Shown: piece by piece, positions 1-64,000 of the stretch
How the letters are laid out: every line of letters begins with the position of its first letter
How positions within the stretch are numbered: the first letter of the stretch is position 1
Assembly: GCA_947365245.1 (NCBI GenBank)
Contig: CANAWG010000001.1
Coordinates: 62,001-126,000 of the forward strand
DNA length: 64,000 nt
DNA from: an uncultured Oscillibacter sp.
Lineage (GTDB): Bacteria; Bacillota; Clostridia; Oscillospirales; Oscillospiraceae
Direction of reading: 5' to 3'
Made by a program: the position numbers and the translations under genes
The notes under the pieces: generated by a model
Database searches by the model: none
The model's input: only the letters and a program-made list of their open reading frames with translations
Told to the model about the DNA's origin: nothing

Positions 1-31
1 CCACGGCGCGGAACAACTCCTCTTTCGTCAT
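1..31 (-). CDS. Start of a gene coupled to the sigma factor (partial)
   Basis: Only the first ten codons are inside the window (MTKEELFRAV). The ATG overlaps the TGA of the upstream sigma factor gene as ATGA, so the two are almost certainly translationally coupled. In clostridia the gene after an ECF-like sigma factor is often its membrane anti-sigma factor. That role is inference here because the body of the protein lies outside the window. Confidence 0.5.
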   Translation of the reverse strand, partial: MTKEELFRAV

Positions 32-576
32 AGGTCGTACCCCTCCTCGATCAAATAGGCCCGCAGCCCTTTTCGGGCGCGGTGGAGCAGGGACTTCACC
101 TTTCCCTGGGTAAAGCCGTATCCGGCGGCGATCTCCTGAATGGCGTCGCAGTACCAGTACCGCCGGAGAAAGACCCGCCGGCACTCCGGGGACACGGTGT
201 CCAGGTACGCCGAGATGGCCTCCCCCAGCCGCCTGAGATCGAAGTCCTCCCCCGCGCCGCCGCCCACGCACTCCCCAAGCTCCTCCAGCGCCGCCGTGCA
301 GCCGCTCCTGCCCTGGGCGGTGTTGTAGTCATAGCGGTCCAGGGCGGTGTTCCGGGCGATGCGCCCCAGAAAGGGCGGCAGACGCTGGGGCCTCTGGGGC
401 GGCATGGCGTTCCAGGCCCCCAGCCAGGTGTCCCCCAGGCACTCCTCCACGTCCCGGCCGTCCCCCAGCACCCGGCGGATGATGGCGGCGCAGTAGTTGC
501 CGTACTTGGCCGCCGTGGCCCGGATGGCCTCCTCGGAGCGCTCCCAGTACAATGCGATGATGTCGCTGTCCTCCAT
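28..576 (-). CDS. ECF-like RNA polymerase sigma factor
   Basis: A protein of 182 residues with the two helical domains of a sigma-70 family ECF factor. The N-terminal part (region 2) includes AAIIRRVLGDGRDVEECLGDT and a run like FLGRIARNTALDRY. The C-terminal part (region 4) carries an HTH with QEIAAGYGFTQGKVKSLLHR. It would direct RNA polymerase to a small regulon. I chose the ATG at 576 because GGAAG lies seven bases upstream; a GTG at 606 is in frame but has poorer spacing. The next gene overlaps its stop codon and may be an anti-sigma factor. Target promoters cannot be told from this sequence. Confidence 0.85.
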   Translation of the reverse strand: MEDSDIIALYWERSEEAIRATAAKYGNYCAAIIRRVLGDGRDVEECLGDTWLGAWNAMPPQRPQRLPPFLGRIARNTALDRYDYNTAQGRSGCTAALEELGECVGGGAGEDFDLRRLGEAISAYLDTVSPECRRVFLRRYWYCDAIQEIAAGYGFTQGKVKSLLHRARKGLRAYLIEEGYDL

Positions 577-648
577 GTGTTCACTTCCTTTGAAAGCTGC
601 TTTCACCTCTTTAGTCGGAACCGGGGGGCCGTTGGTTCCGCGGCGGGC

Positions 649-686
649 AAAAAAATCGGGCCGGGAATCCGATTCCCGCCCGATTT
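649..686 (-). terminator. Rho-independent terminator after the phosphopantetheinyl transferase gene
   Basis: On the minus strand a stem of nine base pairs (AAATCGGGC with GCCCGATTT), extended by GGGAAT/ATTCCC, is followed by seven T residues. It ends transcription of the gene at 758-1390. Confidence 0.85.
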
Positions 687-757
687 CATCCGTGCTTCTC
701 CAAAAACGCCGTTCCGGCCCCAGGTGCGCCGGCCTCCCCGCCGGTCACCGCGTCCTC

Positions 758-1390
758 TCAGATTTCTCCGTCAGGCGGTTTTTCCGGCGTCTCCTCCGGC
801 GGATTGCCCAGAACCAGCCGCCGCACGGTGCCGGAGCGCTCGGCGCCGCCGGCGGCCACCCCCGCCGCGTAGCCGGGAAAGGTCTCGATCTCATAGTAGA
901 CCTCGCCGTACCGCAGGGGCGTCTCCCCCTGCATCATGGTGCCCACACCGTCGCCGCTGCGCTTGGCCCGGGCCTCCCGCCGCACCCAGCTGCGGAAAAA
1001 ATCCTCCCGGGTGTCCACGTCCGCCAGCCGCCGCATGGCCCGCTGGCTCACCGGGCGGATGTGCTCGATGTCCACTCCCAGGGGCTCGTCCGCCACCCCC
1101 ACCAGCACCGCGCCGGCGGTATGGCTCAGGTTGAACTGCACCTCCGGGTGCCGGGGAAAATAGGGCTTTCCCCTGTTCGTCAGGGCGATCTCCGGCAGCT
1201 CCCTCCAGCCGCAGAGCTCCCGCAGGGCCTGACACAGAATGAAATAGGCGCAAAGCGGCTCCTGCCGCTTTGCCTCCCGCTGGAGCAGCAGCCGCTCCCG
1301 GCGCGCAGGAGGCAGCAGCGCCATCATGGTCTCCGTCTCCTCCGCCGTCAGCGGCCTCCCCAGCCGGGCCGCCCAAAGTTCGATGGACAT
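758..1390 (-). CDS. 4'-phosphopantetheinyl transferase, Sfp family
   Basis: A 210-residue protein that should transfer the phosphopantetheine arm of coenzyme A to a serine on acyl or peptidyl carrier proteins. The family motifs are in order: GKPYF near residue 74, FNLSHT near 86, and GVDIEHIRP at 105-113. D107 and E109 match the Mg-binding acidic pair of Sfp. The last motif is WVRREA at 135-140, where E139 is the third acidic residue and Arg replaces the usual Lys of WxxKEA. The tail beyond residue 175 is low-complexity. No carrier-protein or synthase gene is nearby, so its substrate could be primary fatty-acid ACP or a distant pathway. Confidence 0.87.
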   Translation of the reverse strand: MSIELWAARLGRPLTAEETETMMALLPPARRERLLLQREAKRQEPLCAYFILCQALRELCGWRELPEIALTNRGKPYFPRHPEVQFNLSHTAGAVLVGVADEPLGVDIEHIRPVSQRAMRRLADVDTREDFFRSWVRREARAKRSGDGVGTMMQGETPLRYGEVYYEIETFPGYAAGVAAGGAERSGTVRRLVLGNPPEETPEKPPDGEI

Positions 1391-1436
1391 CGCTTTCTCT
1401 CTCCTCCGCCGTCATCATTCATTGTCCGCCAGCTTC

Positions 1437-1465
1437 ATTGTAGCCGCCGTTCCCGCCGGTGTAAA
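1437..1465 (-). promoter_or_regulatory. Sigma-A-type promoter of the phosphopantetheinyl transferase gene
   Basis: On the minus strand TTTACA and TACAAT are separated by 17 bases, and the start codon lies about 47 bases downstream of the -10 box. Confidence 0.6.
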
Positions 1466-1626
1466 GCCCCCTTTCTCACAAAATTTTCTGAAAATTTATG
1501 AAAAAAAAGAGGAAAATCCATGGGCGCGGGGTATATGTAGTATACCGCATTGAATTCCGCCGTCGGTTTTCTGTATGACCGGCGGGAAATTTGGAAAAAC
1601 TGACCGAACGGAGGGAGGCGGTGTCC

Positions 1627-3406
1627 GTGGCGTTTCCCCAGAGCTTCCTGGACGAGCTGGTGGCCCGGTGCGACATCGTGGACGTGGTGGGCAGTTACGT
1701 CCAGCTGACCCGCAAGGGCGCCAACCTCTTTGGTCTGTGTCCTTTCCACAGCGAGAAGACCGGCTCTTTCTCCGTCTCTCCGGACAAGCAGATCTACTAC
1801 TGCTTCGGCTGCAAAAAGGGCGGCGGCGTCGTGAACTTCATCATGGAGGAGGAGAATCTGACTTTCCCCGACGCGGTGCGGTTCCTGGCCAAGCGGGCGG
1901 GGATGGAGGTTCCGGAGGAGGAGGGCGACCGGGAGGCCGGCCGCCGCCGGGCCCGGCTCCTGGAGCTGAACCGGGACGCCGCCCGCTTCTACCACCAGCT
2001 GCTGCAGCGGCCGGAGGGCCGGGCGGTGCGGAACTACCTGGACCGCCGCCAGATCCGGTGGAACACCGCGGTGAGATTCGGCATGGGGGCCTCCCCCGAC
2101 GCCTGGGACGTGCTTCTAAATGAGATGACCGCCCGGGGCTACACCAAGTCGGAGCTTTTGACGGCGGGCCTCATCGTGGACAACAAGCGGGGCGGCTTTT
2201 ACGACAAGTTCCGAAACCGCCTCATGCTGCCGGTGATCGACACCCGGGGGGACGTGGTGGCCTTTGGCAGCCGGGTGCTGGACAAGTCCGAGCCCAAGTA
2301 CATGAACTCCTCGGAGACGCCGGTGTACAGCAAGCGGCGGGTCTTGTACGGGCTGAACCTGGCAAAGAAGACCAAGCGCCCCAACATCATCCTCTGCGAG
2401 GGCAACCTGGACATCGTCACCCTCCACCAGGCGGGGTTTGACAACGCCGTGGCCTCCATGGGCACGGCGCTGACGGTGGAGCAGACCCGGCTCCTCTCCC
2501 GGTTCACAAAAGAGCTGGTGCTGTGCTACGACAACGACAACGCCGGCAAAATCGCCACGGAGCGGGCGCTCCAGATTCTGAACAACTCGGAGTTCTCCGT
2601 CAAGGTCCTCCAGCTGCCCCGGCGGCGGACGGAGGACGGGGATCTGGTGAAGCAGGACGCGGACGACTTCATCAAAAACCAGGGGCCCGACGCCTTTGAG
2701 CGGCTCCTGAGCGGCAGCGAAAACGGCGTGGAGTTCCGCATGGAGCAGATTGCCGGGAAGTACGACCTCAGCGAGGACCAGTCCCGGGTGGCCTACGCCG
2801 AGGAGGTCAGCGCTCTGCTCTCCTCCCTGTCAAACGCCGTGGAACGGGAGATCTACACCGTCCGGGCGGCGGAGAGGGCGAAGATCGCCCCGGAGGCCAT
2901 GAAGCTGGAGGTCCAGCGGGCTTTCAAGCGGCAGGCCGCCCGGGAGCGGCGGGCGGAGGTGCGAAAGGACCTGAATCCCGCCGCGTCGCTCCAGCCCAGG
3001 GAGCGGGCGCTGCGCTATGAGAATATGCGCTCCGCCCGGGCGGAGGAGGGCGTGCTGCGGCTTTTGCTGCTGGACGAGAGCCTGTTTCCCGCCGCGCCGC
3101 CCATCCGGGAGGAACACTTTTCCTCTCCCCTATTGGGCCGTGTGTTCGGCCTTTTGTGGCAGGCCCGGGAGGCGGGCCGCCCCGTGACGCTGGCGGCCCT
3201 GACCGGGTCGCTGTCCCCGGAGGAGATGAGCCACATCACCGCGGTCTGCCAGCAGCCGGAGTCACCGAAAAACGCTCCGCAGGCCCTCAGCGATTACATA
3301 GCCGTCATCCTGGAGGAGTGGGGCCGGAGAAACAGCGGCGGAAGCGACCCGCTGACAGCGGCCATAGAAAAGAGCAAGAACAAGAAAGGTACTGGAGGAA
3401 AGCTTC

Positions 3407-3414
<8 letters not shown>
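1627..3414 (+). CDS. dnaG: DNA primase DnaG
   Basis: A primase of 595 residues that makes RNA primers at the replication fork. The N-terminal zinc ribbon is complete: C38-x2-H41 and C59-x2-C62 in the context [11 protein letters not shown] and CFGCKKGGG. The TOPRIM catalytic domain follows, with CEGNLDIV near residue 255 and the metal-binding run DNDNAG near 298. The C-terminal helicase-binding domain is less conserved. I chose the GTG at 1627, giving the usual [10 protein letters not shown] start, because GGAGGGAGG stands eight bases before it; a TTG at 1591 has no such site. The gene overlaps rpoD by eight bases, as in the macromolecular synthesis operon, although rpsU is absent here. Confidence 0.97.
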
Positions 3415-4822
<1,408 letters not shown>

Positions 4823-4852
4823 AAACAGCCCTCCCCGCGGGGGAGGAGAAAA

Positions 4853-4888
4853 CGCGATGGCCAGCCCAAAGGGCTGGCCATCGCGTTG
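4853..4888 (+). terminator. Terminator hairpin after rpoD
   Basis: A perfect 15-bp stem (CGCGATGGCCAGCCC with its complement) with an AAA loop is followed by TTGTT. A smaller GC hairpin at about 4830-4846 precedes it. Confidence 0.75.
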
Positions 4889-4936
4889 TTCATCCATCTT
4901 TTCCTTTGCCTCCAGAGCGGCCCCGGAGAGGTTCAT

Positions 4937-5553
4937 TTACCGGGCGTCCCCGTTCCGGCGGCAGGCGATCAGCCCGCAGTGAAGCCACGCCATCGCCCCG
5001 GGAAGCGCCGGGAGCAGGAAGAGAAAATAGGGGAAACTCCCACCGCACCCAGATCGATCAGGAGCATCCCGGCCCACGACGCCGGCTGGAGGAGGACCCG
5101 CCTGGCCCAGGAGATCCGGCAGCGGGGCGCGGGAGCCCTCCGGAAACAGCGCCTGAAGTTTTGCAGGAATGTCCGGCACAGGGGGGTGGGGTGAGCGGTG
5201 GTCCCTGGGCAGGTATCCTGCCGCCCCGCGAAATACCTTGGCGTGCAGCTCCTCCCGATCTATGATGGAGAGGCTCTTCAAGATCTCCCGCTCTTTTCCA
5301 TGCCGTCCGCCGGGTCCGCGGAGCGGCAGGCCACCGTGGCGGGATCCCGGCAAAAGGGCGCCGCCGTAACAGCCCGAACCCGCAGCTTTTCCCGGGAGCG
5401 AACCGGATAGGCCGGGGCAAACTGGTCGTCGATCTCGTTGTAGGTGTCCGTGTCCAGAATCACGTCGGTCATCCCGTCGGGGCGGCGGAGCCGCGCTGCC
5501 AGGTCAGCGTGGTCCGGCGCGGGAAACAGCTGCTGGAACGAAGTCTTTTTCAT
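4937..5553 (-). pseudogene. Broken inosine-uridine nucleoside hydrolase gene
   Basis: The start is intact: CAGGAGG lies six bases before the ATG at 5553. The first 60 or so residues hold the family's calcium and ribose site, DVILDTDTYNEIDDQFA. The frame then stops just after PADGMEKS (about 5295-5300). The expected continuation EILKSLSIIDREELHAKVFRGAAGYLP sits in another frame, so a frameshift has occurred there. Two prolines in FAPAYPVRS, where relatives usually have leucine, also suggest decay. Homology is no longer recognisable below about 5150, and the left boundary is approximate. An intact enzyme would hydrolyse nucleosides to base and ribose. A sequencing error could explain one frameshift but not the overall loss of the C-terminal half. 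Confidence 0.75.
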
Positions 5554-5648
5554 AAAAACCTCCTGAAACTGCCTGGCGAACCGCGCACAGGCGGTCTTAC
5601 ACGCTGTGAAAAAGCTGGCCATGGGCGGCCACGCATTCCAATCCATAC

Positions 5649-5654
5649 ATTATA
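5649..5654 (-). promoter_or_regulatory. Possible -10 box of the nucleoside hydrolase remnant
   Basis: TATAAT on the minus strand about 95 bases before the ATG at 5553. A TTGACA lies upstream but 28 bases away, which is too far for a standard promoter. The stretch 5660-5880 shows no other feature I can support. Confidence 0.3.
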
Positions 5655-5882
5655 GTCAAAGTACAAATGCTGAATCCGCAATTGTCAATTGGAGGAACCC
5701 ATTTTTCTTCCCCGTTCGCGCGCCGCCCGAGCGAAGTGAGCCGCGGCGGAAAGCGAAGAAATCCCCACCACAGCGCAGTTTGCGCCGCAAAATTGTGCAG
5801 TGCTGAAACAATCTGCAATAGAGCTGCAATAGAGCAATTTTTTCAACAATGCTGGGCAATTTTTCTGTTTCAAAAAGTTACG

Positions 5883-5916
5883 AAAAGGCCTAAATCCTTG
5901 CGGATTTAGGCCTTTT
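5883..5916 (-). terminator. Terminator of the tRNA-Pro transcript
   Basis: A perfect 15-bp inverted repeat (AAAAGGCCTAAATCC and its complement) with a four-base loop begins directly after the tRNA CCA end. It reads as a terminator on either strand. Confidence 0.85.
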
Positions 5917-5992
5917 TGGTCCGAGTGGCGAGACTTGAACTCACGGCCTCTTGACCCCCAGTCAAGCGCGCTACCAACTGCGCCACACCCGG
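5917..5992 (-). tRNA. tRNA-Pro (anticodon GGG)
   Basis: A 76-nt cloverleaf with encoded CCA. The acceptor CCGGGTG pairs with CACTCGG (one G-T). The anticodon stem CTTGA/TCAAG encloses the loop CTGGGGG, giving anticodon GGG, and the T arm contains GTTCAAGTC. It reads CCC and CCU proline codons. It has its own promoter and terminator, so it is a single-gene unit. Confidence 0.97.
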
Positions 5993-6032
5993 ATATTCTA
6001 TTCACGCCGACCTCACTCTTGTCAGCTTGTAT

Positions 6033-6061
6033 ATACTAGCATAGCTTTTTGGAAAAAGCAA
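6033..6061 (-). promoter_or_regulatory. Promoter of tRNA-Pro
   Basis: TTGCTT and TAGTAT on the minus strand are separated by 17 bases and lie about 41 bases before the mature tRNA 5' end. Confidence 0.6.
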
Positions 6062-6143
6062 CCCCCAAAACCGCTTTTTTTGAAAAATTTTTTATGGACA
6101 GCCCCACTGGCGGACCGCGAGGCGCTTTCCCCGCCCGCCGCGG

Positions 6144-6172
6144 AAAAGGGGCGGCGCGGACGCGCCGTCCCC
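6144..6172 (-). terminator. Terminator after the DUF4330 gene
   Basis: On the minus strand a GC-rich stem (GGGGACGGCGCG with CGCGCCGCCCC) is followed by TTTT. It lies just downstream of the stop codon at 6189. Confidence 0.7.
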
Positions 6173-6188
6173 CGCTTATTCCGATCTC

Positions 6189-6677
6189 TCACTCGCCCCA
6201 GCGGACGTCCACGATGGTGCCGTCGGCAAACTCGATAAACTCACTTTTGAGGATATAGTCCGTCTTGCCGATGCGGACCTCCTGGTCTCCCACCTTGGTG
6301 GTCATCACCGCCGCCGTGGGAGTCTCCGTCTCCGCGGTGAAGAGCAGCGTGGTGTGGGCCTCGTCTAAGATCCACTCGCCATTCGCGCTGAGGACGTAGT
6401 AGGGCTCCTGGTCCACGGCCACGATCTCGCCGCCCACCAGGGCCCCGGAGGCCATCAGCGGGGAGGGCAGATGATTGACGCAGTTCTCGTACAGCTCCGC
6501 CGGGACGCCCTCCACCTTTACCACGTAGGTGACCTTGGTCATCTCCCGGGGAGCGCCGGCGGTGTCGTCCGGCCCCAGCAGCTTCCAGCCTAAGAACGCC
6601 GCCACGATCAGGATCAAAATGACGGCGATGATGTCGATGATATTGAACTTTCCGACCCGCTTTGCTTTTTGTTCCAT
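6189..6677 (-). CDS. DUF4330-type membrane-anchored protein
   Basis: A 162-residue protein with one N-terminal membrane segment (about residues 13-33, IIDIIAVILILIVAAFLGWK) and an extracytoplasmic beta-rich domain. The pattern of a basic N-terminus, NIIDIIAVI helix and a KVTYVVKVEGVP start matches what I know as DUF4330. That family is common in clostridia and often sits beside polysaccharide or exopolysaccharide genes. Here it is divergent from a glycosyltransferase-pyruvyl transferase gene and shares a palindromic promoter region with it, which fits a cell-envelope role. The biochemical function is unknown. The start has GGAGGAGACAC directly before the ATG. Confidence 0.8.
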   Translation of the reverse strand: MEQKAKRVGKFNIIDIIAVILILIVAAFLGWKLLGPDDTAGAPREMTKVTYVVKVEGVPAELYENCVNHLPSPLMASGALVGGEIVAVDQEPYYVLSANGEWILDEAHTTLLFTAETETPTAAVMTTKVGDQEVRIGKTDYILKSEFIEFADGTIVDVRWGE

Positions 6678-6696
6678 GTGTCTCCTCCATATCTTC

Positions 6697-6744
6697 TGGA
6701 CAAGGTTTCCAAAGTATTATATAATACTTTGCGGCAATACACAA
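6697..6744. promoter_or_regulatory. Overlapping divergent promoters on a 20-bp perfect palindrome
   Basis: AAAGTATTATATAATACTTT at 6711-6730 is a perfect palindrome that supplies both -10 boxes. Rightward: TGGACA at 6697-6702, 17 bases, TATAAT at 6720-6725. Leftward: TTGTGT at 6744-6739, 17 bases, TATAAT at 6721-6716. The two promoters overlap face to face, so polymerase can occupy only one at a time. Confidence 0.65.
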
Positions 6745-6789
6745 GAGACAATTGGGAATTTAGAACCTGTATTCACAGAAAGGCGCTCT

Positions 6790-9018
6790 ATGAAAGTCAT
6801 CCATCTCATCAGCGGCGGAGACTCCGGCGGGGCCAAGACCCATGTTCTCAGCCTGCTGCAAAACCTGAACAAGACCATCACCGCCCAGCTGGTGTGCTTT
6901 CGGGACGGCCCCTTCGCCCAGGAGGCCCGGGAGATGGGCATCCCCACGGAGATCATGGCGGGGAACCACATCTTCCGCATCCGCCGGCAGCTGGCGGCCT
7001 ATATCAAGGACGGCGGCTACCAGATCATCCACTGCCACGGCTCCCGGGCCAACATGATCGGCGCCATGCTGCGAAAGTCCACCGGACTGCCGGTGGTCAG
7101 CACCATCCACAGCGACTACCGCATCGACTACATGGGCCGCCCCCTCAGCCGCCTCACCTTCGGCACCATCAACGCCCTGGCCCTGCGGCGGCTGGACTAC
7201 CGCATCGGCGTGTCCGACGCCATGGTGGACCTGCTGATCTCCCGGGGCTTCGCCCCGGACCGGTTCTACGCCATCTACAACGGCATCGACTTCACCCCCG
7301 CCCCCGGCCAGGGGGACAGGCTGACCTACCTGCGGGAGCTGGGGGCGGATGTGGACGAGACCTCCGTGGTGGTGGGCATCGCCGCCCGGCTGAACCCGGT
7401 GAAGGACATGACCACGCTCATCCGGGGCTTTGCCGCCGCCTATCGATCCTGCCCCCGGCTGCGGCTGGTCATCGCCGGGGACGGCGCGGAGCGGGGAAAG
7501 CTGGAGGCCCTGGCCCGGGAGCTGGGGGTGGAGCGCCAGGTCACTTTCGCCGGGTGGATCTCCGGCGGCATGGACCGGTTTTACAGCGCCCTGGACATCA
7601 ACACCCTCACCTCCCTCTCCGAGACCTTCTCCTACGCCCTGACAGAGGGGGCCCGGTTCCACCTGGCCACCATCTCCACCGCCGTGGGGGGCATCCCCAA
7701 CCTCATCGACACCGGCGTCAACGGCTACCTCTTCACCCCCGGGGACTACGAGGCTCTGGGCCGTCACCTGGCGGAGCTGGGCAATGACGATCGGCTGCGG
7801 CACAGCATGGGGGAACGGCTCTATCAGAAGGCCTCCTCCCAGTTCTCCATCCAGACCACCGTGGACACCCAGCTGCACATCTACGGCGAGATCCTCCGGC
7901 GGCACGCCCGTCCCAAAGCGGACCGGGACGGCGTGGTGATCTGCGGGGCCTACGGCCGTGGCAACGCCGGGGACGACGCCATCCTGGAGGCCATTTTGCA
8001 GGAGATGCGCTCCATCGACCCGGACATGCCGGTGACGGTACTGTCTAAAAACCCGAAGGAGACCCGGCTGAGCTACCGGGTGCGCGCCGTCAGCCGCATG
8101 GACGTCCCCGGCTGGCTGGGGGCCATGCGGCGGGCCAGGCTCTATATCAACGGCGGCGGCAGCCTCATCCAGGACGTGACCTCCCGGCGGTCGCTGTGGT
8201 TCTACCTTTTGAACATCCGCGCCGCCAAGCGGGCGGGCTGCGCCGTGCAGATGTACGGCTGCGGCATCGGCCCCGTCACCCGGGGGAACCACCGCCAGCT
8301 CTCCGCCAAGGTCTTAAACCGCTATGTGGACGTCATCACCCTGCGGGAGCCGGACTCCCGGGAGGAGCTCAGATCCATGGGGGTGACGGAGCCGGAGATC
8401 CTGCTGACGGCGGACCCCGCCCTGACGCTGCGCCCCGCCGGGGACGACGTGGTGGACAGCGTGCTCCTACGGGCCGGCATCCCGCCTCACGGGCGGTATC
8501 TCTGCTTCGCCCTGCGCCAGTGGCCCGGCTTTGCCGAAAGGGCCCCCCTCTTCGGCCGGGCGGCCCGGTACGCCTACGAGGCCTACGGCCTGACGCCGGT
8601 GTTCGTGTCCGTGGAAAAGGGAGCTGACTCCGCCGCGGGCCGGGAGGCGGCCCAGGGGCTGGGGGACATCCCCCACTACTTCCTGGATGACGCCGGCGGC
8701 GCCGGCGCCATCATCGGCTCCCTGGCCCGGATGGAGGCGGTGGTGTCCATGCGGCTCCACGCCCTGATCTTCGCCGCCGGCCAGGGCATCCCTCTGGCGG
8801 GGGTGGTGTACGACCCCAAGGTGTCCTCCTTTTTGCGGTATATCGGCCAGGAGGTGTTTACGGATCTGAACGACCTGACGGAGGAGAAGCTGAAAGCCAT
8901 GGTGGACCGGGCCGCGGCCCAGGCCGCCCGGCCGGAGGCCCAGGCCGCCGCGGTGGCCCGGCTCCAGGAGATGGAGCACGGGAACGTCTCCACCGCCCGG
9001 CGTCTTTTGCGCATGTAA
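6790..9018 (+). CDS. Fusion of a GT4 glycosyltransferase and a CsaB-like polysaccharide pyruvyl transferase
   Basis: A 742-residue two-domain enzyme. Residues 1-370 are a GT-B glycosyltransferase of family 4: a glycine-rich start HLISGGDSGGAKTH, then LVIAGDGAERGKLEALA near residue 235 and SLSETFSYALTEG and AVGGIPNLID near 280-300. Residues 383-742 are a pyruvyl transferase domain beginning VVICGAYGRGNAGDDAILEA and ending with the conserved MRLHALIFAAGQGIPLAG and YDPKV runs. CsaB-like enzymes add ketal pyruvate to cell-wall polysaccharide, the ligand of SLH domains. An SLH protein is encoded at 30298-31413, so the product could build the S-layer anchor. I chose the ATG at 6790 because AGAAAGG stands upstream; the open frame extends further 5' without a site. 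Confidence 0.88.
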   Translation: MKVIHLISGGDSGGAKTHVLSLLQNLNKTITAQLVCFRDGPFAQEAREMGIPTEIMAGNHIFRIRRQLAAYIKDGGYQIIHCHGSRANMIGAMLRKSTGLPVVSTIHSDYRIDYMGRPLSRLTFGTINALALRRLDYRIGVSDAMVDLLISRGFAPDRFYAIYNGIDFTPAPGQGDRLTYLRELGADVDETSVVVGIAARLNPVKDMTTLIRGFAAAYRSCPRLRLVIAGDGAERGKLEALARELGVERQVTFAGWISGGMDRFYSALDINTLTSLSETFSYALTEGARFHLATISTAVGGIPNLIDTGVNGYLFTPGDYEALGRHLAELGNDDRLRHSMGERLYQKASSQFSIQTTVDTQLHIYGEILRRHARPKADRDGVVICGAYGRGNAGDDAILEAILQEMRSIDPDMPVTVLSKNPKETRLSYRVRAVSRMDVPGWLGAMRRARLYINGGGSLIQDVTSRRSLWFYLLNIRAAKRAGCAVQMYGCGIGPVTRGNHRQLSAKVLNRYVDVITLREPDSREELRSMGVTEPEILLTADPALTLRPAGDDVVDSVLLRAGIPPHGRYLCFALRQWPGFAERAPLFGRAARYAYEAYGLTPVFVSVEKGADSAAGREAAQGLGDIPHYFLDDAGGAGAIIGSLARMEAVVSMRLHALIFAAGQGIPLAGVVYDPKVSSFLRYIGQEVFTDLNDLTEEKLKAMVDRAAAQAARPEAQAAAVARLQEMEHGNVSTARRLLRM

Positions 9019-9024
9019 AGATGG

Positions 9025-9052
9025 CCCCCCGGAGGCAGCCGCCTCCGGGGGG
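9025..9052 (+). terminator. GC-rich hairpin after the glycosyltransferase fusion gene
   Basis: Twelve base pairs (CCCCCCGGAGGC with GCCTCCGGGGGG) around a four-base loop. There is no T run, so termination would be weak or the hairpin may act as a 3' stabiliser. Confidence 0.5.
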
Positions 9053-9066
9053 TGCACGCCCGTCTC

Positions 9067-9255
9067 TCACTTTCCGGGCTGGGGAACGGCGCACCGCGCC
9101 CGCTGCGCGGCGATGGTGGCCAGGGTGTCCCCCAGCTGAACCAAAATCGCCGCCGTCAAAGCCAGGTCCCTGTCATCCAGCCGGGAGGCGACCGCCGCCG
9201 CCAGGGTGTTGACCGCGGTGGTCAGAGCCAGGGGATCACAGCCGTTGTTGTTCAT
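9067..9255 (-). CDS. Small DUF6774-like protein
   Basis: A 62-residue alpha-helical protein starting MNNNGCDPLALTTAVNTLAA. It has an alanine- and leucine-rich core and a basic end. I associate this pattern, an N-terminal CDP followed by helices of the type LAAAVASRLDDRDLALTAAIL, with the small clostridial family DUF6774. Function is unknown. The start is set by AGGTGATTGG before the ATG at 9255; the frame is open further upstream without a better site. Confidence 0.65.
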   Translation of the reverse strand: MNNNGCDPLALTTAVNTLAAAVASRLDDRDLALTAAILVQLGDTLATIAAQRARCAVPQPGK

Positions 9256-9308
9256 CCAATCACCTATCATAGGATATGGAGACCCGGGCCGGTTGGTGCA
9301 GAAAGCGG

Positions 9309-10010
9309 TCAGGGCGCCGTCGGTTCCATGGGGAACACCGTCAGCTTCTGGTCTCCGTCCCACAGGGCCAGGAACACCTCGCCCTCGTCCCGGTATCCCT
9401 GGCGGAGGAGGGACTGCCGGACCCAGGCCTCCTCCTTCCCCGCCTGGCGGATGTTGTCCCGGAGCAGGCGGCCGTCCATGACAAAGGGCGTCTGTAAACG
9501 GGACTGTTTGGGGCTGAGGTTCAGGTCCGTGGGCGTGGCGGGGCGGTCTTTCTCCTTGGGCAGGAAGCTGACGGTGCCGTTGTGCTCCAGCACCGCCGTC
9601 TGGAGCTGGCTCAGGTCGAACCAGCCGCCGATGCGGCAGTAGGTCAAAAACTCGTTCAAATCCAGCTTGGCCTTTTTCAGATTCCTCCGGCAGATCACGC
9701 CGTCCTCCAGCAGCACCAGGGGCTTTCCCGTGATCCAGGACCGGAGCTTCAGGGACTTGCAGGTGACAATGGAGATCAGCACCGCCACCAGGCCGTAGAC
9801 CACCATGGCGGTGAGGGGCTTGACCGGCTCTTCCAGCTCCGTGGCCAGCTCCGCGGCGATGGAGCCCACCGTGATGCCGGTGATATAGTCGAACATGGTC
9901 ATCTGGGACACCTGCTTGGTGCCCATCAGCTTGGTCAAAAGGAACATCACCGCGATGGACAGCAGGGCCGTCAGCGCGGTGAACCCCGCCTGGGGCAGAA
10001 GTTCGGACAT
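9309..10010 (-). CDS. DUF421 (YetF-like) membrane protein
   Basis: A 233-residue protein. Three N-terminal membrane segments (about residues 8-26, 40-58 and 68-84) are followed by a cytoplasmic domain with LRSWITGKPLVLLEDGVI and later motifs of the YetF/YrbG-like DUF421 family. In Bacillus relatives are spore or stress proteins of uncertain role. It lies directly after a CLC-family gene, and its Shine-Dalgarno sequence is inside the hairpin at 10016-10057. A long intracellular C-terminal tail with charged residues is typical of the family. Confidence 0.85.
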   Translation of the reverse strand: MSELLPQAGFTALTALLSIAVMFLLTKLMGTKQVSQMTMFDYITGITVGSIAAELATELEEPVKPLTAMVVYGLVAVLISIVTCKSLKLRSWITGKPLVLLEDGVICRRNLKKAKLDLNEFLTYCRIGGWFDLSQLQTAVLEHNGTVSFLPKEKDRPATPTDLNLSPKQSRLQTPFVMDGRLLRDNIRQAGKEEAWVRQSLLRQGYRDEGEVFLALWDGDQKLTVFPMEPTAP

Positions 10011-10057
10011 AAAAAGACCTCCCGTGGCACGTTTTGGATAGTGTTCCGCGGGAGGTC
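10011..10057 (-). promoter_or_regulatory. Terminator-like hairpin that contains the DUF421 ribosome binding site
   Basis: On the minus strand GACCTCCCG...CAC pairs with GTG...CGGGAGGTC (loop of about ten bases). TTTTT and then the ATG at 10010 follow directly. It has the form of an intrinsic terminator after the CLC gene, but the 3' arm GGGAGGTC is also the only Shine-Dalgarno sequence for the next gene. Folding would both end transcription and hide the ribosome site. Confidence 0.7.
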
Positions 10058-10062
10058 GTGTT

Positions 10063-11385
10063 TTATGTATGTTTCGCCGTCTCCGGCCCCTCCGGCGTCC
10101 CCTGCTCGGGGGCGGCGGGGCGGCTGTTGGCGTGGACGTTGATGTAGCTGGCTTTCAGCTTGGAGTAGAGGATGGTCTGGCTGCTGTAGAGGCCGCTGTA
10201 CCCCGAGAGCATATAGCTGACGCCGCAGGCCAGGGCGAAGTACCAAAGCCCCTGGGAGCCGAACAGCTCCACGGACAAAAACACGGAGGCCACGGGGCTG
10301 TTGGTGACGCCGCAGAACACGGACACCAGCCCCAGCGCCGCGCCGAAGCCCGCCGGCAGTCCCAGCAGCGGGGCCGCGGCGCAGCCAAAGGTGGCTCCCA
10401 CGAAGAACGAGGGCACCACCTCTCCCCCCTTGAAGCCCGCCGCCAGGGTGACGGCGGTGAAGAGGAGCTTCAGTAAAAATGCGGCGGGGCGGGCCGTCCC
10501 CTGCTCCACGGCGGCGGCGATGACCTCCATCCCCGCGCCGTTGTAGTCCCGGGTGCCCGCCAGATACGTCAGGGCGATCACGGCAAATCCGCCCAGCGCC
10601 ACCCGGACCCAGGGGTTTGGAAAGCGCCGCTGCATCCAGTGCTCCGCGGCGTGGATGAACGTACAGAACAGGATGGACACCAGGGCGAAGAGCACCGCCA
10701 GCGGCAGCACCCGCACGAATGTGCCCACCGCGATCTCCGGCGCCGCCACGGAAAAGCGGGTGGGCTCCACCCCCAGGGCCAGGGACACCCCGAAAGCCGC
10801 CAGGGCCGACATCAGACAGGGCAGCAGGGCGGCGTGGTACAGCGTGCCGACACTGATGCCCATGACGGCGAAGATCACGGCGGTCAGAGGCGTGCCGAAG
10901 AGAGCGGAGAAGCAGGCCGCCATGCCGCTGAGGGTGGCCACCCGCAGGTCCTGGTCGTCCAGCCGCAGAAAGCGCCCCACCCGCTGGCCGAGGGTGCCGC
11001 CGATCTGCAACGCCGCCCCCTCCCGCCCTGCGGAGCCACCGCACAGGTGGGTCAGCAGCGTCCCCAGGAAGATGGAGGGCAGCAGCAGAAAGGGAATTCT
11101 CTTGTCCTCGTGGACGGCGTCGATGATGTCGTTGGTGCCCAGGCCCTCGGTGCCCATCAGCTTGTAGGCGCCCACGATCATAAGGCCCGCCAGAGGCAGG
11201 CACCATAAAAGCCACGGATACGCCTCCCGGGTCTCGGAGGCGTAGTGGACGCTCAGATGGAACACCGCCCCCACGGCGCCGCAGAGGCCCCCCACCACAA
11301 CAGAGAGCAGCGTCCACTTGGCCAGTACAGCGGTATACAGCCCCACGGAGCGGAGCCGCTGGCGCAGGTGATTGCGATCAAACAT
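10063..11385 (-). CDS. CLC-family chloride channel or anion/proton antiporter
   Basis: A 440-residue polytopic membrane protein of the CLC family. The selectivity and gating segment GSAGREGAALQIGG (near residue 119) contains the external gating glutamate of GREGP-type motifs. A later segment GVTNSPVASVFLSVELFG also matches CLC fold helices. The N-terminal anion-binding loop, usually GSGIP, reads GLGTNDI here (near 82-88). Substitution of that serine is known in fluoride-specific CLC-F proteins, so fluoride/proton exchange is possible. I cannot assign the subfamily by eye. It is followed by a DUF421 membrane protein. Confidence 0.85.
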   Translation of the reverse strand: MFDRNHLRQRLRSVGLYTAVLAKWTLLSVVVGGLCGAVGAVFHLSVHYASETREAYPWLLWCLPLAGLMIVGAYKLMGTEGLGTNDIIDAVHEDKRIPFLLLPSIFLGTLLTHLCGGSAGREGAALQIGGTLGQRVGRFLRLDDQDLRVATLSGMAACFSALFGTPLTAVIFAVMGISVGTLYHAALLPCLMSALAAFGVSLALGVEPTRFSVAAPEIAVGTFVRVLPLAVLFALVSILFCTFIHAAEHWMQRRFPNPWVRVALGGFAVIALTYLAGTRDYNGAGMEVIAAAVEQGTARPAAFLLKLLFTAVTLAAGFKGGEVVPSFFVGATFGCAAAPLLGLPAGFGAALGLVSVFCGVTNSPVASVFLSVELFGSQGLWYFALACGVSYMLSGYSGLYSSQTILYSKLKASYINVHANSRPAAPEQGTPEGPETAKHT

Positions 11386-11400
11386 AACGGCACCTCCGCC

Positions 11401-12243
11401 CTAAATCCCGGACAGCGCCGCTTTTCCGTCCAGACGGCGCTCCAGCAGCTCCGGCTTTTTCAGATACCGCTCAAAGGCGGCGAAGAAGCGGGAGTACTCG
11501 ATGCCCGTGGCGATGCGCTCGTCCATGACCACGCCCAGGGGCATGTGCTTTTTCCGGCTGCCCGCCGGGGCCAGGGGGTCCGGCACCGGCTTGCCCATGC
11601 ACACAAAGACGCTGGTGGTGCCGAACTCATAGCAGTGGTGGAAGATGTAGCTGGTGTTGATGGAGGCCAGGTTGGTGATGAAGAGGCTGGTGTGGAAAGG
11701 ACTCAGGTCGATGATCTTCCGGGGCAGCAGTCCGTGGAGATCCAGGTGGTACGCAAGGCCGAAGATCAGCCGGGCCAGGCCCGGGACGCGAAAGGCCATG
11801 TTGGCGAACTTGTCGGTATTGTTGTTGTGGACCCGGTTCTGGTTTTTCTCCACATGCTCCTTGATCTTCCGGCTGATGGAGAACACGTCGTCCTCCGGCT
11901 CCAGGAAGATCTTCAGCGTGGTCTCATCCGGCGTGCCGTCGGCCCGGGTCTTCAAAATCACAAAGCTGAAGCAGAAGTGGTTCCGCCGGTAGACCTTGCG
12001 GTTCATGATGAAATAGTTGACCTTGGGGTGCTCCAGAGCCGCCTTGTAGTAGGCCGCCACCAGGACGCTCATGTGGGTCACGTGCTGTCCCTCCCGCCGC
12101 TTCCGGCGGATAAAGCCCTTGACGATTTCCTCGTCCACATAGTCGCTGGCCCAGTTCTGGGCGTCGAAGCGCCGGGGCATGATATAGGGCAGAGCCTGCA
12201 CGATGGGGCTCAGGTTTCTCACCCGTGTTCCGTCGGGTCTCAT
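11401..12243 (-). CDS. CAT / 2-oxoacid dehydrogenase acyltransferase-fold protein
   Basis: A 280-residue protein resembling the chloramphenicol acetyltransferase and E2 acyltransferase fold. It has an early RFDAQNWASDYVDEEIV segment, a central HMSVLVAAYYKAALEHPKVNYF and a late MPLGVVMDERIATGIEYSRFF. The usual active-site HxxxD motif is not clearly present, the matching place reading MDERIATG, so transferase activity is doubtful. It has its own good promoter upstream. The natural substrate is unknown; the fold also occurs in condensation-domain and glycolipid acyltransferases. Confidence 0.7.
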   Translation of the reverse strand: MRPDGTRVRNLSPIVQALPYIMPRRFDAQNWASDYVDEEIVKGFIRRKRREGQHVTHMSVLVAAYYKAALEHPKVNYFIMNRKVYRRNHFCFSFVILKTRADGTPDETTLKIFLEPEDDVFSISRKIKEHVEKNQNRVHNNNTDKFANMAFRVPGLARLIFGLAYHLDLHGLLPRKIIDLSPFHTSLFITNLASINTSYIFHHCYEFGTTSVFVCMGKPVPDPLAPAGSRKKHMPLGVVMDERIATGIEYSRFFAAFERYLKKPELLERRLDGKAALSGI

Positions 12244-12291
12244 AGTTTCTCCCTCGTTCTTTCCTAAACTAGAGGCGTCCCTCTCCCGTAC

Positions 12292-12320
12292 ATTATAGTT
12301 AAGAAATCGTTAAAATTCAA
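12292..12320 (-). promoter_or_regulatory. Promoter of the acyltransferase-fold gene
   Basis: TTGAAT and TATAAT on the minus strand with a 17-base spacer, about 49 bases before the ATG at 12243. Confidence 0.7.
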
Positions 12321-12364
12321 CTGTTCATCGGAATTTCTTGCGATTTCCATTTTTTCGCTCCCCC

Positions 12365-12393
12365 TTGCCTTATCCGCGAAAAAACGGTATACT
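12365..12393 (+). promoter_or_regulatory. Promoter of rimM-trmD
   Basis: TTGCCT, 17 bases, TATACT, followed by AAGGAGCG and the ATG at 12423. Confidence 0.7.
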
Positions 12394-12422
12394 GGTCTCC
12401 ATCAAACAGAAGGAGCGTTCCC

Positions 12423-12929
12423 ATGAAACTGGAGACCATCAAGATCGGCCGCATCGTCAACGCCCACGGCATCCGGGGCGAGGTCCGCATCCAGCCCCGG
12501 GACGGCGACCCGGCCTTTCTCACAAAATTCAAGACCTTTCTGCTGAACGGACAGCCCGTCTCCCCCACCGCCTGCCGCGTCCACAAGAGCCTGGTGCTGG
12601 CCAAGTTCCCCGGTGTGGACGACATGAACGCCGCCCTGGCGCTAAAGGACAGGGATCTCTATATCCGCCGGGAGGACGCGCATCTTCCGGAGGGGGAGTA
12701 CTTCGACGACGAGCTGCTGGGGCTGGACGTCTACGACGCGGACAGCGGCGCCTGCCTGGGGGAGCTGACGGCGGTGGACGACTACCCCGCCCACAAGATC
12801 TACACCGTCCGGGGTCAGCGGGAAATGCTGGTGCCCGCCGTGAAGGACGTGTTCATCCAGTCCATCGACATGGAGGAAAACCGCATGGACATCCACGTCT
12901 GGGAGGGGATGGCGGCCGATGAGAATTGA
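12423..12929 (+). CDS. rimM: Ribosome maturation factor RimM
   Basis: A 168-residue protein needed for 30S subunit maturation. The N-terminal barrel begins KIGRIVNAHGIRGEVRI, a diagnostic RimM start. The C-terminal PRC-barrel domain has YFDDELLGLDVYDAD and the conserved LVPAVKDVFIQSID. The gene overlaps trmD by 11 bases, the common rimM-trmD arrangement; rpsP, the usual first gene, is not adjacent here. Confidence 0.96.
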   Translation: MKLETIKIGRIVNAHGIRGEVRIQPRDGDPAFLTKFKTFLLNGQPVSPTACRVHKSLVLAKFPGVDDMNAALALKDRDLYIRREDAHLPEGEYFDDELLGLDVYDADSGACLGELTAVDDYPAHKIYTVRGQREMLVPAVKDVFIQSIDMEENRMDIHVWEGMAADEN

Positions 12930-13677
12930 CATTCTGACCCTGTTTCCGGACGCGGTGGACGCCATGCTGAATGTCAGCATCCTGGGCCGGGCCCAGGAGC
13001 GGGGCTGCATCGCCATTCAGTCCCACCAGATCCGGGAATACACCACCAACAGGCAGATGCAGGTGGACGACTACCCCTACGGCGGCGGCCGGGGGGCCGT
13101 GATGCAGGCGGACCCGCTGTACCGCTGCTGGGCCCACGTGACGGAGGTCCACGGCCCCGGGCGCACCATCTTCCTCTCCCCCTGCGGCAGGACGTTCACC
13201 CAGGAGATTGCCAGGGAGCTCCAGGCCGCCTACGACCACCTGATTCTGGTGTGCGGCCACTACGAGGGCGTGGACCAGCGGTTTTTGGACGAGTGCGTGG
13301 ACGAGGAGATCAGCGTGGGGGACTTCGTCCTCACCGGCGGGGAGATCCCCGCCATGGCGGTGGCGGACGCGGTGTGCCGCATGGTGCCCGGCGTCCTGCC
13401 GGACCCGGAGTGCTTCCAGGAGGAGAGCCACTGGAACGGTCTTTTGGAGTACCCCCAGTACTCCCGCCCGGCGGTGTGGCACGGCCGGGCGGTGCCGGAG
13501 GTCCTCCTCTCCGGCGACCACGGCAAGGTGGCCCAGTGGCGAAAAAAGGAGAGCTACAAGCGCACCATGCGCCGCCGGCCGGACCTGTTCGCCAAATTCG
13601 ACGAGACGCAGCTGACCACCAAGGCGGAGAAAAAGGTCCTCCAGCAGGCCAAGGAGGAGCTGGCCGGGGAGGAATAG
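12919..13677 (+). CDS. trmD: tRNA (guanine-N1-)-methyltransferase TrmD
   Basis: A 252-residue SPOUT methyltransferase that makes m1G37 in tRNAs such as tRNA-Pro(GGG), which is also encoded in this window. Motifs include the start RIDILTLFPDAVDA, DDYPYGGGRGAVMQADP, LVCGHYEGVDQRFLDE and SVGDFVLTGGEIPAM, which form the AdoMet trefoil knot. The length is normal. Translation is likely coupled to rimM by the overlap. Confidence 0.97.
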   Translation: MRIDILTLFPDAVDAMLNVSILGRAQERGCIAIQSHQIREYTTNRQMQVDDYPYGGGRGAVMQADPLYRCWAHVTEVHGPGRTIFLSPCGRTFTQEIARELQAAYDHLILVCGHYEGVDQRFLDECVDEEISVGDFVLTGGEIPAMAVADAVCRMVPGVLPDPECFQEESHWNGLLEYPQYSRPAVWHGRAVPEVLLSGDHGKVAQWRKKESYKRTMRRRPDLFAKFDETQLTTKAEKKVLQQAKEELAGEE

Positions 13678-13683
13678 AAGCAT

Positions 13684-13730
13684 CGGCGCCGGAGCGTCCA
13701 GAGAGGACGTCCGGCGCCGGTCTTGCTTTT
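13684..13730 (+). terminator. Terminator after trmD
   Basis: CGGCGCCGGAGCGTCC pairs with GGACGTCCGGCGCCG around AGAGA; TCTTGCTTTT follows. It also separates trmD from the convergent kinase gene. Confidence 0.8.
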
Positions 13731-13745
13731 CACAGGCGATGCCGC

Positions 13746-16316
13746 CTATTTCAGGTATTTTTTCAGCTTGCGGGCCACGGAATCCAGGTCGATGGGCTTT
13801 GCCAGATGGTCGTTCATCCCGCATGTCAGGCACTTTTGAATGTCCTCCGAGAACGCGTCGGCGGTCATGGCGATGATGGGCAGGCTCCTGTCCCTCCGGT
13901 CCATCTCCCGGATGGCCCGGGTCGCCTCGCAGCCGTCCATCACCGGCATCCGCACATCCATGAGGATCGCGTCGTAGTACCCCACGGGGGAGCGATGGAA
14001 TCTCTCCACACAGCTCTGCCCGTTTTCCACCCGGTCGATCTCCATCTCCAGGTCCGCCAGCAGCTCCCGGGCCACCTCCCAGTTCAGCTCGTTGTCCTCC
14101 GCCAGCAGGATGTGCCTGCCCCGGAGGGCCGTATCCACCGCGGCCTCCCCGCCGCCGGCCTCCTCCGCTCTGCCGCCGGCCAGGGCCCCCAGGGCGTCCG
14201 CCAGTACGGAGGGAAACAGGGGCTTGGAGAGGAATCCGGCGATTCCGGCCCCTCTGGCCTCCTCCTCCAATCCGCTCCAGTCGCAGGCCGCCAGCAGCAG
14301 CGCCGGACAGCTCTCCCCGTGCTTTGCCCGGAGGGCCCGGGCGGCCTCGACGCCGTTCATGTCCGGCAGCTCCCAGCCCAGGAGAACAGCCTGATAGCCG
14401 CCGCCGGCGATCAGCTCCGCCGCCCGGCCGGCGCTCAGGCACCACGCCGCGTGAAGCCCCAGGGCCTCCAGCGCGCGGACCGCGTTGACGCACAGCCGCT
14501 CATCCCCGTCGACCACCAGAACGCTCCAGTCCGGAAGCCCGGGGATACGCTCCCGCTCCGCCGCCTTCGCCAGGTCCAGAACCACGCAAAACTCGCTGCC
14601 CCTGCCCTGCTCGCTCCGGACGGAGATGGTGCCGCCCATGGCGTCTACGATGTACTTGGTGATGGCCATGCCCAGTCCGGAGCCCTCCGTCTTCTGCACC
14701 CGGGTGTCATCCTCCCGGCTGAAAGAGTCAAAGACCACCTTCTGGTACTCCTTGGACATGCCGATGCCCGTGTCCCGCACCAAAAAGCGGGTGCGGACGA
14801 GGCCGTCGTCCTCCGGCACCGCCTCCTGGGACAGCACCACCTGGACAGAGCCGCCCTCCGGCGTGAATTTCACGGCGTTCCCCAGCAGGTTGATCAGCAC
14901 CTGGTTCAGGCGCACGCTGTCGCAGCACACGTCCTCCGAGAGGATCTCGTAGGCCGCCGCGTCAAAGTGCTGGCGCCGGGCCCGGACCTGGGGCTGGATG
15001 ATGTTGACAATGCTGTCCATGGTCTCCCTCAGGGACATGGGCTCCACATTCAGCGTCATCTTGCCGCTTTCAATCTTGGAGATATCCAGCACATCGTTAA
15101 TCAGCCCCAGCAGATGCTTGCTGGACAGGGCGATCTTCCGCAGGTACGACTGCACCCGCTCCGGATTCTGGGTGTTGGCCGCGGCCAGGGACGTCATGCC
15201 GATGATGGCGTTCATGGGGGTGCGGATATCGTGGCTCATGGTGGAGAGGAAGTCCTGCTTGGCCGCGTTGGCCCGCTCCGCCTCTTTCCGGGCCGTCTCC
15301 GCGGCCCGCCGCGCCTCGTCCATCTCCGCGTTCACCCGCCGCAGCTCCGCCACCTGCTCCCGGAACACCCGCAGGTACTGGAGGAAGATATAGAACAGCA
15401 TGGCGACGGCCGCGAAAGAGGCGGCGTAGACCATGGTCAGCCAGCGGCGGCTCATACCGGAGATCTCCTGATCCAGCCTGTCAAAGGGGAGAATCGTCAC
15501 CAGATACCACTCGCAGTAGGGCAGGTCGGTGCAGTACAGGTGGCCCCGGGTATCGCCGCTTTTCAAAATCACGGAGTAGTCCTCGTGGGCGCTCATGGCG
15601 GTCTTCATCTGCCGGATGCACTCGTCCGCCGCCTCGCTCCGGCCCTGGAAGATCCGGTGTATCCGGTCGAAGTAGTTGTTCTCCTCCCCGCTCCGGTCCC
15701 GGACCACATAGCTGCCGTCCTCCCGTATGACAAAGGAGTACATCCGGGAGGTGTCCGACTCCAGAAAGAGCACCTCTCCCATGTACCTGGAGGAGAGGCC
15801 CACCACGATGCCCAGGCTGAGCTCCCCGTCGGACATGGGGTAGGCGCAGGGGACGCCGAACAGGATCACGTTCTCTCCGTTGGCGTCGGTGGAGGAGGCC
15901 GCTCTGCGCTCTCCCCGCTCCAGACTCTTCAAAAACGGCTCCGGGTGGTTCAGCTCCACAGGGTCGCCGTAAATCATCTCAATGCTGCCGTCGGCGCCGT
16001 ACAGCGCGGCGCACAAAAAGTGTCTGGCCCGGGCTCCGTACTCGATCTCGTCCCTCGAGCCGAAGCCGGAGTCCGCCTCCCCCTCCGCGATGTGGGCGAT
16101 GGACTCCGCCATGGTCAGCCGCAGATCAATGACCGTCTCAAAATGCAGGGACACCTGCTCGTTCATACCGTCCATGTAGTCGGTGCCGATGTCCTCGATG
16201 GTGTCCTCTCCCATGCGGTTGACGGATATGGCCAGGAGGGAGAATATCAGGATGTTCAGGCAGATGACCACGGCGACGCCGATTTTCAAAGAGCGGGGCA
16301 AAACCATGCCTTTCAT
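13746..16316 (-). CDS. Membrane hybrid histidine kinase with two receiver domains
   Basis: An 856-residue sensor kinase. Two membrane helices (about residues 10-32 and 295-315) bracket an extracellular sensor of dCache type. A short coiled coil leads to HisKA with the H box FLSTMSHDIRTPMNAIIGM, then HATPase_c (N, G1 and G2 boxes, with DTGIGMS and GSGLGMAI). Two receiver domains follow. The second is normal (LLAEDNELN, AILMDVRMP, LAKP). The first reads VLLGWELPDMNG where the phosphorylated aspartate should be, so Gly replaces Asp and it cannot be a normal phosphoacceptor. The gene lies 45 bases after another hybrid kinase gene on the same strand and is probably co-transcribed. No output regulator is encoded nearby. 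Confidence 0.92.
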   Translation of the reverse strand: MKGMVLPRSLKIGVAVVICLNILIFSLLAISVNRMGEDTIEDIGTDYMDGMNEQVSLHFETVIDLRLTMAESIAHIAEGEADSGFGSRDEIEYGARARHFLCAALYGADGSIEMIYGDPVELNHPEPFLKSLERGERRAASSTDANGENVILFGVPCAYPMSDGELSLGIVVGLSSRYMGEVLFLESDTSRMYSFVIREDGSYVVRDRSGEENNYFDRIHRIFQGRSEAADECIRQMKTAMSAHEDYSVILKSGDTRGHLYCTDLPYCEWYLVTILPFDRLDQEISGMSRRWLTMVYAASFAAVAMLFYIFLQYLRVFREQVAELRRVNAEMDEARRAAETARKEAERANAAKQDFLSTMSHDIRTPMNAIIGMTSLAAANTQNPERVQSYLRKIALSSKHLLGLINDVLDISKIESGKMTLNVEPMSLRETMDSIVNIIQPQVRARRQHFDAAAYEILSEDVCCDSVRLNQVLINLLGNAVKFTPEGGSVQVVLSQEAVPEDDGLVRTRFLVRDTGIGMSKEYQKVVFDSFSREDDTRVQKTEGSGLGMAITKYIVDAMGGTISVRSEQGRGSEFCVVLDLAKAAERERIPGLPDWSVLVVDGDERLCVNAVRALEALGLHAAWCLSAGRAAELIAGGGYQAVLLGWELPDMNGVEAARALRAKHGESCPALLLAACDWSGLEEEARGAGIAGFLSKPLFPSVLADALGALAGGRAEEAGGGEAAVDTALRGRHILLAEDNELNWEVARELLADLEMEIDRVENGQSCVERFHRSPVGYYDAILMDVRMPVMDGCEATRAIREMDRRDRSLPIIAMTADAFSEDIQKCLTCGMNDHLAKPIDLDSVARKLKKYLK

Positions 16317-16360
16317 ATCTGTCTCCGTTCCTTAGGTTCTCTCCCGGCGCGGCGCGTTTT

Positions 16361-18943
16361 TCAGCGCCGCAGCCGGCTCATGATCTCCAGCATCTTCCGG
16401 ATATCCACCGGCTTTGCCAGGTGGTCGTTCATCCCGGCGGCCTTGGCCATGGCCACATCCTCTTCAAAGGCGTTGGCCGACAGCGCGACGATGGGCACGG
16501 TCTTCGCGTCCGCCCGGTCCAGCCCCCGAATCACCCGGGCCGCCTCGTAGCCGCTCATCACCGGCATCATCAGGTCCATCAGCACACAGTCAAATTCGCC
16601 CGGGGCGGAGGCCGTAAAGACGTTCACGGCGGCTCTTCCGTCGTTGGCGGTCACCACCTTGGCGCCGGCCTCCTCCAGGAGGTACTCCACGATCTCGCAG
16701 TTGATGGCGTTGTCCTCCACCAGGAGCACCCGCATCCCGGACACGTCGCCCTGTCCGTCCCGCTCCCGCTCCGCCAGCCGCCGGCTCCAGGATTCGTCCA
16801 CCCGGAGGGGCAGGGTGATCCGGACCTCGCTCCCCCGGCCCACCTGGCTGCTCACCGTCACGGTCCCCTCCATCTGGTCCACCAGCTTCTTCACAATGGA
16901 CATCCCCAGGCCCACGCCGCTGTAGTTGGTCCGCGCGTCCTTGCGCTCCTGGGTGAAGGGCTCGAAGATATGGTCCATGAAGTCCTCTCCGATGCCGATG
17001 CCGGTATCCGTCACCACAAAGCGGTAGTCGGCGGTATCCCCTCTGCGGGCGGTCTCCTCCGCCCGGACGGTGACGGAGCCGCCCGGCCGGTTGTACCGGA
17101 TGGCGTTGTCAATGACATTCGTCAAAATCTGCTTCAAGTGCAGCGGGTTTCCGATCACCCGGCTGTGCTCCAAGCCGGACGCCTTCAGCTCCATGCGGAT
17201 CTCCCGCTCCTCCGCCTGGTGGGAGAGGAGCATCATGCAGCTCTCCAGCGTCTCTTGAAGGTCAAAGGGCTCCTCCACCGCCGCCGGACGGCCGCTCTCC
17301 AGCTTGCTGACCTGAAGGACGTCGTTCACCAGGGACAGCAGGTGCTCCGCCGACACACGGATCTTCCGCCGGCACTCCGCCTGCCGCGCCGGATCGTCCT
17401 GGGTCCTCTCCAGAACGGCCAGCATCCCCAGAATGCCGTTGATGGGCGTGCGGAGGTCGTGGGACATCCGGGAGAGGAACTCGCTCTTGGCCGAGTTGGC
17501 CTGCCGCACCCGCTCCAGGAGCTCCAGGATGGACTGCTCCTGCTTCTTGCGGGTCACCATGGTCTCCGTGATGTCCTGGTGGTAGCCGTTGAGGCAGGCC
17601 CCCGGCTTTTTGAACGTCCGGTCCGGCACGCCGCCGCAGCGGACGTAGATCCGCCCCAGCTTCGGATGATTCCAGGGGTAGATCACCTCGGAGCGGCCGG
17701 TGGAGAGGATCTCCAGCACCGCCTCCTGCACCATCTCCACGTAGTCGGGCTCGATATTTTCAAACCAGCGCCGGTAGCACTCCTCCGGTCCGATTCCGTC
17801 CGGCACCCCCAGGAGGATCCGCATGGTCCGGTCGGCGTACATCCGGGGCGGGCAGCCGTCCTCCAGCTCGATGGTCCAGATGCCGGTCCGGGCCCCCTCC
17901 AGGATGTCCTCCAGGCTCCGCCGGGCCTCCAGCTTGTACTTCTCCTCCTGCTCCACCACGGCGTTGACGTCCCGCTGGGCAAAGATTGCCCAGTGGCCCT
18001 CCTCCGGCCGCTGGGCGGCGGAGAAGTGCAGCTCCAGGTGCCTCAGGCCGGTGTCGCCGCCGTTTACCTGGTAGCGGACGGAGAACTTCTGCTTCTCCCG
18101 CAGCTGCTCCAGGACGTACGCCCGCTCCGTCGCACTCCGGAGCCGCTCCTGATCCCGGGGGATCACATACCGGTCGATGTACCGCTCCATGGCGGCCTGA
18201 TAGCCGTCTTGAAACTGGTCGGCCCAGTCCCAGTCCGTCTGCCCGCTTTTGCGGTAGCTCTCGCAGGCGCCGGTGTCCAGGTCCACCTGGCAGATGTCCA
18301 GATAGTCCACGCTGAGGGCGTGGAGGACGTTGTAGCTCCGCTTTTGCAGCTCCCGGAACAAATTGCGCCGCTTCAGGGAGGAGACGATGAAGTAGGCCGC
18401 GGTCTGGAGCATATTGGAGGCGTACTCCAGCATCTTGGCCGGCGGATTGTCCACGCCGTAAAAGCCGATGACCTTCTCCCCGTCGTACAGGGGCACCACC
18501 ACCAGGGAGTGGATGCTCTGCCGCTTCAGATTCTCGTACTGAAGGGGGTCCGTCTCCCGGATATCCTCCAGGCGCTCAATGACGATATGCTCGCCGACGC
18601 TGAAATTCCGATACCAGCTCTCGCACACCTCCGGCGGGACGTTCTGCAGGTTCTCCCTCTCCGGCTCCACACCGTCGGCCACCCACTCGTAGGTGTTGTC
18701 GTCGCAGCCGGCCTCGTTCTGCTCGAAGATATAGGTGCGCTCCCCGTTCAGCGCCTTTCCCAGGTGCTCCAGCAGCACCTCCAGCGACCGGTCCGGCGCC
18801 TCCTCCAGCAGCGCGACGCGAAGTCCCTCGTTGATGACGGCCTCCAGATCCTGTACGCTGCGGATCCCGCTGTCCGGTCCGCGCTCTCCGGCGGGCGGCG
18901 CCGCCTCTCCGGCCCGCTCCAACCGATTCCTTTTATCTTCCAT
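16361..18943 (-). CDS. Cytosolic GAF hybrid histidine kinase
   Basis: An 860-residue protein without membrane segments. After a charged N-terminus comes a GAF domain (roughly residues 45-200, ending SLVVVPLYDGEKVIGFYGVDNPP). PAS-like regions follow (about 215-480, including RTGIWTIELEDG), then HisKA with FLSRMSHDLRTPINGILGM, HATPase_c with DTGIGIGEDF and GVGLGMSIV, and one receiver domain (LLVEDNAIN, CVLMDLMMP, LAKPVD). It could phosphorylate its own receiver or a phosphotransfer partner elsewhere. GGGAGG seven bases before the ATG at 18943 decides the start over a longer open frame. It stands upstream of the membrane hybrid kinase. Confidence 0.92.
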   Translation of the reverse strand: MEDKRNRLERAGEAAPPAGERGPDSGIRSVQDLEAVINEGLRVALLEEAPDRSLEVLLEHLGKALNGERTYIFEQNEAGCDDNTYEWVADGVEPERENLQNVPPEVCESWYRNFSVGEHIVIERLEDIRETDPLQYENLKRQSIHSLVVVPLYDGEKVIGFYGVDNPPAKMLEYASNMLQTAAYFIVSSLKRRNLFRELQKRSYNVLHALSVDYLDICQVDLDTGACESYRKSGQTDWDWADQFQDGYQAAMERYIDRYVIPRDQERLRSATERAYVLEQLREKQKFSVRYQVNGGDTGLRHLELHFSAAQRPEEGHWAIFAQRDVNAVVEQEEKYKLEARRSLEDILEGARTGIWTIELEDGCPPRMYADRTMRILLGVPDGIGPEECYRRWFENIEPDYVEMVQEAVLEILSTGRSEVIYPWNHPKLGRIYVRCGGVPDRTFKKPGACLNGYHQDITETMVTRKKQEQSILELLERVRQANSAKSEFLSRMSHDLRTPINGILGMLAVLERTQDDPARQAECRRKIRVSAEHLLSLVNDVLQVSKLESGRPAAVEEPFDLQETLESCMMLLSHQAEEREIRMELKASGLEHSRVIGNPLHLKQILTNVIDNAIRYNRPGGSVTVRAEETARRGDTADYRFVVTDTGIGIGEDFMDHIFEPFTQERKDARTNYSGVGLGMSIVKKLVDQMEGTVTVSSQVGRGSEVRITLPLRVDESWSRRLAERERDGQGDVSGMRVLLVEDNAINCEIVEYLLEEAGAKVVTANDGRAAVNVFTASAPGEFDCVLMDLMMPVMSGYEAARVIRGLDRADAKTVPIVALSANAFEEDVAMAKAAGMNDHLAKPVDIRKMLEIMSRLRR

Positions 18944-19077
18944 ACGGATCCCTCCCACGCAGACCGCCCCCACCCCGGCCGCAGGATGCCGGAGAATCCC
19001 GCCGGAGGACGCTGTTTCGGAATATTGGCAACGCTCCGCGTCTTCCGCGGATCGCCAAAAGCAGAAAATTTTACGCT

Positions 19078-19107
19078 ATCATAACATATTTCCACCGCCC
19101 CCGTCAA
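19078..19107 (-). promoter_or_regulatory. Promoter of the two-kinase unit
   Basis: TTGACG, 18 bases, TATGAT on the minus strand. The leader to the ATG at 18943 is about 130 bases. Confidence 0.5.
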
Positions 19108-19246
19108 TACGAACCGGGGGATGATTCCCTCCCGGCGCGATTTTCAAAAGGGTATTACCTCTCCGGCGCATTGCCCGTATCCTCCCCTCTCCGGCGGCCC
19201 AATTTTGTCCAAAACCACGGTTTTGCAAAAAAGCGCGGAATGGAGG

Positions 19247-19275
19247 TTGCCTCTCCCGCGGATTTGGGTTAAAAT
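19247..19275 (+). promoter_or_regulatory. Promoter of carAB
   Basis: TTGCCT, 17 bases, TAAAAT, with about 32 bases to the likely transcript start and ATG at 19315. I see no PyrR-type attenuator or arginine box in the short leader. The 18944-19314 gap holds only this and the divergent kinase promoter. Confidence 0.6.
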
Positions 19276-19314
19276 CGGACGGAACAAAGGGAAGAGAAAG
19301 GCGGGATTCAACTG

Positions 19315-20420
19315 ATGAAGGCAACCTTGATTCTGGCCAACGGCAGCGTCTTCCGGGGGAGGAGCATCGGCGCCGCGGCGGAGTGCGTGTGCGAGCTGGT
19401 CTTCAACACCTCCATGACAGGCTACCAGGAAATTCTGACCGACCCGTCCTACGCGGGGCAGGGCATTGTCATGAGCTATCCCCTCATCGGCAACTACGGC
19501 GTCAACCACGAGGACAGCGAGTCCCAGCGGCCCTGGGCCTCGGCGCTCATCGTCCGGCACCTGGCCCCCCGGGGCAGCAATTTCCGCTGCGAGGGCGATC
19601 TGGACGCCTATTTAAAAGAATACGGCATCACCGGGATCGAGGGCGTGGACACCCGCGCGCTGACCCGCATTCTCCGCAGTCAGGGGACCATGAACGGCAT
19701 GATCACCTGTGCGGAGCATTTTCATGTGGAGGACTGTCTTGCCCGCATCCGCGCCTACCGGGTGGAGGGCACCGTGGAGAAAGTCACCCGTTCCGTCCCC
19801 CAAGTGTACCCCGCCGTGACGGAGCAGCGGCTGCGGGTGGCGCTGATGGACTACGGCGTCAAGCAGAACATGATCCGCTGCCTCCAGGACCGGGGCTGCC
19901 AGGTGACGGTCTACCCCGCCCACACCCCCGCCAGCACCATTCTGGAGGGCGGCTTTGACGGCGTGATGCTCTCCAACGGCCCCGGGGACCCGGCGGACAA
20001 CCGGGAGATCATCCGGGAGGTCCGGGCCCTGTACGAGAGCGGCATCCCCCTCTTCGCCGTGTGCCTGGGACACCAGCTGCTGGCCCTGGCCACCGGGGCC
20101 GCTACGCGGAAGATGACCTTCGGCCACCGGGGCGGCAACCACCCCGTCCGGGACGTGGCCGCCGGCCGGGCCTACATCACCAGCCAGAACCACGGCTATG
20201 TGGTGACCCGCGACAGCGTGGACCCGGCCGTGGCGGAGATCTCCCACGTGAACGTCAACGAGGGCAGCGTGGAGGGCCTGCGGTATAAGCGCCCCGACTG
20301 CTTCACCGTCCAGTTCCACCCGGAGGCCGCCCCCGGCCCCCGGGACACGGAGAACCTGTTTGACCGCTTCGTGGAGATGATGCTCCATCCCGCGGTCCGG
20401 AAGAGAGGAGGCGCACGGTA

Positions 20421-20421
<1 letters not shown>
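19315..20421 (+). CDS. carA: Carbamoyl-phosphate synthase small subunit
   Basis: A 368-residue glutamine amidotransferase subunit that supplies ammonia to CarB for arginine and pyrimidine synthesis. The N-terminal domain begins with the typical [13 protein letters not shown] and [14 protein letters not shown]. The class-I amidotransferase domain has [11 protein letters not shown], the nucleophile in [14 protein letters not shown] (Cys about residue 251) and the His-Glu pair in [11 protein letters not shown]. The stop overlaps the carB start as TAATG. Confidence 0.97.
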
Positions 20422-23717
<3,296 letters not shown>

Positions 23718-23720
23718 AAG

Positions 23721-23763
23721 AAAAACCACCGGCGGATACGCTGTATCCGCCGGTGGTTTTTTG
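23721..23763 (+). terminator. Terminator after carB
   Basis: An 18-bp stem (AAAACCACCGGCGGATAC and its complement), a three-base loop and a T run. It also serves the convergent small gene at 23785. Confidence 0.9.
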
Positions 23764-23784
23764 TCTCTTTCCAACAAAGCGCCC

Positions 23785-24039
23785 TCATACCTCCTGCCCG
23801 TTCAGCCAGTCCTCCACCACATCCCGGGCCGCGGCGGGCGTGACGGCGCCATGGGCCATCGTTCCCAACAGGGACTGGATCTGTCTCTGGGAGCTGGTGA
23901 TGTCCGAAACCGTCTCCCTCTCGTCCCCATAACAGACCTGGAGGCCGTAGCGCTCCACTTCCGCCGCCTCCTCCACCACCAGGTAATAGGACACCGCCGC
24001 CCCGCGGCACTCCGACCGGCCAAACCAAATTCTCCGCAC
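23785..24039 (-). CDS. Small DUF6514-like protein
   Basis: An 84-residue protein, MRRIWFGRSECRGAAVSYYL at the start, with a middle YGLQVCYGDERETVSDITSS and an amphipathic C-terminal helix ending in DWLNGQEV. This is the pattern I recall for clostridial DUF6514 (a YYLVVEE strand, then GLxV..G.E...V.DIT). Function is unknown. The start codon is GTG, preceded by GGGAGG at seven bases. The mRNA leader contains a long inverted repeat at 24072-24145. Confidence 0.7.
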   Translation of the reverse strand: MRRIWFGRSECRGAAVSYYLVVEEAAEVERYGLQVCYGDERETVSDITSSQRQIQSLLGTMAHGAVTPAAARDVVEDWLNGQEV

Positions 24040-24071
24040 ACAAGGGCCTCCCTATTCAAAAATGCGGCCCC

Positions 24072-24145
24072 GCTTGAAGAATGCGAAATACGCGGCGGTC
24101 AACGGTCAGCGGACGCGGTTCCAGGTATTTCGGTATGCTTCAAGC
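24072..24145 (-). promoter_or_regulatory. Long stem-loop in the leader of the DUF6514-like gene
   Basis: GCTTGAAGAATGCGAAATAC at 24072-24091 is an imperfect inverted copy of 24125-24145 (GCTTGAAG..AT..CGAAATAC on the other strand). It lies between the -10 box at 24163-24158 and the GTG start, so the transcript should fold into a stem of about 18 pairs. No known riboswitch class is recognised. Confidence 0.55.
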
Positions 24146-24157
24146 AGGGTCGCTGCG

Positions 24158-24166
24158 AGTATATCA
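24158..24166 (-). promoter_or_regulatory. Extended -10 promoter of the DUF6514-like gene
   Basis: TGATATACT on the minus strand is a TGn-TATACT extended -10. A TTGACA lies upstream but with a 22-base spacer, so the extended -10 may carry the promoter. Confidence 0.45.
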
Positions 24167-24263
24167 CGATTTGGCTGTCGATTTTTGTCAAATTCTGTCG
24201 ATCCCGGAAGTTTTTGGAAGCGGGCGGGGTGAACCGCGGGCTGATCTCCATTGACAAACCGTG

Positions 24264-24869
24264 TCAGCCGGGCTGTTCGTCCCACTCTCTCAGCAGCGAC
24301 TCCAGCTCCTCCCGGCTGTAGAGCAGGTTCAGCGCCTCCAAAAGGCCGTTGGCGGTCAGGTGCTCCGGCAGGTCCAGCCGCCGCAGCAGCGCCTGCCGCC
24401 GACTGGCGCTGTTCTCTCCGCCGGAGAGACCCAGCTCCACCAGGTCCGCCTTGGTCAATTCCCCCTTGGCGGGCGTCTCCTCCGCCTCGTCCAGGAACGT
24501 CGCCCCCGCCCGGCGGAGGGCCTCCAGCAGCGCCTGGGGGCGCATTCCCTCCACCCCCAGCTTGCCCTCCCTGCCGGGATGGCGCTTGCGGCGCTCCTTG
24601 CCCGGGACGTCCGGAATGTAGGCCTGCTTCACCCGGTCCCGAGGCAGGGCGCCCTTGAGATAATTTCGGATGACGAAGCCCGCGCCGTCGCTGTCCGTCA
24701 GGACGATCAGCCCCTGTTTTTCCGCCAGGCGGCGGAGAAAGGCCAGCTTCTCCCGGTCGTTGAACACGGCAAAGCCCCCCAGGGTGACGATGGCGGCGTC
24801 CACCGTCTGGGAGAGGGTGTTCTTGTCGTAGCGGCCCTCCACCACGATGACCTCCTTGATCCGCTTCAT
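24264..24869 (-). CDS. rnmV: Ribonuclease M5 (TOPRIM, DUF4093)
   Basis: A 201-residue protein. The TOPRIM domain begins KRIKEVIVVEGRYDKNTL (with the EGxxD glutamate) and includes LTDSDGAGFVIRNYL near residue 57. The C-terminal DUF4093 part includes LTKADLVELGLSGGENSASRR. RNase M5 completes 5S rRNA maturation in Firmicutes. The ATG at 24869 overlaps the holA stop as ATGA; the frame is open much further upstream, but that is holA's shadow. Confidence 0.88.
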   Translation of the reverse strand: MKRIKEVIVVEGRYDKNTLSQTVDAAIVTLGGFAVFNDREKLAFLRRLAEKQGLIVLTDSDGAGFVIRNYLKGALPRDRVKQAYIPDVPGKERRKRHPGREGKLGVEGMRPQALLEALRRAGATFLDEAEETPAKGELTKADLVELGLSGGENSASRRQALLRRLDLPEHLTANGLLEALNLLYSREELESLLREWDEQPG

Positions 24870-25921
24870 CTCCGCGCCGCCTCCAGACGCACCAGCAGCA
24901 GCTTCAGCTCTCCCGCCGGGTCGATGCCCGTCTCGCTCTTCATCCGGCGGTCCAGAGTCTGGCACATCCGCACCGCGTCGGCGCACCACTTGGCCGTGCC
25001 CCGCCGGGCGGCGGTCAGCAGGCGGTTCGCCTGGAAATCCGAGTCCATTCCCCACAGCTCCATGAGCCAGTACTTGTCCCGTCCCCCGTCGATGGCCAGC
25101 CGGGCAGTGTAGATCCGCCGCAGCTGCCACCCCAGGGACGCCAGAATCGCAATGGGCTCCGTCTGCATCTTCAAGAGATTTTCCAGGATGGACGCCGCCT
25201 GTCCAAACTGCCCCTGGAGCACCGCGTCGGCCAGGCGGAACACCTCCGCCGACAGCACCGGGGTCGCCACGGCGTCAATGTCCCGCTGGGTGACGGAGGG
25301 ACCCTTGGCGTAGGCGGCGATCTTGGCAATCTCCGGCACCAGGCCCGTCATCAGCCCCCCGCAGGTGAAGATCAGCTGCTCCGCCGTCCGGCGGTCAATG
25401 TCCTTTCCCAGGGCCCGGAAGCGGCGGGCGATCCACGACTCCAGATCGCGGCTGTCAACGGGGCGGAACTCCACTGTCTCCACATGGGCGCCGATGGCCC
25501 CGCACAGCTTCTTCATGGTCCTGTTGGGCTTGTACTCCACCGTGTCGTACACAAACACCATGCAGCAGTATGGCGGGATATCCTCCAGCAGGGCAATGAG
25601 CTTTTCCCGCTCCCCCTCACTCAGCTTGAAGAGGTCCAGGTCCACCGCCGCCACCAGCGTCCGCTCCGCCATCATGGGCATGGCCTCCGCCATCTCCGCC
25701 AGGGCCTGGACGTCCACGTCCTTCCCCTCCACCCGGTGGTAGTTGAACGCCTCAAATCCGTCGGGGACCAGCTTTTTCCGCACCTGCTCCAGGTAGTACT
25801 CCCGCAGGTAGCTCTCCTCGCCGTAAAAAATGTAGGCTCCGCCCAGGGTCCCCGCGGAGAGATCCTGTTTCAGCTTTTGAAGCCCCTTGCTCTCGCCGGC
25901 GGACTTTTTTCCGTAAGCCAT
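24866..25921 (-). CDS. holA: DNA polymerase III delta subunit
   Basis: A 351-residue clamp-loader subunit that opens the sliding clamp. Diagnostic segments are YIFYGEESYLREYYLEQVRK near residue 27, LKQDLSAGTLGGAY before it, and the C-terminal LASLGWQLRRIYTARL and AKWCADAVRMCQTLDRRMKS. I chose the ATG at 25921 (MAYGKKSAGE) because GGGAGAG precedes it at a good distance. The gene couples to rnmV by ATGA. Confidence 0.93.
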   Translation of the reverse strand: MAYGKKSAGESKGLQKLKQDLSAGTLGGAYIFYGEESYLREYYLEQVRKKLVPDGFEAFNYHRVEGKDVDVQALAEMAEAMPMMAERTLVAAVDLDLFKLSEGEREKLIALLEDIPPYCCMVFVYDTVEYKPNRTMKKLCGAIGAHVETVEFRPVDSRDLESWIARRFRALGKDIDRRTAEQLIFTCGGLMTGLVPEIAKIAAYAKGPSVTQRDIDAVATPVLSAEVFRLADAVLQGQFGQAASILENLLKMQTEPIAILASLGWQLRRIYTARLAIDGGRDKYWLMELWGMDSDFQANRLLTAARRGTAKWCADAVRMCQTLDRRMKSETGIDPAGELKLLLVRLEAARR

Positions 25922-26039
25922 GGTCGACTCTCCCGATTCCGTAATAGTCGGACGGCTCCCCGGGGCCTGTCCGTCCGCGGCTCCCCCCATTCCCCCGGTG
26001 GGAAAAAGGGGGGACGCCAGTCCCCCCCAACGAAACGCG

Positions 26040-26378
26040 TCAGCCCGGCGGCCAGGTCATATCCCGGCCGGAGAGCACGTGGAAGTGCAGATGGGGCACG
26101 CTCTGGCCCGCCTGCTCACCGATGTTGGACACCACCCGGTAGCTCTCAATGCCCATCTCCGCCGTGATCTTGGCGATGACCTCGAAGATGTGGGCCACCA
26201 CCGCGCTGTTTCCGGCGTTCACGCCGGAGACGGAGGCGATGTGCTCCCTGGGGATCACCAGAAAATGGGTGGGCGCCTGGGGGGCGATGTCGTGGAAAGC
26301 ATAGCACAGCTCGTCCTCGTAGACCTTGCTGCTGGGGATCTCGCCGGCGGCGATTTTGCAGAATAGGCAGTCAGACAT
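26040..26378 (-). CDS. HIT-family nucleotide hydrolase
   Basis: A 112-residue protein of the Hint/PKCI type. The N-terminal zinc pair C4-x2-C7 (CLFCKIAAGEIPS) and the histidine triad H96-x-H98-x-H100 (VPHLHFHVLSG) are intact. Such proteins hydrolyse adenosine phosphoramidates and other nucleotidyl compounds. It follows a DUF4250 gene in a run with the cupin and alaS genes, and probably shares their transcript. Confidence 0.93.
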   Translation of the reverse strand: MSDCLFCKIAAGEIPSSKVYEDELCYAFHDIAPQAPTHFLVIPREHIASVSGVNAGNSAVVAHIFEVIAKITAEMGIESYRVVSNIGEQAGQSVPHLHFHVLSGRDMTWPPG

Positions 26379-26400
26379 GGAAGTTCCTCCTCTCACTCGT

Positions 26401-26577
26401 TCAGACGAATTGGTTTTGATCCGGGTCATACCGGTAATCCAGGGATTCCAGCGTCCGCCGCAGCCGGGACTCGTCGGCGTCCAGGGCGGCGCACAGCTCG
26501 CCGAGGCCGCCGTACTCGTCCCGCAGCTTCGTATTCACGACGCTCAGCAGGATATAGGGGTCTTTCGGCAGCGTCAT
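26401..26577 (-). CDS. DUF4250 small protein
   Basis: A 58-residue protein, LPKDPYILLSVVNTKLRDEY near its start and YRYDPDQNQF at its end, the signature of clostridial DUF4250. The sequence suggests a small winged-helix-like fold, but the function is unknown. Its ATG overlaps the cupin stop as ATGA, so the two are coupled. Confidence 0.85.
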   Translation of the reverse strand: MTLPKDPYILLSVVNTKLRDEYGGLGELCAALDADESRLRRTLESLDYRYDPDQNQFV

Positions 26578-26912
26578 TGCTCCGGCACCACGGCGAAGAA
26601 CGTCAGGTCCTCCCCGCCCTCCGGGCTGTCGTTGATGAGGCTGTGTTCGTGGCCCTTGGGGCAGTAGTGGCAGGACCCCGGCCCCAGGGGCTCGTACACC
26701 CCGTCGCACAGCACCCTGCCGGCGCCGGAGAGAATGTAGATGATCTCACTGCTGGTCTCGTGGGTGTGGAGGCCGATGGAGGCCCCGGGCGCCAGCGTGC
26801 CCCGCATGATCTTCCCCAGCGCGTCCGTGTACATCCTGGCGGAGACCTCTTTCTCGCCGCCCCGCATGCGGGGGATGACGGTGGTCTCCATCTTGTCAAA
26901 CTCAATCAGCAT
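26574..26912 (-). CDS. Small cupin-domain protein
   Basis: A 112-residue single-cupin protein. The metal-binding motif GLHTHETSSEIIYILSGAG lies near residue 48, with two histidines and a glutamate. The second motif GSCHYCPKGHEHSLIND follows with further histidines. Such stand-alone cupins often bind small metabolites or act as sensors or isomerases; the substrate is not evident. It lies 43 bases after alaS and overlaps DUF4250. Confidence 0.85.
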   Translation of the reverse strand: MLIEFDKMETTVIPRMRGGEKEVSARMYTDALGKIMRGTLAPGASIGLHTHETSSEIIYILSGAGRVLCDGVYEPLGPGSCHYCPKGHEHSLINDSPEGGEDLTFFAVVPEQ

Positions 26913-26955
26913 CTCCTGTCTCCTCCTCTGGCCTTCTCCCGTCCGTCCCGGGCAC

Positions 26956-29601
<2,646 letters not shown>

Positions 29602-29639
29602 AAGTTCTCTCCTCCTAAAGTCGATGGTCTGCTGCAACG

Positions 29640-29881
29640 AAAAAAGCCCCGCCCCATAGATAGGGGCGAAGGCCTGCTCCGCGGTACCACCCTAAATTAT
29701 CCCCCGGTAAGACAGGGGGACATCTCAAGCCATCCTGTAACGGGGATGAGCCGGCCCGCTCCTTGCGGGACGCTCCAAAGTGGCTGCCTCACGGCCTGGG
29801 CTGAGGGCTCGCACCATCTCCCTCTCGCTGAGAGCCGGTTTCGCAAGGCTGGCTTTTTCACGGCGTCTTTTCCTAATGAAC
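29640..29881 (-). promoter_or_regulatory. T-box riboswitch leader of alaS
   Basis: The leader on the minus strand contains the universal T-box sequence AGGGTGGTACCGCG (29693-29680) of the antiterminator. It then has a competing terminator stem (GCCCC/GGGGC region, 29673-29646) followed by a T run at 29645-29640. An upstream stem I of about 90 bases contains the purine-rich AGAGGGAGATGGTGCGAGCC block. Uncharged tRNA-Ala should stabilise the antiterminator and switch alaS on. I did not fix the specifier codon with certainty. Confidence 0.93.
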
Positions 29882-29887
29882 AGTGCC

Positions 29888-29915
29888 ATTATATCCTTTC
29901 CTGGGGATTTGTCAA
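29888..29915 (-). promoter_or_regulatory. Promoter of the T-box-alaS transcript
   Basis: TTGACA, 16 bases, TATAAT on the minus strand. The -35 box overlaps the stop region of the small gene at 29912-30130. Confidence 0.85.
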
Positions 29916-30130
29916 GAATCTTCCGCCTCTTTTTTTGCCGCTTTTTTGTAGGCCTCCGCCGCTTTTTTGGCCTTTTGCCGCCGTTTAATCAAAACGCACT
30001 CCCCCGTCCGGACGCACTCCCCGCAGCCGATGCAGGGGGTGGCGTCGTACTTCTTGTCATACAAAATCGCGCACAGCACCCCGGGCACCGCCAAAACCGC
30101 GATCAAAAAGAGCCATCCATACCACGCCAT
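29912..30130 (-). CDS. Small membrane protein with a CxxCxxC motif
   Basis: A 72-residue protein. Residues 5-27 form one membrane helix (GWLFLIAVLAVPGVLCAILYD). A cytoplasmic stretch with CIGCGECVRTGECV (four cysteines as C-x2-C-x2-C-x5-C) follows, and then a strongly basic lysine- and alanine-rich tail. The cysteine pattern resembles half of a ferredoxin-type iron-sulfur site or a small zinc site. I do not recognise a named family. GGGAGGAG lies upstream of the ATG. Confidence 0.65.
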   Translation of the reverse strand: MAWYGWLFLIAVLAVPGVLCAILYDKKYDATPCIGCGECVRTGECVLIKRRQKAKKAAEAYKKAAKKEAEDS

Positions 30131-30297
30131 CGTCTCCGCTCCTCCCGTCGTTCAAAACTTCCCCGCCGCTCTTTTGACATCATACCGCCTTTTGGGCAAA
30201 AGGTCAAGGAAATCGGAGGCCGCGGGACAAGAGCGCCGGTCCCCGGGGGACCGGCGCCCTTTCGTATCCATGCGCGCCCGCGGGGGGCCGCGGCGGA

Positions 30298-31413
30298 TCA
30301 GAGATAGGGGTGCTTGTAGGGGGCGGGCTCCGGGCCGCAGTAGAGGCCGTAGGCGTCGCAGATCCAGTACGTCCCGTTCACATTCACCCGGCACCACTGG
30401 TGGTCGTACTGGTTCTCGTTGACGTGCTCATAATGGATGCCCAGCATATTCAGGCACAGGCCCGTGGCCCTGGTGCAGCCGGCGCAGGAGGCCGCCCCCA
30501 GGACGAAGTAGCCGTAGGGGTCGTTGTAGTGGGGCGTCTCCATGGAGTAGTCCATGCCGCTTTCAAACATGGCCCGCAGTGCCGCGGCGACGCCCCGGAG
30601 CTGCTCCTCCCGGCTCAGGCGGGCCAGGGGGGTGACCACCTTCAGCGCGGCCTGGTAGGCCTGGGCCATCTCCTCGTCGCTGGCCTTGCGCCGCAGGCTC
30701 TTCAGGTTGGCCAGCTCATTCAGGGGCACCGGCTCAAAGGGGGCCTCTTTCAAATTGACCGCCTTGCGCAAAGAGGGGTCCAGCGCCCGCCCCACCAACG
30801 CCGCCGCGGCCCCCCGGGAGAGGCCCTGGTCCGGGGTAAAGGTGCCCTTGGCGTCGTTGCCGGTGAGGATGCCCGCCCGGTAGAGCTCGTACACCGCCTG
30901 GGCGTTGGCGTCGCCGGAGGCCAGGTCGGGAATGGCGTTGTCCTCTACGCTGCCGATGGCCTTCAGCGCGGACTCCGGCATGGAGACCCAGAGGGCGTTG
31001 GCGAACAGGATGCGGCTGACGGGACGGTCGCAGGCCTCCGCCGAGAGGCCCTCAAAGTCCATGAGATCGTGCTTTTCGGCGTAGCGCAGGTAGGGCTCGT
31101 ACCAGGGGTCTCCCGTCTGCGTCGGCAGGGACGGGGCGTCCTTGCAGAAATGGTCGTGGATGCGGCAGGCCATGACGATGGCCTGGGCCAGGGTGACGCC
31201 GCCCTCCGTGTCGAAGTAGTCCGCCCGCCTGCCCCCCATGATGCCGTACTCATAGGCGACTTTTACATTGCCGGCGCACCAGGTGTCGGCGGTGACGTCG
31301 GTGAACTGGCCCTCGGTGTAGGTGTTGACTCTCCCGTCTCCGGCGGCCAGGGCCGGAAGACTCAGCTGGGCCGCCAGCAGGGCGGCAAGCAGCAGCGCGC
31401 TCCATTTTCTCAT
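30298..31413 (-). CDS. Secreted SLH-domain protein with transglutaminase-like domain
   Basis: A 371-residue exported protein. Residues 1-24 are a signal peptide ending LPALAAGDG. Up to three S-layer-homology repeats follow (about 35-215, with FTDVTADTWCAGNVKVAYEYGI and DANAQAVYELYRAGILTG-type segments), which would bind pyruvylated wall polymer. The C-terminal 120 residues look like a transglutaminase-like cysteine protease fold. A cysteine lies in SCAGCTRATGLCLNMLGI, a histidine in HQWCRVNVNGTYWICDAYG, and an aspartate after it. It may cleave or crosslink peptides at the cell surface. The neighbouring genes do not give the role. Confidence 0.82.
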   Translation of the reverse strand: MRKWSALLLAALLAAQLSLPALAAGDGRVNTYTEGQFTDVTADTWCAGNVKVAYEYGIMGGRRADYFDTEGGVTLAQAIVMACRIHDHFCKDAPSLPTQTGDPWYEPYLRYAEKHDLMDFEGLSAEACDRPVSRILFANALWVSMPESALKAIGSVEDNAIPDLASGDANAQAVYELYRAGILTGNDAKGTFTPDQGLSRGAAAALVGRALDPSLRKAVNLKEAPFEPVPLNELANLKSLRRKASDEEMAQAYQAALKVVTPLARLSREEQLRGVAAALRAMFESGMDYSMETPHYNDPYGYFVLGAASCAGCTRATGLCLNMLGIHYEHVNENQYDHQWCRVNVNGTYWICDAYGLYCGPEPAPYKHPYL

Positions 31414-31592
31414 GGCGAAATCCCTCCCATTTCCATCAGTTTACGCCCCGGGGCGGGGGTTGTCAAGATGCCCGGCGCATAGGGAGAGGCGTTCCAGCCG
31501 TCCATCCGCCGCCCACCCGTGCTCCGGGGGATTCCCGGCGTTCCGGCGGAGAGAGCCAATCCCCTGGGCCGGAAGCGGGTCCCCCCCCAGTC

Positions 31593-31616
31593 AAAAGAGG
31601 CCGCTTTCGCGGCCTC
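31593..31616 (-). terminator. Terminator after the 146-residue hypothetical gene
   Basis: GAGGCCGC/GCGGCCTC with a four-base loop, then TTTT on the minus strand. The remaining bases 31414-31592 hold nothing I can support. Confidence 0.65.
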
Positions 31617-31628
31617 CTCTCTGCGCCG

Positions 31629-32069
31629 TCACTCCTCCTGCCACAGCGGCCCCTCCCCCGGGGGCGTCAGCAGCAGCCGCAGCCCCAGCAGGGGCAGCAG
31701 CTCCTCCGGCGGCTCCGGCAGGGGCGGCAGGGGGAGCTCCTGGGGCTCGATCACTCCCCCGTCGGGCCGGGGCAGGCTCCGCTGGACGCACAGCACCGGC
31801 TCTGCCAGGCTGGAGAGGGTCAAACTGTCCCGGGGGGACAGCCCCCAGGTGATCACCGTCTCCGCCCGGACCGGCGGCGGGCCGTCCCCCGGGAGCAGCA
31901 AGATCCGGCAGGACACCTCCGCCCGCCCCAGGGCCGCCCGGCCCCGCCGGGTCAGGGCCAGCAAATCCCAGGCCCGCCCCGCCAGCCCCGCCGGGGACTC
32001 CGCCCCCAGAACGCCCGGGGGCAGCCACTTCAGCCACGGAGCCGGGCAGTCGAAAATCGCTCCCTCCAT
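31629..32069 (-). CDS. Hypothetical protein
   Basis: A 146-residue protein starting MEGAIFDCPAPWLKWLPPGV. It is rich in Pro, Leu and Arg with a middle of beta type (TVITWGLSPRDSLTLSSLAEPVLCVQ) and a proline-rich stretch PPLPEPPEELLPLLGLRLLL near the end. No family is recognised. GGGAGGTGG before the ATG and a terminator behind it support a real gene. It lacks a signal peptide and membrane segment. Confidence 0.6.
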   Translation of the reverse strand: MEGAIFDCPAPWLKWLPPGVLGAESPAGLAGRAWDLLALTRRGRAALGRAEVSCRILLLPGDGPPPVRAETVITWGLSPRDSLTLSSLAEPVLCVQRSLPRPDGGVIEPQELPLPPLPEPPEELLPLLGLRLLLTPPGEGPLWQEE

Positions 32070-32172
32070 GAAACCACCTCCCGGGTAGTATGGCTGGGGG
32101 CAAAAAATTTTACTCGTTTTTCCTCCGGAAACGTGGTATACTGTCTCTCGACCAACAGGGGGAGGTGCGGAC

Positions 32173-32697
32173 GTGGATTTCTGGGGCCATCTGAAAACCG
32201 TGAATCACCACCGGGCGCTGGTGCGGAAATACTGCTTCCGGCTGGGGCTGTACTGGCAGGGGCTGACCCACGACCTCAGCAAGTACGCCCCCGTGGAGTT
32301 CTGGGCCGGGGTGAAGTACTTCCAGGGGGACCACAGCCCCAACGACGCCCAGCGCAAGGCCCGGGGGTACAGCGCCTCCTGGCTGCACCACAAGGGCCGC
32401 AACCGCCACCACTTCGAGTATTGGACGGACTACGGCCCCGAGGGCATCCAGGGCGTGGAGATGCCGGCGAAATACGTGGCGGAGATGTTCTGTGACCGCC
32501 TGGCCGCCAGCAAGGTCTACCGGGGGGCGGACTTCGACCCCGCCGACCCCTACCGCTTCTTTCTCCGGGGCCGGAACAAGCGCCTTTTGCTCCACCCCGC
32601 CACCTCCGCGGCGCTGGAGACCATCCTGGTAAAGCTCCGGGACGAGGGCGAGGACGCCGCCTTTGACTACATCCGGCGGGAGGTTCTGAAAAAATAG
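32173..32697 (+). CDS. DUF5662-like protein
   Basis: A 174-residue protein beginning FWGHLKTVNHHRALVRKYC. It has the histidine- and aspartate-rich segments THDLSKYAPVEF (about residue 36) and HHKGRNRHHFEYWTDY (about 73), and a late DRLAASKVY. This pattern matches what I know as DUF5662, which resembles an HD-type metal site; sometimes it is loosely annotated as catalase. Function is unknown. The start is GTG with GGAGGTG upstream. Confidence 0.72.
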   Translation: MDFWGHLKTVNHHRALVRKYCFRLGLYWQGLTHDLSKYAPVEFWAGVKYFQGDHSPNDAQRKARGYSASWLHHKGRNRHHFEYWTDYGPEGIQGVEMPAKYVAEMFCDRLAASKVYRGADFDPADPYRFFLRGRNKRLLLHPATSAALETILVKLRDEGEDAAFDYIRREVLKK

Positions 32698-32700
32698 CCC

Positions 32701-32729
32701 TTGACAGCGGGACGCGGGCGTGGTATTTT
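32701..32729 (+). promoter_or_regulatory. Promoter of the TetR-MFS pair
   Basis: TTGACA, 17 bases, TATTTT with an upstream TG (extended -10), directly followed by the palindromic operator. Confidence 0.75.
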
Positions 32730-32731
32730 AT

Positions 32732-32752
32732 AAACAGACCATCGGTCTGTTT
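32732..32752 (+). promoter_or_regulatory. Palindromic operator in front of the TetR gene
   Basis: Two perfect half-sites AAACAGACC and GGTCTGTTT separated by three bases. It overlaps the start of transcription, so a bound repressor would block its own gene. Confidence 0.8.
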
Positions 32753-32769
32753 GAGAGGAGAGACGACCT

Positions 32770-33444
32770 TTGGGACGAAACAAATATCCGGAGGAGACCG
32801 TCCGAAAGATTCTGGACACGGCGGAGCGGCTGTTCATTGAAAAGGGCTACGACCGGGCCTCCCTCCAGGAGATCATTCAGGAGACGGGCCTTTCCAAGGG
32901 GGCCATCTACCACCATTTCGCCTCCAAGGAGGACATCCTCTACTCCGTCTGCGAGCGCATCGGCCGGCGGAACGGCGAGATCCTCTCAAAGGTCCGGGAC
33001 GCCCCCGGCCTGAGCGGCCTGGAGAAGCTGCGGACCATCTTCAAGGTCTCCATGCAGCCGGAGCGGCAGGCCAAGATGTTCTGCATGATGCCCTATCTGC
33101 TGGACAACGCCAAGTTTCTCGCCACGGAGATGCAGAGCATCTTCGCCGAGGTGGCGCCCCGCTTCATTGAGCCCATCATCCGCCAGGGCCTGGCGGACGG
33201 CTCCATCCGCACGGACCACCCCAGGGAGCTGGCGGAGGCCATGATGCTCCTCTCGGACATCTGGATCAACCCCATCGTCCGCCCCACCACGCCGGAGGAG
33301 ATCCGGGCCCGGTGCGCCCTGTACAACCGCCTCTTCACGGCCTTCGGCATCACGGACCTGATCGATGAGGAAATTGTCGGCACCCTGCTGGGCTATGCGG
33401 AACTGGCCCGCCATCCGTCCCCGGACGAGGGGGAAAACGGCTGA
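32770..33444 (+). CDS. TetR/AcrR-family regulator (autoregulated)
   Basis: A 224-residue repressor. The N-terminal HTH region is EETVRKILDTAERLFIEKGY followed by SLQEIIQETGLSKGAIYHHF, the classic TetR recognition helix. A C-terminal ligand-binding helical domain follows. The start codon is TTG, with GAGGAGAG before it. Its own promoter overlaps a palindrome, and a related palindrome lies in front of the next gene, an MFS exporter. The pair looks like a drug- or metabolite-responsive export switch. Confidence 0.9.
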   Translation: MGRNKYPEETVRKILDTAERLFIEKGYDRASLQEIIQETGLSKGAIYHHFASKEDILYSVCERIGRRNGEILSKVRDAPGLSGLEKLRTIFKVSMQPERQAKMFCMMPYLLDNAKFLATEMQSIFAEVAPRFIEPIIRQGLADGSIRTDHPRELAEAMMLLSDIWINPIVRPTTPEEIRARCALYNRLFTAFGITDLIDEEIVGTLLGYAELARHPSPDEGENG

Positions 33445-33447
33445 GGA

Positions 33448-33477
33448 GAAACTGCCGCGCGCGGGCGGTTTCTTTTT
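33448..33477 (+). terminator. Terminator between the TetR and MFS genes
   Basis: GAAACTGCC with GGCGGTTTC around a GC loop, followed by TCTTTTT. It probably limits read-through, so the MFS gene may need its own promoter next to the second palindrome. Confidence 0.65.
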
Positions 33478-33487
33478 GGAAATATAA

Positions 33488-33504
33488 AAACCGACGGTCG
33501 GTTT
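33488..33504 (+). promoter_or_regulatory. Second palindromic operator, in front of the MFS gene
   Basis: AAACCGACGGTCGGTTT, a perfect 17-bp palindrome around one base, 18 bases before the ATG at 33522. It shares the AAACnGAC half-site with the operator at 32732-32752 but with shorter spacing. Confidence 0.75.
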
Positions 33505-33521
33505 ATAAAAGGAGAATCTCT

Positions 33522-34766
33522 ATGCAAAGCAAACAGGCGCCCCTGTTCCGCCGGGACTTCACCCTGGTGGTCATCGGGCAGATCATCTCTCTCTTCGGCA
33601 ACGCGATCCTGCGCTTTGCCCTGCCCCTCTATCTCCTGCGGCAGACCGGCTCCGCGGCCCTCTTCGGCGCGGTGGGGGCGGCGTCCTTCCTCCCCGCCGT
33701 GCTGTGCTCCCCCGTCGGCGGCGTGGCGGCGGACCGGATCAGCAAGCGGGATATCATGGTGGTCCTGGACTTCTCCACGGCGGGGCTGATTCTGGCTTTC
33801 GCCCTCCTCCTGGGCCGCGCGCCCCTGGTGCCGCTGATAATCGTCTGCCTCATGCTGCTCTACGGCATCGCCGGGACCTACCAGCCGGCGGTGCAGGCCA
33901 GCATCCCCCTGCTGGCGCCGGCGGACCAGCTGACCCGCGCCAACGCCGTTATCAACATGGTGGGCACCCTGTCGGGCCTTCTGGGCCCGGTGGCGGGGGG
34001 CGTGCTGTTGGGGGCTTTCGGCCTCCGGCCCATTTTGTGGGTCGGCATCGGCTGCTTCCTCTTCTCCGCCGTCATGGAGCTCTTCATCCGCATCCCCCAC
34101 CGCCCCCGGGCGGCGGAGGGCAGCGCGCTGTCCACGGTCCGGCGGGACCTGGGGGAGAGCTGGCGGTTTGTCCGCTGGGAGCGGCCGGTGTTCCTCTCGG
34201 CCACGCTGGTGCTGGCCCTTTTCAATCTGGTACTGTCCGCCGCGCTGATTGTGGGCATCCCCGTGGCGGTGGTCCAGGTGCTGGGCATGAGCGACGGCCG
34301 CCTGGGCCTCACCCAGGGGGCCATGGGACTGGGCGGGCTCTTCGGCGGCGTCCTGGCGGCGCTTTTGGGGGAGCGCCTGCGGCTCCGGCGGGGCGGCGTG
34401 CTGCTTTTGACCGCCGGCCTGACGGCGGCGGGGATGGGGCTTTCGCTGCTGCCGGGCGTCCCGCCCGTCCCGGGCTGGCTGGGTGTCACGGCCATGAGCT
34501 TTGCCGTCATGGTCCTCTCCACACTGCTGGTGGTGGTGCTCAGCGCCGCCGTCCAGAGCCGGACGCCGCCGGACCTGATGGGAAAGGTGATGGCCTTCAT
34601 CATGGCGGTGTCCAACTGCGCCTCGCCGCTCGGGCAGGCGGTCTACGGGGTTTTGTTCGAGGCGTGTCCCGCCTGGGCCGTCCTGCTGGGGGCGGCGGCC
34701 GCGGCGGCTGCGGCGGCGCTCTACTCCAGGCGGGTCTTCCGGGCGCTGGACGGCGAAGAGGTCTGA
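33522..34766 (+). CDS. MFS transporter
   Basis: A 414-residue protein with about twelve membrane helices. The first begins RDFTLVVIGQIISLFGNAIL, and the cytoplasmic loop after helix 2 carries GGVAADRISKRDIMVVLDF, the usual MFS loop motif. It resembles the MFS-3/enterobactin-type exporters that pump drugs or small metabolites. It follows a TetR gene with matching operators, so it is likely induced by its substrate. GGAGAATCTCT precedes the ATG. Confidence 0.88.
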   Translation: MQSKQAPLFRRDFTLVVIGQIISLFGNAILRFALPLYLLRQTGSAALFGAVGAASFLPAVLCSPVGGVAADRISKRDIMVVLDFSTAGLILAFALLLGRAPLVPLIIVCLMLLYGIAGTYQPAVQASIPLLAPADQLTRANAVINMVGTLSGLLGPVAGGVLLGAFGLRPILWVGIGCFLFSAVMELFIRIPHRPRAAEGSALSTVRRDLGESWRFVRWERPVFLSATLVLALFNLVLSAALIVGIPVAVVQVLGMSDGRLGLTQGAMGLGGLFGGVLAALLGERLRLRRGGVLLLTAGLTAAGMGLSLLPGVPPVPGWLGVTAMSFAVMVLSTLLVVVLSAAVQSRTPPDLMGKVMAFIMAVSNCASPLGQAVYGVLFEACPAWAVLLGAAAAAAAAALYSRRVFRALDGEEV

Positions 34767-34885
34767 TACAGGGATACCCGCCCCCTCTGCCCCCGCGCCG
34801 GCGGACCGCGGGACCGCCGGGAAAAAACAGTTCCCGCCCTTCGGGTATGCGGGGCCTTGCGCGGGCGAAAATACGGACAAATCAG

Positions 34886-34916
34886 GAGCCGGTGCCTAAA
34901 ATTTAGGCACCGGCTC
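34886..34916. terminator. Bidirectional terminator between the MFS and TetR genes
   Basis: GAGCCGGTGCCTAAA and its complement make a 12-15-bp stem, with A and T tracts in the loop. It serves both convergent genes. Bases 34767-34885 hold nothing further. Confidence 0.75.
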
Positions 34917-34985
34917 TTCGTTTGTCCATTGCGGTTTTCTCCCCCGGCACATACACTGCCAACAGCGGGGCCCGAACCGCCTCCG

Positions 34986-35543
34986 TCACGGCGCCGTCCG
35001 CCCCAGCAGCGCGCTCTGGGTAGAGCCCTGGAGGCATCTGCAGATCCGCTCCAAAAACTCCGGCATATCGTAGTCCATGCCCTGGTCCAGCCAGTCCAGC
35101 ACCAGCCCCATGCCCGCGCACTTGTAGAAGTGGCACAGGGTGGTCAGCGTCTCCTGGTCCCCACCGCCCAGGGTGCTCTTCACGCTCTCGGCACAGGCCC
35201 CGATGGCGTGGTCCACAAGGCGGTTCAGATAGCTCACAAACACCTCCCGCTGTACGGAGCGGTAGATGTGCAAAATCGCCTTTTTCCGGGCCATGCACCC
35301 CTCCACCAGGGGAATCAGGCAGTCCAGGGTGTTTCCGAAGCGGAAGTGCTGTTCCACGATCTCCTCCACCCAGGCCTCCATGGTGGCCTCCGCCAGGGCG
35401 GGAATGTCCTGAAAGTGATAGTAGAACGTGTTCCGGTTCACATGGCACCGGTCCACGATTCCCTTGACGGTGATCTTGCTGTAGGGCATCTCCTCCAGAA
35501 GCTGCCAGAAAGCGTCGCTGAGCGCCTGCTTGGTGCGGTTCAT
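34986..35543 (-). CDS. TetR/AcrR-family regulator divergent from an MMPL transporter
   Basis: A 185-residue regulator. HTH: ALSDAFWQLLEEMPYSKITVKGIVDRCHVNRNTFYYHF, in two parts, which is typical of the short TetR-like family with a TetR_C_7-like end. The rest is helical. I chose the ATG at 35543; the GTG six bases upstream has poorer spacing to AGGAGGG. It is divergent from the secreted coiled-coil protein and transporter genes and probably controls them. Confidence 0.88.
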   Translation of the reverse strand: MNRTKQALSDAFWQLLEEMPYSKITVKGIVDRCHVNRNTFYYHFQDIPALAEATMEAWVEEIVEQHFRFGNTLDCLIPLVEGCMARKKAILHIYRSVQREVFVSYLNRLVDHAIGACAESVKSTLGGGDQETLTTLCHFYKCAGMGLVLDWLDQGMDYDMPEFLERICRCLQGSTQSALLGRTAP

Positions 35544-35573
35544 TCTCACCCTCCTCCCTGCTCTATGGAGAAC

Positions 35574-35602
35574 AGTATAGCAAAAAATCCCCCGGCTGGC
35601 AA
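35574..35602 (-). promoter_or_regulatory. Promoter of the divergent TetR gene
   Basis: TTGCCA, 17 bases, TATACT on the minus strand, 31 bases before the ATG at 35543. Confidence 0.6.
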
Positions 35603-35647
35603 GGCGCCGGGCGTTTTCATTTTATCTTTATTATGGAGTGATTCAAC

Positions 35648-38200
35648 ATGAAGCGATCCCCCGGAACCCCTCTCCGCGCCCTCTCTCTTTTGCTGAGCGG
35701 AGCCCTCGCCGCCTCCCTGGCCCTCCCCGCCGCGGCGGCGGAGCCCGTCGGGGACGGCGTGGCCCCCACCTATGACGAGGCCTACTACGCCACGCTGGAC
35801 TACTACGGCAATCTCACCGAGGGCAGCGTGGTAAAGAGCTACACCCTCAACGGCGCGGCGTCTCTGCGGGACCACGGCGTCTACGATCAGGTGGTGAACC
35901 TCACCGACGGCACCGCCCCGGTGACACGAAACGGCGTCACGGAGTTCCGGTTTGACCGCGCCCCCGCCCACTTCTACTTCGAGGGCAAGACGGCGGAGCC
36001 CTACCGGAACCTGCCCTGGACCCTCTCCATCTCCTATACGCTCAACGGCGTGGCCGCCCGGGCGGAGGACCTGGCGGGAAAGACCGGCGTGGTGGAGATC
36101 GCCGTGGACGCCGTCCCCAACCAGCACGCCAGCGACTACGCCCGGTACAACTACACCCTGGAGGCCATGGCCATGTTCAACCAGGACGACATCCTCTCCC
36201 TGGAGGCCCCCGGGGCCCAGGTGCAGCTGATCGGGAACCTGCGGGCGGTGCTGTTCATCGCCCTGCCGGGGGAGGAGCGGCACTTCCGCATCCGGGTGGG
36301 CGCGGAGGATTTCGCCTTTTCCGGCATGACCTTTTTGATGGTTCCCGCCACCCTCGGCCAGCTGGAGGAGCTCGCCAAGCTCTCGGAGCGGAAAGATGCG
36401 CTGGAGGAGGACTACGACGCCCTCTCCGGGAGCCTGGACGCCCTCCTGGACTCCTTCGCGGACCTCAGCGGCAGTCTGCGGGACACCGCCAACGGCCTGG
36501 AGGAGCTGAACCGGGCCCGGGACACCATCTCCTCTGGCAAGGATCAGATTTACCAGGACGGCGACCGGGTGCTGGCGGATCTGGCGCGGCTGAACGGGTC
36601 CCTGAGCACCCTCCCCGGCCATCTGGACGGCGCCGGGGACGCGGTGGACGACGTCACCGGCTCCCTCTCCGACGTGACGGACACGGCCGTGGGCCTGCGG
36701 GGCAGCCTGGAGGACGTCAGCGACGGCCTGGAGAGGCTGCAGCGGGACATCCGGGACATCCGCGGCGGCAACGGCAGCATGGAGGACAATCTAAACCGCC
36801 TGGGCACGGACCTGAAAGCCCTCCAGGACAGCCTCCGGGAGCTGGAGGAGCTGCTGAAGGCCCTGGACATCCAGATCAGCGGCGGCATCCTCTGGGAGAT
36901 TCCGGAGAACATCCGCCGGCACATCAAGGTCCAGGGCCAGAAGCTCTCGGACATTCTGGCCCAGGTCCAGGGGCTGGAGGCCGTGTGGGCCGGCGTCGCC
37001 AGGGACGCGGAGGGGAACGCGGCGGAGACCGTTCCATACCCCCGGTTCCAGATTGCCGCCCTGCTGGCCGCCGGAACCGCCGGCAGCGCCGCGGAGGCCC
37101 AGGCCCTGCTGGACCAGGTGCGGGCCGTGGACGGCGCCGTCGCCCAGGTCCAGGCCGCCCAGCCGGGCATCGCCCCGGAGCAGGCCATCCAATATCTGAT
37201 AACCGCGGGACAGCTGACGCCGGACCAGGCGGCGGCGTACGCTGCCGCAAAGCCGAAACTGGCCGTGATGGAACAGGTCTACGCCGCCGTCACCGGCGGC
37301 ACGGACCGCCCCATGGACAAGGCGGGCTTCTTCACCGCCATGCTGATGCTCAATGACATCAACAAGCTCCCGGCGGACCGGCAGACGCCGGAGGCCGTCG
37401 CCGGGATTCTGGCCCAAGAGGCCCTCTACGCCCGGACGGGGAAGTCCCTGGCCGGCCTGAGCCGGGACCACGGCGCCGCGAGGCTCACCGGCCTTCTGGA
37501 AGCCCTGGGAAGCCTGCTGAGCCACCTGGGCGGCGGCGGCCTCACCGGGGACCTGAGCGGCCTTGTGGGAAAGACGGACGCCGCCCTGGGCCACCTGGAC
37601 GGCCTGGCGGACGCGGGGAGGGACATCCTGGGCCAGGCGGATGATCTTCTGACGGAGGTCCGGAATCTGGACGACACGATCAACCGCCGGGTTCCCGGCC
37701 TCCACGACACCCTGGAGGACACCCGGACGCTGGTGGAGGACATGGTGGTCACCGTGGACGACACCACCGGCTTTCTCGCCTCTTTCCGGGACCTGGCTCA
37801 GACCTCCGGCGCCCAGCTGGATACCGGCGCCCGGGAGAGCCTGACGGGCCTGGCCGCGGCACTGCGGAAGACCGCCCGCAGTGTGGACGCCGCCGGCGAT
37901 GTCCGGGATGCCAAGGGGAAGATCGACGAGATCATCGAGGACACCTGGGCGGAGTACACCGGGGACGTGAACAACCTGCTGCTGATGGACGCCGGGGCGC
38001 CGGCGGTGTCCCTGACCTCGGAGGAGAACCCCTCCCCCGCCAGCGTACAGGTGCTCATCCGCTCCCAGGAGATCAAGGCGGAGGCGGAGGCCCGGGAGGT
38101 CCCGGCCGATGCCCAGGCCCAGGCGACCACCTTCTGGGGCCGGGTCACCCAGATGTTCCGGGACTTCTGGTCCGCCATCACGGGGATTTTCCAAAAATAG
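35648..38200 (+). CDS. Secreted coiled-coil partner of the MMPL transporter
   Basis: An 850-residue exported protein. Residues 1-31 are a signal peptide ending PAAAAEP. Residues about 45-235 form a beta-rich domain. A long helical and coiled-coil part follows, with repeated GSLDALLDSFADLSGSL, GLEELNRAR and LEDVSDGLERLQRDI segments and further helices at 600-760. It ends in an amphipathic stretch FWGRVTQMFRDFWSAITGIF. I see no internal membrane helices. The arrangement, followed after 29 bases by an MMPL/RND gene, resembles YhgE/Pip-like secretion modules, but a family name cannot be given. It may act as an adaptor across the wall. Confidence 0.7.
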   Translation: MKRSPGTPLRALSLLLSGALAASLALPAAAAEPVGDGVAPTYDEAYYATLDYYGNLTEGSVVKSYTLNGAASLRDHGVYDQVVNLTDGTAPVTRNGVTEFRFDRAPAHFYFEGKTAEPYRNLPWTLSISYTLNGVAARAEDLAGKTGVVEIAVDAVPNQHASDYARYNYTLEAMAMFNQDDILSLEAPGAQVQLIGNLRAVLFIALPGEERHFRIRVGAEDFAFSGMTFLMVPATLGQLEELAKLSERKDALEEDYDALSGSLDALLDSFADLSGSLRDTANGLEELNRARDTISSGKDQIYQDGDRVLADLARLNGSLSTLPGHLDGAGDAVDDVTGSLSDVTDTAVGLRGSLEDVSDGLERLQRDIRDIRGGNGSMEDNLNRLGTDLKALQDSLRELEELLKALDIQISGGILWEIPENIRRHIKVQGQKLSDILAQVQGLEAVWAGVARDAEGNAAETVPYPRFQIAALLAAGTAGSAAEAQALLDQVRAVDGAVAQVQAAQPGIAPEQAIQYLITAGQLTPDQAAAYAAAKPKLAVMEQVYAAVTGGTDRPMDKAGFFTAMLMLNDINKLPADRQTPEAVAGILAQEALYARTGKSLAGLSRDHGAARLTGLLEALGSLLSHLGGGGLTGDLSGLVGKTDAALGHLDGLADAGRDILGQADDLLTEVRNLDDTINRRVPGLHDTLEDTRTLVEDMVVTVDDTTGFLASFRDLAQTSGAQLDTGARESLTGLAAALRKTARSVDAAGDVRDAKGKIDEIIEDTWAEYTGDVNNLLLMDAGAPAVSLTSEENPSPASVQVLIRSQEIKAEAEAREVPADAQAQATTFWGRVTQMFRDFWSAITGIFQK

Positions 38201-38229
38201 CGCTTATTGAGAATGGACGGTGTTTTCCT

Positions 38230-40326
38230 TTGCTCGACCGAATTGCCCATCTTCTGACCCGAAAGCCCAGGCTGGTGGCCCTCATCGCCGCGGCGCTGCT
38301 GATTCCCTCCGCCCTGGGCTATGTGGGCACCCGGGTCAACTACGACATCCTCACCTACCTGCCCCAGGACCTGGAGTCCTCCCAGGGGGAGCGGCTGCTG
38401 GAGGAGCCCTTTCACATGGCCGCCACCAGCATGCTCATCGTGGAGAATATGCCCGCCGCCTACACCAACGATCTCATCAACGCCATCAAGGACGTGCCCG
38501 GCGTCTCCAACGCCGTGTGGCTGTCCAACGCCGTGGGCATCCAGATTCCCATCGACTTTATCCCCGCCGGGCTGCGGGAGATGTTCTATGCCGGCGAGGC
38601 CACCATGATGGTCATTCAGTACGACAAGTCCGGCGCGGACCAGGAGACCATGGAGGCCATCGACGCCATCCGCTCCCTCTGCAACGAGAAGTGCTTTCTG
38701 GCGGGCTTCTCCGTGGTCATCAAGGACACCAAGGACCTGGTGGACCGGGAGCTGCCTGTCTACGTGGGGCTGGCGGTGGCGCTGTCCCTGGCGGCCATGT
38801 CCCTCACCATGGAGTCCGTGGTGCTGCCTTTCGTGTTTCTCGCCAGCATCGGCATGGCCATCGTCTACAACTTCGGCACCAACATCTTCCTGGGGGAGAT
38901 CTCCTACATCACCCAGGCCATCGCCGCCGTGCTGCAGCTGGGCGTCACCATGGACTACTCCATCTTCCTCTACCACCGCTACAAGGAGGAGCAGTCCCGC
39001 TGGGACGACAAGCGGGACGCCATGGCCCGGGCCATTACGGCGGCGTTCACCTCCCTGTCCGGCTCCAGCCTCACCACCATCGCCGGCTTCATCGCCCTGT
39101 GCTTCATGCGCCTCACCCTGGGGCGGGACATCGGCATCGTCATGGCCAAGGGCGTGGTGCTGGGGGTGGCCACCGTGGTGCTGGTGCTGCCGGCCCTGCT
39201 GCTGCTCTTTGACAGGCAGATCGAAAAGCACACCCACAAAAGCCTCCTGCCAGACTTCACCGGGCTCAACCGCGCGGTGATCCGCCGCCGGAAATGGCTG
39301 GCGGCCCTCTTCCTGCTCCTCTTCCTCCCGGCGGTGTACGCCCAGTCCCACACCGGGGTGTACTACAAGCTGGACGAGGCCCTGCCCCAGGACATGGCCT
39401 CCATCGTGGCCAACAGCAAGCTCAAAGACGAGTTCGACATGGCCGGGTCCCACTTCATCCTCCTGCGGGACGACATCCCCGCCGCGGATATGAACCGTCT
39501 GGAGTCCGCCATCCGGGACACCGACGGCGTCACCTCCGTTCTCTCCTATCACGCCATGCTGGGCTCCGGCATCCCGGACTTCTTCATCCCGGAGGAGGTG
39601 CGGAACATGCTCAAGCAGGGCGGATACCAGCTGCTGATGGTGAACTCCGAGTACGCCACCGCCTCCGACGAGGTCTCCCAGCAGCTGAAAGCCCTGAACG
39701 GCCTGGTAAAGGACTACGACCCGGGGGCCCTCATCACCGGCGAGGCCGCCCTCACCGACGATCTGATTACCACCTCCGCCGTGGACTTCCAGGTGACCAA
39801 CTACATCTCCATCGGCGCCATTTTGCTGATCGTGGCCTGGGTGTTCCGCTCTCTCTCCATGCCGGTGGTGCTGGTGGCGGCCATCGAGCTGGCCATCTTC
39901 ATCAACCAGGGCATCCCCTACTTCACCGGCGCCGTCATCCCCTTCGTCTCCCCCACCATCATCGGCTGCGTCCAGCTGGGGGCCACGGTGGACTACGCCA
40001 TTCTCCTGGCCACCCGGTTCCGGGAGGAGCTCCAGAGCGGCAAGTCCTCCGTTGAGGCCATCGAGATTGCCGCCGCCGCCTCCGACGGCTCCATCATCAC
40101 CAGCTCTCTTGTGATGTTCTGCGCCACGTTGGGGGTGGGACTGATCTCGGAGATTGAGATCATCAGCTCCATCTGCGTCATGCTGGCCCGGGGCGCGCTG
40201 ATCTCGGCGGTGATGAGCATGTTCCTCATGCCCTCCATCCTGTGCGTGTGCGAGCCGCTGATTCACAAAACCAGCCTCCACTGGCGCAGCCCCCGGCCGG
40301 AGAAAAAAGCCGCCGCGGCCAAATAG
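38230..40326 (+). CDS. MMPL-family RND transporter
   Basis: A 698-residue transporter with twelve membrane helices in two similar halves and two large extracellular loops. The proton-relay motifs are VLQLGVTMDYSIFLYHRY near residue 240 and CVQLGATVDYAILLATRF near 580, each with the Asp-Tyr pair typical of MmpL-like proteins. Such proteins export lipids, siderophores or drugs in gram-positive bacteria. The gene follows a secreted coiled-coil protein and a divergent TetR. The start is TTG and its ribosome site is weak, which suggests coupling to the previous gene. Confidence 0.9.
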   Translation: MLDRIAHLLTRKPRLVALIAAALLIPSALGYVGTRVNYDILTYLPQDLESSQGERLLEEPFHMAATSMLIVENMPAAYTNDLINAIKDVPGVSNAVWLSNAVGIQIPIDFIPAGLREMFYAGEATMMVIQYDKSGADQETMEAIDAIRSLCNEKCFLAGFSVVIKDTKDLVDRELPVYVGLAVALSLAAMSLTMESVVLPFVFLASIGMAIVYNFGTNIFLGEISYITQAIAAVLQLGVTMDYSIFLYHRYKEEQSRWDDKRDAMARAITAAFTSLSGSSLTTIAGFIALCFMRLTLGRDIGIVMAKGVVLGVATVVLVLPALLLLFDRQIEKHTHKSLLPDFTGLNRAVIRRRKWLAALFLLLFLPAVYAQSHTGVYYKLDEALPQDMASIVANSKLKDEFDMAGSHFILLRDDIPAADMNRLESAIRDTDGVTSVLSYHAMLGSGIPDFFIPEEVRNMLKQGGYQLLMVNSEYATASDEVSQQLKALNGLVKDYDPGALITGEAALTDDLITTSAVDFQVTNYISIGAILLIVAWVFRSLSMPVVLVAAIELAIFINQGIPYFTGAVIPFVSPTIIGCVQLGATVDYAILLATRFREELQSGKSSVEAIEIAAAASDGSIITSSLVMFCATLGVGLISEIEIISSICVMLARGALISAVMSMFLMPSILCVCEPLIHKTSLHWRSPRPEKKAAAAK

Positions 40327-40336
40327 TCCCCGGCCA

Positions 40337-40378
40337 TTCAGGAAGCTGTGCCAATCGGCACAGCTTCCTGAACTTTTC
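40337..40378 (+). terminator. Terminator after the MMPL gene
   Basis: A perfect 16-bp stem (TTCAGGAAGCTGTGCC and its complement) with an AATC loop, then CTTTTCCT. Confidence 0.85.
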
Positions 40379-40399
40379 CTTTCCCCCGGGAAAAAGCTG

Positions 40400-40408
40400 T
40401 GGTATAAT
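40400..40408 (+). promoter_or_regulatory. Extended -10 promoter of the amidohydrolase gene
   Basis: TGTGGTATAAT contains TGn-TATAAT; the -35 is poor (TTTCCC at 17 bases). The transcript start would be about 52 bases before the ATG at 40467. Confidence 0.55.
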
Positions 40409-40466
40409 GGTTGGAGACTCCACCGCCCCGCGCCGGGCAATCCAGTACGGAAAGGACGGAACCGCT

Positions 40467-42050
40467 ATGCGCAGACTGTGGTACAACGGAAAAATCGCCA
40501 GCATCGACCCGGAGAACCGGATCTATCAGGCCCTTGGCACAGAGGATGAGAAGATCGTCTTCCTGGGCAGCGGCCAGGAGGCCGACACCCTCCCCTGGGA
40601 CGAGCGCACCGACCTGAGAGGCGCCCTCATGCTCCCGGGCTTCCAGGACTCCCATTTACACATGATCCACTACGCCGTCCACCAGCGGAATGTGGCCCTC
40701 TTCGGCGTGGACTCCATCCCGGAGGCCGTCCGCATCTGCCGGGAGCGCATTCAGCAGGAGCATCCCCCCTACCTGGTGGCCGTGGGCTGGAATCAGGAGA
40801 TGATGAAGGAGGGCCGCCTGCTGACCCGGGCGGACATGGACCAGATCTCCACGGAGATCCCCGTCTGCGCCATCCGGGCCTGCGTCCACATCGCCGCCTG
40901 CAACAGTGTGATGCTGGACCGCATCCGGGAGATGAAGGACGCCAAGCCGGATATGCTGGCCGGCGTGGACTATGAAAACGGCCTCCTGCGGGAGAGCGCG
41001 GTGGACTTCTACCTGGACGTCATGCCCCCCGCCGACGATGAGGAGATCCGCCGCCTGGTGCGCCTGGCCCAGCGGGACATGAACGCCGGCGGCGTTGTGG
41101 CCATCCACTCCGACGACCTCCAGTCCGTGCCGGGCGTGGCGCCGGACCACGTGCTGAAGGTCTTCCAGGACATGGAGCGGGACGGAGAGCTGACCATGCG
41201 CATCCACGAGCAGTGCCTGGTGAGTCAGGCCCAGTTCCCGGCGCTGCTGGCCCTGCGGCCGGCGGAGACGGACCACACCGGCATGGTGCGCCTGTCCTGC
41301 CGGAAGCTCCTGGAGGACGGCTCCCTGGGCGCCAAATCCGCCGAGATGATCGACGGCTACGCGGACCAGCCGGACTACCACGGCATCGCCAACTACACCC
41401 CCCAGGAGCTCTACGAGATGGTCCGGGACGCCCACGCTCAGCGGCTGGACGTGGCCTGCCACGCCATCGGCGACCTGGCTCTGCAAAAGTTCTGCGACAC
41501 CGTGGAGCGGGTCCTGAGAGAGGACCCCTGGCCGGACCACCGCCACGGCGTCGTCCACGCCCAGGTCACCTCCCCGGAGCTGCTGGAGCGAATGCGGACC
41601 CTGGGGCTCCAGGCCTTTATTCAGCCCATCTTCATCGACGCGGACATGGAGATCATCGCCCAGCGGGTGGGCGAGGTCCACGCCAGGGACTGCTACCAGT
41701 GGAAGACCATGCGGGACATGGGCATCCACACCAGCGGCGGCTCCGACTGTCCGGTGGAGCCCTTCGACATTCTGGAGAACATCCGCTCCGCGGTGGACCG
41801 CAAAAACCGGGCGGGAACGCGCACCTACCTGCCGGAGCAGGCCCTGACAGTGGAGGAGGCCATCCGCCTCTTCACCTGCGACGCCGCCTGGAGCGGCCGG
41901 GACGAGGATTTCCGGGGCACGCTGGAGCTGGGCAAGCTGGCCGATCTGGTGGTGCTGGATCGGGACCTGTTCCAGATCCCGCCGGAGGAGTTCACCCAGG
42001 CCAAGGTGCTGGAGACCGTGGTGGGCGGAAAGACCGTCTATCACGCCTGA
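40467..42050 (+). CDS. YtcJ-like amidohydrolase
   Basis: A 527-residue metal-dependent hydrolase of the amidohydrolase-3 type. Metal ligands include H63-x-H65 in GFQDSHLHMIHYA, a later AIHSDDLQSVPG, the CHAIGDLAL segment and the C-terminal GGSDCPVEP. The N-terminal small beta domain starts MRRLWYNGKIASIDP. Such enzymes hydrolyse N-acyl or formamide bonds; the substrate is not fixed by sequence. The gene starts the cluster of D-peptide and acyl-amino-acid hydrolases and has its own sigma-A promoter, not a sigma-54 one. Confidence 0.88.
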   Translation: MRRLWYNGKIASIDPENRIYQALGTEDEKIVFLGSGQEADTLPWDERTDLRGALMLPGFQDSHLHMIHYAVHQRNVALFGVDSIPEAVRICRERIQQEHPPYLVAVGWNQEMMKEGRLLTRADMDQISTEIPVCAIRACVHIAACNSVMLDRIREMKDAKPDMLAGVDYENGLLRESAVDFYLDVMPPADDEEIRRLVRLAQRDMNAGGVVAIHSDDLQSVPGVAPDHVLKVFQDMERDGELTMRIHEQCLVSQAQFPALLALRPAETDHTGMVRLSCRKLLEDGSLGAKSAEMIDGYADQPDYHGIANYTPQELYEMVRDAHAQRLDVACHAIGDLALQKFCDTVERVLREDPWPDHRHGVVHAQVTSPELLERMRTLGLQAFIQPIFIDADMEIIAQRVGEVHARDCYQWKTMRDMGIHTSGGSDCPVEPFDILENIRSAVDRKNRAGTRTYLPEQALTVEEAIRLFTCDAAWSGRDEDFRGTLELGKLADLVVLDRDLFQIPPEEFTQAKVLETVVGGKTVYHA

Positions 42051-42061
42051 TTCAAAGGGAG

Positions 42062-42099
42062 AAAGAGGCTGTCATGCAAAGCATGACAGCCTCTTTTTT
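42062..42099. terminator. Bidirectional terminator between amidohydrolase and D-aminopeptidase genes
   Basis: A 16-bp perfect stem (AAAGAGGCTGTCATGC and complement), AAA loop and a run of six T residues. Confidence 0.9.
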
Positions 42100-42137
42100 G
42101 CATAAGCCGCGCCTCGGGCGGCAGACCGCCTCACCCG

Positions 42138-42944
42138 TCAGCCCATAATCAGCTCACAGACCATTTTCAGCTCCTCGGCGGTTTTGGCGGTGCAGCGCAC
42201 CACATCGTCGGCGATCTTCTCCACGCCGGGCAGCCGGCAGGCCGAGCGCACCGACTGATGGGTGGGCAGGCACACCTCCAGCACCAGGGTCTCCGGCACC
42301 TGGGGGACCGGCGGCGCGCCGGCGGCCAGCTGCCTGGCCACGGCCTCCTCGATGGCCCTCTCCGCCGTCAGGGGGTGAATATTCCAGGTGGAGTTGCCCT
42401 TGCAGCGCTTCACCGCCACGGTGGCAAGGCCCGGGATCTCCGCCTCCGCCATGCGGCACATCGCCTCGTCGCCGCTGAGGAACAGCGACGGGACCCCCAG
42501 GGACGCGGCGTACAGGGCGTTCATGGTAAACTCCGAGGCCAGACGGCCGTTGATCTTCGCCCAGCGGATCAGCTCATACTCGCTGGTGTGGGCCAGGGGG
42601 CTGCCGTCGCAGCCGGCGGGGGCGTGGTAGCCGATGTAGAGCACGCCGCTGAAGCTGCTGTCCAGTCCCCCCATCATGGAGGCGGGGTGGCAGGGCCAGC
42701 CCCGCATCAGCTCCGTGCCCTCCGGCAGGCCTATATGGCGGATGTTGCAGGCGCCGCCGTGGCCGTCCCGGACCACCGGGACCGCGCCCGATGCCAGCAC
42801 CGCCCGGCAGGCGGCCGCCGTCTCCCGGGTCATCTGCTCGCAGGCGGCGTCGTAGCCCTGCTTCCCCTCCTCGGTCTCCGACCAGAAGGTGACGTCGGTG
42901 ATTCCCTCGATGTCAACGCTGATAAAATACCGCTTCTGCTCCAT
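42138..42944 (-). CDS. dppA: D-aminopeptidase, DppA / M55 family
   Basis: A 268-residue zinc peptidase. The zinc and active-site residues known for DppA are present: D11 and E13 in SVDIEGITDVTF, D60-G-H62 in VVRDGHGGACNIRH and H107 in IGYHAPAG. The family cleaves N-terminal D-amino acids, such as D-Ala-D-Ala peptides, and forms ring-shaped decamers. There is no signal peptide, so it works on imported peptides. It lies 12 bases after the DmpA-like peptidase gene in the permease operon. Confidence 0.93.
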   Translation of the reverse strand: MEQKRYFISVDIEGITDVTFWSETEEGKQGYDAACEQMTRETAAACRAVLASGAVPVVRDGHGGACNIRHIGLPEGTELMRGWPCHPASMMGGLDSSFSGVLYIGYHAPAGCDGSPLAHTSEYELIRWAKINGRLASEFTMNALYAASLGVPSLFLSGDEAMCRMAEAEIPGLATVAVKRCKGNSTWNIHPLTAERAIEEAVARQLAAGAPPVPQVPETLVLEVCLPTHQSVRSACRLPGVEKIADDVVRCTAKTAEELKMVCELIMG

Positions 42945-42956
42945 GTCAGCCTCCCG

Positions 42957-44003
42957 TCACTGCTGCTCGTACTTTTCCAAAAACTCCAGCAGGCCCATGT
43001 ACTTGTTCCCCCGGACGCCCACGGTGGTCTTCGCGTGGTAGAGGGAGCTGATGATGGCCTCCTCCACCGCCTCCACGGTGGACTCGAATACCCAGTCGAT
43101 ATTCTCGTCGTAGAACATCTTCATGTCCCAGACGTTCTTGTCGCTGTAGTGGGGCTGGTTGTTGGCGGTGGTAAAGGCCACGGCGATGTCGCCGCTGCCG
43201 TTGCCGGAGTAGGATCCCACCCGGCCCAGGGAGATCATGGCCCGCTTGGCCAGCCGCTTGAGCTGGCGCTCGTTCAGCGGCGCGTCGGTGCCGATGACGA
43301 TGATGATGGAGCCGCTGTCCTTGAACTCCCGGCCGCATTCCTCGTTGCACTTGCGGGTGTCGATGTGGCGGCCGCCGATCACCAGGTTTCCGGCGGCGCC
43401 GAAGTTGGTCATGACCAGCGCGCCGGTGGTGTAGGTCTTTCCGTCCGCCTCCAGCTGCCGGGAGGAGGAGCCGATGCCGCCCTTCAGACCCAGGCACACC
43501 ATGCCGGTGCCGCCGCCCACGGCGCCCTCCTCAAAGTCCTCCGCCGCGCGCTCCACGGCCTGGAGCACGTGCTCCTCGGTGACGTGGAGGCCCCGGATGT
43601 CGTTGAGCCGCCCGTCGTTGCACTCGGTCACCAGGCAGTTCACCGTGCCGGTCTCCACGCCAATGTCCGGGTTCCGGGCCATCATATACTTCACCATGGC
43701 GGTGAGGGCCGTGCCGACGCTGAGGGTGTTGGTGAGGATGATGGGCGACTCGATGGTGCCCAGCTCCTCCACCTGCACAAGGCCGGCGCTCTTGCCGAAG
43801 CCGTTGATGATGGCCGTGCCGGCCATGACCTTCTCCTGGAAGAGGTTTCTCTCATGGGGGAGGATCGCCGTAACGCCGGTGTTGACCTCTCCGTGCTGGA
43901 TTGTGACCTGTCCGACCTTCACGCCGGGCACGTCGGTAATCAGATTCCGGGGCCCATGCTTCCACTTGGAGTGGAGCTCCAGACCGCCTTCAGGTATTCC
44001 CAT
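42957..44003 (-). CDS. DmpA-like (P1/S58) aminopeptidase
   Basis: A 348-residue N-terminal-nucleophile hydrolase. The autoprocessing site GGIG178-S179SS sits after the conserved GGGTGMVCLGLKGG, so the precursor should cut into alpha and beta chains, with Ser179 as the new N-terminal nucleophile. Family members hydrolyse peptides with N-terminal D-Ala or L-residues, and some are beta-peptidyl aminopeptidases. No signal peptide is present. With DppA downstream and an APC permease upstream it looks like part of a peptide- and D-residue-catabolic operon. GAGGAGGACT precedes the ATG. Confidence 0.93.
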   Translation of the reverse strand: MGIPEGGLELHSKWKHGPRNLITDVPGVKVGQVTIQHGEVNTGVTAILPHERNLFQEKVMAGTAIINGFGKSAGLVQVEELGTIESPIILTNTLSVGTALTAMVKYMMARNPDIGVETGTVNCLVTECNDGRLNDIRGLHVTEEHVLQAVERAAEDFEEGAVGGGTGMVCLGLKGGIGSSSRQLEADGKTYTTGALVMTNFGAAGNLVIGGRHIDTRKCNEECGREFKDSGSIIIVIGTDAPLNERQLKRLAKRAMISLGRVGSYSGNGSGDIAVAFTTANNQPHYSDKNVWDMKMFYDENIDWVFESTVEAVEEAIISSLYHAKTTVGVRGNKYMGLLEFLEKYEQQ

Positions 44004-44043
44004 AGTCCGTCCTCCTCATTATTGAACTAAATTTTCGTTCGTG

Positions 44044-44079
44044 AATATGCCCAGCGGCGGAATCACCGCTGGGCATATT
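44044..44079 (-). terminator. Hairpin between permease and DmpA-like genes
   Basis: AATATGCCCAGCGG and its complement make a 14-bp stem. There is no T run on the minus strand, so it may attenuate or stabilise the permease mRNA more than stop it. Confidence 0.55.
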
Positions 44080-44103
44080 GGTTCGGCATGTCTCCGCGCC
44101 GGA

Positions 44104-45477
44104 TTACTGCTGCGCTTTTTCTCTCTTGATCTTCGCGTCGAAGATGAAGTAGGTCACGGCGCCGATGGCGGGCACCGCCAGGCCGATGATGGAGGTCACG
44201 GGATCCTCCACCAGGGTGTTGATCATCAGGGCGCCGAAGAGCACCACGCTGATGACGATGGTGACGGGATAGCCCCAGGCCTTGTAGGGACGCTCCAGAT
44301 CGGGATACTTCTTCCGGTAGATAATGACGGCCAGCACCACCAGGGTGTTGAACACCATGCCAGAGAAGACCACCAGGTTCGTCAGCTGGTCCAGATTCCG
44401 CAGCAGCACCAGGATGGAGCAGATGACGGCCTGCCAGATCAGGGAGTGGGTGGGAACCTGATACTTGGGGTGGATCTTCTTGTAGCTCTGGAAGAAGTGG
44501 CCCTCCACGGCCATGGCGTAGTAGTTGCGGGCGAAAGCGATAATCATGCCGTTGATAGAGCCGAACATGGCCACCAGCATGGCCGCCAGCACCAGCGCGC
44601 CGCCGAAGCCGCCGAACACCCGCTCGGCCACCACGGTGCCCAGATACAGGTCGTCGCTGTTGATGCGGGAGACGATCTCCTCATAAGGCAGCACCTTGTA
44701 GAGGGCGAAGTTGAACACGGTGTAGAGGATGGTGATGCCGCCGATGCCGAAGATCAGGATGCGGGGCAGGTTCTTGCCGGGGTCCTTGATCTCCTCGGCC
44801 ACGTTGTTGGCGTTGGTCCAGCCCTCGTAGGCCCACAGGGTGGCCACGGTGGCGAAGGCGATCATGCTCAGCGCGCCGCCGAAGCCGCCCTCAAAGCCGC
44901 CGGCGGGAACGGGGTTCAGGTTGGGGCTCTGCCGGCCCATGACCAGGGCGCCGGCGATGATGATGACAATGGGGATGAGCTTTGCCACCAAAGAGACGTT
45001 GGACAGGATGCTGCCCAGCTTGATGCCCAGGCAGTTGAACGCGGTCAGGGCGATGATGATGACGATGGCCACGATCTTCACCGTCATGTCGGACATGGGG
45101 AAATAGGTCCGCAGGGTGGTGACCAGGGCGATGGCGCCCGCCGAGATGGAGCCGGCGCCGCTGAGCAGCCAGCTGGTGAAGCCGTACATATAGCCCACCA
45201 CGGGGTGATACGCCTTGTCCAGATAGACCACCATGCCGCCGGCCACGGGATCGCAGGCCCCCAGCTCGGCGAAGCACAGCCCGCCCAGAATGGACACCAG
45301 GCCGCCCACGATCCAGCAGATCAGCGCCATGCCCAGGTTCATGTTCGTCCGCTGCAGGACATAGGAGCCCAGGTAGAAGATTCCGGACCCGATGACGATG
45401 CCGGCCATGATGCCGACGCCGCCAAAGAGGCCCATTTCGCGCTTTAGGCCGACTTGTTGTTCGTTTTTGTTTTCCAT
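44104..45477 (-). CDS. APC-superfamily amino-acid permease
   Basis: A 457-residue transporter with twelve membrane helices. Helix 1 has the unwound substrate motif GIMAGIVIGSGIF, and helix 6 ALSMIAFATVATLWAYEGWTN. It resembles the LAT/YkfD-like amino-acid transporters. It is likely to bring in amino acids or small N-acylated residues for the adjacent hydrolases. GAGGAGAACAAC sets the ATG at 45477 over a longer frame. A near-consensus sigma-54 promoter lies 58 bases upstream. Confidence 0.92.
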   Translation of the reverse strand: MENKNEQQVGLKREMGLFGGVGIMAGIVIGSGIFYLGSYVLQRTNMNLGMALICWIVGGLVSILGGLCFAELGACDPVAGGMVVYLDKAYHPVVGYMYGFTSWLLSGAGSISAGAIALVTTLRTYFPMSDMTVKIVAIVIIIALTAFNCLGIKLGSILSNVSLVAKLIPIVIIIAGALVMGRQSPNLNPVPAGGFEGGFGGALSMIAFATVATLWAYEGWTNANNVAEEIKDPGKNLPRILIFGIGGITILYTVFNFALYKVLPYEEIVSRINSDDLYLGTVVAERVFGGFGGALVLAAMLVAMFGSINGMIIAFARNYYAMAVEGHFFQSYKKIHPKYQVPTHSLIWQAVICSILVLLRNLDQLTNLVVFSGMVFNTLVVLAVIIYRKKYPDLERPYKAWGYPVTIVISVVLFGALMINTLVEDPVTSIIGLAVPAIGAVTYFIFDAKIKREKAQQ

Positions 45478-45534
45478 GTTGTTCTCCTCTCTCATAATCC
45501 GGCTCCGGTTGGATGCCTTCTGAAAAAGATATAA

Positions 45535-45549
45535 GCAAAAAGTATGCCA
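45535..45549 (-). promoter_or_regulatory. Sigma-54 promoter of the permease-DmpA-DppA operon
   Basis: TGGCAT-N5-TTGC on the minus strand (consensus TGGCAC-N5-TTGC), 58 bases before the ATG at 45477. The activator gene at 45749 lies divergently beside it. Confidence 0.85.
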
Positions 45550-45653
45550 GATATGCCGAAGCCGGGAGGCGGCGAAATGTCCGCTTTTTCCTGGATCTCC
45601 CATAACGCCTCCAGTTTTTCTGGAAAAAATTATCAAAAAAATCCTATTTAATC

Positions 45654-45682
45654 TTGTTTTTATCCTATTATTTTGCTATACT
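45654..45682 (+). promoter_or_regulatory. Sigma-A-type promoter of the sigma-54 activator gene
   Basis: TTGTTT, 17 bases, TATACT. The rest of the gap 45478-45748 holds the divergent sigma-54 promoter and an AT-rich stretch, likely for binding or bending. Confidence 0.7.
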
Positions 45683-45748
45683 TGCGGTACAGCGGGACGA
45701 AATCCGCCTTGGAACCGAAGCGCCTGCCGATTGGGAGGGAGAGCCGAT

Positions 45749-47704
<1,956 letters not shown>

Positions 47705-47727
47705 CCGCCCCGGCCTCCCGCCGCTTT

Positions 47728-47742
47728 TGGCACGGCGTTTGC
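47728..47742 (+). promoter_or_regulatory. Sigma-54 promoter of the deacylase-hydrolase operon
   Basis: TGGCAC-N5-TTGC, an exact match to the -24/-12 consensus, directly after the activator gene and 59 bases before the ATG at 47802. Confidence 0.93.
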
Positions 47743-47801
47743 TTTATAGCATTTTGAAATCACCGCGCCAAGCGGCGCATGAGAACAGGAGGGAATCTAC
47801 A

Positions 47802-49382
47802 ATGTATGATCTGGTAATCCGGAACGTCCGGATCATCGACGGCTCCTCCGCCCCCTGGTTCCGGGGCTGGGTGGGCGTCAAAGGCGGCGTCATCGCCGCC
47901 GTCGGCACCGGCCGCGCCCCCGGGAACGCCCGGGAAACGGTGGACGGCGAGGACCGGTATCTCACCCCCGGCTTCATCGACATCCACGCCCACAGCGACA
48001 CCCGCCTCCAGGGCTGTCCCACGGCGGACAGCCGCATTCTCCAGGGCGTCACCACGGAGATCGGGGGGCTGTGCGGCCTCTCCGTGGCCCCGGTGAACCG
48101 CGACCCGGCCCGGCTCAAGCAGCTGCGGGACTATGTGGGGGACCTGGATTACAGCTGGGAGACCGTGGGACAGTTCCTGGACGTGCTGGAGGGCGTTGGG
48201 ACCAGCACCAACTTCGGCACCGCCGTGGGCCACGGCACCCTCCGCATCGCCGCCATGGGCTTTGACGCCCGGAGTGCGGAGCCATCGGAGCTGGAGACCA
48301 TGAAGGCCCTGCTGCGCAGGGCTCTGGAGGACGGGGCCTTCTGCCTCTCCAGCGGGCTGATCTATCCCCCCGGCTGCTACGCCGGCGCCGACGAGCTGAC
48401 GGAGCTCTGCCGGGAGCTGGTCCCCTACGGCGCCTACTACGAGACCCATATACGGGACGAGGGCGAGGGCGTGGTGGAGGCGCTGCAGGAGGCGCTGGCG
48501 GTCTGCCGCGGCTCCGGCGCGCCCCTCCAGATCTCCCACCACAAGGTGACCCGCAAGAGCGTCTGGCAGGTCCACTGCAAGACCACCATCGCCCTGATCG
48601 ACCAGGCCCGCCGCCAGGGGCTGGACGTACAGGCGGACCAGTACCCCTACAGCGCCTCCGCCACCACCCTGGACAGCAACGCCCCCCTGTGGGCCTTTGA
48701 GGGCGGCGTGGAGCAGCTTCTGGCCCGCCTCCAGGACCCGGCGCTGCGGCAGCGCATCAACGCCGAGGCCAACGCCAGCCACGTGGGCCGCTGGGGAGAC
48801 ATCTACATCCCCTACGTGGCCACGGAGAAGAATCAGTGGACCGTGGGCAAGTCCATCCAGGAGATCGCCGAGATCCGGGGCGTGGACCCCGCCGACGCCT
48901 GCTTTGACCTGGTCGTGGAGGAGCGGTGCCGGGTGGGGGAGGTCAACTACGGCATGTGCGAGGAGGACATCGAGTACATCATGTCCCAGCCCTACACCAT
49001 GATCGGCTCCGACGGCGAGGCCGCCTCCCTGGACCACAGCGGCCAGCCCCACCCCAGGTGGTACGGCACCTTCCCCCGGGTGATCGCCAAATACTGCCGG
49101 GAGCGGAAGCTGTTCTCCCTGGAGACCGCGATTTTCAAAATGACGGGCCTGCCCGCCGCCCGCCTGGGTCTCCAGAACCGGGGGCTGATCCGGCGGGGGA
49201 TGCAGGCGGACCTGGTGCTCTTCGACTTTGACGAGATTGAGGACACCCCCACCTACCAGAATCCCAAGCAGCCCTGCCGGGGCATCCGCCGGGTCTACGT
49301 CAACGGCGCGCTGACGGCCCTGGACGGCGTTCACACCGGGGCCAGAAACGGCGCCATCATGAGGAAAGGACGGAACACATAA
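47802..49382 (+). CDS. N-acyl-D-amino-acid deacylase
   Basis: A 526-residue amidohydrolase. Metal ligands are H62-x-H64 and D66 in FIDIHAHSDTRL, C91 in GGLCGLSVAP, YETHIRDEGEGVVEAL, PLQISHHKVTRK and IGSDGEAASL. This cysteine-containing site is typical of D-aminoacylases. It releases D-amino acids from N-acyl derivatives. AGGAGGGAATC precedes the ATG. It overlaps the next gene by TAATG and is driven by a sigma-54 promoter, so it belongs to the same regulon as the permease. Confidence 0.93.
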   Translation: MYDLVIRNVRIIDGSSAPWFRGWVGVKGGVIAAVGTGRAPGNARETVDGEDRYLTPGFIDIHAHSDTRLQGCPTADSRILQGVTTEIGGLCGLSVAPVNRDPARLKQLRDYVGDLDYSWETVGQFLDVLEGVGTSTNFGTAVGHGTLRIAAMGFDARSAEPSELETMKALLRRALEDGAFCLSSGLIYPPGCYAGADELTELCRELVPYGAYYETHIRDEGEGVVEALQEALAVCRGSGAPLQISHHKVTRKSVWQVHCKTTIALIDQARRQGLDVQADQYPYSASATTLDSNAPLWAFEGGVEQLLARLQDPALRQRINAEANASHVGRWGDIYIPYVATEKNQWTVGKSIQEIAEIRGVDPADACFDLVVEERCRVGEVNYGMCEEDIEYIMSQPYTMIGSDGEAASLDHSGQPHPRWYGTFPRVIAKYCRERKLFSLETAIFKMTGLPAARLGLQNRGLIRRGMQADLVLFDFDEIEDTPTYQNPKQPCRGIRRVYVNGALTALDGVHTGARNGAIMRKGRNT

Positions 49383-50161
49383 TGAGCGCTAAGGAACGCA
49401 TTTTGCAGGAGATCAAAACCTTCCCCGGCCAGGCCGGAATCTACTATCAGAACCTGTCCACCGGCGAGACCTGGGGGTACGGGGAAAAGGATCCCTACCT
49501 GGCGGCCAGCATCGTCAAGCTGCCGCTGATGGCCGCCATCCTCCTGTGGAAGTCCCGGGGGGAGACCAGCTTTGACGACAAGGTGACCATCCGGGAGGAC
49601 CAGAAGATCCCCGGCTGCGGCGCGGTGCAATTCCTCAACGGCGACGTGACGCTGACCGTGGGGGAGCTGTGCAAGCTGATGATCGTCATCAGCGACAGCT
49701 GCGCCACCAATGCCCTCTTCCGCCACTACGGCGCCGCGGCCATCCACGAGGCGTTTTTGGAGCTGGGCCTCATCGGCACCCAGTTCAACCGGGAGTATTG
49801 GGACGCGGAGCGGGAGAGCCGGGGCATCAACAACTACTTCGTCCCCGAGGAAATGGGCCGCCTGCTGCGCAGGATGTACGACCGCACGCTGGTGGACGCG
49901 GAGTCCTCCCAGTGGCTGGAGGACCTTCTCCGCCAGCAGCAGATCAACCACAAGCTGGGCGGGAAGCTGCCCATGGACTTCCCCATGGCCCACAAGACCG
50001 GCGACGAGGAGGACAAGGCCCACGACGTGGGCATCGTCTTCACCAAGTCCCCTTTCATCGCGTGCTTTGCCTACGTGGGGCCCAACATGCAGGACTATGA
50101 GGACTTCATCCGCCGCGCCGCACGGATGCTGGCGGACGAGAACGGCGGTGTGGAGCTGTAG
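49382..50161 (+). CDS. Cytoplasmic class-A beta-lactamase-like serine hydrolase
   Basis: A 259-residue protein with the serine beta-lactamase/PBP fold. The catalytic tetrad S43-x-x-K46 is in AASIVKLPLM, the SDN-like motif is S104-D105-S106 in VISDSCATNAL, and K205-T206-G207 is in AHKTGDEED. A glutamate-rich NREYWDAERE region lies where class A enzymes have Glu166. It has no signal peptide, which argues against a role in drug resistance and for an intracellular hydrolase of D-peptides, cyclic amides or similar bonds. It is translationally coupled to the N-acyl-D-amino-acid deacylase. Confidence 0.87.
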   Translation: MSAKERILQEIKTFPGQAGIYYQNLSTGETWGYGEKDPYLAASIVKLPLMAAILLWKSRGETSFDDKVTIREDQKIPGCGAVQFLNGDVTLTVGELCKLMIVISDSCATNALFRHYGAAAIHEAFLELGLIGTQFNREYWDAERESRGINNYFVPEEMGRLLRRMYDRTLVDAESSQWLEDLLRQQQINHKLGGKLPMDFPMAHKTGDEEDKAHDVGIVFTKSPFIACFAYVGPNMQDYEDFIRRAARMLADENGGVEL

Positions 50162-50196
50162 GGCTCCTCTCCGCCCCGTGCTTTCCAGCAAAATAC

Positions 50197-50230
50197 CCGG
50201 GCGTTCCCCACAGGGGGACGCCCGGTTTTT
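50197..50230 (+). terminator. Terminator after the serine hydrolase gene
   Basis: CCGGGCGTTCCCC with GGGGGACGCCCGG around ACA, followed by TTTTT. The following 50231-50433 contains no other feature I can name. Confidence 0.9.
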
Positions 50231-50433
50231 CTGTCTTTCCCCGCCTGGCGGCATAATCCGGACGGGCCTCTCATATAGTTAGCACAGTTGAAACCCGGTG
50301 AACGGTTTTCAAAGCGGGCGAAGCCCGCTGACGCATCCCATGCGTCCTGCGCCTCCTAGGAAGCCTTCCGCCTGGCCGTCTCACGGTCTGCGGCGGCTAT
50401 AGGATACAGCATTACAACCGAGAGGTGGATGAC

Positions 50434-51054
50434 ATGACGACTCAAACCCGGAACGAGGTGCTGCTGGAGGGCACGGTCCTGGAGACGCCCTCTATGTCCC
50501 ACGAAAATCACTGTACCCGCTTCTACCGCTTTCCTCTCCAGGTGCCCCGGCTGTCCGGCCAGGTGGACACACTGCCCATTCTGGTGCCGGAGCCCCTGCT
50601 GGCCCGCGTGACGAAAGGGGCGGACCTCCGCGTCCAGGGACAGCTGCGCTCCTTCAACAACCGCAGCGGCGTGGGCAGCCGCCTGGTGCTGACGGTGTAC
50701 GCCCAGCACCTCTCCCCCGGTCTGGACGAACCCTGCAACCAGATCTTCCTCTCCGGCACGCTGTGCAAGCCGCCGGTGTTCCGCCGCACGCCCCTGGGCC
50801 GCAGCATCTGCGACCTCATGCTGGCCGTCCCCCGGAAATACGGCCGGGCGGACTACCTGCCGGTAATCGCCTGGGGCCAGCTGGCGGTGCGGGCGGGACG
50901 GCTCCAGGTGGGGGACCCCCTGGCCCTGGAGGGCCGGGTCCAGAGCCGTACATACCACAAGGTCACGGACCTGGGCGCCGAGGAGCGGGTGGCCTACGAG
51001 GTGTCCATGATGCATCTCATGGACATCCAGCAGACGGAGGCTCCGGCCCCGTAA
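50434..51054 (+). CDS. SSB-like protein with two OB-fold units
   Basis: A 206-residue protein. Both halves look like single-stranded-DNA-binding OB folds: LLEGTVLETPSMSHENHCTRFYRF at the N-terminus, with RVQGQLRSFNNRSGVGSRLVL, and FLSGTLCKPPVFRRTPLGRSI with LEGRVQSRTYHK later. There is no acidic C-terminal tail, so it is not the main SSB. Such proteins are found in clostridia as extra SSB or primosome-like factors. GAGGTGGATGAC precedes the ATG; a GTG three codons upstream is the other choice. Confidence 0.8.
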   Translation: MTTQTRNEVLLEGTVLETPSMSHENHCTRFYRFPLQVPRLSGQVDTLPILVPEPLLARVTKGADLRVQGQLRSFNNRSGVGSRLVLTVYAQHLSPGLDEPCNQIFLSGTLCKPPVFRRTPLGRSICDLMLAVPRKYGRADYLPVIAWGQLAVRAGRLQVGDPLALEGRVQSRTYHKVTDLGAEERVAYEVSMMHLMDIQQTEAPAP

Positions 51055-51058
51055 AGAA

Positions 51059-51096
51059 CAGCGCCCGGAGGGATCCTCCAGGCGCTGCCTTTATTT
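51059..51096 (+). terminator. Terminator after the SSB-like gene
   Basis: CAGCGCC...GGAG with CTCC...GGCGCTG, then CTTTATTTT. It is convergent with the NUDIX gene. Confidence 0.75.
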
Positions 51097-51609
51097 TGAC
51101 GGAAAGCCGAACGTGTCCCGCATGGCGAAGAGGAACGTCAGAAAGCCGTCGGGATACGGGATGAAGCTGCCCTCCCGCCGCATAGACTCGATCTCCTCCT
51201 CCGTCACATAGCGGACCTCCGCCACCTCCTCCCGCTGCAGGACCAGCGCGGAGAGGTCAAAGTCCTTTTGGAGGATGAAGAAGTCGTCGAAGCCGCCGTC
51301 AAAATTCACCGTCACCGACGCTCGCAGGTCCCCCAGGTCCAGCGGGTATCCCAGCTCCTCCCGGAACTCCCGCTCCGCCGCCTGGCGGCTGGTCTCTCCG
51401 GCGTCCACGCCGCCGCCGATGGACACGTCCCACTTGCCCGGCCAGTTGACTTTCTCCGCCGCCCGGCGCTGGATCAGCAGCCGTCCCCGGCTGTCGAACG
51501 CGCAGACGTGGACCACCGCCCGGTACTCTCCCGGCCCCTTGGGGGCGTAGCGCTCCGCGGTCTTCCCCAGGGGGATGCGGTTTTCATCGTACAGATCCAC
51601 CAGTTCCAT
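51091..51609 (-). CDS. NUDIX hydrolase
   Basis: A 172-residue pyrophosphohydrolase of the IPP isomerase-like NUDIX type. The Nudix box is GGVDAGETSRQAAEREFREE followed by LGYPL, with the catalytic REFREE. The N-terminus ELVDLYDENRIPLGKTAERY is typical of this subgroup. The substrate is unknown. It lies just upstream of the DUF6472 gene on the opposite-facing side of the selenium-related group. Confidence 0.92.
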   Translation of the reverse strand: MELVDLYDENRIPLGKTAERYAPKGPGEYRAVVHVCAFDSRGRLLIQRRAAEKVNWPGKWDVSIGGGVDAGETSRQAAEREFREELGYPLDLGDLRASVTVNFDGGFDDFFILQKDFDLSALVLQREEVAEVRYVTEEEIESMRREGSFIPYPDGFLTFLFAMRDTFGFPSK

Positions 51610-51626
51610 GGAAATCTCCCTCTCTT

Positions 51627-51800
51627 CTATTGCCGCCGGGCGGTCTTGTAGTCCCCTCCGGGGCGGTAAAAGGGGCAGCCGCTGCTGATCCCCTTCAAAA
51701 AACGCTCCATCTCGTCCTCATCCAGGTCCATGGTGCACACGAATGCCTCCAGCTCCTCATCGTAGTCATAGCACACACAGTCCTCGCAGATATTGGCCAT
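51627..51800 (-). CDS. Cysteine-rich DUF6472-like protein
   Basis: A 57-residue protein, ANICEDCVCYDYDEELEAFV near the start and ISSGCPFYRPGGDYKTARRQ near the end. Five cysteines (about residues 5, 8, 10, 22 and 42) could bind a metal. The pattern matches what I recall as DUF6472. It lies 13 bases after the DUF3343 gene and probably shares its transcript. No role is known. Confidence 0.72.
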   Translation of the reverse strand: MANICEDCVCYDYDEELEAFVCTMDLDEDEMERFLKGISSGCPFYRPGGDYKTARRQ

Positions 51801-51813
51801 CCAGCATCCCCCC

Positions 51814-52050
51814 TCAGATGATGATAGCATAGACGCCGTCCACATCCAAGTGTTTTTTCATCACCAGCTCCTCCAGGGCCTCCAGGGCCTCGGCTGGGGC
51901 GGCCCAGCATATACCGCACCCGGCGGTGATGGCCCGGGGCACCGGGATCAGCCGCCCGGGAAGCCCGGCTTCCTGACAGCTCCGCTCCATGGCCATGGCG
52001 CCGGTGGTGGTGCGGAACGTCACCACGCACTTTTCCGTCCGCGCCCTCAT
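51814..52050 (-). CDS. DUF3343 protein (putative Se/S carrier-like)
   Basis: A 78-residue protein. It begins RARTEKCVVTFRTTTGAMAM and has the conserved AGCGICWAA segment with two close cysteines, then a C-terminal helix. DUF3343 proteins stand beside cysteine desulfurase-like and YedF genes in selenium-dependent molybdenum hydroxylase gene sets. A role as sulfur or selenium carrier is proposed there but unproven. The ATG overlaps the desulfurase stop as ATGA. Confidence 0.85.
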   Translation of the reverse strand: MRARTEKCVVTFRTTTGAMAMERSCQEAGLPGRLIPVPRAITAGCGICWAAPAEALEALEELVMKKHLDVDGVYAIII

Positions 52051-53192
52051 AGCCGTGCCTCTGCCGCCAGCACCCGGACGGCCTCCGCCGCCGCGTCGGT
52101 CTCCTCCGCCGTGTTGGCCCAGCCCCAGGAAAAGCGCACGGCCCCCTGCTCCGCGGTCCCCAGGGCGCGGTGGAGCCGGGGCGCGCAGTGGGCCCCGGGG
52201 CGGGTGGCGATCTGAAACCGCTCCGCCAGCTCGTCGGAGACCTCCGAGGAGTCCATTTCGCCGATGTTCAGCGTGACGATGGGGGCCCGCTCCGGGGTGG
52301 AGAAGTCCCCGTACACCGTCACGCCGGGAACCTCCCGCACCGCCTCGTAAAACCGCCGGGCCAGGCCGCACTCGTGGGACCGGACCGTCTCCCGGCCCGT
52401 CCGCTCCAGATAGTCCAGGGCGGCCCCCAGGCCGGCGATGCCGTGGCTGTTGAGGGTCCCCGCCTCCAGGCGGGTGGGCCACTCCTCCGGCTGGCGCTCC
52501 AGAAAGCTCTGGACACCGGTGCCCCCCGCCAGCAGCGGGCGGACGTCCACCCCCTCCCGGACGCACAGCCCCCCGGTGCCCTGGGGTCCCAGCAGGCTCT
52601 TGTGGCCGGTGAAGCATACCACGTCGACGCCCTGGGCCGCCATGTCGATGGGAAAGGTCCCCGCCGTCTGGGAGGCGTCCAGAATCAGCAGCAGCCCGTG
52701 GCGGCGGGCAAAGGCCGCCATCCGGTCCAGGTCCACCAGGTCCCCCGTCAGGTTGGAGGCGTGGGTGCAGACCACCGCTTTCGTGTTGGACCGCAAAAGG
52801 CCCTCCAATTTTCCGTAGTCCAGCCGTCCCCGGCTGTCCGCCGGAAGAAAGTCCAGGCCCATTCCCTGCTCCCGCAGGCGGTACAGGGGCCGCAGGACGG
52901 AATTGTGCTCCCAGTCCGTGGAGATCGCGTGGTCCCCCGGCCCCAGCAGCCCGGCGATGGCGATGTTCAGCGCGGCGGTGGAGTTGGGCGTAAAGGCCAC
53001 GTGGTCCGCCCGGGGACAGCCGAACCACTCCGCCAATCTCTGCCGGACGCCGTACACCGTCCGGGCGGCGGAGAGGGCGTCGCCGTGGGCCCCCCGGCCG
53101 CAGTTGCCGTAGGAGGCCATGGCCTCCGCCATCGCCTCCGCCACCCCCGGGGGCTTGGGGCGGGTGGTGGCGGCGTTGTCCAGATAGATCAC
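52047..53192 (-). CDS. Cysteine desulfurase-family protein
   Basis: A 381-residue PLP enzyme. It begins VIYLDNAATTRPKPPGVAEA. The PLP-binding DASQ at 172-175 and K198 in CFTGHKSLLGPQG are intact, and the catalytic loop cysteine is C336 in PGAHCAPRLHRALG. The sequence type (EF2568-like) is the one placed with YedF and DUF3343 in selenium metabolism, not the housekeeping IscS. The GTG start overlaps the yedF stop as GTGA. It should abstract sulfur or selenium from cysteine or selenocysteine. Confidence 0.9.
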   Translation of the reverse strand: MIYLDNAATTRPKPPGVAEAMAEAMASYGNCGRGAHGDALSAARTVYGVRQRLAEWFGCPRADHVAFTPNSTAALNIAIAGLLGPGDHAISTDWEHNSVLRPLYRLREQGMGLDFLPADSRGRLDYGKLEGLLRSNTKAVVCTHASNLTGDLVDLDRMAAFARRHGLLLILDASQTAGTFPIDMAAQGVDVVCFTGHKSLLGPQGTGGLCVREGVDVRPLLAGGTGVQSFLERQPEEWPTRLEAGTLNSHGIAGLGAALDYLERTGRETVRSHECGLARRFYEAVREVPGVTVYGDFSTPERAPIVTLNIGEMDSSEVSDELAERFQIATRPGAHCAPRLHRALGTAEQGAVRFSWGWANTAEETDAAAEAVRVLAAEARL

Positions 53193-53806
53193 GGCTTCAC
53201 CACCCGGGAGGCCCCCGCCAGCTTCTCCACGATGGCATACATGTTGGTGGCGCTGCCCACCGCCAGGCGCTCCGTCAGGCCGTAGTAGTTCAGGCAGGTG
53301 CCGCAGGTGAGGATCTCCACCCCCTGGGACTCCAGGCTTTTCAGGTCCTCCAGGGAATCGGAGCCCTCCACCGTCAGCTTCGCGCCGCCGTTGTAGAAGA
53401 GCATGGTCTCCGGCAGGCGGGGCAGCTGGGTGACGGCGAAGAGGAAGCCTTTCATCAGCGTCCTGCCCAGCTCCTCGCTGCCGCGGCCCATGGCGTCGGT
53501 ATCCACCGCCACCACCAGGCCGCCCTCCGCCGCCGGGGAGCAGACCAGCTCCGGTTCCTCCAACGGGGTCTCGCCCACCGGGGCCGTCACCTCCACAAAG
53601 ACCGCGTATTCCCGCTCCCCCGTCCTCGCCCACCGGGACGCAAGACCGTGGCCCGCGGCCATCCGGGTCAGGTTCTGCACGGCGATCTCGTTGTCCACCC
53701 GGACCTCCAGCGTCCCGGGCGACCTCATCTCCCGCAGGGCCCGGGCGGCCTTCACCACCGGGATGGGGCACTGCTCCCCCACCGCGTTGACCAAAACTGT
53801 GCGCAT
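53189..53806 (-). CDS. yedF: Selenium metabolism protein YedF
   Basis: A 205-residue two-domain protein. The N-terminal SirA/TusA domain has the CPxP motif C13-P-I-P in NAVGEQCPIPVVKA. The C-terminal DsrE-like domain ends in a CGTC motif (C168 and C171) in ILTCGTCLNYYGL. YedF is known as a partner of SelD in organisms that use selenium as a labile cofactor. I chose the ATG at 53806 (MRTVLVNAVG) because GAGGAGGAGA stands upstream. It leads a coupled set with the desulfurase, DUF3343 and DUF6472. Confidence 0.92.
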   Translation of the reverse strand: MRTVLVNAVGEQCPIPVVKAARALREMRSPGTLEVRVDNEIAVQNLTRMAAGHGLASRWARTGEREYAVFVEVTAPVGETPLEEPELVCSPAAEGGLVVAVDTDAMGRGSEELGRTLMKGFLFAVTQLPRLPETMLFYNGGAKLTVEGSDSLEDLKSLESQGVEILTCGTCLNYYGLTERLAVGSATNMYAIVEKLAGASRVVKP

Positions 53807-53884
53807 AGCCGTCTCCTCCTCGTGGTTTCTGCATTCACAGCCGAATCCGCCGGAGGGCCGAGAAATTTTCCCGGCAGGCAAGGC

Positions 53885-53925
53885 AAATTTTCGCAGGAAT
53901 AATTGGGCTTATTCCGAGAAAATTT
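53885..53925 (-). promoter_or_regulatory. Nested hairpin in the yedF leader
   Basis: AAATTTTC-GCA-GGAATAA-TTGGGC-TTATTCC-GA-GAAAATTT. The outer arms AAATTTTC/GAAAATTT and inner arms GGAATAA/TTATTCC pair with a small internal loop. It lies in the leader between the promoter at 53995-54023 and the yedF ATG. Confidence 0.65.
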
Positions 53926-53994
53926 AACGCGGCACGGCGGGAAAAGGCCCGGCCAGGCGGTGAATTGAGATTGTGAATACAGGTTCTTGCGTCC

Positions 53995-54023
53995 ATTGTA
54001 CCCCGGGGCGGCGGAAATGGCAA
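53995..54023 (-). promoter_or_regulatory. Promoter of the yedF operon
   Basis: TTGCCA, 17 bases, TACAAT on the minus strand. The leader to the ATG at 53806 is about 180 bases, most of the gene-free stretch 53807-54220. Confidence 0.65.
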
Positions 54024-54117
54024 GGGCTGTTTTTTGAAAAGAATCACGGCCGTGCTGCAAGCTCTCCCCGGCAGTTAATCGATTTCCAGCGGGATTTTCC
54101 TTTTTTCGCAAAAGTTC

Positions 54118-54146
54118 TTGACAGCGATTCCCCCAGGCGGTATATT
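54118..54146 (+). promoter_or_regulatory. Promoter of pfkA
   Basis: TTGACA, 17 bases, TATATT. The leader to the ATG at 54221 is about 68 bases. Confidence 0.85.
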
Positions 54147-54220
54147 CGAATACAGAGAAATTTTCCGCTGCGCGCCGCTTTTGTCCGCGCGCGGCCGGCC
54201 AAAAAACGGGAGGTACAGGT

Positions 54221-55231
54221 ATGGAGAATCAGGTCAAACGAATCGGCGTTCTCACCAGCGGCGGCGACGCTCCCGGCATGAACGCGGCGGTGCGGGCCGT
54301 GGTGCGCACCGCCGCCCACCGCGGCATCGGCACCGTGGGCATCCGCCGGGGCTGGAGCGGCCTCATCAACAGCGACTTTGTGCAGATGAACACCTCCAGT
54401 GTCAGCCACATCATCAACAAGGGCGGCACCATTCTGTACACCGCCCGGAGCCAGGAGTTCATGGACGAGGCCGGCCGGGCCAAGGCCCTGGGCACCTGCC
54501 GCCTGCTGGGGCTGGACGGCATCGTGGCCATCGGCGGCGACGGCACGTTCCGGGGCGCGCTGGCCCTCTCCCGCCAGGCGGCGGAGGCGGGCATGAATCT
54601 GCGGGTGGTGGGCATCCCCGCCACCATCGACAACGACATCGGCTGCTCCCACTACACCATCGGCTTCGACACCGCCTGCAACACCTGCATCGAGTGCATC
54701 GACAAGCTGCGGGACACCATGCAGTCCCACGAGCGCTGCTCCGTGGTGGAGGTCATGGGCCGCCATGCCGGATATCTTGCGCTGTATGTGGGCATCGCCG
54801 TGGGGGCCACCGCCGTGCTGATCCCCGAGCGTCCGGTGGACTTTGAAAAGGACGTGATTGAGAACATCCGAAAGGCCCGCCTGGCCGGCACCACCCACTA
54901 TATGATCGTGGTGGCCGAGGGCGCCGGCAAGGCTTTCTATATCGGCCAGCAGATCCAAGATGCCATCGGCATCGAGCCCCGGGTGACGGTGCTGGGCCAC
55001 ATCCAGCGGGGCGGCTCCCCCTCCGCCCGGGACCGGGAGACGGCCAGCCGCATGGGCTACGCGGCGGTCCAGTCCCTGCTTCAGGACAAGGGCAACCGCA
55101 TCATCTCCCTGCTTGACGGCCAGATCCGGGATCTGGACATGGAGGAGGCCCTGACCATGACCAAGACGTTCCAGATGGACCGCTACGATATCCTGGAATC
55201 CCTGACCAACAGCCCCAGCATCGCTTTCTGA
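54221..55231 (+). CDS. pfkA: 6-phosphofructokinase
   Basis: A 336-residue group-A phosphofructokinase, the committed step of glycolysis. Motifs are IGVLTSGGDAPGMNAAVRAVV at the N-terminus, AIGGDGTFRGA near residue 106 (ATP binding), PATIDNDIGCSHYTIGFDTA with the catalytic Asp near 132 and VEVMGRHAGYLAL near 170. The C-terminal LGHIQRGGSPSARDR binds the sugar. Whether it uses ATP or pyrophosphate cannot be decided by eye, although GGDGT is compatible with ATP. Confidence 0.96.
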   Translation: MENQVKRIGVLTSGGDAPGMNAAVRAVVRTAAHRGIGTVGIRRGWSGLINSDFVQMNTSSVSHIINKGGTILYTARSQEFMDEAGRAKALGTCRLLGLDGIVAIGGDGTFRGALALSRQAAEAGMNLRVVGIPATIDNDIGCSHYTIGFDTACNTCIECIDKLRDTMQSHERCSVVEVMGRHAGYLALYVGIAVGATAVLIPERPVDFEKDVIENIRKARLAGTTHYMIVVAEGAGKAFYIGQQIQDAIGIEPRVTVLGHIQRGGSPSARDRETASRMGYAAVQSLLQDKGNRIISLLDGQIRDLDMEEALTMTKTFQMDRYDILESLTNSPSIAF

Positions 55232-55264
55232 TCCTCTGCGCCGCCGACTGTCCGCGCACACAAA

Positions 55265-55297
55265 GACCGCCCCGGAGCGTTTGGCTCCGGGGCGGTC
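55265..55297. terminator. Terminator after pfkA
   Basis: A 14-bp stem (GACCGCCCCGGAGC and its complement). It is convergent with trkH, so it can serve both strands, though the T run is short. Confidence 0.7.
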
Positions 55298-55323
55298 TCC
55301 TGCGTCTTGGGAACAATCTTTCC

Positions 55324-56793
55324 TCAGTCCAGCCGGGGAGAGCGCCGGATGTTCCTCCGCCCCCGCCAGTTGGAGGGCGCAAACAGCAGCAGCATGGGGA
55401 AGATCTCCAGCCGCCCCACCAGCATGTCAAAGGACAGCAGCAGCTTGGACCACGGCGAAAAGGCGGAGAAGTTGCCCATGGGGCCCACCATCTCCAGCCC
55501 CGGGCCGATGTTGTTGATGCAGGCCGCCAGGGCGGTGAAGGTGGTCACCAGCCCCTTTTGCTCCAGGGACAGCAGCAAAAACGAGGCCACAAACACCGCC
55601 ATGTACACGGTGAAGTAGATGTGGGCTCCCCGCAGCGTCCGCTCGGACACGGGCTTGCCCTCCAGCCGGGCGGTGGCCACGGCGTTGGGGTGGAGCATCT
55701 TCTTCATCTCGCTGACGGCGGCCTTCAGGAGGATCAGAATCCGGGAGACCTTGATGCCGCCGCCGGTGGACCCTGCGCAGGCCCCCACGAACATCAGCAC
55801 CACCAGGATGGACTTGGAGAACGTGGGCCAGAGGTCAAAGTCCGCCGTGCCGTAGCCGGTGGTGGTGATGATGGAGGAGACCTGGAAAAAGGCGTAGCGC
55901 AGCCCTGTCCAAACGCTGCCGTATATATGGCGGATGTCCACCGTGATGGCCGCCACGGCGGCCGCCACCACCAGCAGATAGGCCCGCAGCTCCTCGGAGC
56001 GGAACACCTCCCGGAAGCGCCGGATCAGCAAAAAGTAGTACAGGTTGAAATTCACGCCGAAGAGCAGCATGAAGACGCCGATCACCACGTCGAAATAGGC
56101 GTTCTGATAGGCGCCCACGCTGAGGTTCCGGGAACTGAAGCCGCCGGTGCCGGCGGTGCCGAAGGCGTGGACGCAGGCGTCGAACAGGGGCATTCCCCCC
56201 GCCAGCAGGAGGACCGTCTCCAGCACGGTCATGGCCAGGTAGATACCGTAGAGGATCTTGGCGGTGTCCCCCAGGCGGCTCACCAGCTTCCCCACCGTGG
56301 GCCCCGGCACCTCCGCCCGCATCAGGTGCATCCCGTGGCCGTCGGTCATGGGCAGCACGGCCATGACGAACACCAGCACCCCCATGCCCCCCACCCAGTG
56401 GGTGAAGCTGCGCCAGAAGAGGCTGCTCCTGCGCAGGGACTCCACCTCCGTCAAAATGGTGGAGCCGGTGGTGGTGAAGCCGGACACGGTCTCAAAAAAG
56501 GCGTCGATGAAATTGGGGATGTCCCCGGAGAGCACGAAGGGCAGCGCCCCGAAGAGGGACATAAGGATCCACGCCAGGGCCACCACCGCCAGTCCGTCCC
56601 GGGCGTAGAGGGACATCTGCCCGGGCTTCTTCCCCCCCAGCAGAAGCCCGATGGCCGCCAGCAGCAGCATGGGGATGAGAAACGGCATCGCCGGCTCGCG
56701 GTAAATCCCCGCCGTCAGCAGCGGCAGGGCCATCAGCACCGCCTCCACCAGCAGGATTCTGCCCAAGACATAGCCGATCATTCGATAGTTCAT
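55324..56793 (-). CDS. trkH: Potassium uptake protein TrkH
   Basis: A 489-residue channel-forming subunit with about ten membrane helices and four pore loops. Loop-like segments include GSTILTEVESLRRSS and FGTAGTGGFSSRN. A later CAGSTGGGIKVSRI is the typical TrkH/KtrB segment. It imports potassium with the cytosolic TrkA encoded just upstream. Eleven bases separate the two genes. Confidence 0.93.
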   Translation of the reverse strand: MNYRMIGYVLGRILLVEAVLMALPLLTAGIYREPAMPFLIPMLLLAAIGLLLGGKKPGQMSLYARDGLAVVALAWILMSLFGALPFVLSGDIPNFIDAFFETVSGFTTTGSTILTEVESLRRSSLFWRSFTHWVGGMGVLVFVMAVLPMTDGHGMHLMRAEVPGPTVGKLVSRLGDTAKILYGIYLAMTVLETVLLLAGGMPLFDACVHAFGTAGTGGFSSRNLSVGAYQNAYFDVVIGVFMLLFGVNFNLYYFLLIRRFREVFRSEELRAYLLVVAAAVAAITVDIRHIYGSVWTGLRYAFFQVSSIITTTGYGTADFDLWPTFSKSILVVLMFVGACAGSTGGGIKVSRILILLKAAVSEMKKMLHPNAVATARLEGKPVSERTLRGAHIYFTVYMAVFVASFLLLSLEQKGLVTTFTALAACINNIGPGLEMVGPMGNFSAFSPWSKLLLSFDMLVGRLEIFPMLLLFAPSNWRGRRNIRRSPRLD

Positions 56794-56803
56794 ACTGCCG
56801 CCC

Positions 56804-58165
56804 TCACTGGAAGATGTCCCCGATCTCCTGCAGGGAGGTCCGGGTGGTCACCACGATCACATCGTCGAAGGGGTGCAGCATGTCGCCGCCGGAGGGGATA
56901 ACGATCTTTCCGCTCTGCCGGACGATGCCCGCCAGCAGAATGCCGCTTTTCAGCTGGAGGTCCTTCAGCGGGATGCCCGCGAAAGGGGGATTGGGGCCCA
57001 CGCCGAACTCCAGGGCCTCCACGGCCCCGTCCACCAGCCGGTGGAGGGTCTTGATCTGGCCGCCGGAGGCGCTCTGCATGGCCCGGACGTACTGGACGAT
57101 CAGCTCCGTGGTGACGGAGGCGGCGGAGACCACGCTGTCGATCATCCGCTCGCCGGACACCAGCTCCACCAGGGACTTGCGGTTGATCTTGGCCACCACC
57201 TTGCACTGCTCGGCCTGCTTGGAGGCGCTCATGGCCATGAGGATGTTGGCCTCGTCGATGCCGGTGATGGCCACAAAGGCGTCGGTCCGGTCGATGCCCT
57301 CCTCCCGGAGGAGCTCCGTGTCCGTGCCGTCGCCCACGATGACCAGGGCCTTGGGCAGCCGCTCGCCCATGCTGATGCAGCGGCTCTCGTTCTGGTCGAT
57401 GATTTTCACGTCCATGCCCATCTCCAGAAGGTCCGAGGCCAGGTAGTAGCAGATCTTGCTGGCGCCCACGATCATCACCGTGGACGCCCGGCTCCGGAAC
57501 ACCCCCAGGTGCCGGAAGAACTGGGCCAGCTGGTCGGAGGAGGAGGTGAGGTAGATCTTGTCCCCGCCCCGGAGGACGAAGTCGCCGGAGGGGATGATGG
57601 TCTCCCCCTGGCGGCTCACGGCGCAGATCAGCACCCGGACCCGCAGGCTCTTGTAGAGGTTCAAAAGCTGCACGCCGCACAGGGTGGAGTCCTCCGGCAC
57701 CCGGTACTCCACCAGCTCCAGCCGCCCCTTGGAGAACGTCTCCACCTTCATGGCCGCCGGGAAGCGGAGCACCCGGGCGATCTCCCGGGCGGCGGCCCGC
57801 TCGGGGTTGATGGACATGGAGAGGCCCAGCTCCTCCCGCATGAAGCGCAGCTGCTTTTCATACTCGGGGTTGCGGATGCGGGCGATGGTGTGGGGCACGC
57901 CCATCTTCTTGGCCACAAGGCAGGCCAGGATGTTGATCTCGTCGCTGGAGGTGGTGGCGATCAGCAGGTCCGCCCTGCCGCCCTCCGCCTCCATCTGCAC
58001 CTCGTAGCTGGCCCCGTTGCCGCAGACCCCCATGACGTCATAGATATTGATGACGTTTTCAATCAGCTGGTCATTCTCGTCGATGACGGTGACCTGGTTC
58101 TCCGCGGAGAGCTGTCTGGTCAGCTCCAGGCCCACCTTGCCGACGCCTACCACAATAATCCTCAT
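56804..58165 (-). CDS. trkA: Trk potassium transport regulator TrkA
   Basis: A 453-residue cytosolic protein with two RCK units, each an NAD-binding Rossmann domain plus TrkA-C. The first begins RIIVVGVGKVGLELTRQL; the second has VMIVGASKICYYLASDLLE near residue 232. It gates TrkH in response to NAD(H) or ATP. GGAGGACGGC sets the ATG at 58165, four codons inside the open frame. It is followed by trkH. Confidence 0.94.
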   Translation of the reverse strand: MRIIVVGVGKVGLELTRQLSAENQVTVIDENDQLIENVINIYDVMGVCGNGASYEVQMEAEGGRADLLIATTSSDEINILACLVAKKMGVPHTIARIRNPEYEKQLRFMREELGLSMSINPERAAAREIARVLRFPAAMKVETFSKGRLELVEYRVPEDSTLCGVQLLNLYKSLRVRVLICAVSRQGETIIPSGDFVLRGGDKIYLTSSSDQLAQFFRHLGVFRSRASTVMIVGASKICYYLASDLLEMGMDVKIIDQNESRCISMGERLPKALVIVGDGTDTELLREEGIDRTDAFVAITGIDEANILMAMSASKQAEQCKVVAKINRKSLVELVSGERMIDSVVSAASVTTELIVQYVRAMQSASGGQIKTLHRLVDGAVEALEFGVGPNPPFAGIPLKDLQLKSGILLAGIVRQSGKIVIPSGGDMLHPFDDVIVVTTRTSLQEIGDIFQ

Positions 58166-58182
58166 GCCGTCCTCCAAAGACG

Positions 58183-58254
58183 CCGCGCCCTCCGGCGCGG
58201 CCTTAAAATCATCTCAATCCGCCGCGGGCAGTGCCCGCATTCCCCATGATTATA
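58183..58254 (-). promoter_or_regulatory. -10 box and leader hairpins of trkA
   Basis: TATAAT at 58254-58249 on the minus strand lacks a clear -35. The leader contains GCGGGCA/TGCCCGC (about 58224-58238) and GCCGCGCC-CTCC-GGCGCGGC (58183-58202), the latter just before the ribosome site. Confidence 0.4.
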
Positions 58255-58279
58255 GAACATTTTTCCCAAAAATGGAATA

Positions 58280-58306
58280 CCCCCGGGGAAATCTTTTCCC
58301 CGGGGG
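58280..58306 (-). terminator. Terminator after gluQ
   Basis: A perfect 12-bp stem (CCCCCGGGGAAA and its complement) with a three-base loop, then TATTCCATTTTT on the minus strand. Confidence 0.75.
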
Positions 58307-58315
58307 CGGACCCTC

Positions 58316-59269
58316 TCAAAAGAGCCCCTCCGGAATGCGGACGTCCTCCCGGGGCACACGGTCCCAGGAGAAGTCCGCCAGCAGCGACTCCGCCGTCCTG
58401 GGCGATGCCGAGGGGTTGAACCCCGCCAGATACGCCAGCTTCCCCAAGATCTCCGCCGCCGTGACGCGGCCCCGGAGGCAGCTTAGCCCCGCGTCGGCGT
58501 CCCGCTTGCTCAGCCGCCGCCCGTCCGGGGCCAGCAGCAGCGGGAAGTGGCAAAAGGTCGGCGCCGGCAGGTCCAGCAGCCGGTACAGCAGCAGCTGCCG
58601 GGGGGTGGAGGAGAGCAGATCCGCCCCCCGCACCACCTCCGTGATCCCCATGGCGGCGTCGTCCACCACCACCGCCAGCTGGTAGGCGAACATCCCGTCG
58701 GACCGGCGCAGGAGGAAGTCTCCGCAGTCCCGGGCCAGGTTCTCCCGGTACGGGCCCATGTGCCCGTCGGTAAAACCGATCTCCTCCTCCGGCACCCGCA
58801 GCCGCAATGCCGGGGAGCGGGTCCGCGCCCGCTCCGCCGCCTCCGCCGCCGTGAGACGGCGGCAGGTCCCGGCGTAGACCGTCTGCCCGTCCTCCCGGTG
58901 GGGGGCGCTGGCGGCGTGGAGCTCCGCCCGGGTGCAGAAGCAGGGGTACACCAGCCCCATCGACCTCAGGCGGTCCAAAGCGGCCTGGTACAGCGCCGTC
59001 CGCTGGCTCTGGTAGTAGGGCTCGTCCCCTCCCCCAGCGCCGGGGCCCTCGTCCCAGGTGAGGCCCAGCCACTTGAGGTCCTCCTCCATCTGGCTGGCGT
59101 ACCGCCGGGGACACCGTGCGGTGTCCAGATCCTCCACCCGCAGCACCACGGCGCCGCCTTTTTGCCGGGCGCTGAGCCAGGAGAGCAGGCAGCAGAGGAT
59201 GTTGCCCAGATGAATCCGCCCGCTGGGCGAGGGGGCAAACCGCCCCCTGACGATACTGGTGTGCTCCAC
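58316..59269 (-). CDS. gluQ: Glutamyl-Q tRNA(Asp) synthetase
   Basis: A 317-residue GluRS-like catalytic fragment that attaches glutamate to queuosine 34 of tRNA-Asp. The class I signature appears as SGRIHLGNILCCLLSW (HIGH-like HLGN) and as RRLSKRDADAGLSCLRG (KMSKS-like). The zinc site is in YPCFCTRAEL. The anticodon-binding domain of GluRS is absent, as is usual for GluQ. It has its own promoter and a strong terminator before the small gene downstream. Confidence 0.9.
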   Translation of the reverse strand: MEHTSIVRGRFAPSPSGRIHLGNILCCLLSWLSARQKGGAVVLRVEDLDTARCPRRYASQMEEDLKWLGLTWDEGPGAGGGDEPYYQSQRTALYQAALDRLRSMGLVYPCFCTRAELHAASAPHREDGQTVYAGTCRRLTAAEAAERARTRSPALRLRVPEEEIGFTDGHMGPYRENLARDCGDFLLRRSDGMFAYQLAVVVDDAAMGITEVVRGADLLSSTPRQLLLYRLLDLPAPTFCHFPLLLAPDGRRLSKRDADAGLSCLRGRVTAAEILGKLAYLAGFNPSASPRTAESLLADFSWDRVPREDVRIPEGLF

Positions 59270-59306
59270 GGCGCTCCCCTCCTCTCTCCCAGTTTCATGT
59301 CCGCCT

Positions 59307-59334
59307 ATTATAACACAGTCCGCGGAAATTGCAA
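59307..59334 (-). promoter_or_regulatory. Promoter of gluQ
   Basis: TTGCAA, 16 bases, TATAAT on the minus strand, 38 bases before the ATG at 59269. Confidence 0.7.
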
Positions 59335-59370
59335 AGGCCCGCCGCCGAGGTTCCTCGGCGGCGGGCCTCT
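59335..59370 (-). terminator. Terminator between gluQ and the small protein gene
   Basis: A 16-bp stem (AGGCCCGCCGCCGAGG and complement) with a tiny loop. On the minus strand it lies after the small gene at 59378, and it overlaps the gluQ promoter region. Confidence 0.75.
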
Positions 59371-59377
59371 TTGGTTT

Positions 59378-59551
59378 TCACTGCATCAGCCGGTCCACGC
59401 AGGCGCGCATCTCCGCCTTGGAAGAAGCGGCGCGGGCAGCGTCGAGCACGGCCTGGCGCTCCGCCTCCGGCAGGGCGGCGAAGCGCTCCATGGCCTCCGG
59501 ACGCTGGGACAGGGCCATGCTGAACCCCTGGGGGAGCTGCTGTTGATCCAT
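59378..59551 (-). CDS. Small helical hypothetical protein
   Basis: A 57-residue protein, DQQQLPQGFSMALSQRPEAM then AALPEAERQAVLDAARAASS. The alternating PEA and EAERQ helices resemble the short proteins near YdeI-like families, but I give no function. GAGGTGAATGCG precedes the ATG at 59551. It sits between gluQ and the stalk-domain gene. Confidence 0.6.
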   Translation of the reverse strand: MDQQQLPQGFSMALSQRPEAMERFAALPEAERQAVLDAARAASSKAEMRACVDRLMQ

Positions 59552-59594
59552 CGCATTCACCTCTGCCCCCCAGTATGCGCCGGAGGCGGGGCCG

Positions 59595-60581
59595 TTATTC
59601 ACTGTAGAAGTACAGATTCAGCAGCAGGCTCAGGTCGCCGGCGGCCAGGTAGGTGACGCCCTCCTCCGTGACGCAGGGAGCGGTCAGCTCCCAGTCGCCG
59701 TCCTCATTGCCGGGGCGCTTGGCGGTCTCCGCGCCGGGCAGGACGGAGAAGAGCACCTTGTCCCCCTCTTTCACCACGGCGCCCTGGCCCTTGACCCAGG
59801 CCACGTCGTAGTTCACGGCCTCCGCCACCGCCCGCAGGGGCAGCAGGCCCGGGCCGGACAGCCGGGCGTTCACGGACAGCTTCTCGCCGTTCACCGTCAC
59901 CTCGCCCTTGCCGTTCACGGTGTAATAGCCCCGGTAACCGTAGGGCAGCAGCAGGACCTTTTCCACCTTGCCGTCCTTGTCCTTCCATACCAGAATCTGG
60001 GAGCCGGGCACCAGGTCGTCCACGGTGACAATGTTCTTCGTCAGCCAGGGGGTGAGCTGGGCGGAGACGGGAACGGTCAGCGTCTCCCCGCCGGCCACCG
60101 GCAGGTTCACCTCGGTCCGCTCCGGGGCGGGATAGATGGCAGGCGTCACGGTCTTGTCGGTACCGGTGATCTTATAGAACTCCGGCACCTTGTAATCCGC
60201 CGGAATATTGCCCACCACGATCAGCGCGGAGGTCTGGGGCGGCAGGCTCATGGTCATGGCGTTGCCCACCCAGGCGTACAGGGTGTCGCCGTCCTTGACC
60301 TTGCCCATGTCCATGGGCAGTCCGGTGACGGCGTCCACGCAGGGCACGCCCTCGGGCAGGTGGACGACGACCTCGCTGTAGATGTCGTCCTTGTTGTCGT
60401 TTTTCAGCAGCAGGCTGCCGCTCTCCAGCTTGGTGACCTTGCCCCAGACCCGGACGGGGGCGAGGCTCTCAACGGCCGGGGCGGGGGAGATCAGCAGTCC
60501 GTCCTCCGCCGCCATGGCGGGCAGGGACAGCAGCGCGGCGGCGCACAGCGCCAGGGACAGTACTTTTACAAAACGTCTCAT
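59595..60581 (-). CDS. Secreted stalk-domain (copper amine oxidase N-terminal-like) protein
   Basis: A 328-residue exported protein. Residues 1-25 are a signal peptide ending PAMAAEDG. The middle is beta-rich (KVTKLESGSLLLKND and PAERTEVNLPVAGGETLTV-type segments). The C-terminal copper amine oxidase N-terminal-like stalk repeat contains LPLRAVAEAVNYDVAWVKGQ, a signature of such surface-exposed domains. The function is unknown, and the real copper site is not expected in these domains. Confidence 0.82.
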   Translation of the reverse strand: MRRFVKVLSLALCAAALLSLPAMAAEDGLLISPAPAVESLAPVRVWGKVTKLESGSLLLKNDNKDDIYSEVVVHLPEGVPCVDAVTGLPMDMGKVKDGDTLYAWVGNAMTMSLPPQTSALIVVGNIPADYKVPEFYKITGTDKTVTPAIYPAPERTEVNLPVAGGETLTVPVSAQLTPWLTKNIVTVDDLVPGSQILVWKDKDGKVEKVLLLPYGYRGYYTVNGKGEVTVNGEKLSVNARLSGPGLLPLRAVAEAVNYDVAWVKGQGAVVKEGDKVLFSVLPGAETAKRPGNEDGDWELTAPCVTEEGVTYLAAGDLSLLLNLYFYSE

Positions 60582-60684
60582 GAAAATCTTCCTTTCTTTC
60601 TCAGCTGCCTGTTATGACGGAGCCTGCCGCGAAAAAGTTCCCGCCGCCTCTTAAAATTCAGAGAAATATTTTTCCCGCCGCCCC

Positions 60685-62424
60685 TCACCGAACCATCAAG
60701 CGCTTCACAAGCGACTCCTCCGGGGTGACGTTCACGGTGCGGTGCCCGGTGTAGACCACCATGCCCGGCCGGGCTCCGGCGGGCTTTTTCACGTACTTCA
60801 CCTGTACATAGTCCACGGGCACGTTGCCGCTCTCCCGGGCCTGGGAGTACCAGGCCGCCAGCTTGGCGGCCTCCACGATGTCGCTCTCCCCCGCCTCCTG
60901 CCCGCCGGTGCGGAGGATCACATGGGAGCCGTGGAGCTTCTGGGTGTGGAGCCAGACGTCCCGGCGGTCCGCCTCCTTCAAGGTCAGTCGGTCGTTCTGG
61001 CGGTTGTTCCGGCCCACCAGCACCAGAAAGCCGCCGCTGGTGCGGAACTCCCGGGGCTTGGCCAGGCGCTGGCGGGGCTCCTTCTTTCCCTTGCTCCGCA
61101 AAAAGCCCGCCTCCCGCAGCTCGCCGCGGATGTCCAGGAAATCCTGCTCCGTCTCCGCCAGGCCGATCTCCTCCAGCACGCTCTCCAGGTACTCCAGGTC
61201 CCGGCGGGCGATGGCCATCTGCTCCCGGAGGTACTTCTCGGCGGTCTTGGCCTTGGCATAGCGCTTGTAGTATTTGGCGGCGTTCTGCTGGGGGGTGAGC
61301 AGGGGGTCCAGCGGGATCACCGCCTCGCCCCCCGCCTCGTCGTAGTAGTTCTCGCACACCAGCTTCCCCTGGCCCCGCTCCATGCGGTAGAGGTTGGCGG
61401 TGATGAGGTCGCCGCGGATCCGCAGCTGATCCCGGTTCTGGGTCTCGGCGTAGTCCTTCTCCTGCTGGGCGAGCTTGCGGCGCAGGCGGTCCCGGGCGGT
61501 GGAGGCGGTGCGGATCAGGTCCGCCCCCCGCTGGCGGGTGCGCTCCTGCCGCTCCCGGGCCTCGTAGAAATCGTCCAGCAGATGGGAGAAGCTGTCGTAG
61601 ACCTCCGTCTCCATGGCGCCGCCGTACTGTTGAACAGGCAGGCAGGAAAACTCCGCCGGCCGGCCCTCCCGCTTCAGGCACACGGGGGTAAAGCGGCTCT
61701 CCCGGACGGCGGTGAGGAAGTTCTCCACCTCCCGCCACAGCGCCGCCCGGTCCCCCAGGGCGCAGAGGCGTCCGTCCGTCTCCCCGGCCGCCCGGAAGGC
61801 CAGCTCCCGGGCCATAAGGGGGGAGACGCCGAAGTAGTGGTCCAGCAAAAAGGCGTCGATCTGCCGCTCGGGGTTGGCATTGGAGAGCTTCTCGTAAAAG
61901 CCCGCCTCCGTCTCCTCCAGCACGACGAGGCGGTCCCCGGCGGCGGGGGGCTCGTAGTACAGCCCCGGCAGCACCTGCCGCTGGGCGGACATCGACCCGT
62001 CCACCCGGCGCAGGCAGTCGATGATCCGCCCCTCCCCGTCCAGCAGAATCAGGTTGGACCGGCGGCCCATGGCCTCCAGCACCAGCGTCCGGCGGCCGGG
62101 GCGGCCGAAGTCGTCGGTGACGTCCATCTCCAGCCGCACCAGCCGCTCCAGGGGCGTCTGGGTGAGATCCGCGATCCTCGCCCCGGCCAGGTGCTTGCGC
62201 AGCAACATACAGAACATGGGCGGCTCCGCCGGGTTGTCCCGGACGGTCTCCGTCAGCTGGATGCGGGGCGCGTTGGCCCCGGCGTTCAGCAGCAGCCGCC
62301 GGCCCCGCAGCAGCAAAATCACCTGGTCCCGGGCGGGCTGCTGCACCTTGTCGATGCGAAGGCCCAGCAGCTGGGGCCGCAGCTCCTCCACCACCGCCTG
62401 TAAGCAGATCGCGTCTAGCGGCAT
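60685..62424 (-). CDS. rqcH: Ribosome quality control protein RqcH (NFACT)
   Basis: A 579-residue protein. NFACT-N (about 1-210) begins PLDAICLQAVVEELRPQLLG, then comes a helical, coiled-coil middle with ARERQERTRQRGADLIRTAS. NFACT-R follows near residue 460 with EFRTSGGFLVLVGRNNRQND and DVWLHTQKLHGSHVILRTGG. Such proteins bind stalled large subunits and add alanine tails in Firmicutes; they were once named fibronectin-binding. The gene overlaps mrnC by ten bases. Confidence 0.94.
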   Translation of the reverse strand: MPLDAICLQAVVEELRPQLLGLRIDKVQQPARDQVILLLRGRRLLLNAGANAPRIQLTETVRDNPAEPPMFCMLLRKHLAGARIADLTQTPLERLVRLEMDVTDDFGRPGRRTLVLEAMGRRSNLILLDGEGRIIDCLRRVDGSMSAQRQVLPGLYYEPPAAGDRLVVLEETEAGFYEKLSNANPERQIDAFLLDHYFGVSPLMARELAFRAAGETDGRLCALGDRAALWREVENFLTAVRESRFTPVCLKREGRPAEFSCLPVQQYGGAMETEVYDSFSHLLDDFYEARERQERTRQRGADLIRTASTARDRLRRKLAQQEKDYAETQNRDQLRIRGDLITANLYRMERGQGKLVCENYYDEAGGEAVIPLDPLLTPQQNAAKYYKRYAKAKTAEKYLREQMAIARRDLEYLESVLEEIGLAETEQDFLDIRGELREAGFLRSKGKKEPRQRLAKPREFRTSGGFLVLVGRNNRQNDRLTLKEADRRDVWLHTQKLHGSHVILRTGGQEAGESDIVEAAKLAAWYSQARESGNVPVDYVQVKYVKKPAGARPGMVVYTGHRTVNVTPEESLVKRLMVR

Positions 62425-62831
62425 ACCTCGTCCTCCTCCATCATCACGCAGAAGAGCTGGTTGACCCGCTCCCTCTGTCCGCCCAGGTACAGCCAGCCGA
62501 AGAGCGCCTCCAACGCCGTGGCCTCACCGTACTGGGCCCGGCTGGCGTGGCCCGGGACGGTGTGGACGTGGGCGTTGCGGCCCCGGCGGAACACCGCCGA
62601 CTCCTCCTCCGTGAGCATGGGCAATATCCGCTCCGCCCGCCGGGCCTGGGACTCGGCGCACACCAGCTGGACGGCGGAGCGGTGCAGTCCCTTGCCGGTG
62701 GCCCTGCCGTGGGCGCACAGCCAGGTGCGGGCCAGGATCTCAAACACGGCGTCCCCGACGTGGGCCAGGCCGATGGAGCTGATGGAGCGCAGCTGGTCCG
62801 GGGCAAGACAGGGTTCAAAGTAGTTCTCCAT
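62415..62831 (-). CDS. mrnC: Mini-ribonuclease III
   Basis: A 138-residue RNase III-like enzyme without a dsRNA-binding domain. The catalytic motif is GLAHVGDAVFEILARTWL with the Asp at about 27, and the second acidic site is ATALEALFGWLYLGG. It matures 23S rRNA in Firmicutes. It leads a two-gene unit with rqcH. Confidence 0.93.
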   Translation of the reverse strand: MENYFEPCLAPDQLRSISSIGLAHVGDAVFEILARTWLCAHGRATGKGLHRSAVQLVCAESQARRAERILPMLTEEESAVFRRGRNAHVHTVPGHASRAQYGEATALEALFGWLYLGGQRERVNQLFCVMMEEDEVCR

Positions 62832-62936
62832 AGGGTTCTCCTTTTGTCAGTCAAAAGCGCGTTTGCGCGCTTGAGGACAGTATAGCACGGAAGACGGCGG
62901 CGGGGCAATCTTTTTTCTTGTCCCCCCCCCAGGGAT

Positions 62937-63505
62937 GGGGGATTTCGCGCCTCGGGCGCGGGACGGAAGTTTTCCGCCCACGGGCGGGGACGAACGCACG
63001 GGCTTCGCCCGTGCTGGGGATGCACCCCCCATTTCTATTTTCTCTCTCTTCCGAGAGAAAATAGAAACGGGCCGTGCACGGTCCAAAGACAAAAGAGAGC
63101 GCTTTCCCCTGCGGGAGTATGTCCCACTCATCGGAGCTGCACAGCAGACCTGCCGCAAGGACGCAAGGACGTTCTCCTCTGCCCGCGCTTCGCGCATACC
63201 CGGGCACGGGCGGGCAGGCCCGCCGTTCTCTTGACGGCAGACGAACTCTCTGCCCCGAACGGGACCAACCATGCGCGGAGCGCGGGAGTAGGCGCTAGGG
63301 ACCTTGCGTCCACGCAGCGTTGACCGCCGTACTACCGATGAATGGAGCGCACTCCGGAGGGTACCCTAGCGCCTCTCTTTTCTCTTCCACCGTGCACGGC
63401 GCATTCTCTTTTCTCTGGCAAGACAGAGAAAAGAGAATGGGGGGTGCATTCCCAGCACGGGCAAAGCCCGTGCGTCGTCCCGCGCCCGAGGCGCGAAAAA
63501 TCCCC
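62937..63505. repeat. Diverged inverted repeat of a hairpin-rich intergenic element
   Basis: The left arm (about 62937-63170) and the right arm (about 63304-63505) are imperfect reverse complements. Matched blocks in order are CGCGCCTCGGGCGCGGGACG, the hairpin GCACGGGC-loop-GCCCGTGC (62996-63014 and 63455-63473), GCACCCCCCATT, a long A/T-rich hairpin (63032-63067 and 63403-63438), and GCCGTGCACGGT. The arms diverge in detail, so two old copies probably faced each other rather than forming one hairpin. The 62832-63629 gap contains no gene with a credible start, and the short open frames within it are translations of the repeat. Confidence 0.8.
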
Positions 63506-63629
63506 GCCCCGCCCCAGGGCGGCATCTTCCGTCCCGCCCGCAGGCGGGTCTCCTGAAAGGAGACAAAATCCCCGCCCTGGGAGGGGCAAAAGAGAGCGGG
63601 AGCATTCGCTCCCGCCCTCCGCGGAAAAA

Positions 63630-64000
63630 TCACAGCAGATAGGGGTACTTGGTCAGCACCGTGAGGATGAAGACCTCGATGTCCGCCGGCAGGCCGCTCT
63701 CGCCGTCCAGGTCGGCCTCGAAGACCTTGCCGTCCAGCCGCACCAGCACTTTCCGGCCCCCCAGGGGCAGGAAGCCCTGGTTGTTCACGCTCTCGTCAAA
63801 GCCCTCCCGGGTCTTAAACAGGGTGAACTTATCCCGGTAGGGGGCGGAGTCGTAGGGGCAGAAGACGGCGCAGTTGCCGCACTCGTTGCACATCCGGTCC
63901 ACATGGAGGATCTCATGCCGCCCGTCGGGCAGCTCCACCACCACGTTGGCCCGGTTGGGGCACACGTCGGCGCAGACCTGGCACACCACGTTGCAGGCGA
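63630..64000 (-). CDS. ygfK: YgfK-like protein, C-terminal fragment
   Basis: About 123 residues are visible, running off the right edge; the 5' part is outside. The fragment has a 4Fe-4S-type segment with the cysteines of ACNVVCQVCADVCPNRAN and a second, shorter cluster CNECGNCAVFCPYDSAPYRD. This ending resembles the C-terminus of YgfK, the putative selenate reductase subunit encoded in selenium-dependent molybdenum hydroxylase loci. The frame and stop at 63630 are clear. It may be an oxidoreductase electron-transfer part, and other ferredoxin-domain proteins are possible. Confidence 0.72.
   Translation of the reverse strand, partial: ACNVVCQVCADVCPNRANVVVELPDGRHEILHVDRMCNECGNCAVFCPYDSAPYRDKFTLFKTREGFDESVNNQGFLPLGGRKVLVRLDGKVFEADLDGESGLPADIEVFILTVLTKYPYLL

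Follow-up and report, generated by a model that had tools for sequence, protein, structure and literature searches.

Both D-peptide gene neighbourhoods (Pab87, dpp-ykf) and sigma-54 regulons of a sister type (GamR) are already known. Pab87, an S12 (CubicO) enzyme of Pyrococcus abyssi, is D-stereospecific, as is DppA; the genomic neighbours of Pab87 include a D-aminoacylase, an aminotransferase and a dipeptide ABC transporter, a neighbourhood proposed to serve the use of environmental D-peptides (PMC2651629). For the sister type, a C. difficile operon encoding a peptidase and an amino acid transporter, CD0166-CD0165, has a listed value of 0.17 upon sigL mutation (PMC7438776). The locus analysed here, in a 64-kb stretch of Oscillibacter DNA (the window), probably represents a substrate-inducible sigma-54 regulon that scavenges peptides containing D-amino acids and, probably, N-acylated D-amino acids, as read from its sequence. 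No description of this gene set, or of a dedicated inducible D-peptide uptake circuit in gut commensals, was found in searches of the open-access literature; the remark in the initial annotation that no system with this exact set is described needs qualifying by the partial precedent of the Pab87 neighbourhood, as outlined in PMC2651629.

Extent and inheritance of the unit

All seven reading frames (40467-50161) are intact, lie where the initial annotation placed them and have Pfam matches (Table 1). Six of them, at 42138-50161, form the unit; the seven-gene island first proposed holds for these as one regulon, with the YtcJ-like gene as a flank. That gene is convergent with the DppA gene, is preceded by a terminator-like hairpin and separated from DppA by another between the two stops (by eye), lacks an upstream sigma-54 site even when one mismatch is allowed, and adjoins the cluster in only one of five close relatives (L001, together with a flanking MMPL-type gene); for these reasons it was rejected as a member in this genome. 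A YtcJ-like relative (31% identity) sits behind DmpA in Sedimentibacter L020 and two more occur in L072, so a functional link elsewhere stays possible. A foreign island was rejected on composition, as G+C (64.3% in the island vs 65.5% in the window) gave no sign of one.

Table 1 Features of the locus in window coordinates.
Feature	Position	Strand	Basis
YtcJ-like amidohydrolase, flanking gene outside the regulon	40467..42050	+	Pfam Amidohydro_3 1.5e-90
DppA-type D-aminopeptidase (M55)	42138..42944	-	Pfam Peptidase_M55 1.6e-70; alignment to B. subtilis DppA 1hi9
DmpA/BapA-type aminopeptidase (S58, self-cleaving family)	42957..44003	-	Pfam Peptidase_S58 5.9e-115; closest solved relative 2drh
Inverted repeat between permease and DmpA	44044..44079	.	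14 nt perfect, 8-nt loop
APC-family permease	44104..45477	-	Pfam AA_permease_2 5.9e-58; ~11 membrane spans (crude hydropathy count)
Sigma-54 promoter TGGCATACTTTTTGCT, permease-DmpA-DppA operon	45534..45549	-	perfect -24/-12
Putative activator-binding site (UAS)	45641..45673	-	tandem AATAGGAT / ACAAGAT / AATAGGAT
Sigma-54 activator (EBP)	45749..47704	+	Pfam Sigma54_activat 1.7e-65, motif positions, alignments, AlphaFold model
Sigma-54 promoter TGGCACGGCGTTTGCT, deacylase-serine hydrolase operon	47728..47743	+	perfect -24/-12
N-acyl-D-amino-acid deacylase (D-aminoacylase type)	47802..49382	+	Pfam Amidohydro_3 1e-26; 1m7j E 6e-91
Leaderless class-A-like serine hydrolase	49382..50161	+	Pfam Beta-lactamase2 9.6e-50; SxxK, SDS, KTG

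The gene set is compact and inherited together. With the close relatives L001-L005, the window makes up six Oscillibacter-type clusters; the same six of 86 genomes of the genus carry close orthologues of the activator, DmpA, DppA and deacylase, and five of those six also one of the serine hydrolase. In a test of nine flanking genes, L001 gave seven, L002 six (right side only) and L003-L005 none, so that either the module has moved or its surroundings have. Accidental neighbourhood of amino-acid genes was already disfavoured and is barely credible: deacylase relatives are indeed common in the genus (some match in 30 of 86 genomes), but close orthologues are nearly all-or-none in occurrence, the cluster is kept in other surroundings and, in L003, in a different gene order, and its operons share a promoter type and a repeat (below).

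Predicted permease and hydrolases

The usual substrates of APC permeases are single amino acids, not peptides, which counts against a D-peptide substrate. The inverted repeat between the permease and DmpA genes has a 12-nt version in L001 and a different counterpart in L004, was not reported in L002, L003 or L005, and is possibly an RNA processing or attenuation hairpin. None of the five hydrolases has a hydrophobic leader in its first 45 residues by a simple hydropathy scan (not a signal-peptide predictor), which agrees with the earlier claim that they lack signal peptides and is consistent with import before hydrolysis.

DppA aligns with 1hi9 (E 2.1e-21), and the Asp, Glu, three His and Glu that we take to be metal ligands and catalytic His are kept in the window protein; crude residue patterns applied to the relatives did not match in several cases. 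With 107.7 bits against the M55 DppA equivalog model NF058634 (curated cut-off 430 bits), it classifies as an M55 relative and not as the Bacillus equivalog. The Ser of N[GN]SGD, presumably the second catalytic Ser of S58 DmpA/BapA, is present in all 12 DmpA sequences tested (window, L001-L009, L011, L020). As nucleophile, the Ser of NGSGD was rejected in favour of the autocleavage site, Gly-Ser at residues 231-232 of the window protein, following PMC9570944. Asn takes the place of Tyr146 in the alignment, as in 2drh, which counts against the D-peptide reading; the same source describes Tyr146 as frequently replaced.

The best solved matches of the deacylase are D-aminoacylases, and the window protein keeps the zinc ligands of 1m7j as well as its catalytic Asp, Lys, Tyr and Arg (numbering matched by hand); by crude patterns SHHK was found in three of seven sequences, L005 missing two further patterns and L011 three. 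At the AfDam specificity position, which is the last column of the local alignment, residue 296 is Leu, as in 6/7 sequences (Ser in L011); D-Glu and sugar-acid deacetylases carry Arg and Gln there, respectively (PMC12017989). OngB, which has the D-aminoacylase fold, is described there as a sugar deacetylase, which again counts against D-peptides.

The serine hydrolase carries SxxK, SD[SN] and K[TS]G in all five sequences (window, L001-L004), with SDS in place of the SDN of class A beta-lactamases (SDN in L004). Glu166 is not recognisable and the score against the class A model is 101.7 bits (cut-off 200), on both of which counts it does not classify as a class A beta-lactamase. Class-A-like, S12 and S66 families (the latter two in related loci) include resistance enzymes, and cytoplasmic hydrolysis of D-residue antibiotics might then serve detoxification or self-protection; given hydrolases without leaders (simple scan), a co-regulated importer, the pairing of importers with amide hydrolases in the sister clade and the unrecognised Glu166, this is very improbable.

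Activator, promoters and tandem repeat

The activator comprises an N-terminal domain, PAS (matches at ~209-311, with the AlphaFold model), AAA+ and a winged-helix C terminus, and has the AAA+ motifs for sigma-54 interaction (GESGTGKE at 360, GSFTGA at 407). By Pfam, the Fis-type helix-turn-helix (PF02954) is absent, the only such domain being HTH_12, a winged helix, at 581-648; since 335 of the >430 EBPs surveyed in PMC6615313 are of the Fis type, a Fis domain is not obligatory. The genome has rpoN, with sigma-54 (PF04552) found once, and -24/-12 elements precede the targets: the window holds two perfect sites (0.06 expected in 64 kb; 0/100 shuffles with two), one before each regulon operon. 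The permease promoter is perfect in 6/6 loci (window, L001-L005), and the deacylase promoter is present, at up to one mismatch, in 5/5 loci where the deacylase is a separate unit; over 20 loci, 52 sites were counted vs 7-12 in five single-base shuffles. The initial grouping of permease and hydrolases with one activator is thereby sustained as a real, conserved unit with a shared promoter type, minus the YtcJ-like gene.

A tandem ~10-bp repeat (units 10-11 bp apart) lies ~92 bp upstream of the -24/-12 element in the permease-activator spacer, in a conserved block aligned across the window and L001-L005, and is the putative site of the activator. With a model from L001-L005 only, the window repeat scores 38.5 bits (next best in the window 13.8; 20 shuffles at most 13.1), and the 19-base pattern, at up to three mismatches, has one match (exact) vs 0.05 expected. 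The repeat is found again in the majority of the more distant loci but not in every one: a model including the window beats all ten shuffles in L006, L007, L008, L009, L010, L020 and L059, although the test on distant loci was not blind, because repeat unit and spacing were chosen by eye after viewing the upstream stretches of all tested loci. The repeat is not above shuffles in clade member L011 (11.1 vs 13.4) or in L012, L016, L022 and L030; outside the clade it is slightly above them in L021 (13.1 vs 10.0) and L046 (9.0 vs 8.3). Among L060-L065 and L072 it exceeds shuffles only in L060, by 0.4. The 16.1-bit site of L006 (at 4524) fits less well, the 24.1- and 21.7-bit sites of L008 lie away from mapped promoters, and 7 of 25 mapped clade promoters have no repeat within 260 bp (scores up to 3.5), namely those of the deacylase in the window, L004 and L005 and those of the racemase and M20 genes in L008 and L009. 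A second genomic match (C2:5804), among other genes and in a 3-kb locus (L056) free of sigma-54 sites, was taken as chance.

In the preferred reading, the N-terminal and PAS domains of the activator would sense an intracellular small molecule, and the activator would bind the AATAGGAT-type repeats and drive two sigma-54 promoters; the permease would import the substrate, cytoplasmic DppA, DmpA and serine hydrolase would cleave peptides or amides with D-residues, and N-acyl-D-amino acids would be freed by the deacylase. We infer D-specificity and the identity of the inducer; the substrate is most likely peptidoglycan-derived or other bacterial D-peptides.

Related loci and described regulons

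Related loci were defined by an activator aligned over at least 640 residues at at least 43% identity, and 12 of 44 returned qualified. The initial annotation expected a chance cluster if most homologous clusters lacked the deacylase or peptidases; DmpA shares the locus with the activator in 12/12 (and in L059) and DppA in 9/12, and the deacylase is present in half (6/12), not most, which counts against the D-peptide reading. Distant members have an Opp/SBP_5 or APC importer, S12, S66 and M20 hydrolases and an Asp/Glu-type racemase, and racemases and Opp transporters appear in several qualifying loci without the deacylase; the S12, S66 and racemase replacements belong to families acting on D-peptides or interconverting D/L residues. 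The six Oscillibacter-type clusters showed no racemase, a further point against D-peptides. This genome has two PF01177 matches, the better one 34-37% identical to the relatives' racemases; it was rejected as a regulon member, as its locus (L057, 3.7 kb) has no sigma-54 site at one mismatch and a best repeat-like score of only 10.5, above ten shuffles (up to 6.8) and far below the window site.

In a tree of 47 activators (2 of 49 dropped as short), the 14 DmpA-linked sequences form one clade (98/94), separate from a clade of 13 presumed GamR-type sequences (100/98), and DmpA is in the locus of none of the other 33. Because permeases of the sister clade are accompanied by hydrolases of the C26 gamma-glutamyl type (L012; L061-L063), the wider family appears to handle non-standard amides. 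Relatives of DmpA include enzymes that form or cleave carnosine and beta-peptides, which weighs against the D-peptide reading, and the same regulon might serve non-alpha peptides, beta-alanyl ones such as carnosine or others, the permease importing the dipeptide, DmpA cleaving it and the other hydrolases being accessory. S58 matches include the beta-aminopeptidases 3n2w/3n5i, and the family includes carnosine-forming enzymes (PMC9570944). The C26 pairing and the status of DmpA as the one hydrolase kept throughout also fit. Yet DppA accompanies DmpA in three quarters of the loci, and to our knowledge carnosine breakdown involves neither DppA nor D-aminoacylase, S12, S66 or Asp/Glu racemase, leaving this substrate improbable.

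Scavenging of D-peptides remains the preferred reading. The circuit would then be a new means of controlling the use of a food source that is probably cell wall shed by bacteria, every release of which is accompanied by D-amino-acid peptides. If true, Oscillibacter-type bacteria feed on D-peptides, sensor, DNA site and a defined enzyme set can be tested, and a ligand-responsive promoter may be at hand; the swapping of parts around one activator suggests which D-specific hydrolases substitute for each other. More tentatively, at slightly under even chances, the clade beside the GamR type may be an undescribed, dedicated D-peptide sensor of gut and anaerobic Bacillota; it would recognise a tandem AATAGGAT enhancer and govern a set of exchangeable parts, in which one importer is combined with several stereospecific hydrolases and, in some cases, a racemase.

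Of the described systems, dppABCDE-ykfABCD of B. subtilis shares DppA with the window and, with L007 and L059, also an Opp transporter, S66 LD-carboxypeptidase and racemase; a dedicated salvage of peptidoglycan stem peptides of this kind, a special case within the preferred reading, is rather unlikely for the window, whose importer is an APC permease and not an oligopeptide ABC transporter, and which has no S66, epimerase or gamma-D-Glu endopeptidase. dpp-ykf itself is without DmpA or a deacylase, has an ABC transporter and is not known to be under sigma-54. The Pab87 neighbourhood is without sigma-54 because its host is archaeal. It resembles the locus in joining a D-stereospecific peptidase with a D-aminoacylase (PMC2651629), L011 and L006 being closest in content; what sets the window apart is the presence of DmpA, DppA and a class-A-like hydrolase and the lack of S12. 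The YpdR/XcyR 'peptide degradation' regulons of Clostridiales likewise place peptidases under a sigma-54 activator, but target metM-memP-pepABC (plus a second operon) and malY-pepT-hyp (PMC6615313), and the present combination is absent from all 39 target sets tabulated there. GamR-type regulons of Clostridioides/Clostridium (puuDT; CD0167/CD0166-CD0165, CD1186/CD1187-CD1189) have activators that are the sister group in the tree, with the window activator outside their clade, and share the promoter type and a transporter plus amide hydrolase as target (PMC6615313, PMC7438776). With L016 presumably of the CD0167 type (identical promoter and gene content) and L012 presumably of the GamR type (gene content only), the tandem repeat of these loci does not stand out from shuffles and the queries used found no DmpA, DppA, deacylase or racemase in GamR-type loci, whose own targets are a C26 or M20 hydrolase and a permease.

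Gene layout and sigma-54 promoters

The window corresponds to C1:62001-126000 of a 2.8-Mb draft genome (53 contigs), whose close relatives are labelled Oscillibacter or Oscillospiraceae; among them, L002 is the commensal strain Oscillibacter sp. 1-3. A terminator-like hairpin lies 5′ of the YtcJ-like gene and another, identified by eye, between the YtcJ-like and DppA stops. The inverted repeat in the permease-DmpA gap has no T run, is shared with close relative L001 and was not reported in close relatives L002, L003 and L005; it may set the permease:peptidases ratio.

Features of the cluster and its left flank (window coordinates)
Feature	Position	Strand	Remarks
YtcJ-like gene	40467-42050	+	left of DppA, directed toward it
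DppA	42138-42944	- (leftward)	
DmpA	42957-44003	- (leftward)	
Perfect 14-nt inverted repeat	44044-44079		permease-DmpA gap
Permease	44104-45477	- (leftward)	
Sigma-54 promoter, perfect	45534-45549	-	~56 bp upstream of permease start
Sigma-54 activator	45749-47704	+ (rightward)	
Sigma-54 promoter, perfect	47728-47743	+	~58 bp upstream of deacylase start
Deacylase	47802-49382	+ (rightward)	
Serine hydrolase	49382-50161	+ (rightward)	one base common with deacylase stop

The genome carries a single sigma-54 gene. Two perfect matches to the promoter pattern TGGCAY-N5-TTGCW were found in the 64 kb (mean 0.06 in 100 shuffles, none of which had two). One-mismatch sites numbered five against 3.0 expected, a count reached by 19/100 shuffles, so that the perfect sites alone are informative. 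The permease promoter is perfect in the window and all of L001-L005 (6/6), and that of the deacylase carries no more than one mismatch in the window, L001, L002, L004 and L005 (5/5). In L003 permease, DmpA, DppA, deacylase and serine hydrolase form a single run, and no separate deacylase promoter was found. Across 20 loci, 52 sigma-54 sites were counted vs 7-12 in five single-base shuffles, part of the 52 being away from genes of interest. Viewed as sequence anatomy, organisation as a sigma-54 regulon is near certain.

A tandem repeat as putative activator site

When permease-activator spacers from six genomes are aligned, two blocks stand out as conserved: the sigma-54 element, plus a tandem ~10-bp repeat, AATAGGATAAAA(A)CAAGATTAAATAGGAT, the third unit of which is degraded in L003. 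A model built from L001-L005 gave the window site 38.5 bits, against 13.8 for the runner-up and no more than 13.1 in 20 shuffles. With a model from the window plus L001-L005 and ten shuffles per locus, the best site exceeded all ten shuffles, near mapped sigma-54 promoters, in the more distant loci L006 (at two promoters), L007 (17.5; second promoter 12.9 vs 12.8), L008, L009, L020 and L010, a 4-kb contig near-identical to L020. L059 scored 23.1 vs 19.6 in shuffles; in L011 no site beat the ten shuffles. Repeat unit and spacing were picked by eye after the upstream stretches of L006-L016 had also been viewed, and the distant-locus scores are therefore support rather than a blind test. Per promoter in the clade of DmpA-linked activators, scores listed without shuffles were at least 12.8 in 18/25 and at most 3.5 in 7/25. 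A stringent form of the repeat matches twice in the window's genome, at the cluster and once elsewhere, and the regulon thus looks local.

Upstream of the deacylase promoter the repeat is absent from the window, L004 and L005, so either the shared site would need to act over ~2 kb or this promoter is served otherwise. L001 and L002 carry an extra repeat here, in a longer activator-deacylase gap (promoter >110 bp past the activator stop, vs ~24 bp in the window, 47704-47743); relative to the window this would be a second enhancer, lost or gained.

Predicted enzymes and conservation of the cluster

In DppA, all aligned residues of B. subtilis DppA (1hi9) that we take to be metal-binding and catalytic are conserved, and the score is far under the Bacillus equivalog. 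The serine hydrolase retains SxxK and KTG with no clear Glu166 in the alignment, and probably does not function as a beta-lactamase. DmpA has Asn at the Tyr146 position, like its closest solved relative (2drh), and conserves the Gly-Ser cleavage site, identified from where the beta chain begins in a relative (PMC9570944). The deacylase conserves the catalytic residues of the reference D-aminoacylase AfDam (1m7j), with Leu at the specificity site; by the rule for this enzyme type in PMC12017989, this favours hydrophobic N-acyl-D-amino acids as substrate over D-Glu or sugar acids. Thr replaces the AfDam pocket Met (hand count on the alignment), which suggests that the two pockets differ somewhat. 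Genome G311 encodes seven deacylase relatives 34-38% identical to that of the window, the highest number among 86 genomes.

In these 86 genomes of the genus, orthologues of activator (at least 71%), DmpA (at least 80%), DppA (at least 67%) and deacylase (at least 78%) occur in the same six (the window's own among them), five of which also have the serine hydrolase (at least 80%); by contig coordinates, G364, G306, G350, G367 and G333 correspond to L001-L005. Weaker relatives occur elsewhere (DmpA in one genome, DppA in three, serine hydrolase in four), and any deacylase match in 30/86. Shared ancestry may explain part of this co-occurrence; the different surroundings and the reordering in L003 argue that the cluster parts are kept together.

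A first scan (one genome per species, limited by exact peptide patterns) gave 44 loci, 12 of them close (activator alignment of at least 640 residues at ≥43% identity), with DmpA in 12/12, DppA in 9/12, the deacylase in 6/12 and a class-A-like hydrolase in 4/12. Selected Pfam neighbours include Asp/Glu racemase, S12 and Opp/SBP_5 (L006), S66, racemase and S12 (L007), racemase and M20 (L008), S12 (L009), racemase, S12 and aminotransferase (L011), and branched-chain-type ABC parts plus a YtcJ relative (L020). A later class-wide search returned 41 matches in 27/391 genomes; 20 regions, mostly higher-scoring, were taken from the 40 non-window matches. The best-scoring, L059, contains S12, Opp, racemase, S66, DmpA, DppA and several sigma-54 sites, and the DmpA query had no match in the other 19, several of them short contigs. 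Because stereospecific hydrolases, racemases and peptide importers interchange around one activator clade, use of D-peptides and N-acyl-D-amino acids is the best reading and a probable one, with peptidoglycan fragments as the likeliest source.

The activator clade and known systems

Residues ~209-311 of the activator match PAS domains, 1-201 gave no interpretable match, and a winged helix forms the C terminus, its G-R-x-G conserved in 14/14 aligned sequences. In a tree of 47/49 activators (two short sequences dropped), the 14 DmpA-linked activators form a single clade (98/94; 98% of bootstrap trees). Near-copies make up many of the rows (eight from C. difficile, four from Halobacillus and six of Oscillibacter type), and there are several long branches, joins between which were flagged; ~5-6 independent lineages are therefore counted in this clade. 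The nearest row outside it, L064, carries a YtcJ relative. Also outside is the activator of L072 (4201-10028), found with a permease 65% identical to that of the window, DppA, racemase and two adjacent YtcJ relatives. A second activator, 36% identical, lies in G000 (C10:35841-37637; L046) beside aminotransferase, SDF symporter, RidA-like and serine-dehydratase-like genes, with two perfect sigma-54 sites; this locus resembles a cysteine-catabolism regulon, a tentative label.

The next neighbour in the tree is a clade of 13 rows, putatively of GamR type; its examined loci combine C26 or M20 with a permease, apart from L065, which has Opp parts. Among the regulons rebuilt for 39 groups in PMC6615313, none, in the accessible part of that source, has the target set of the window's cluster. 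In PMC7438776 the GamR-type sister operon CD0166-CD0165, whose promoter recurs in L016, has a listed value of 0.17 in a sigL mutant; this is support for sigma-54 control of the sister type alone.
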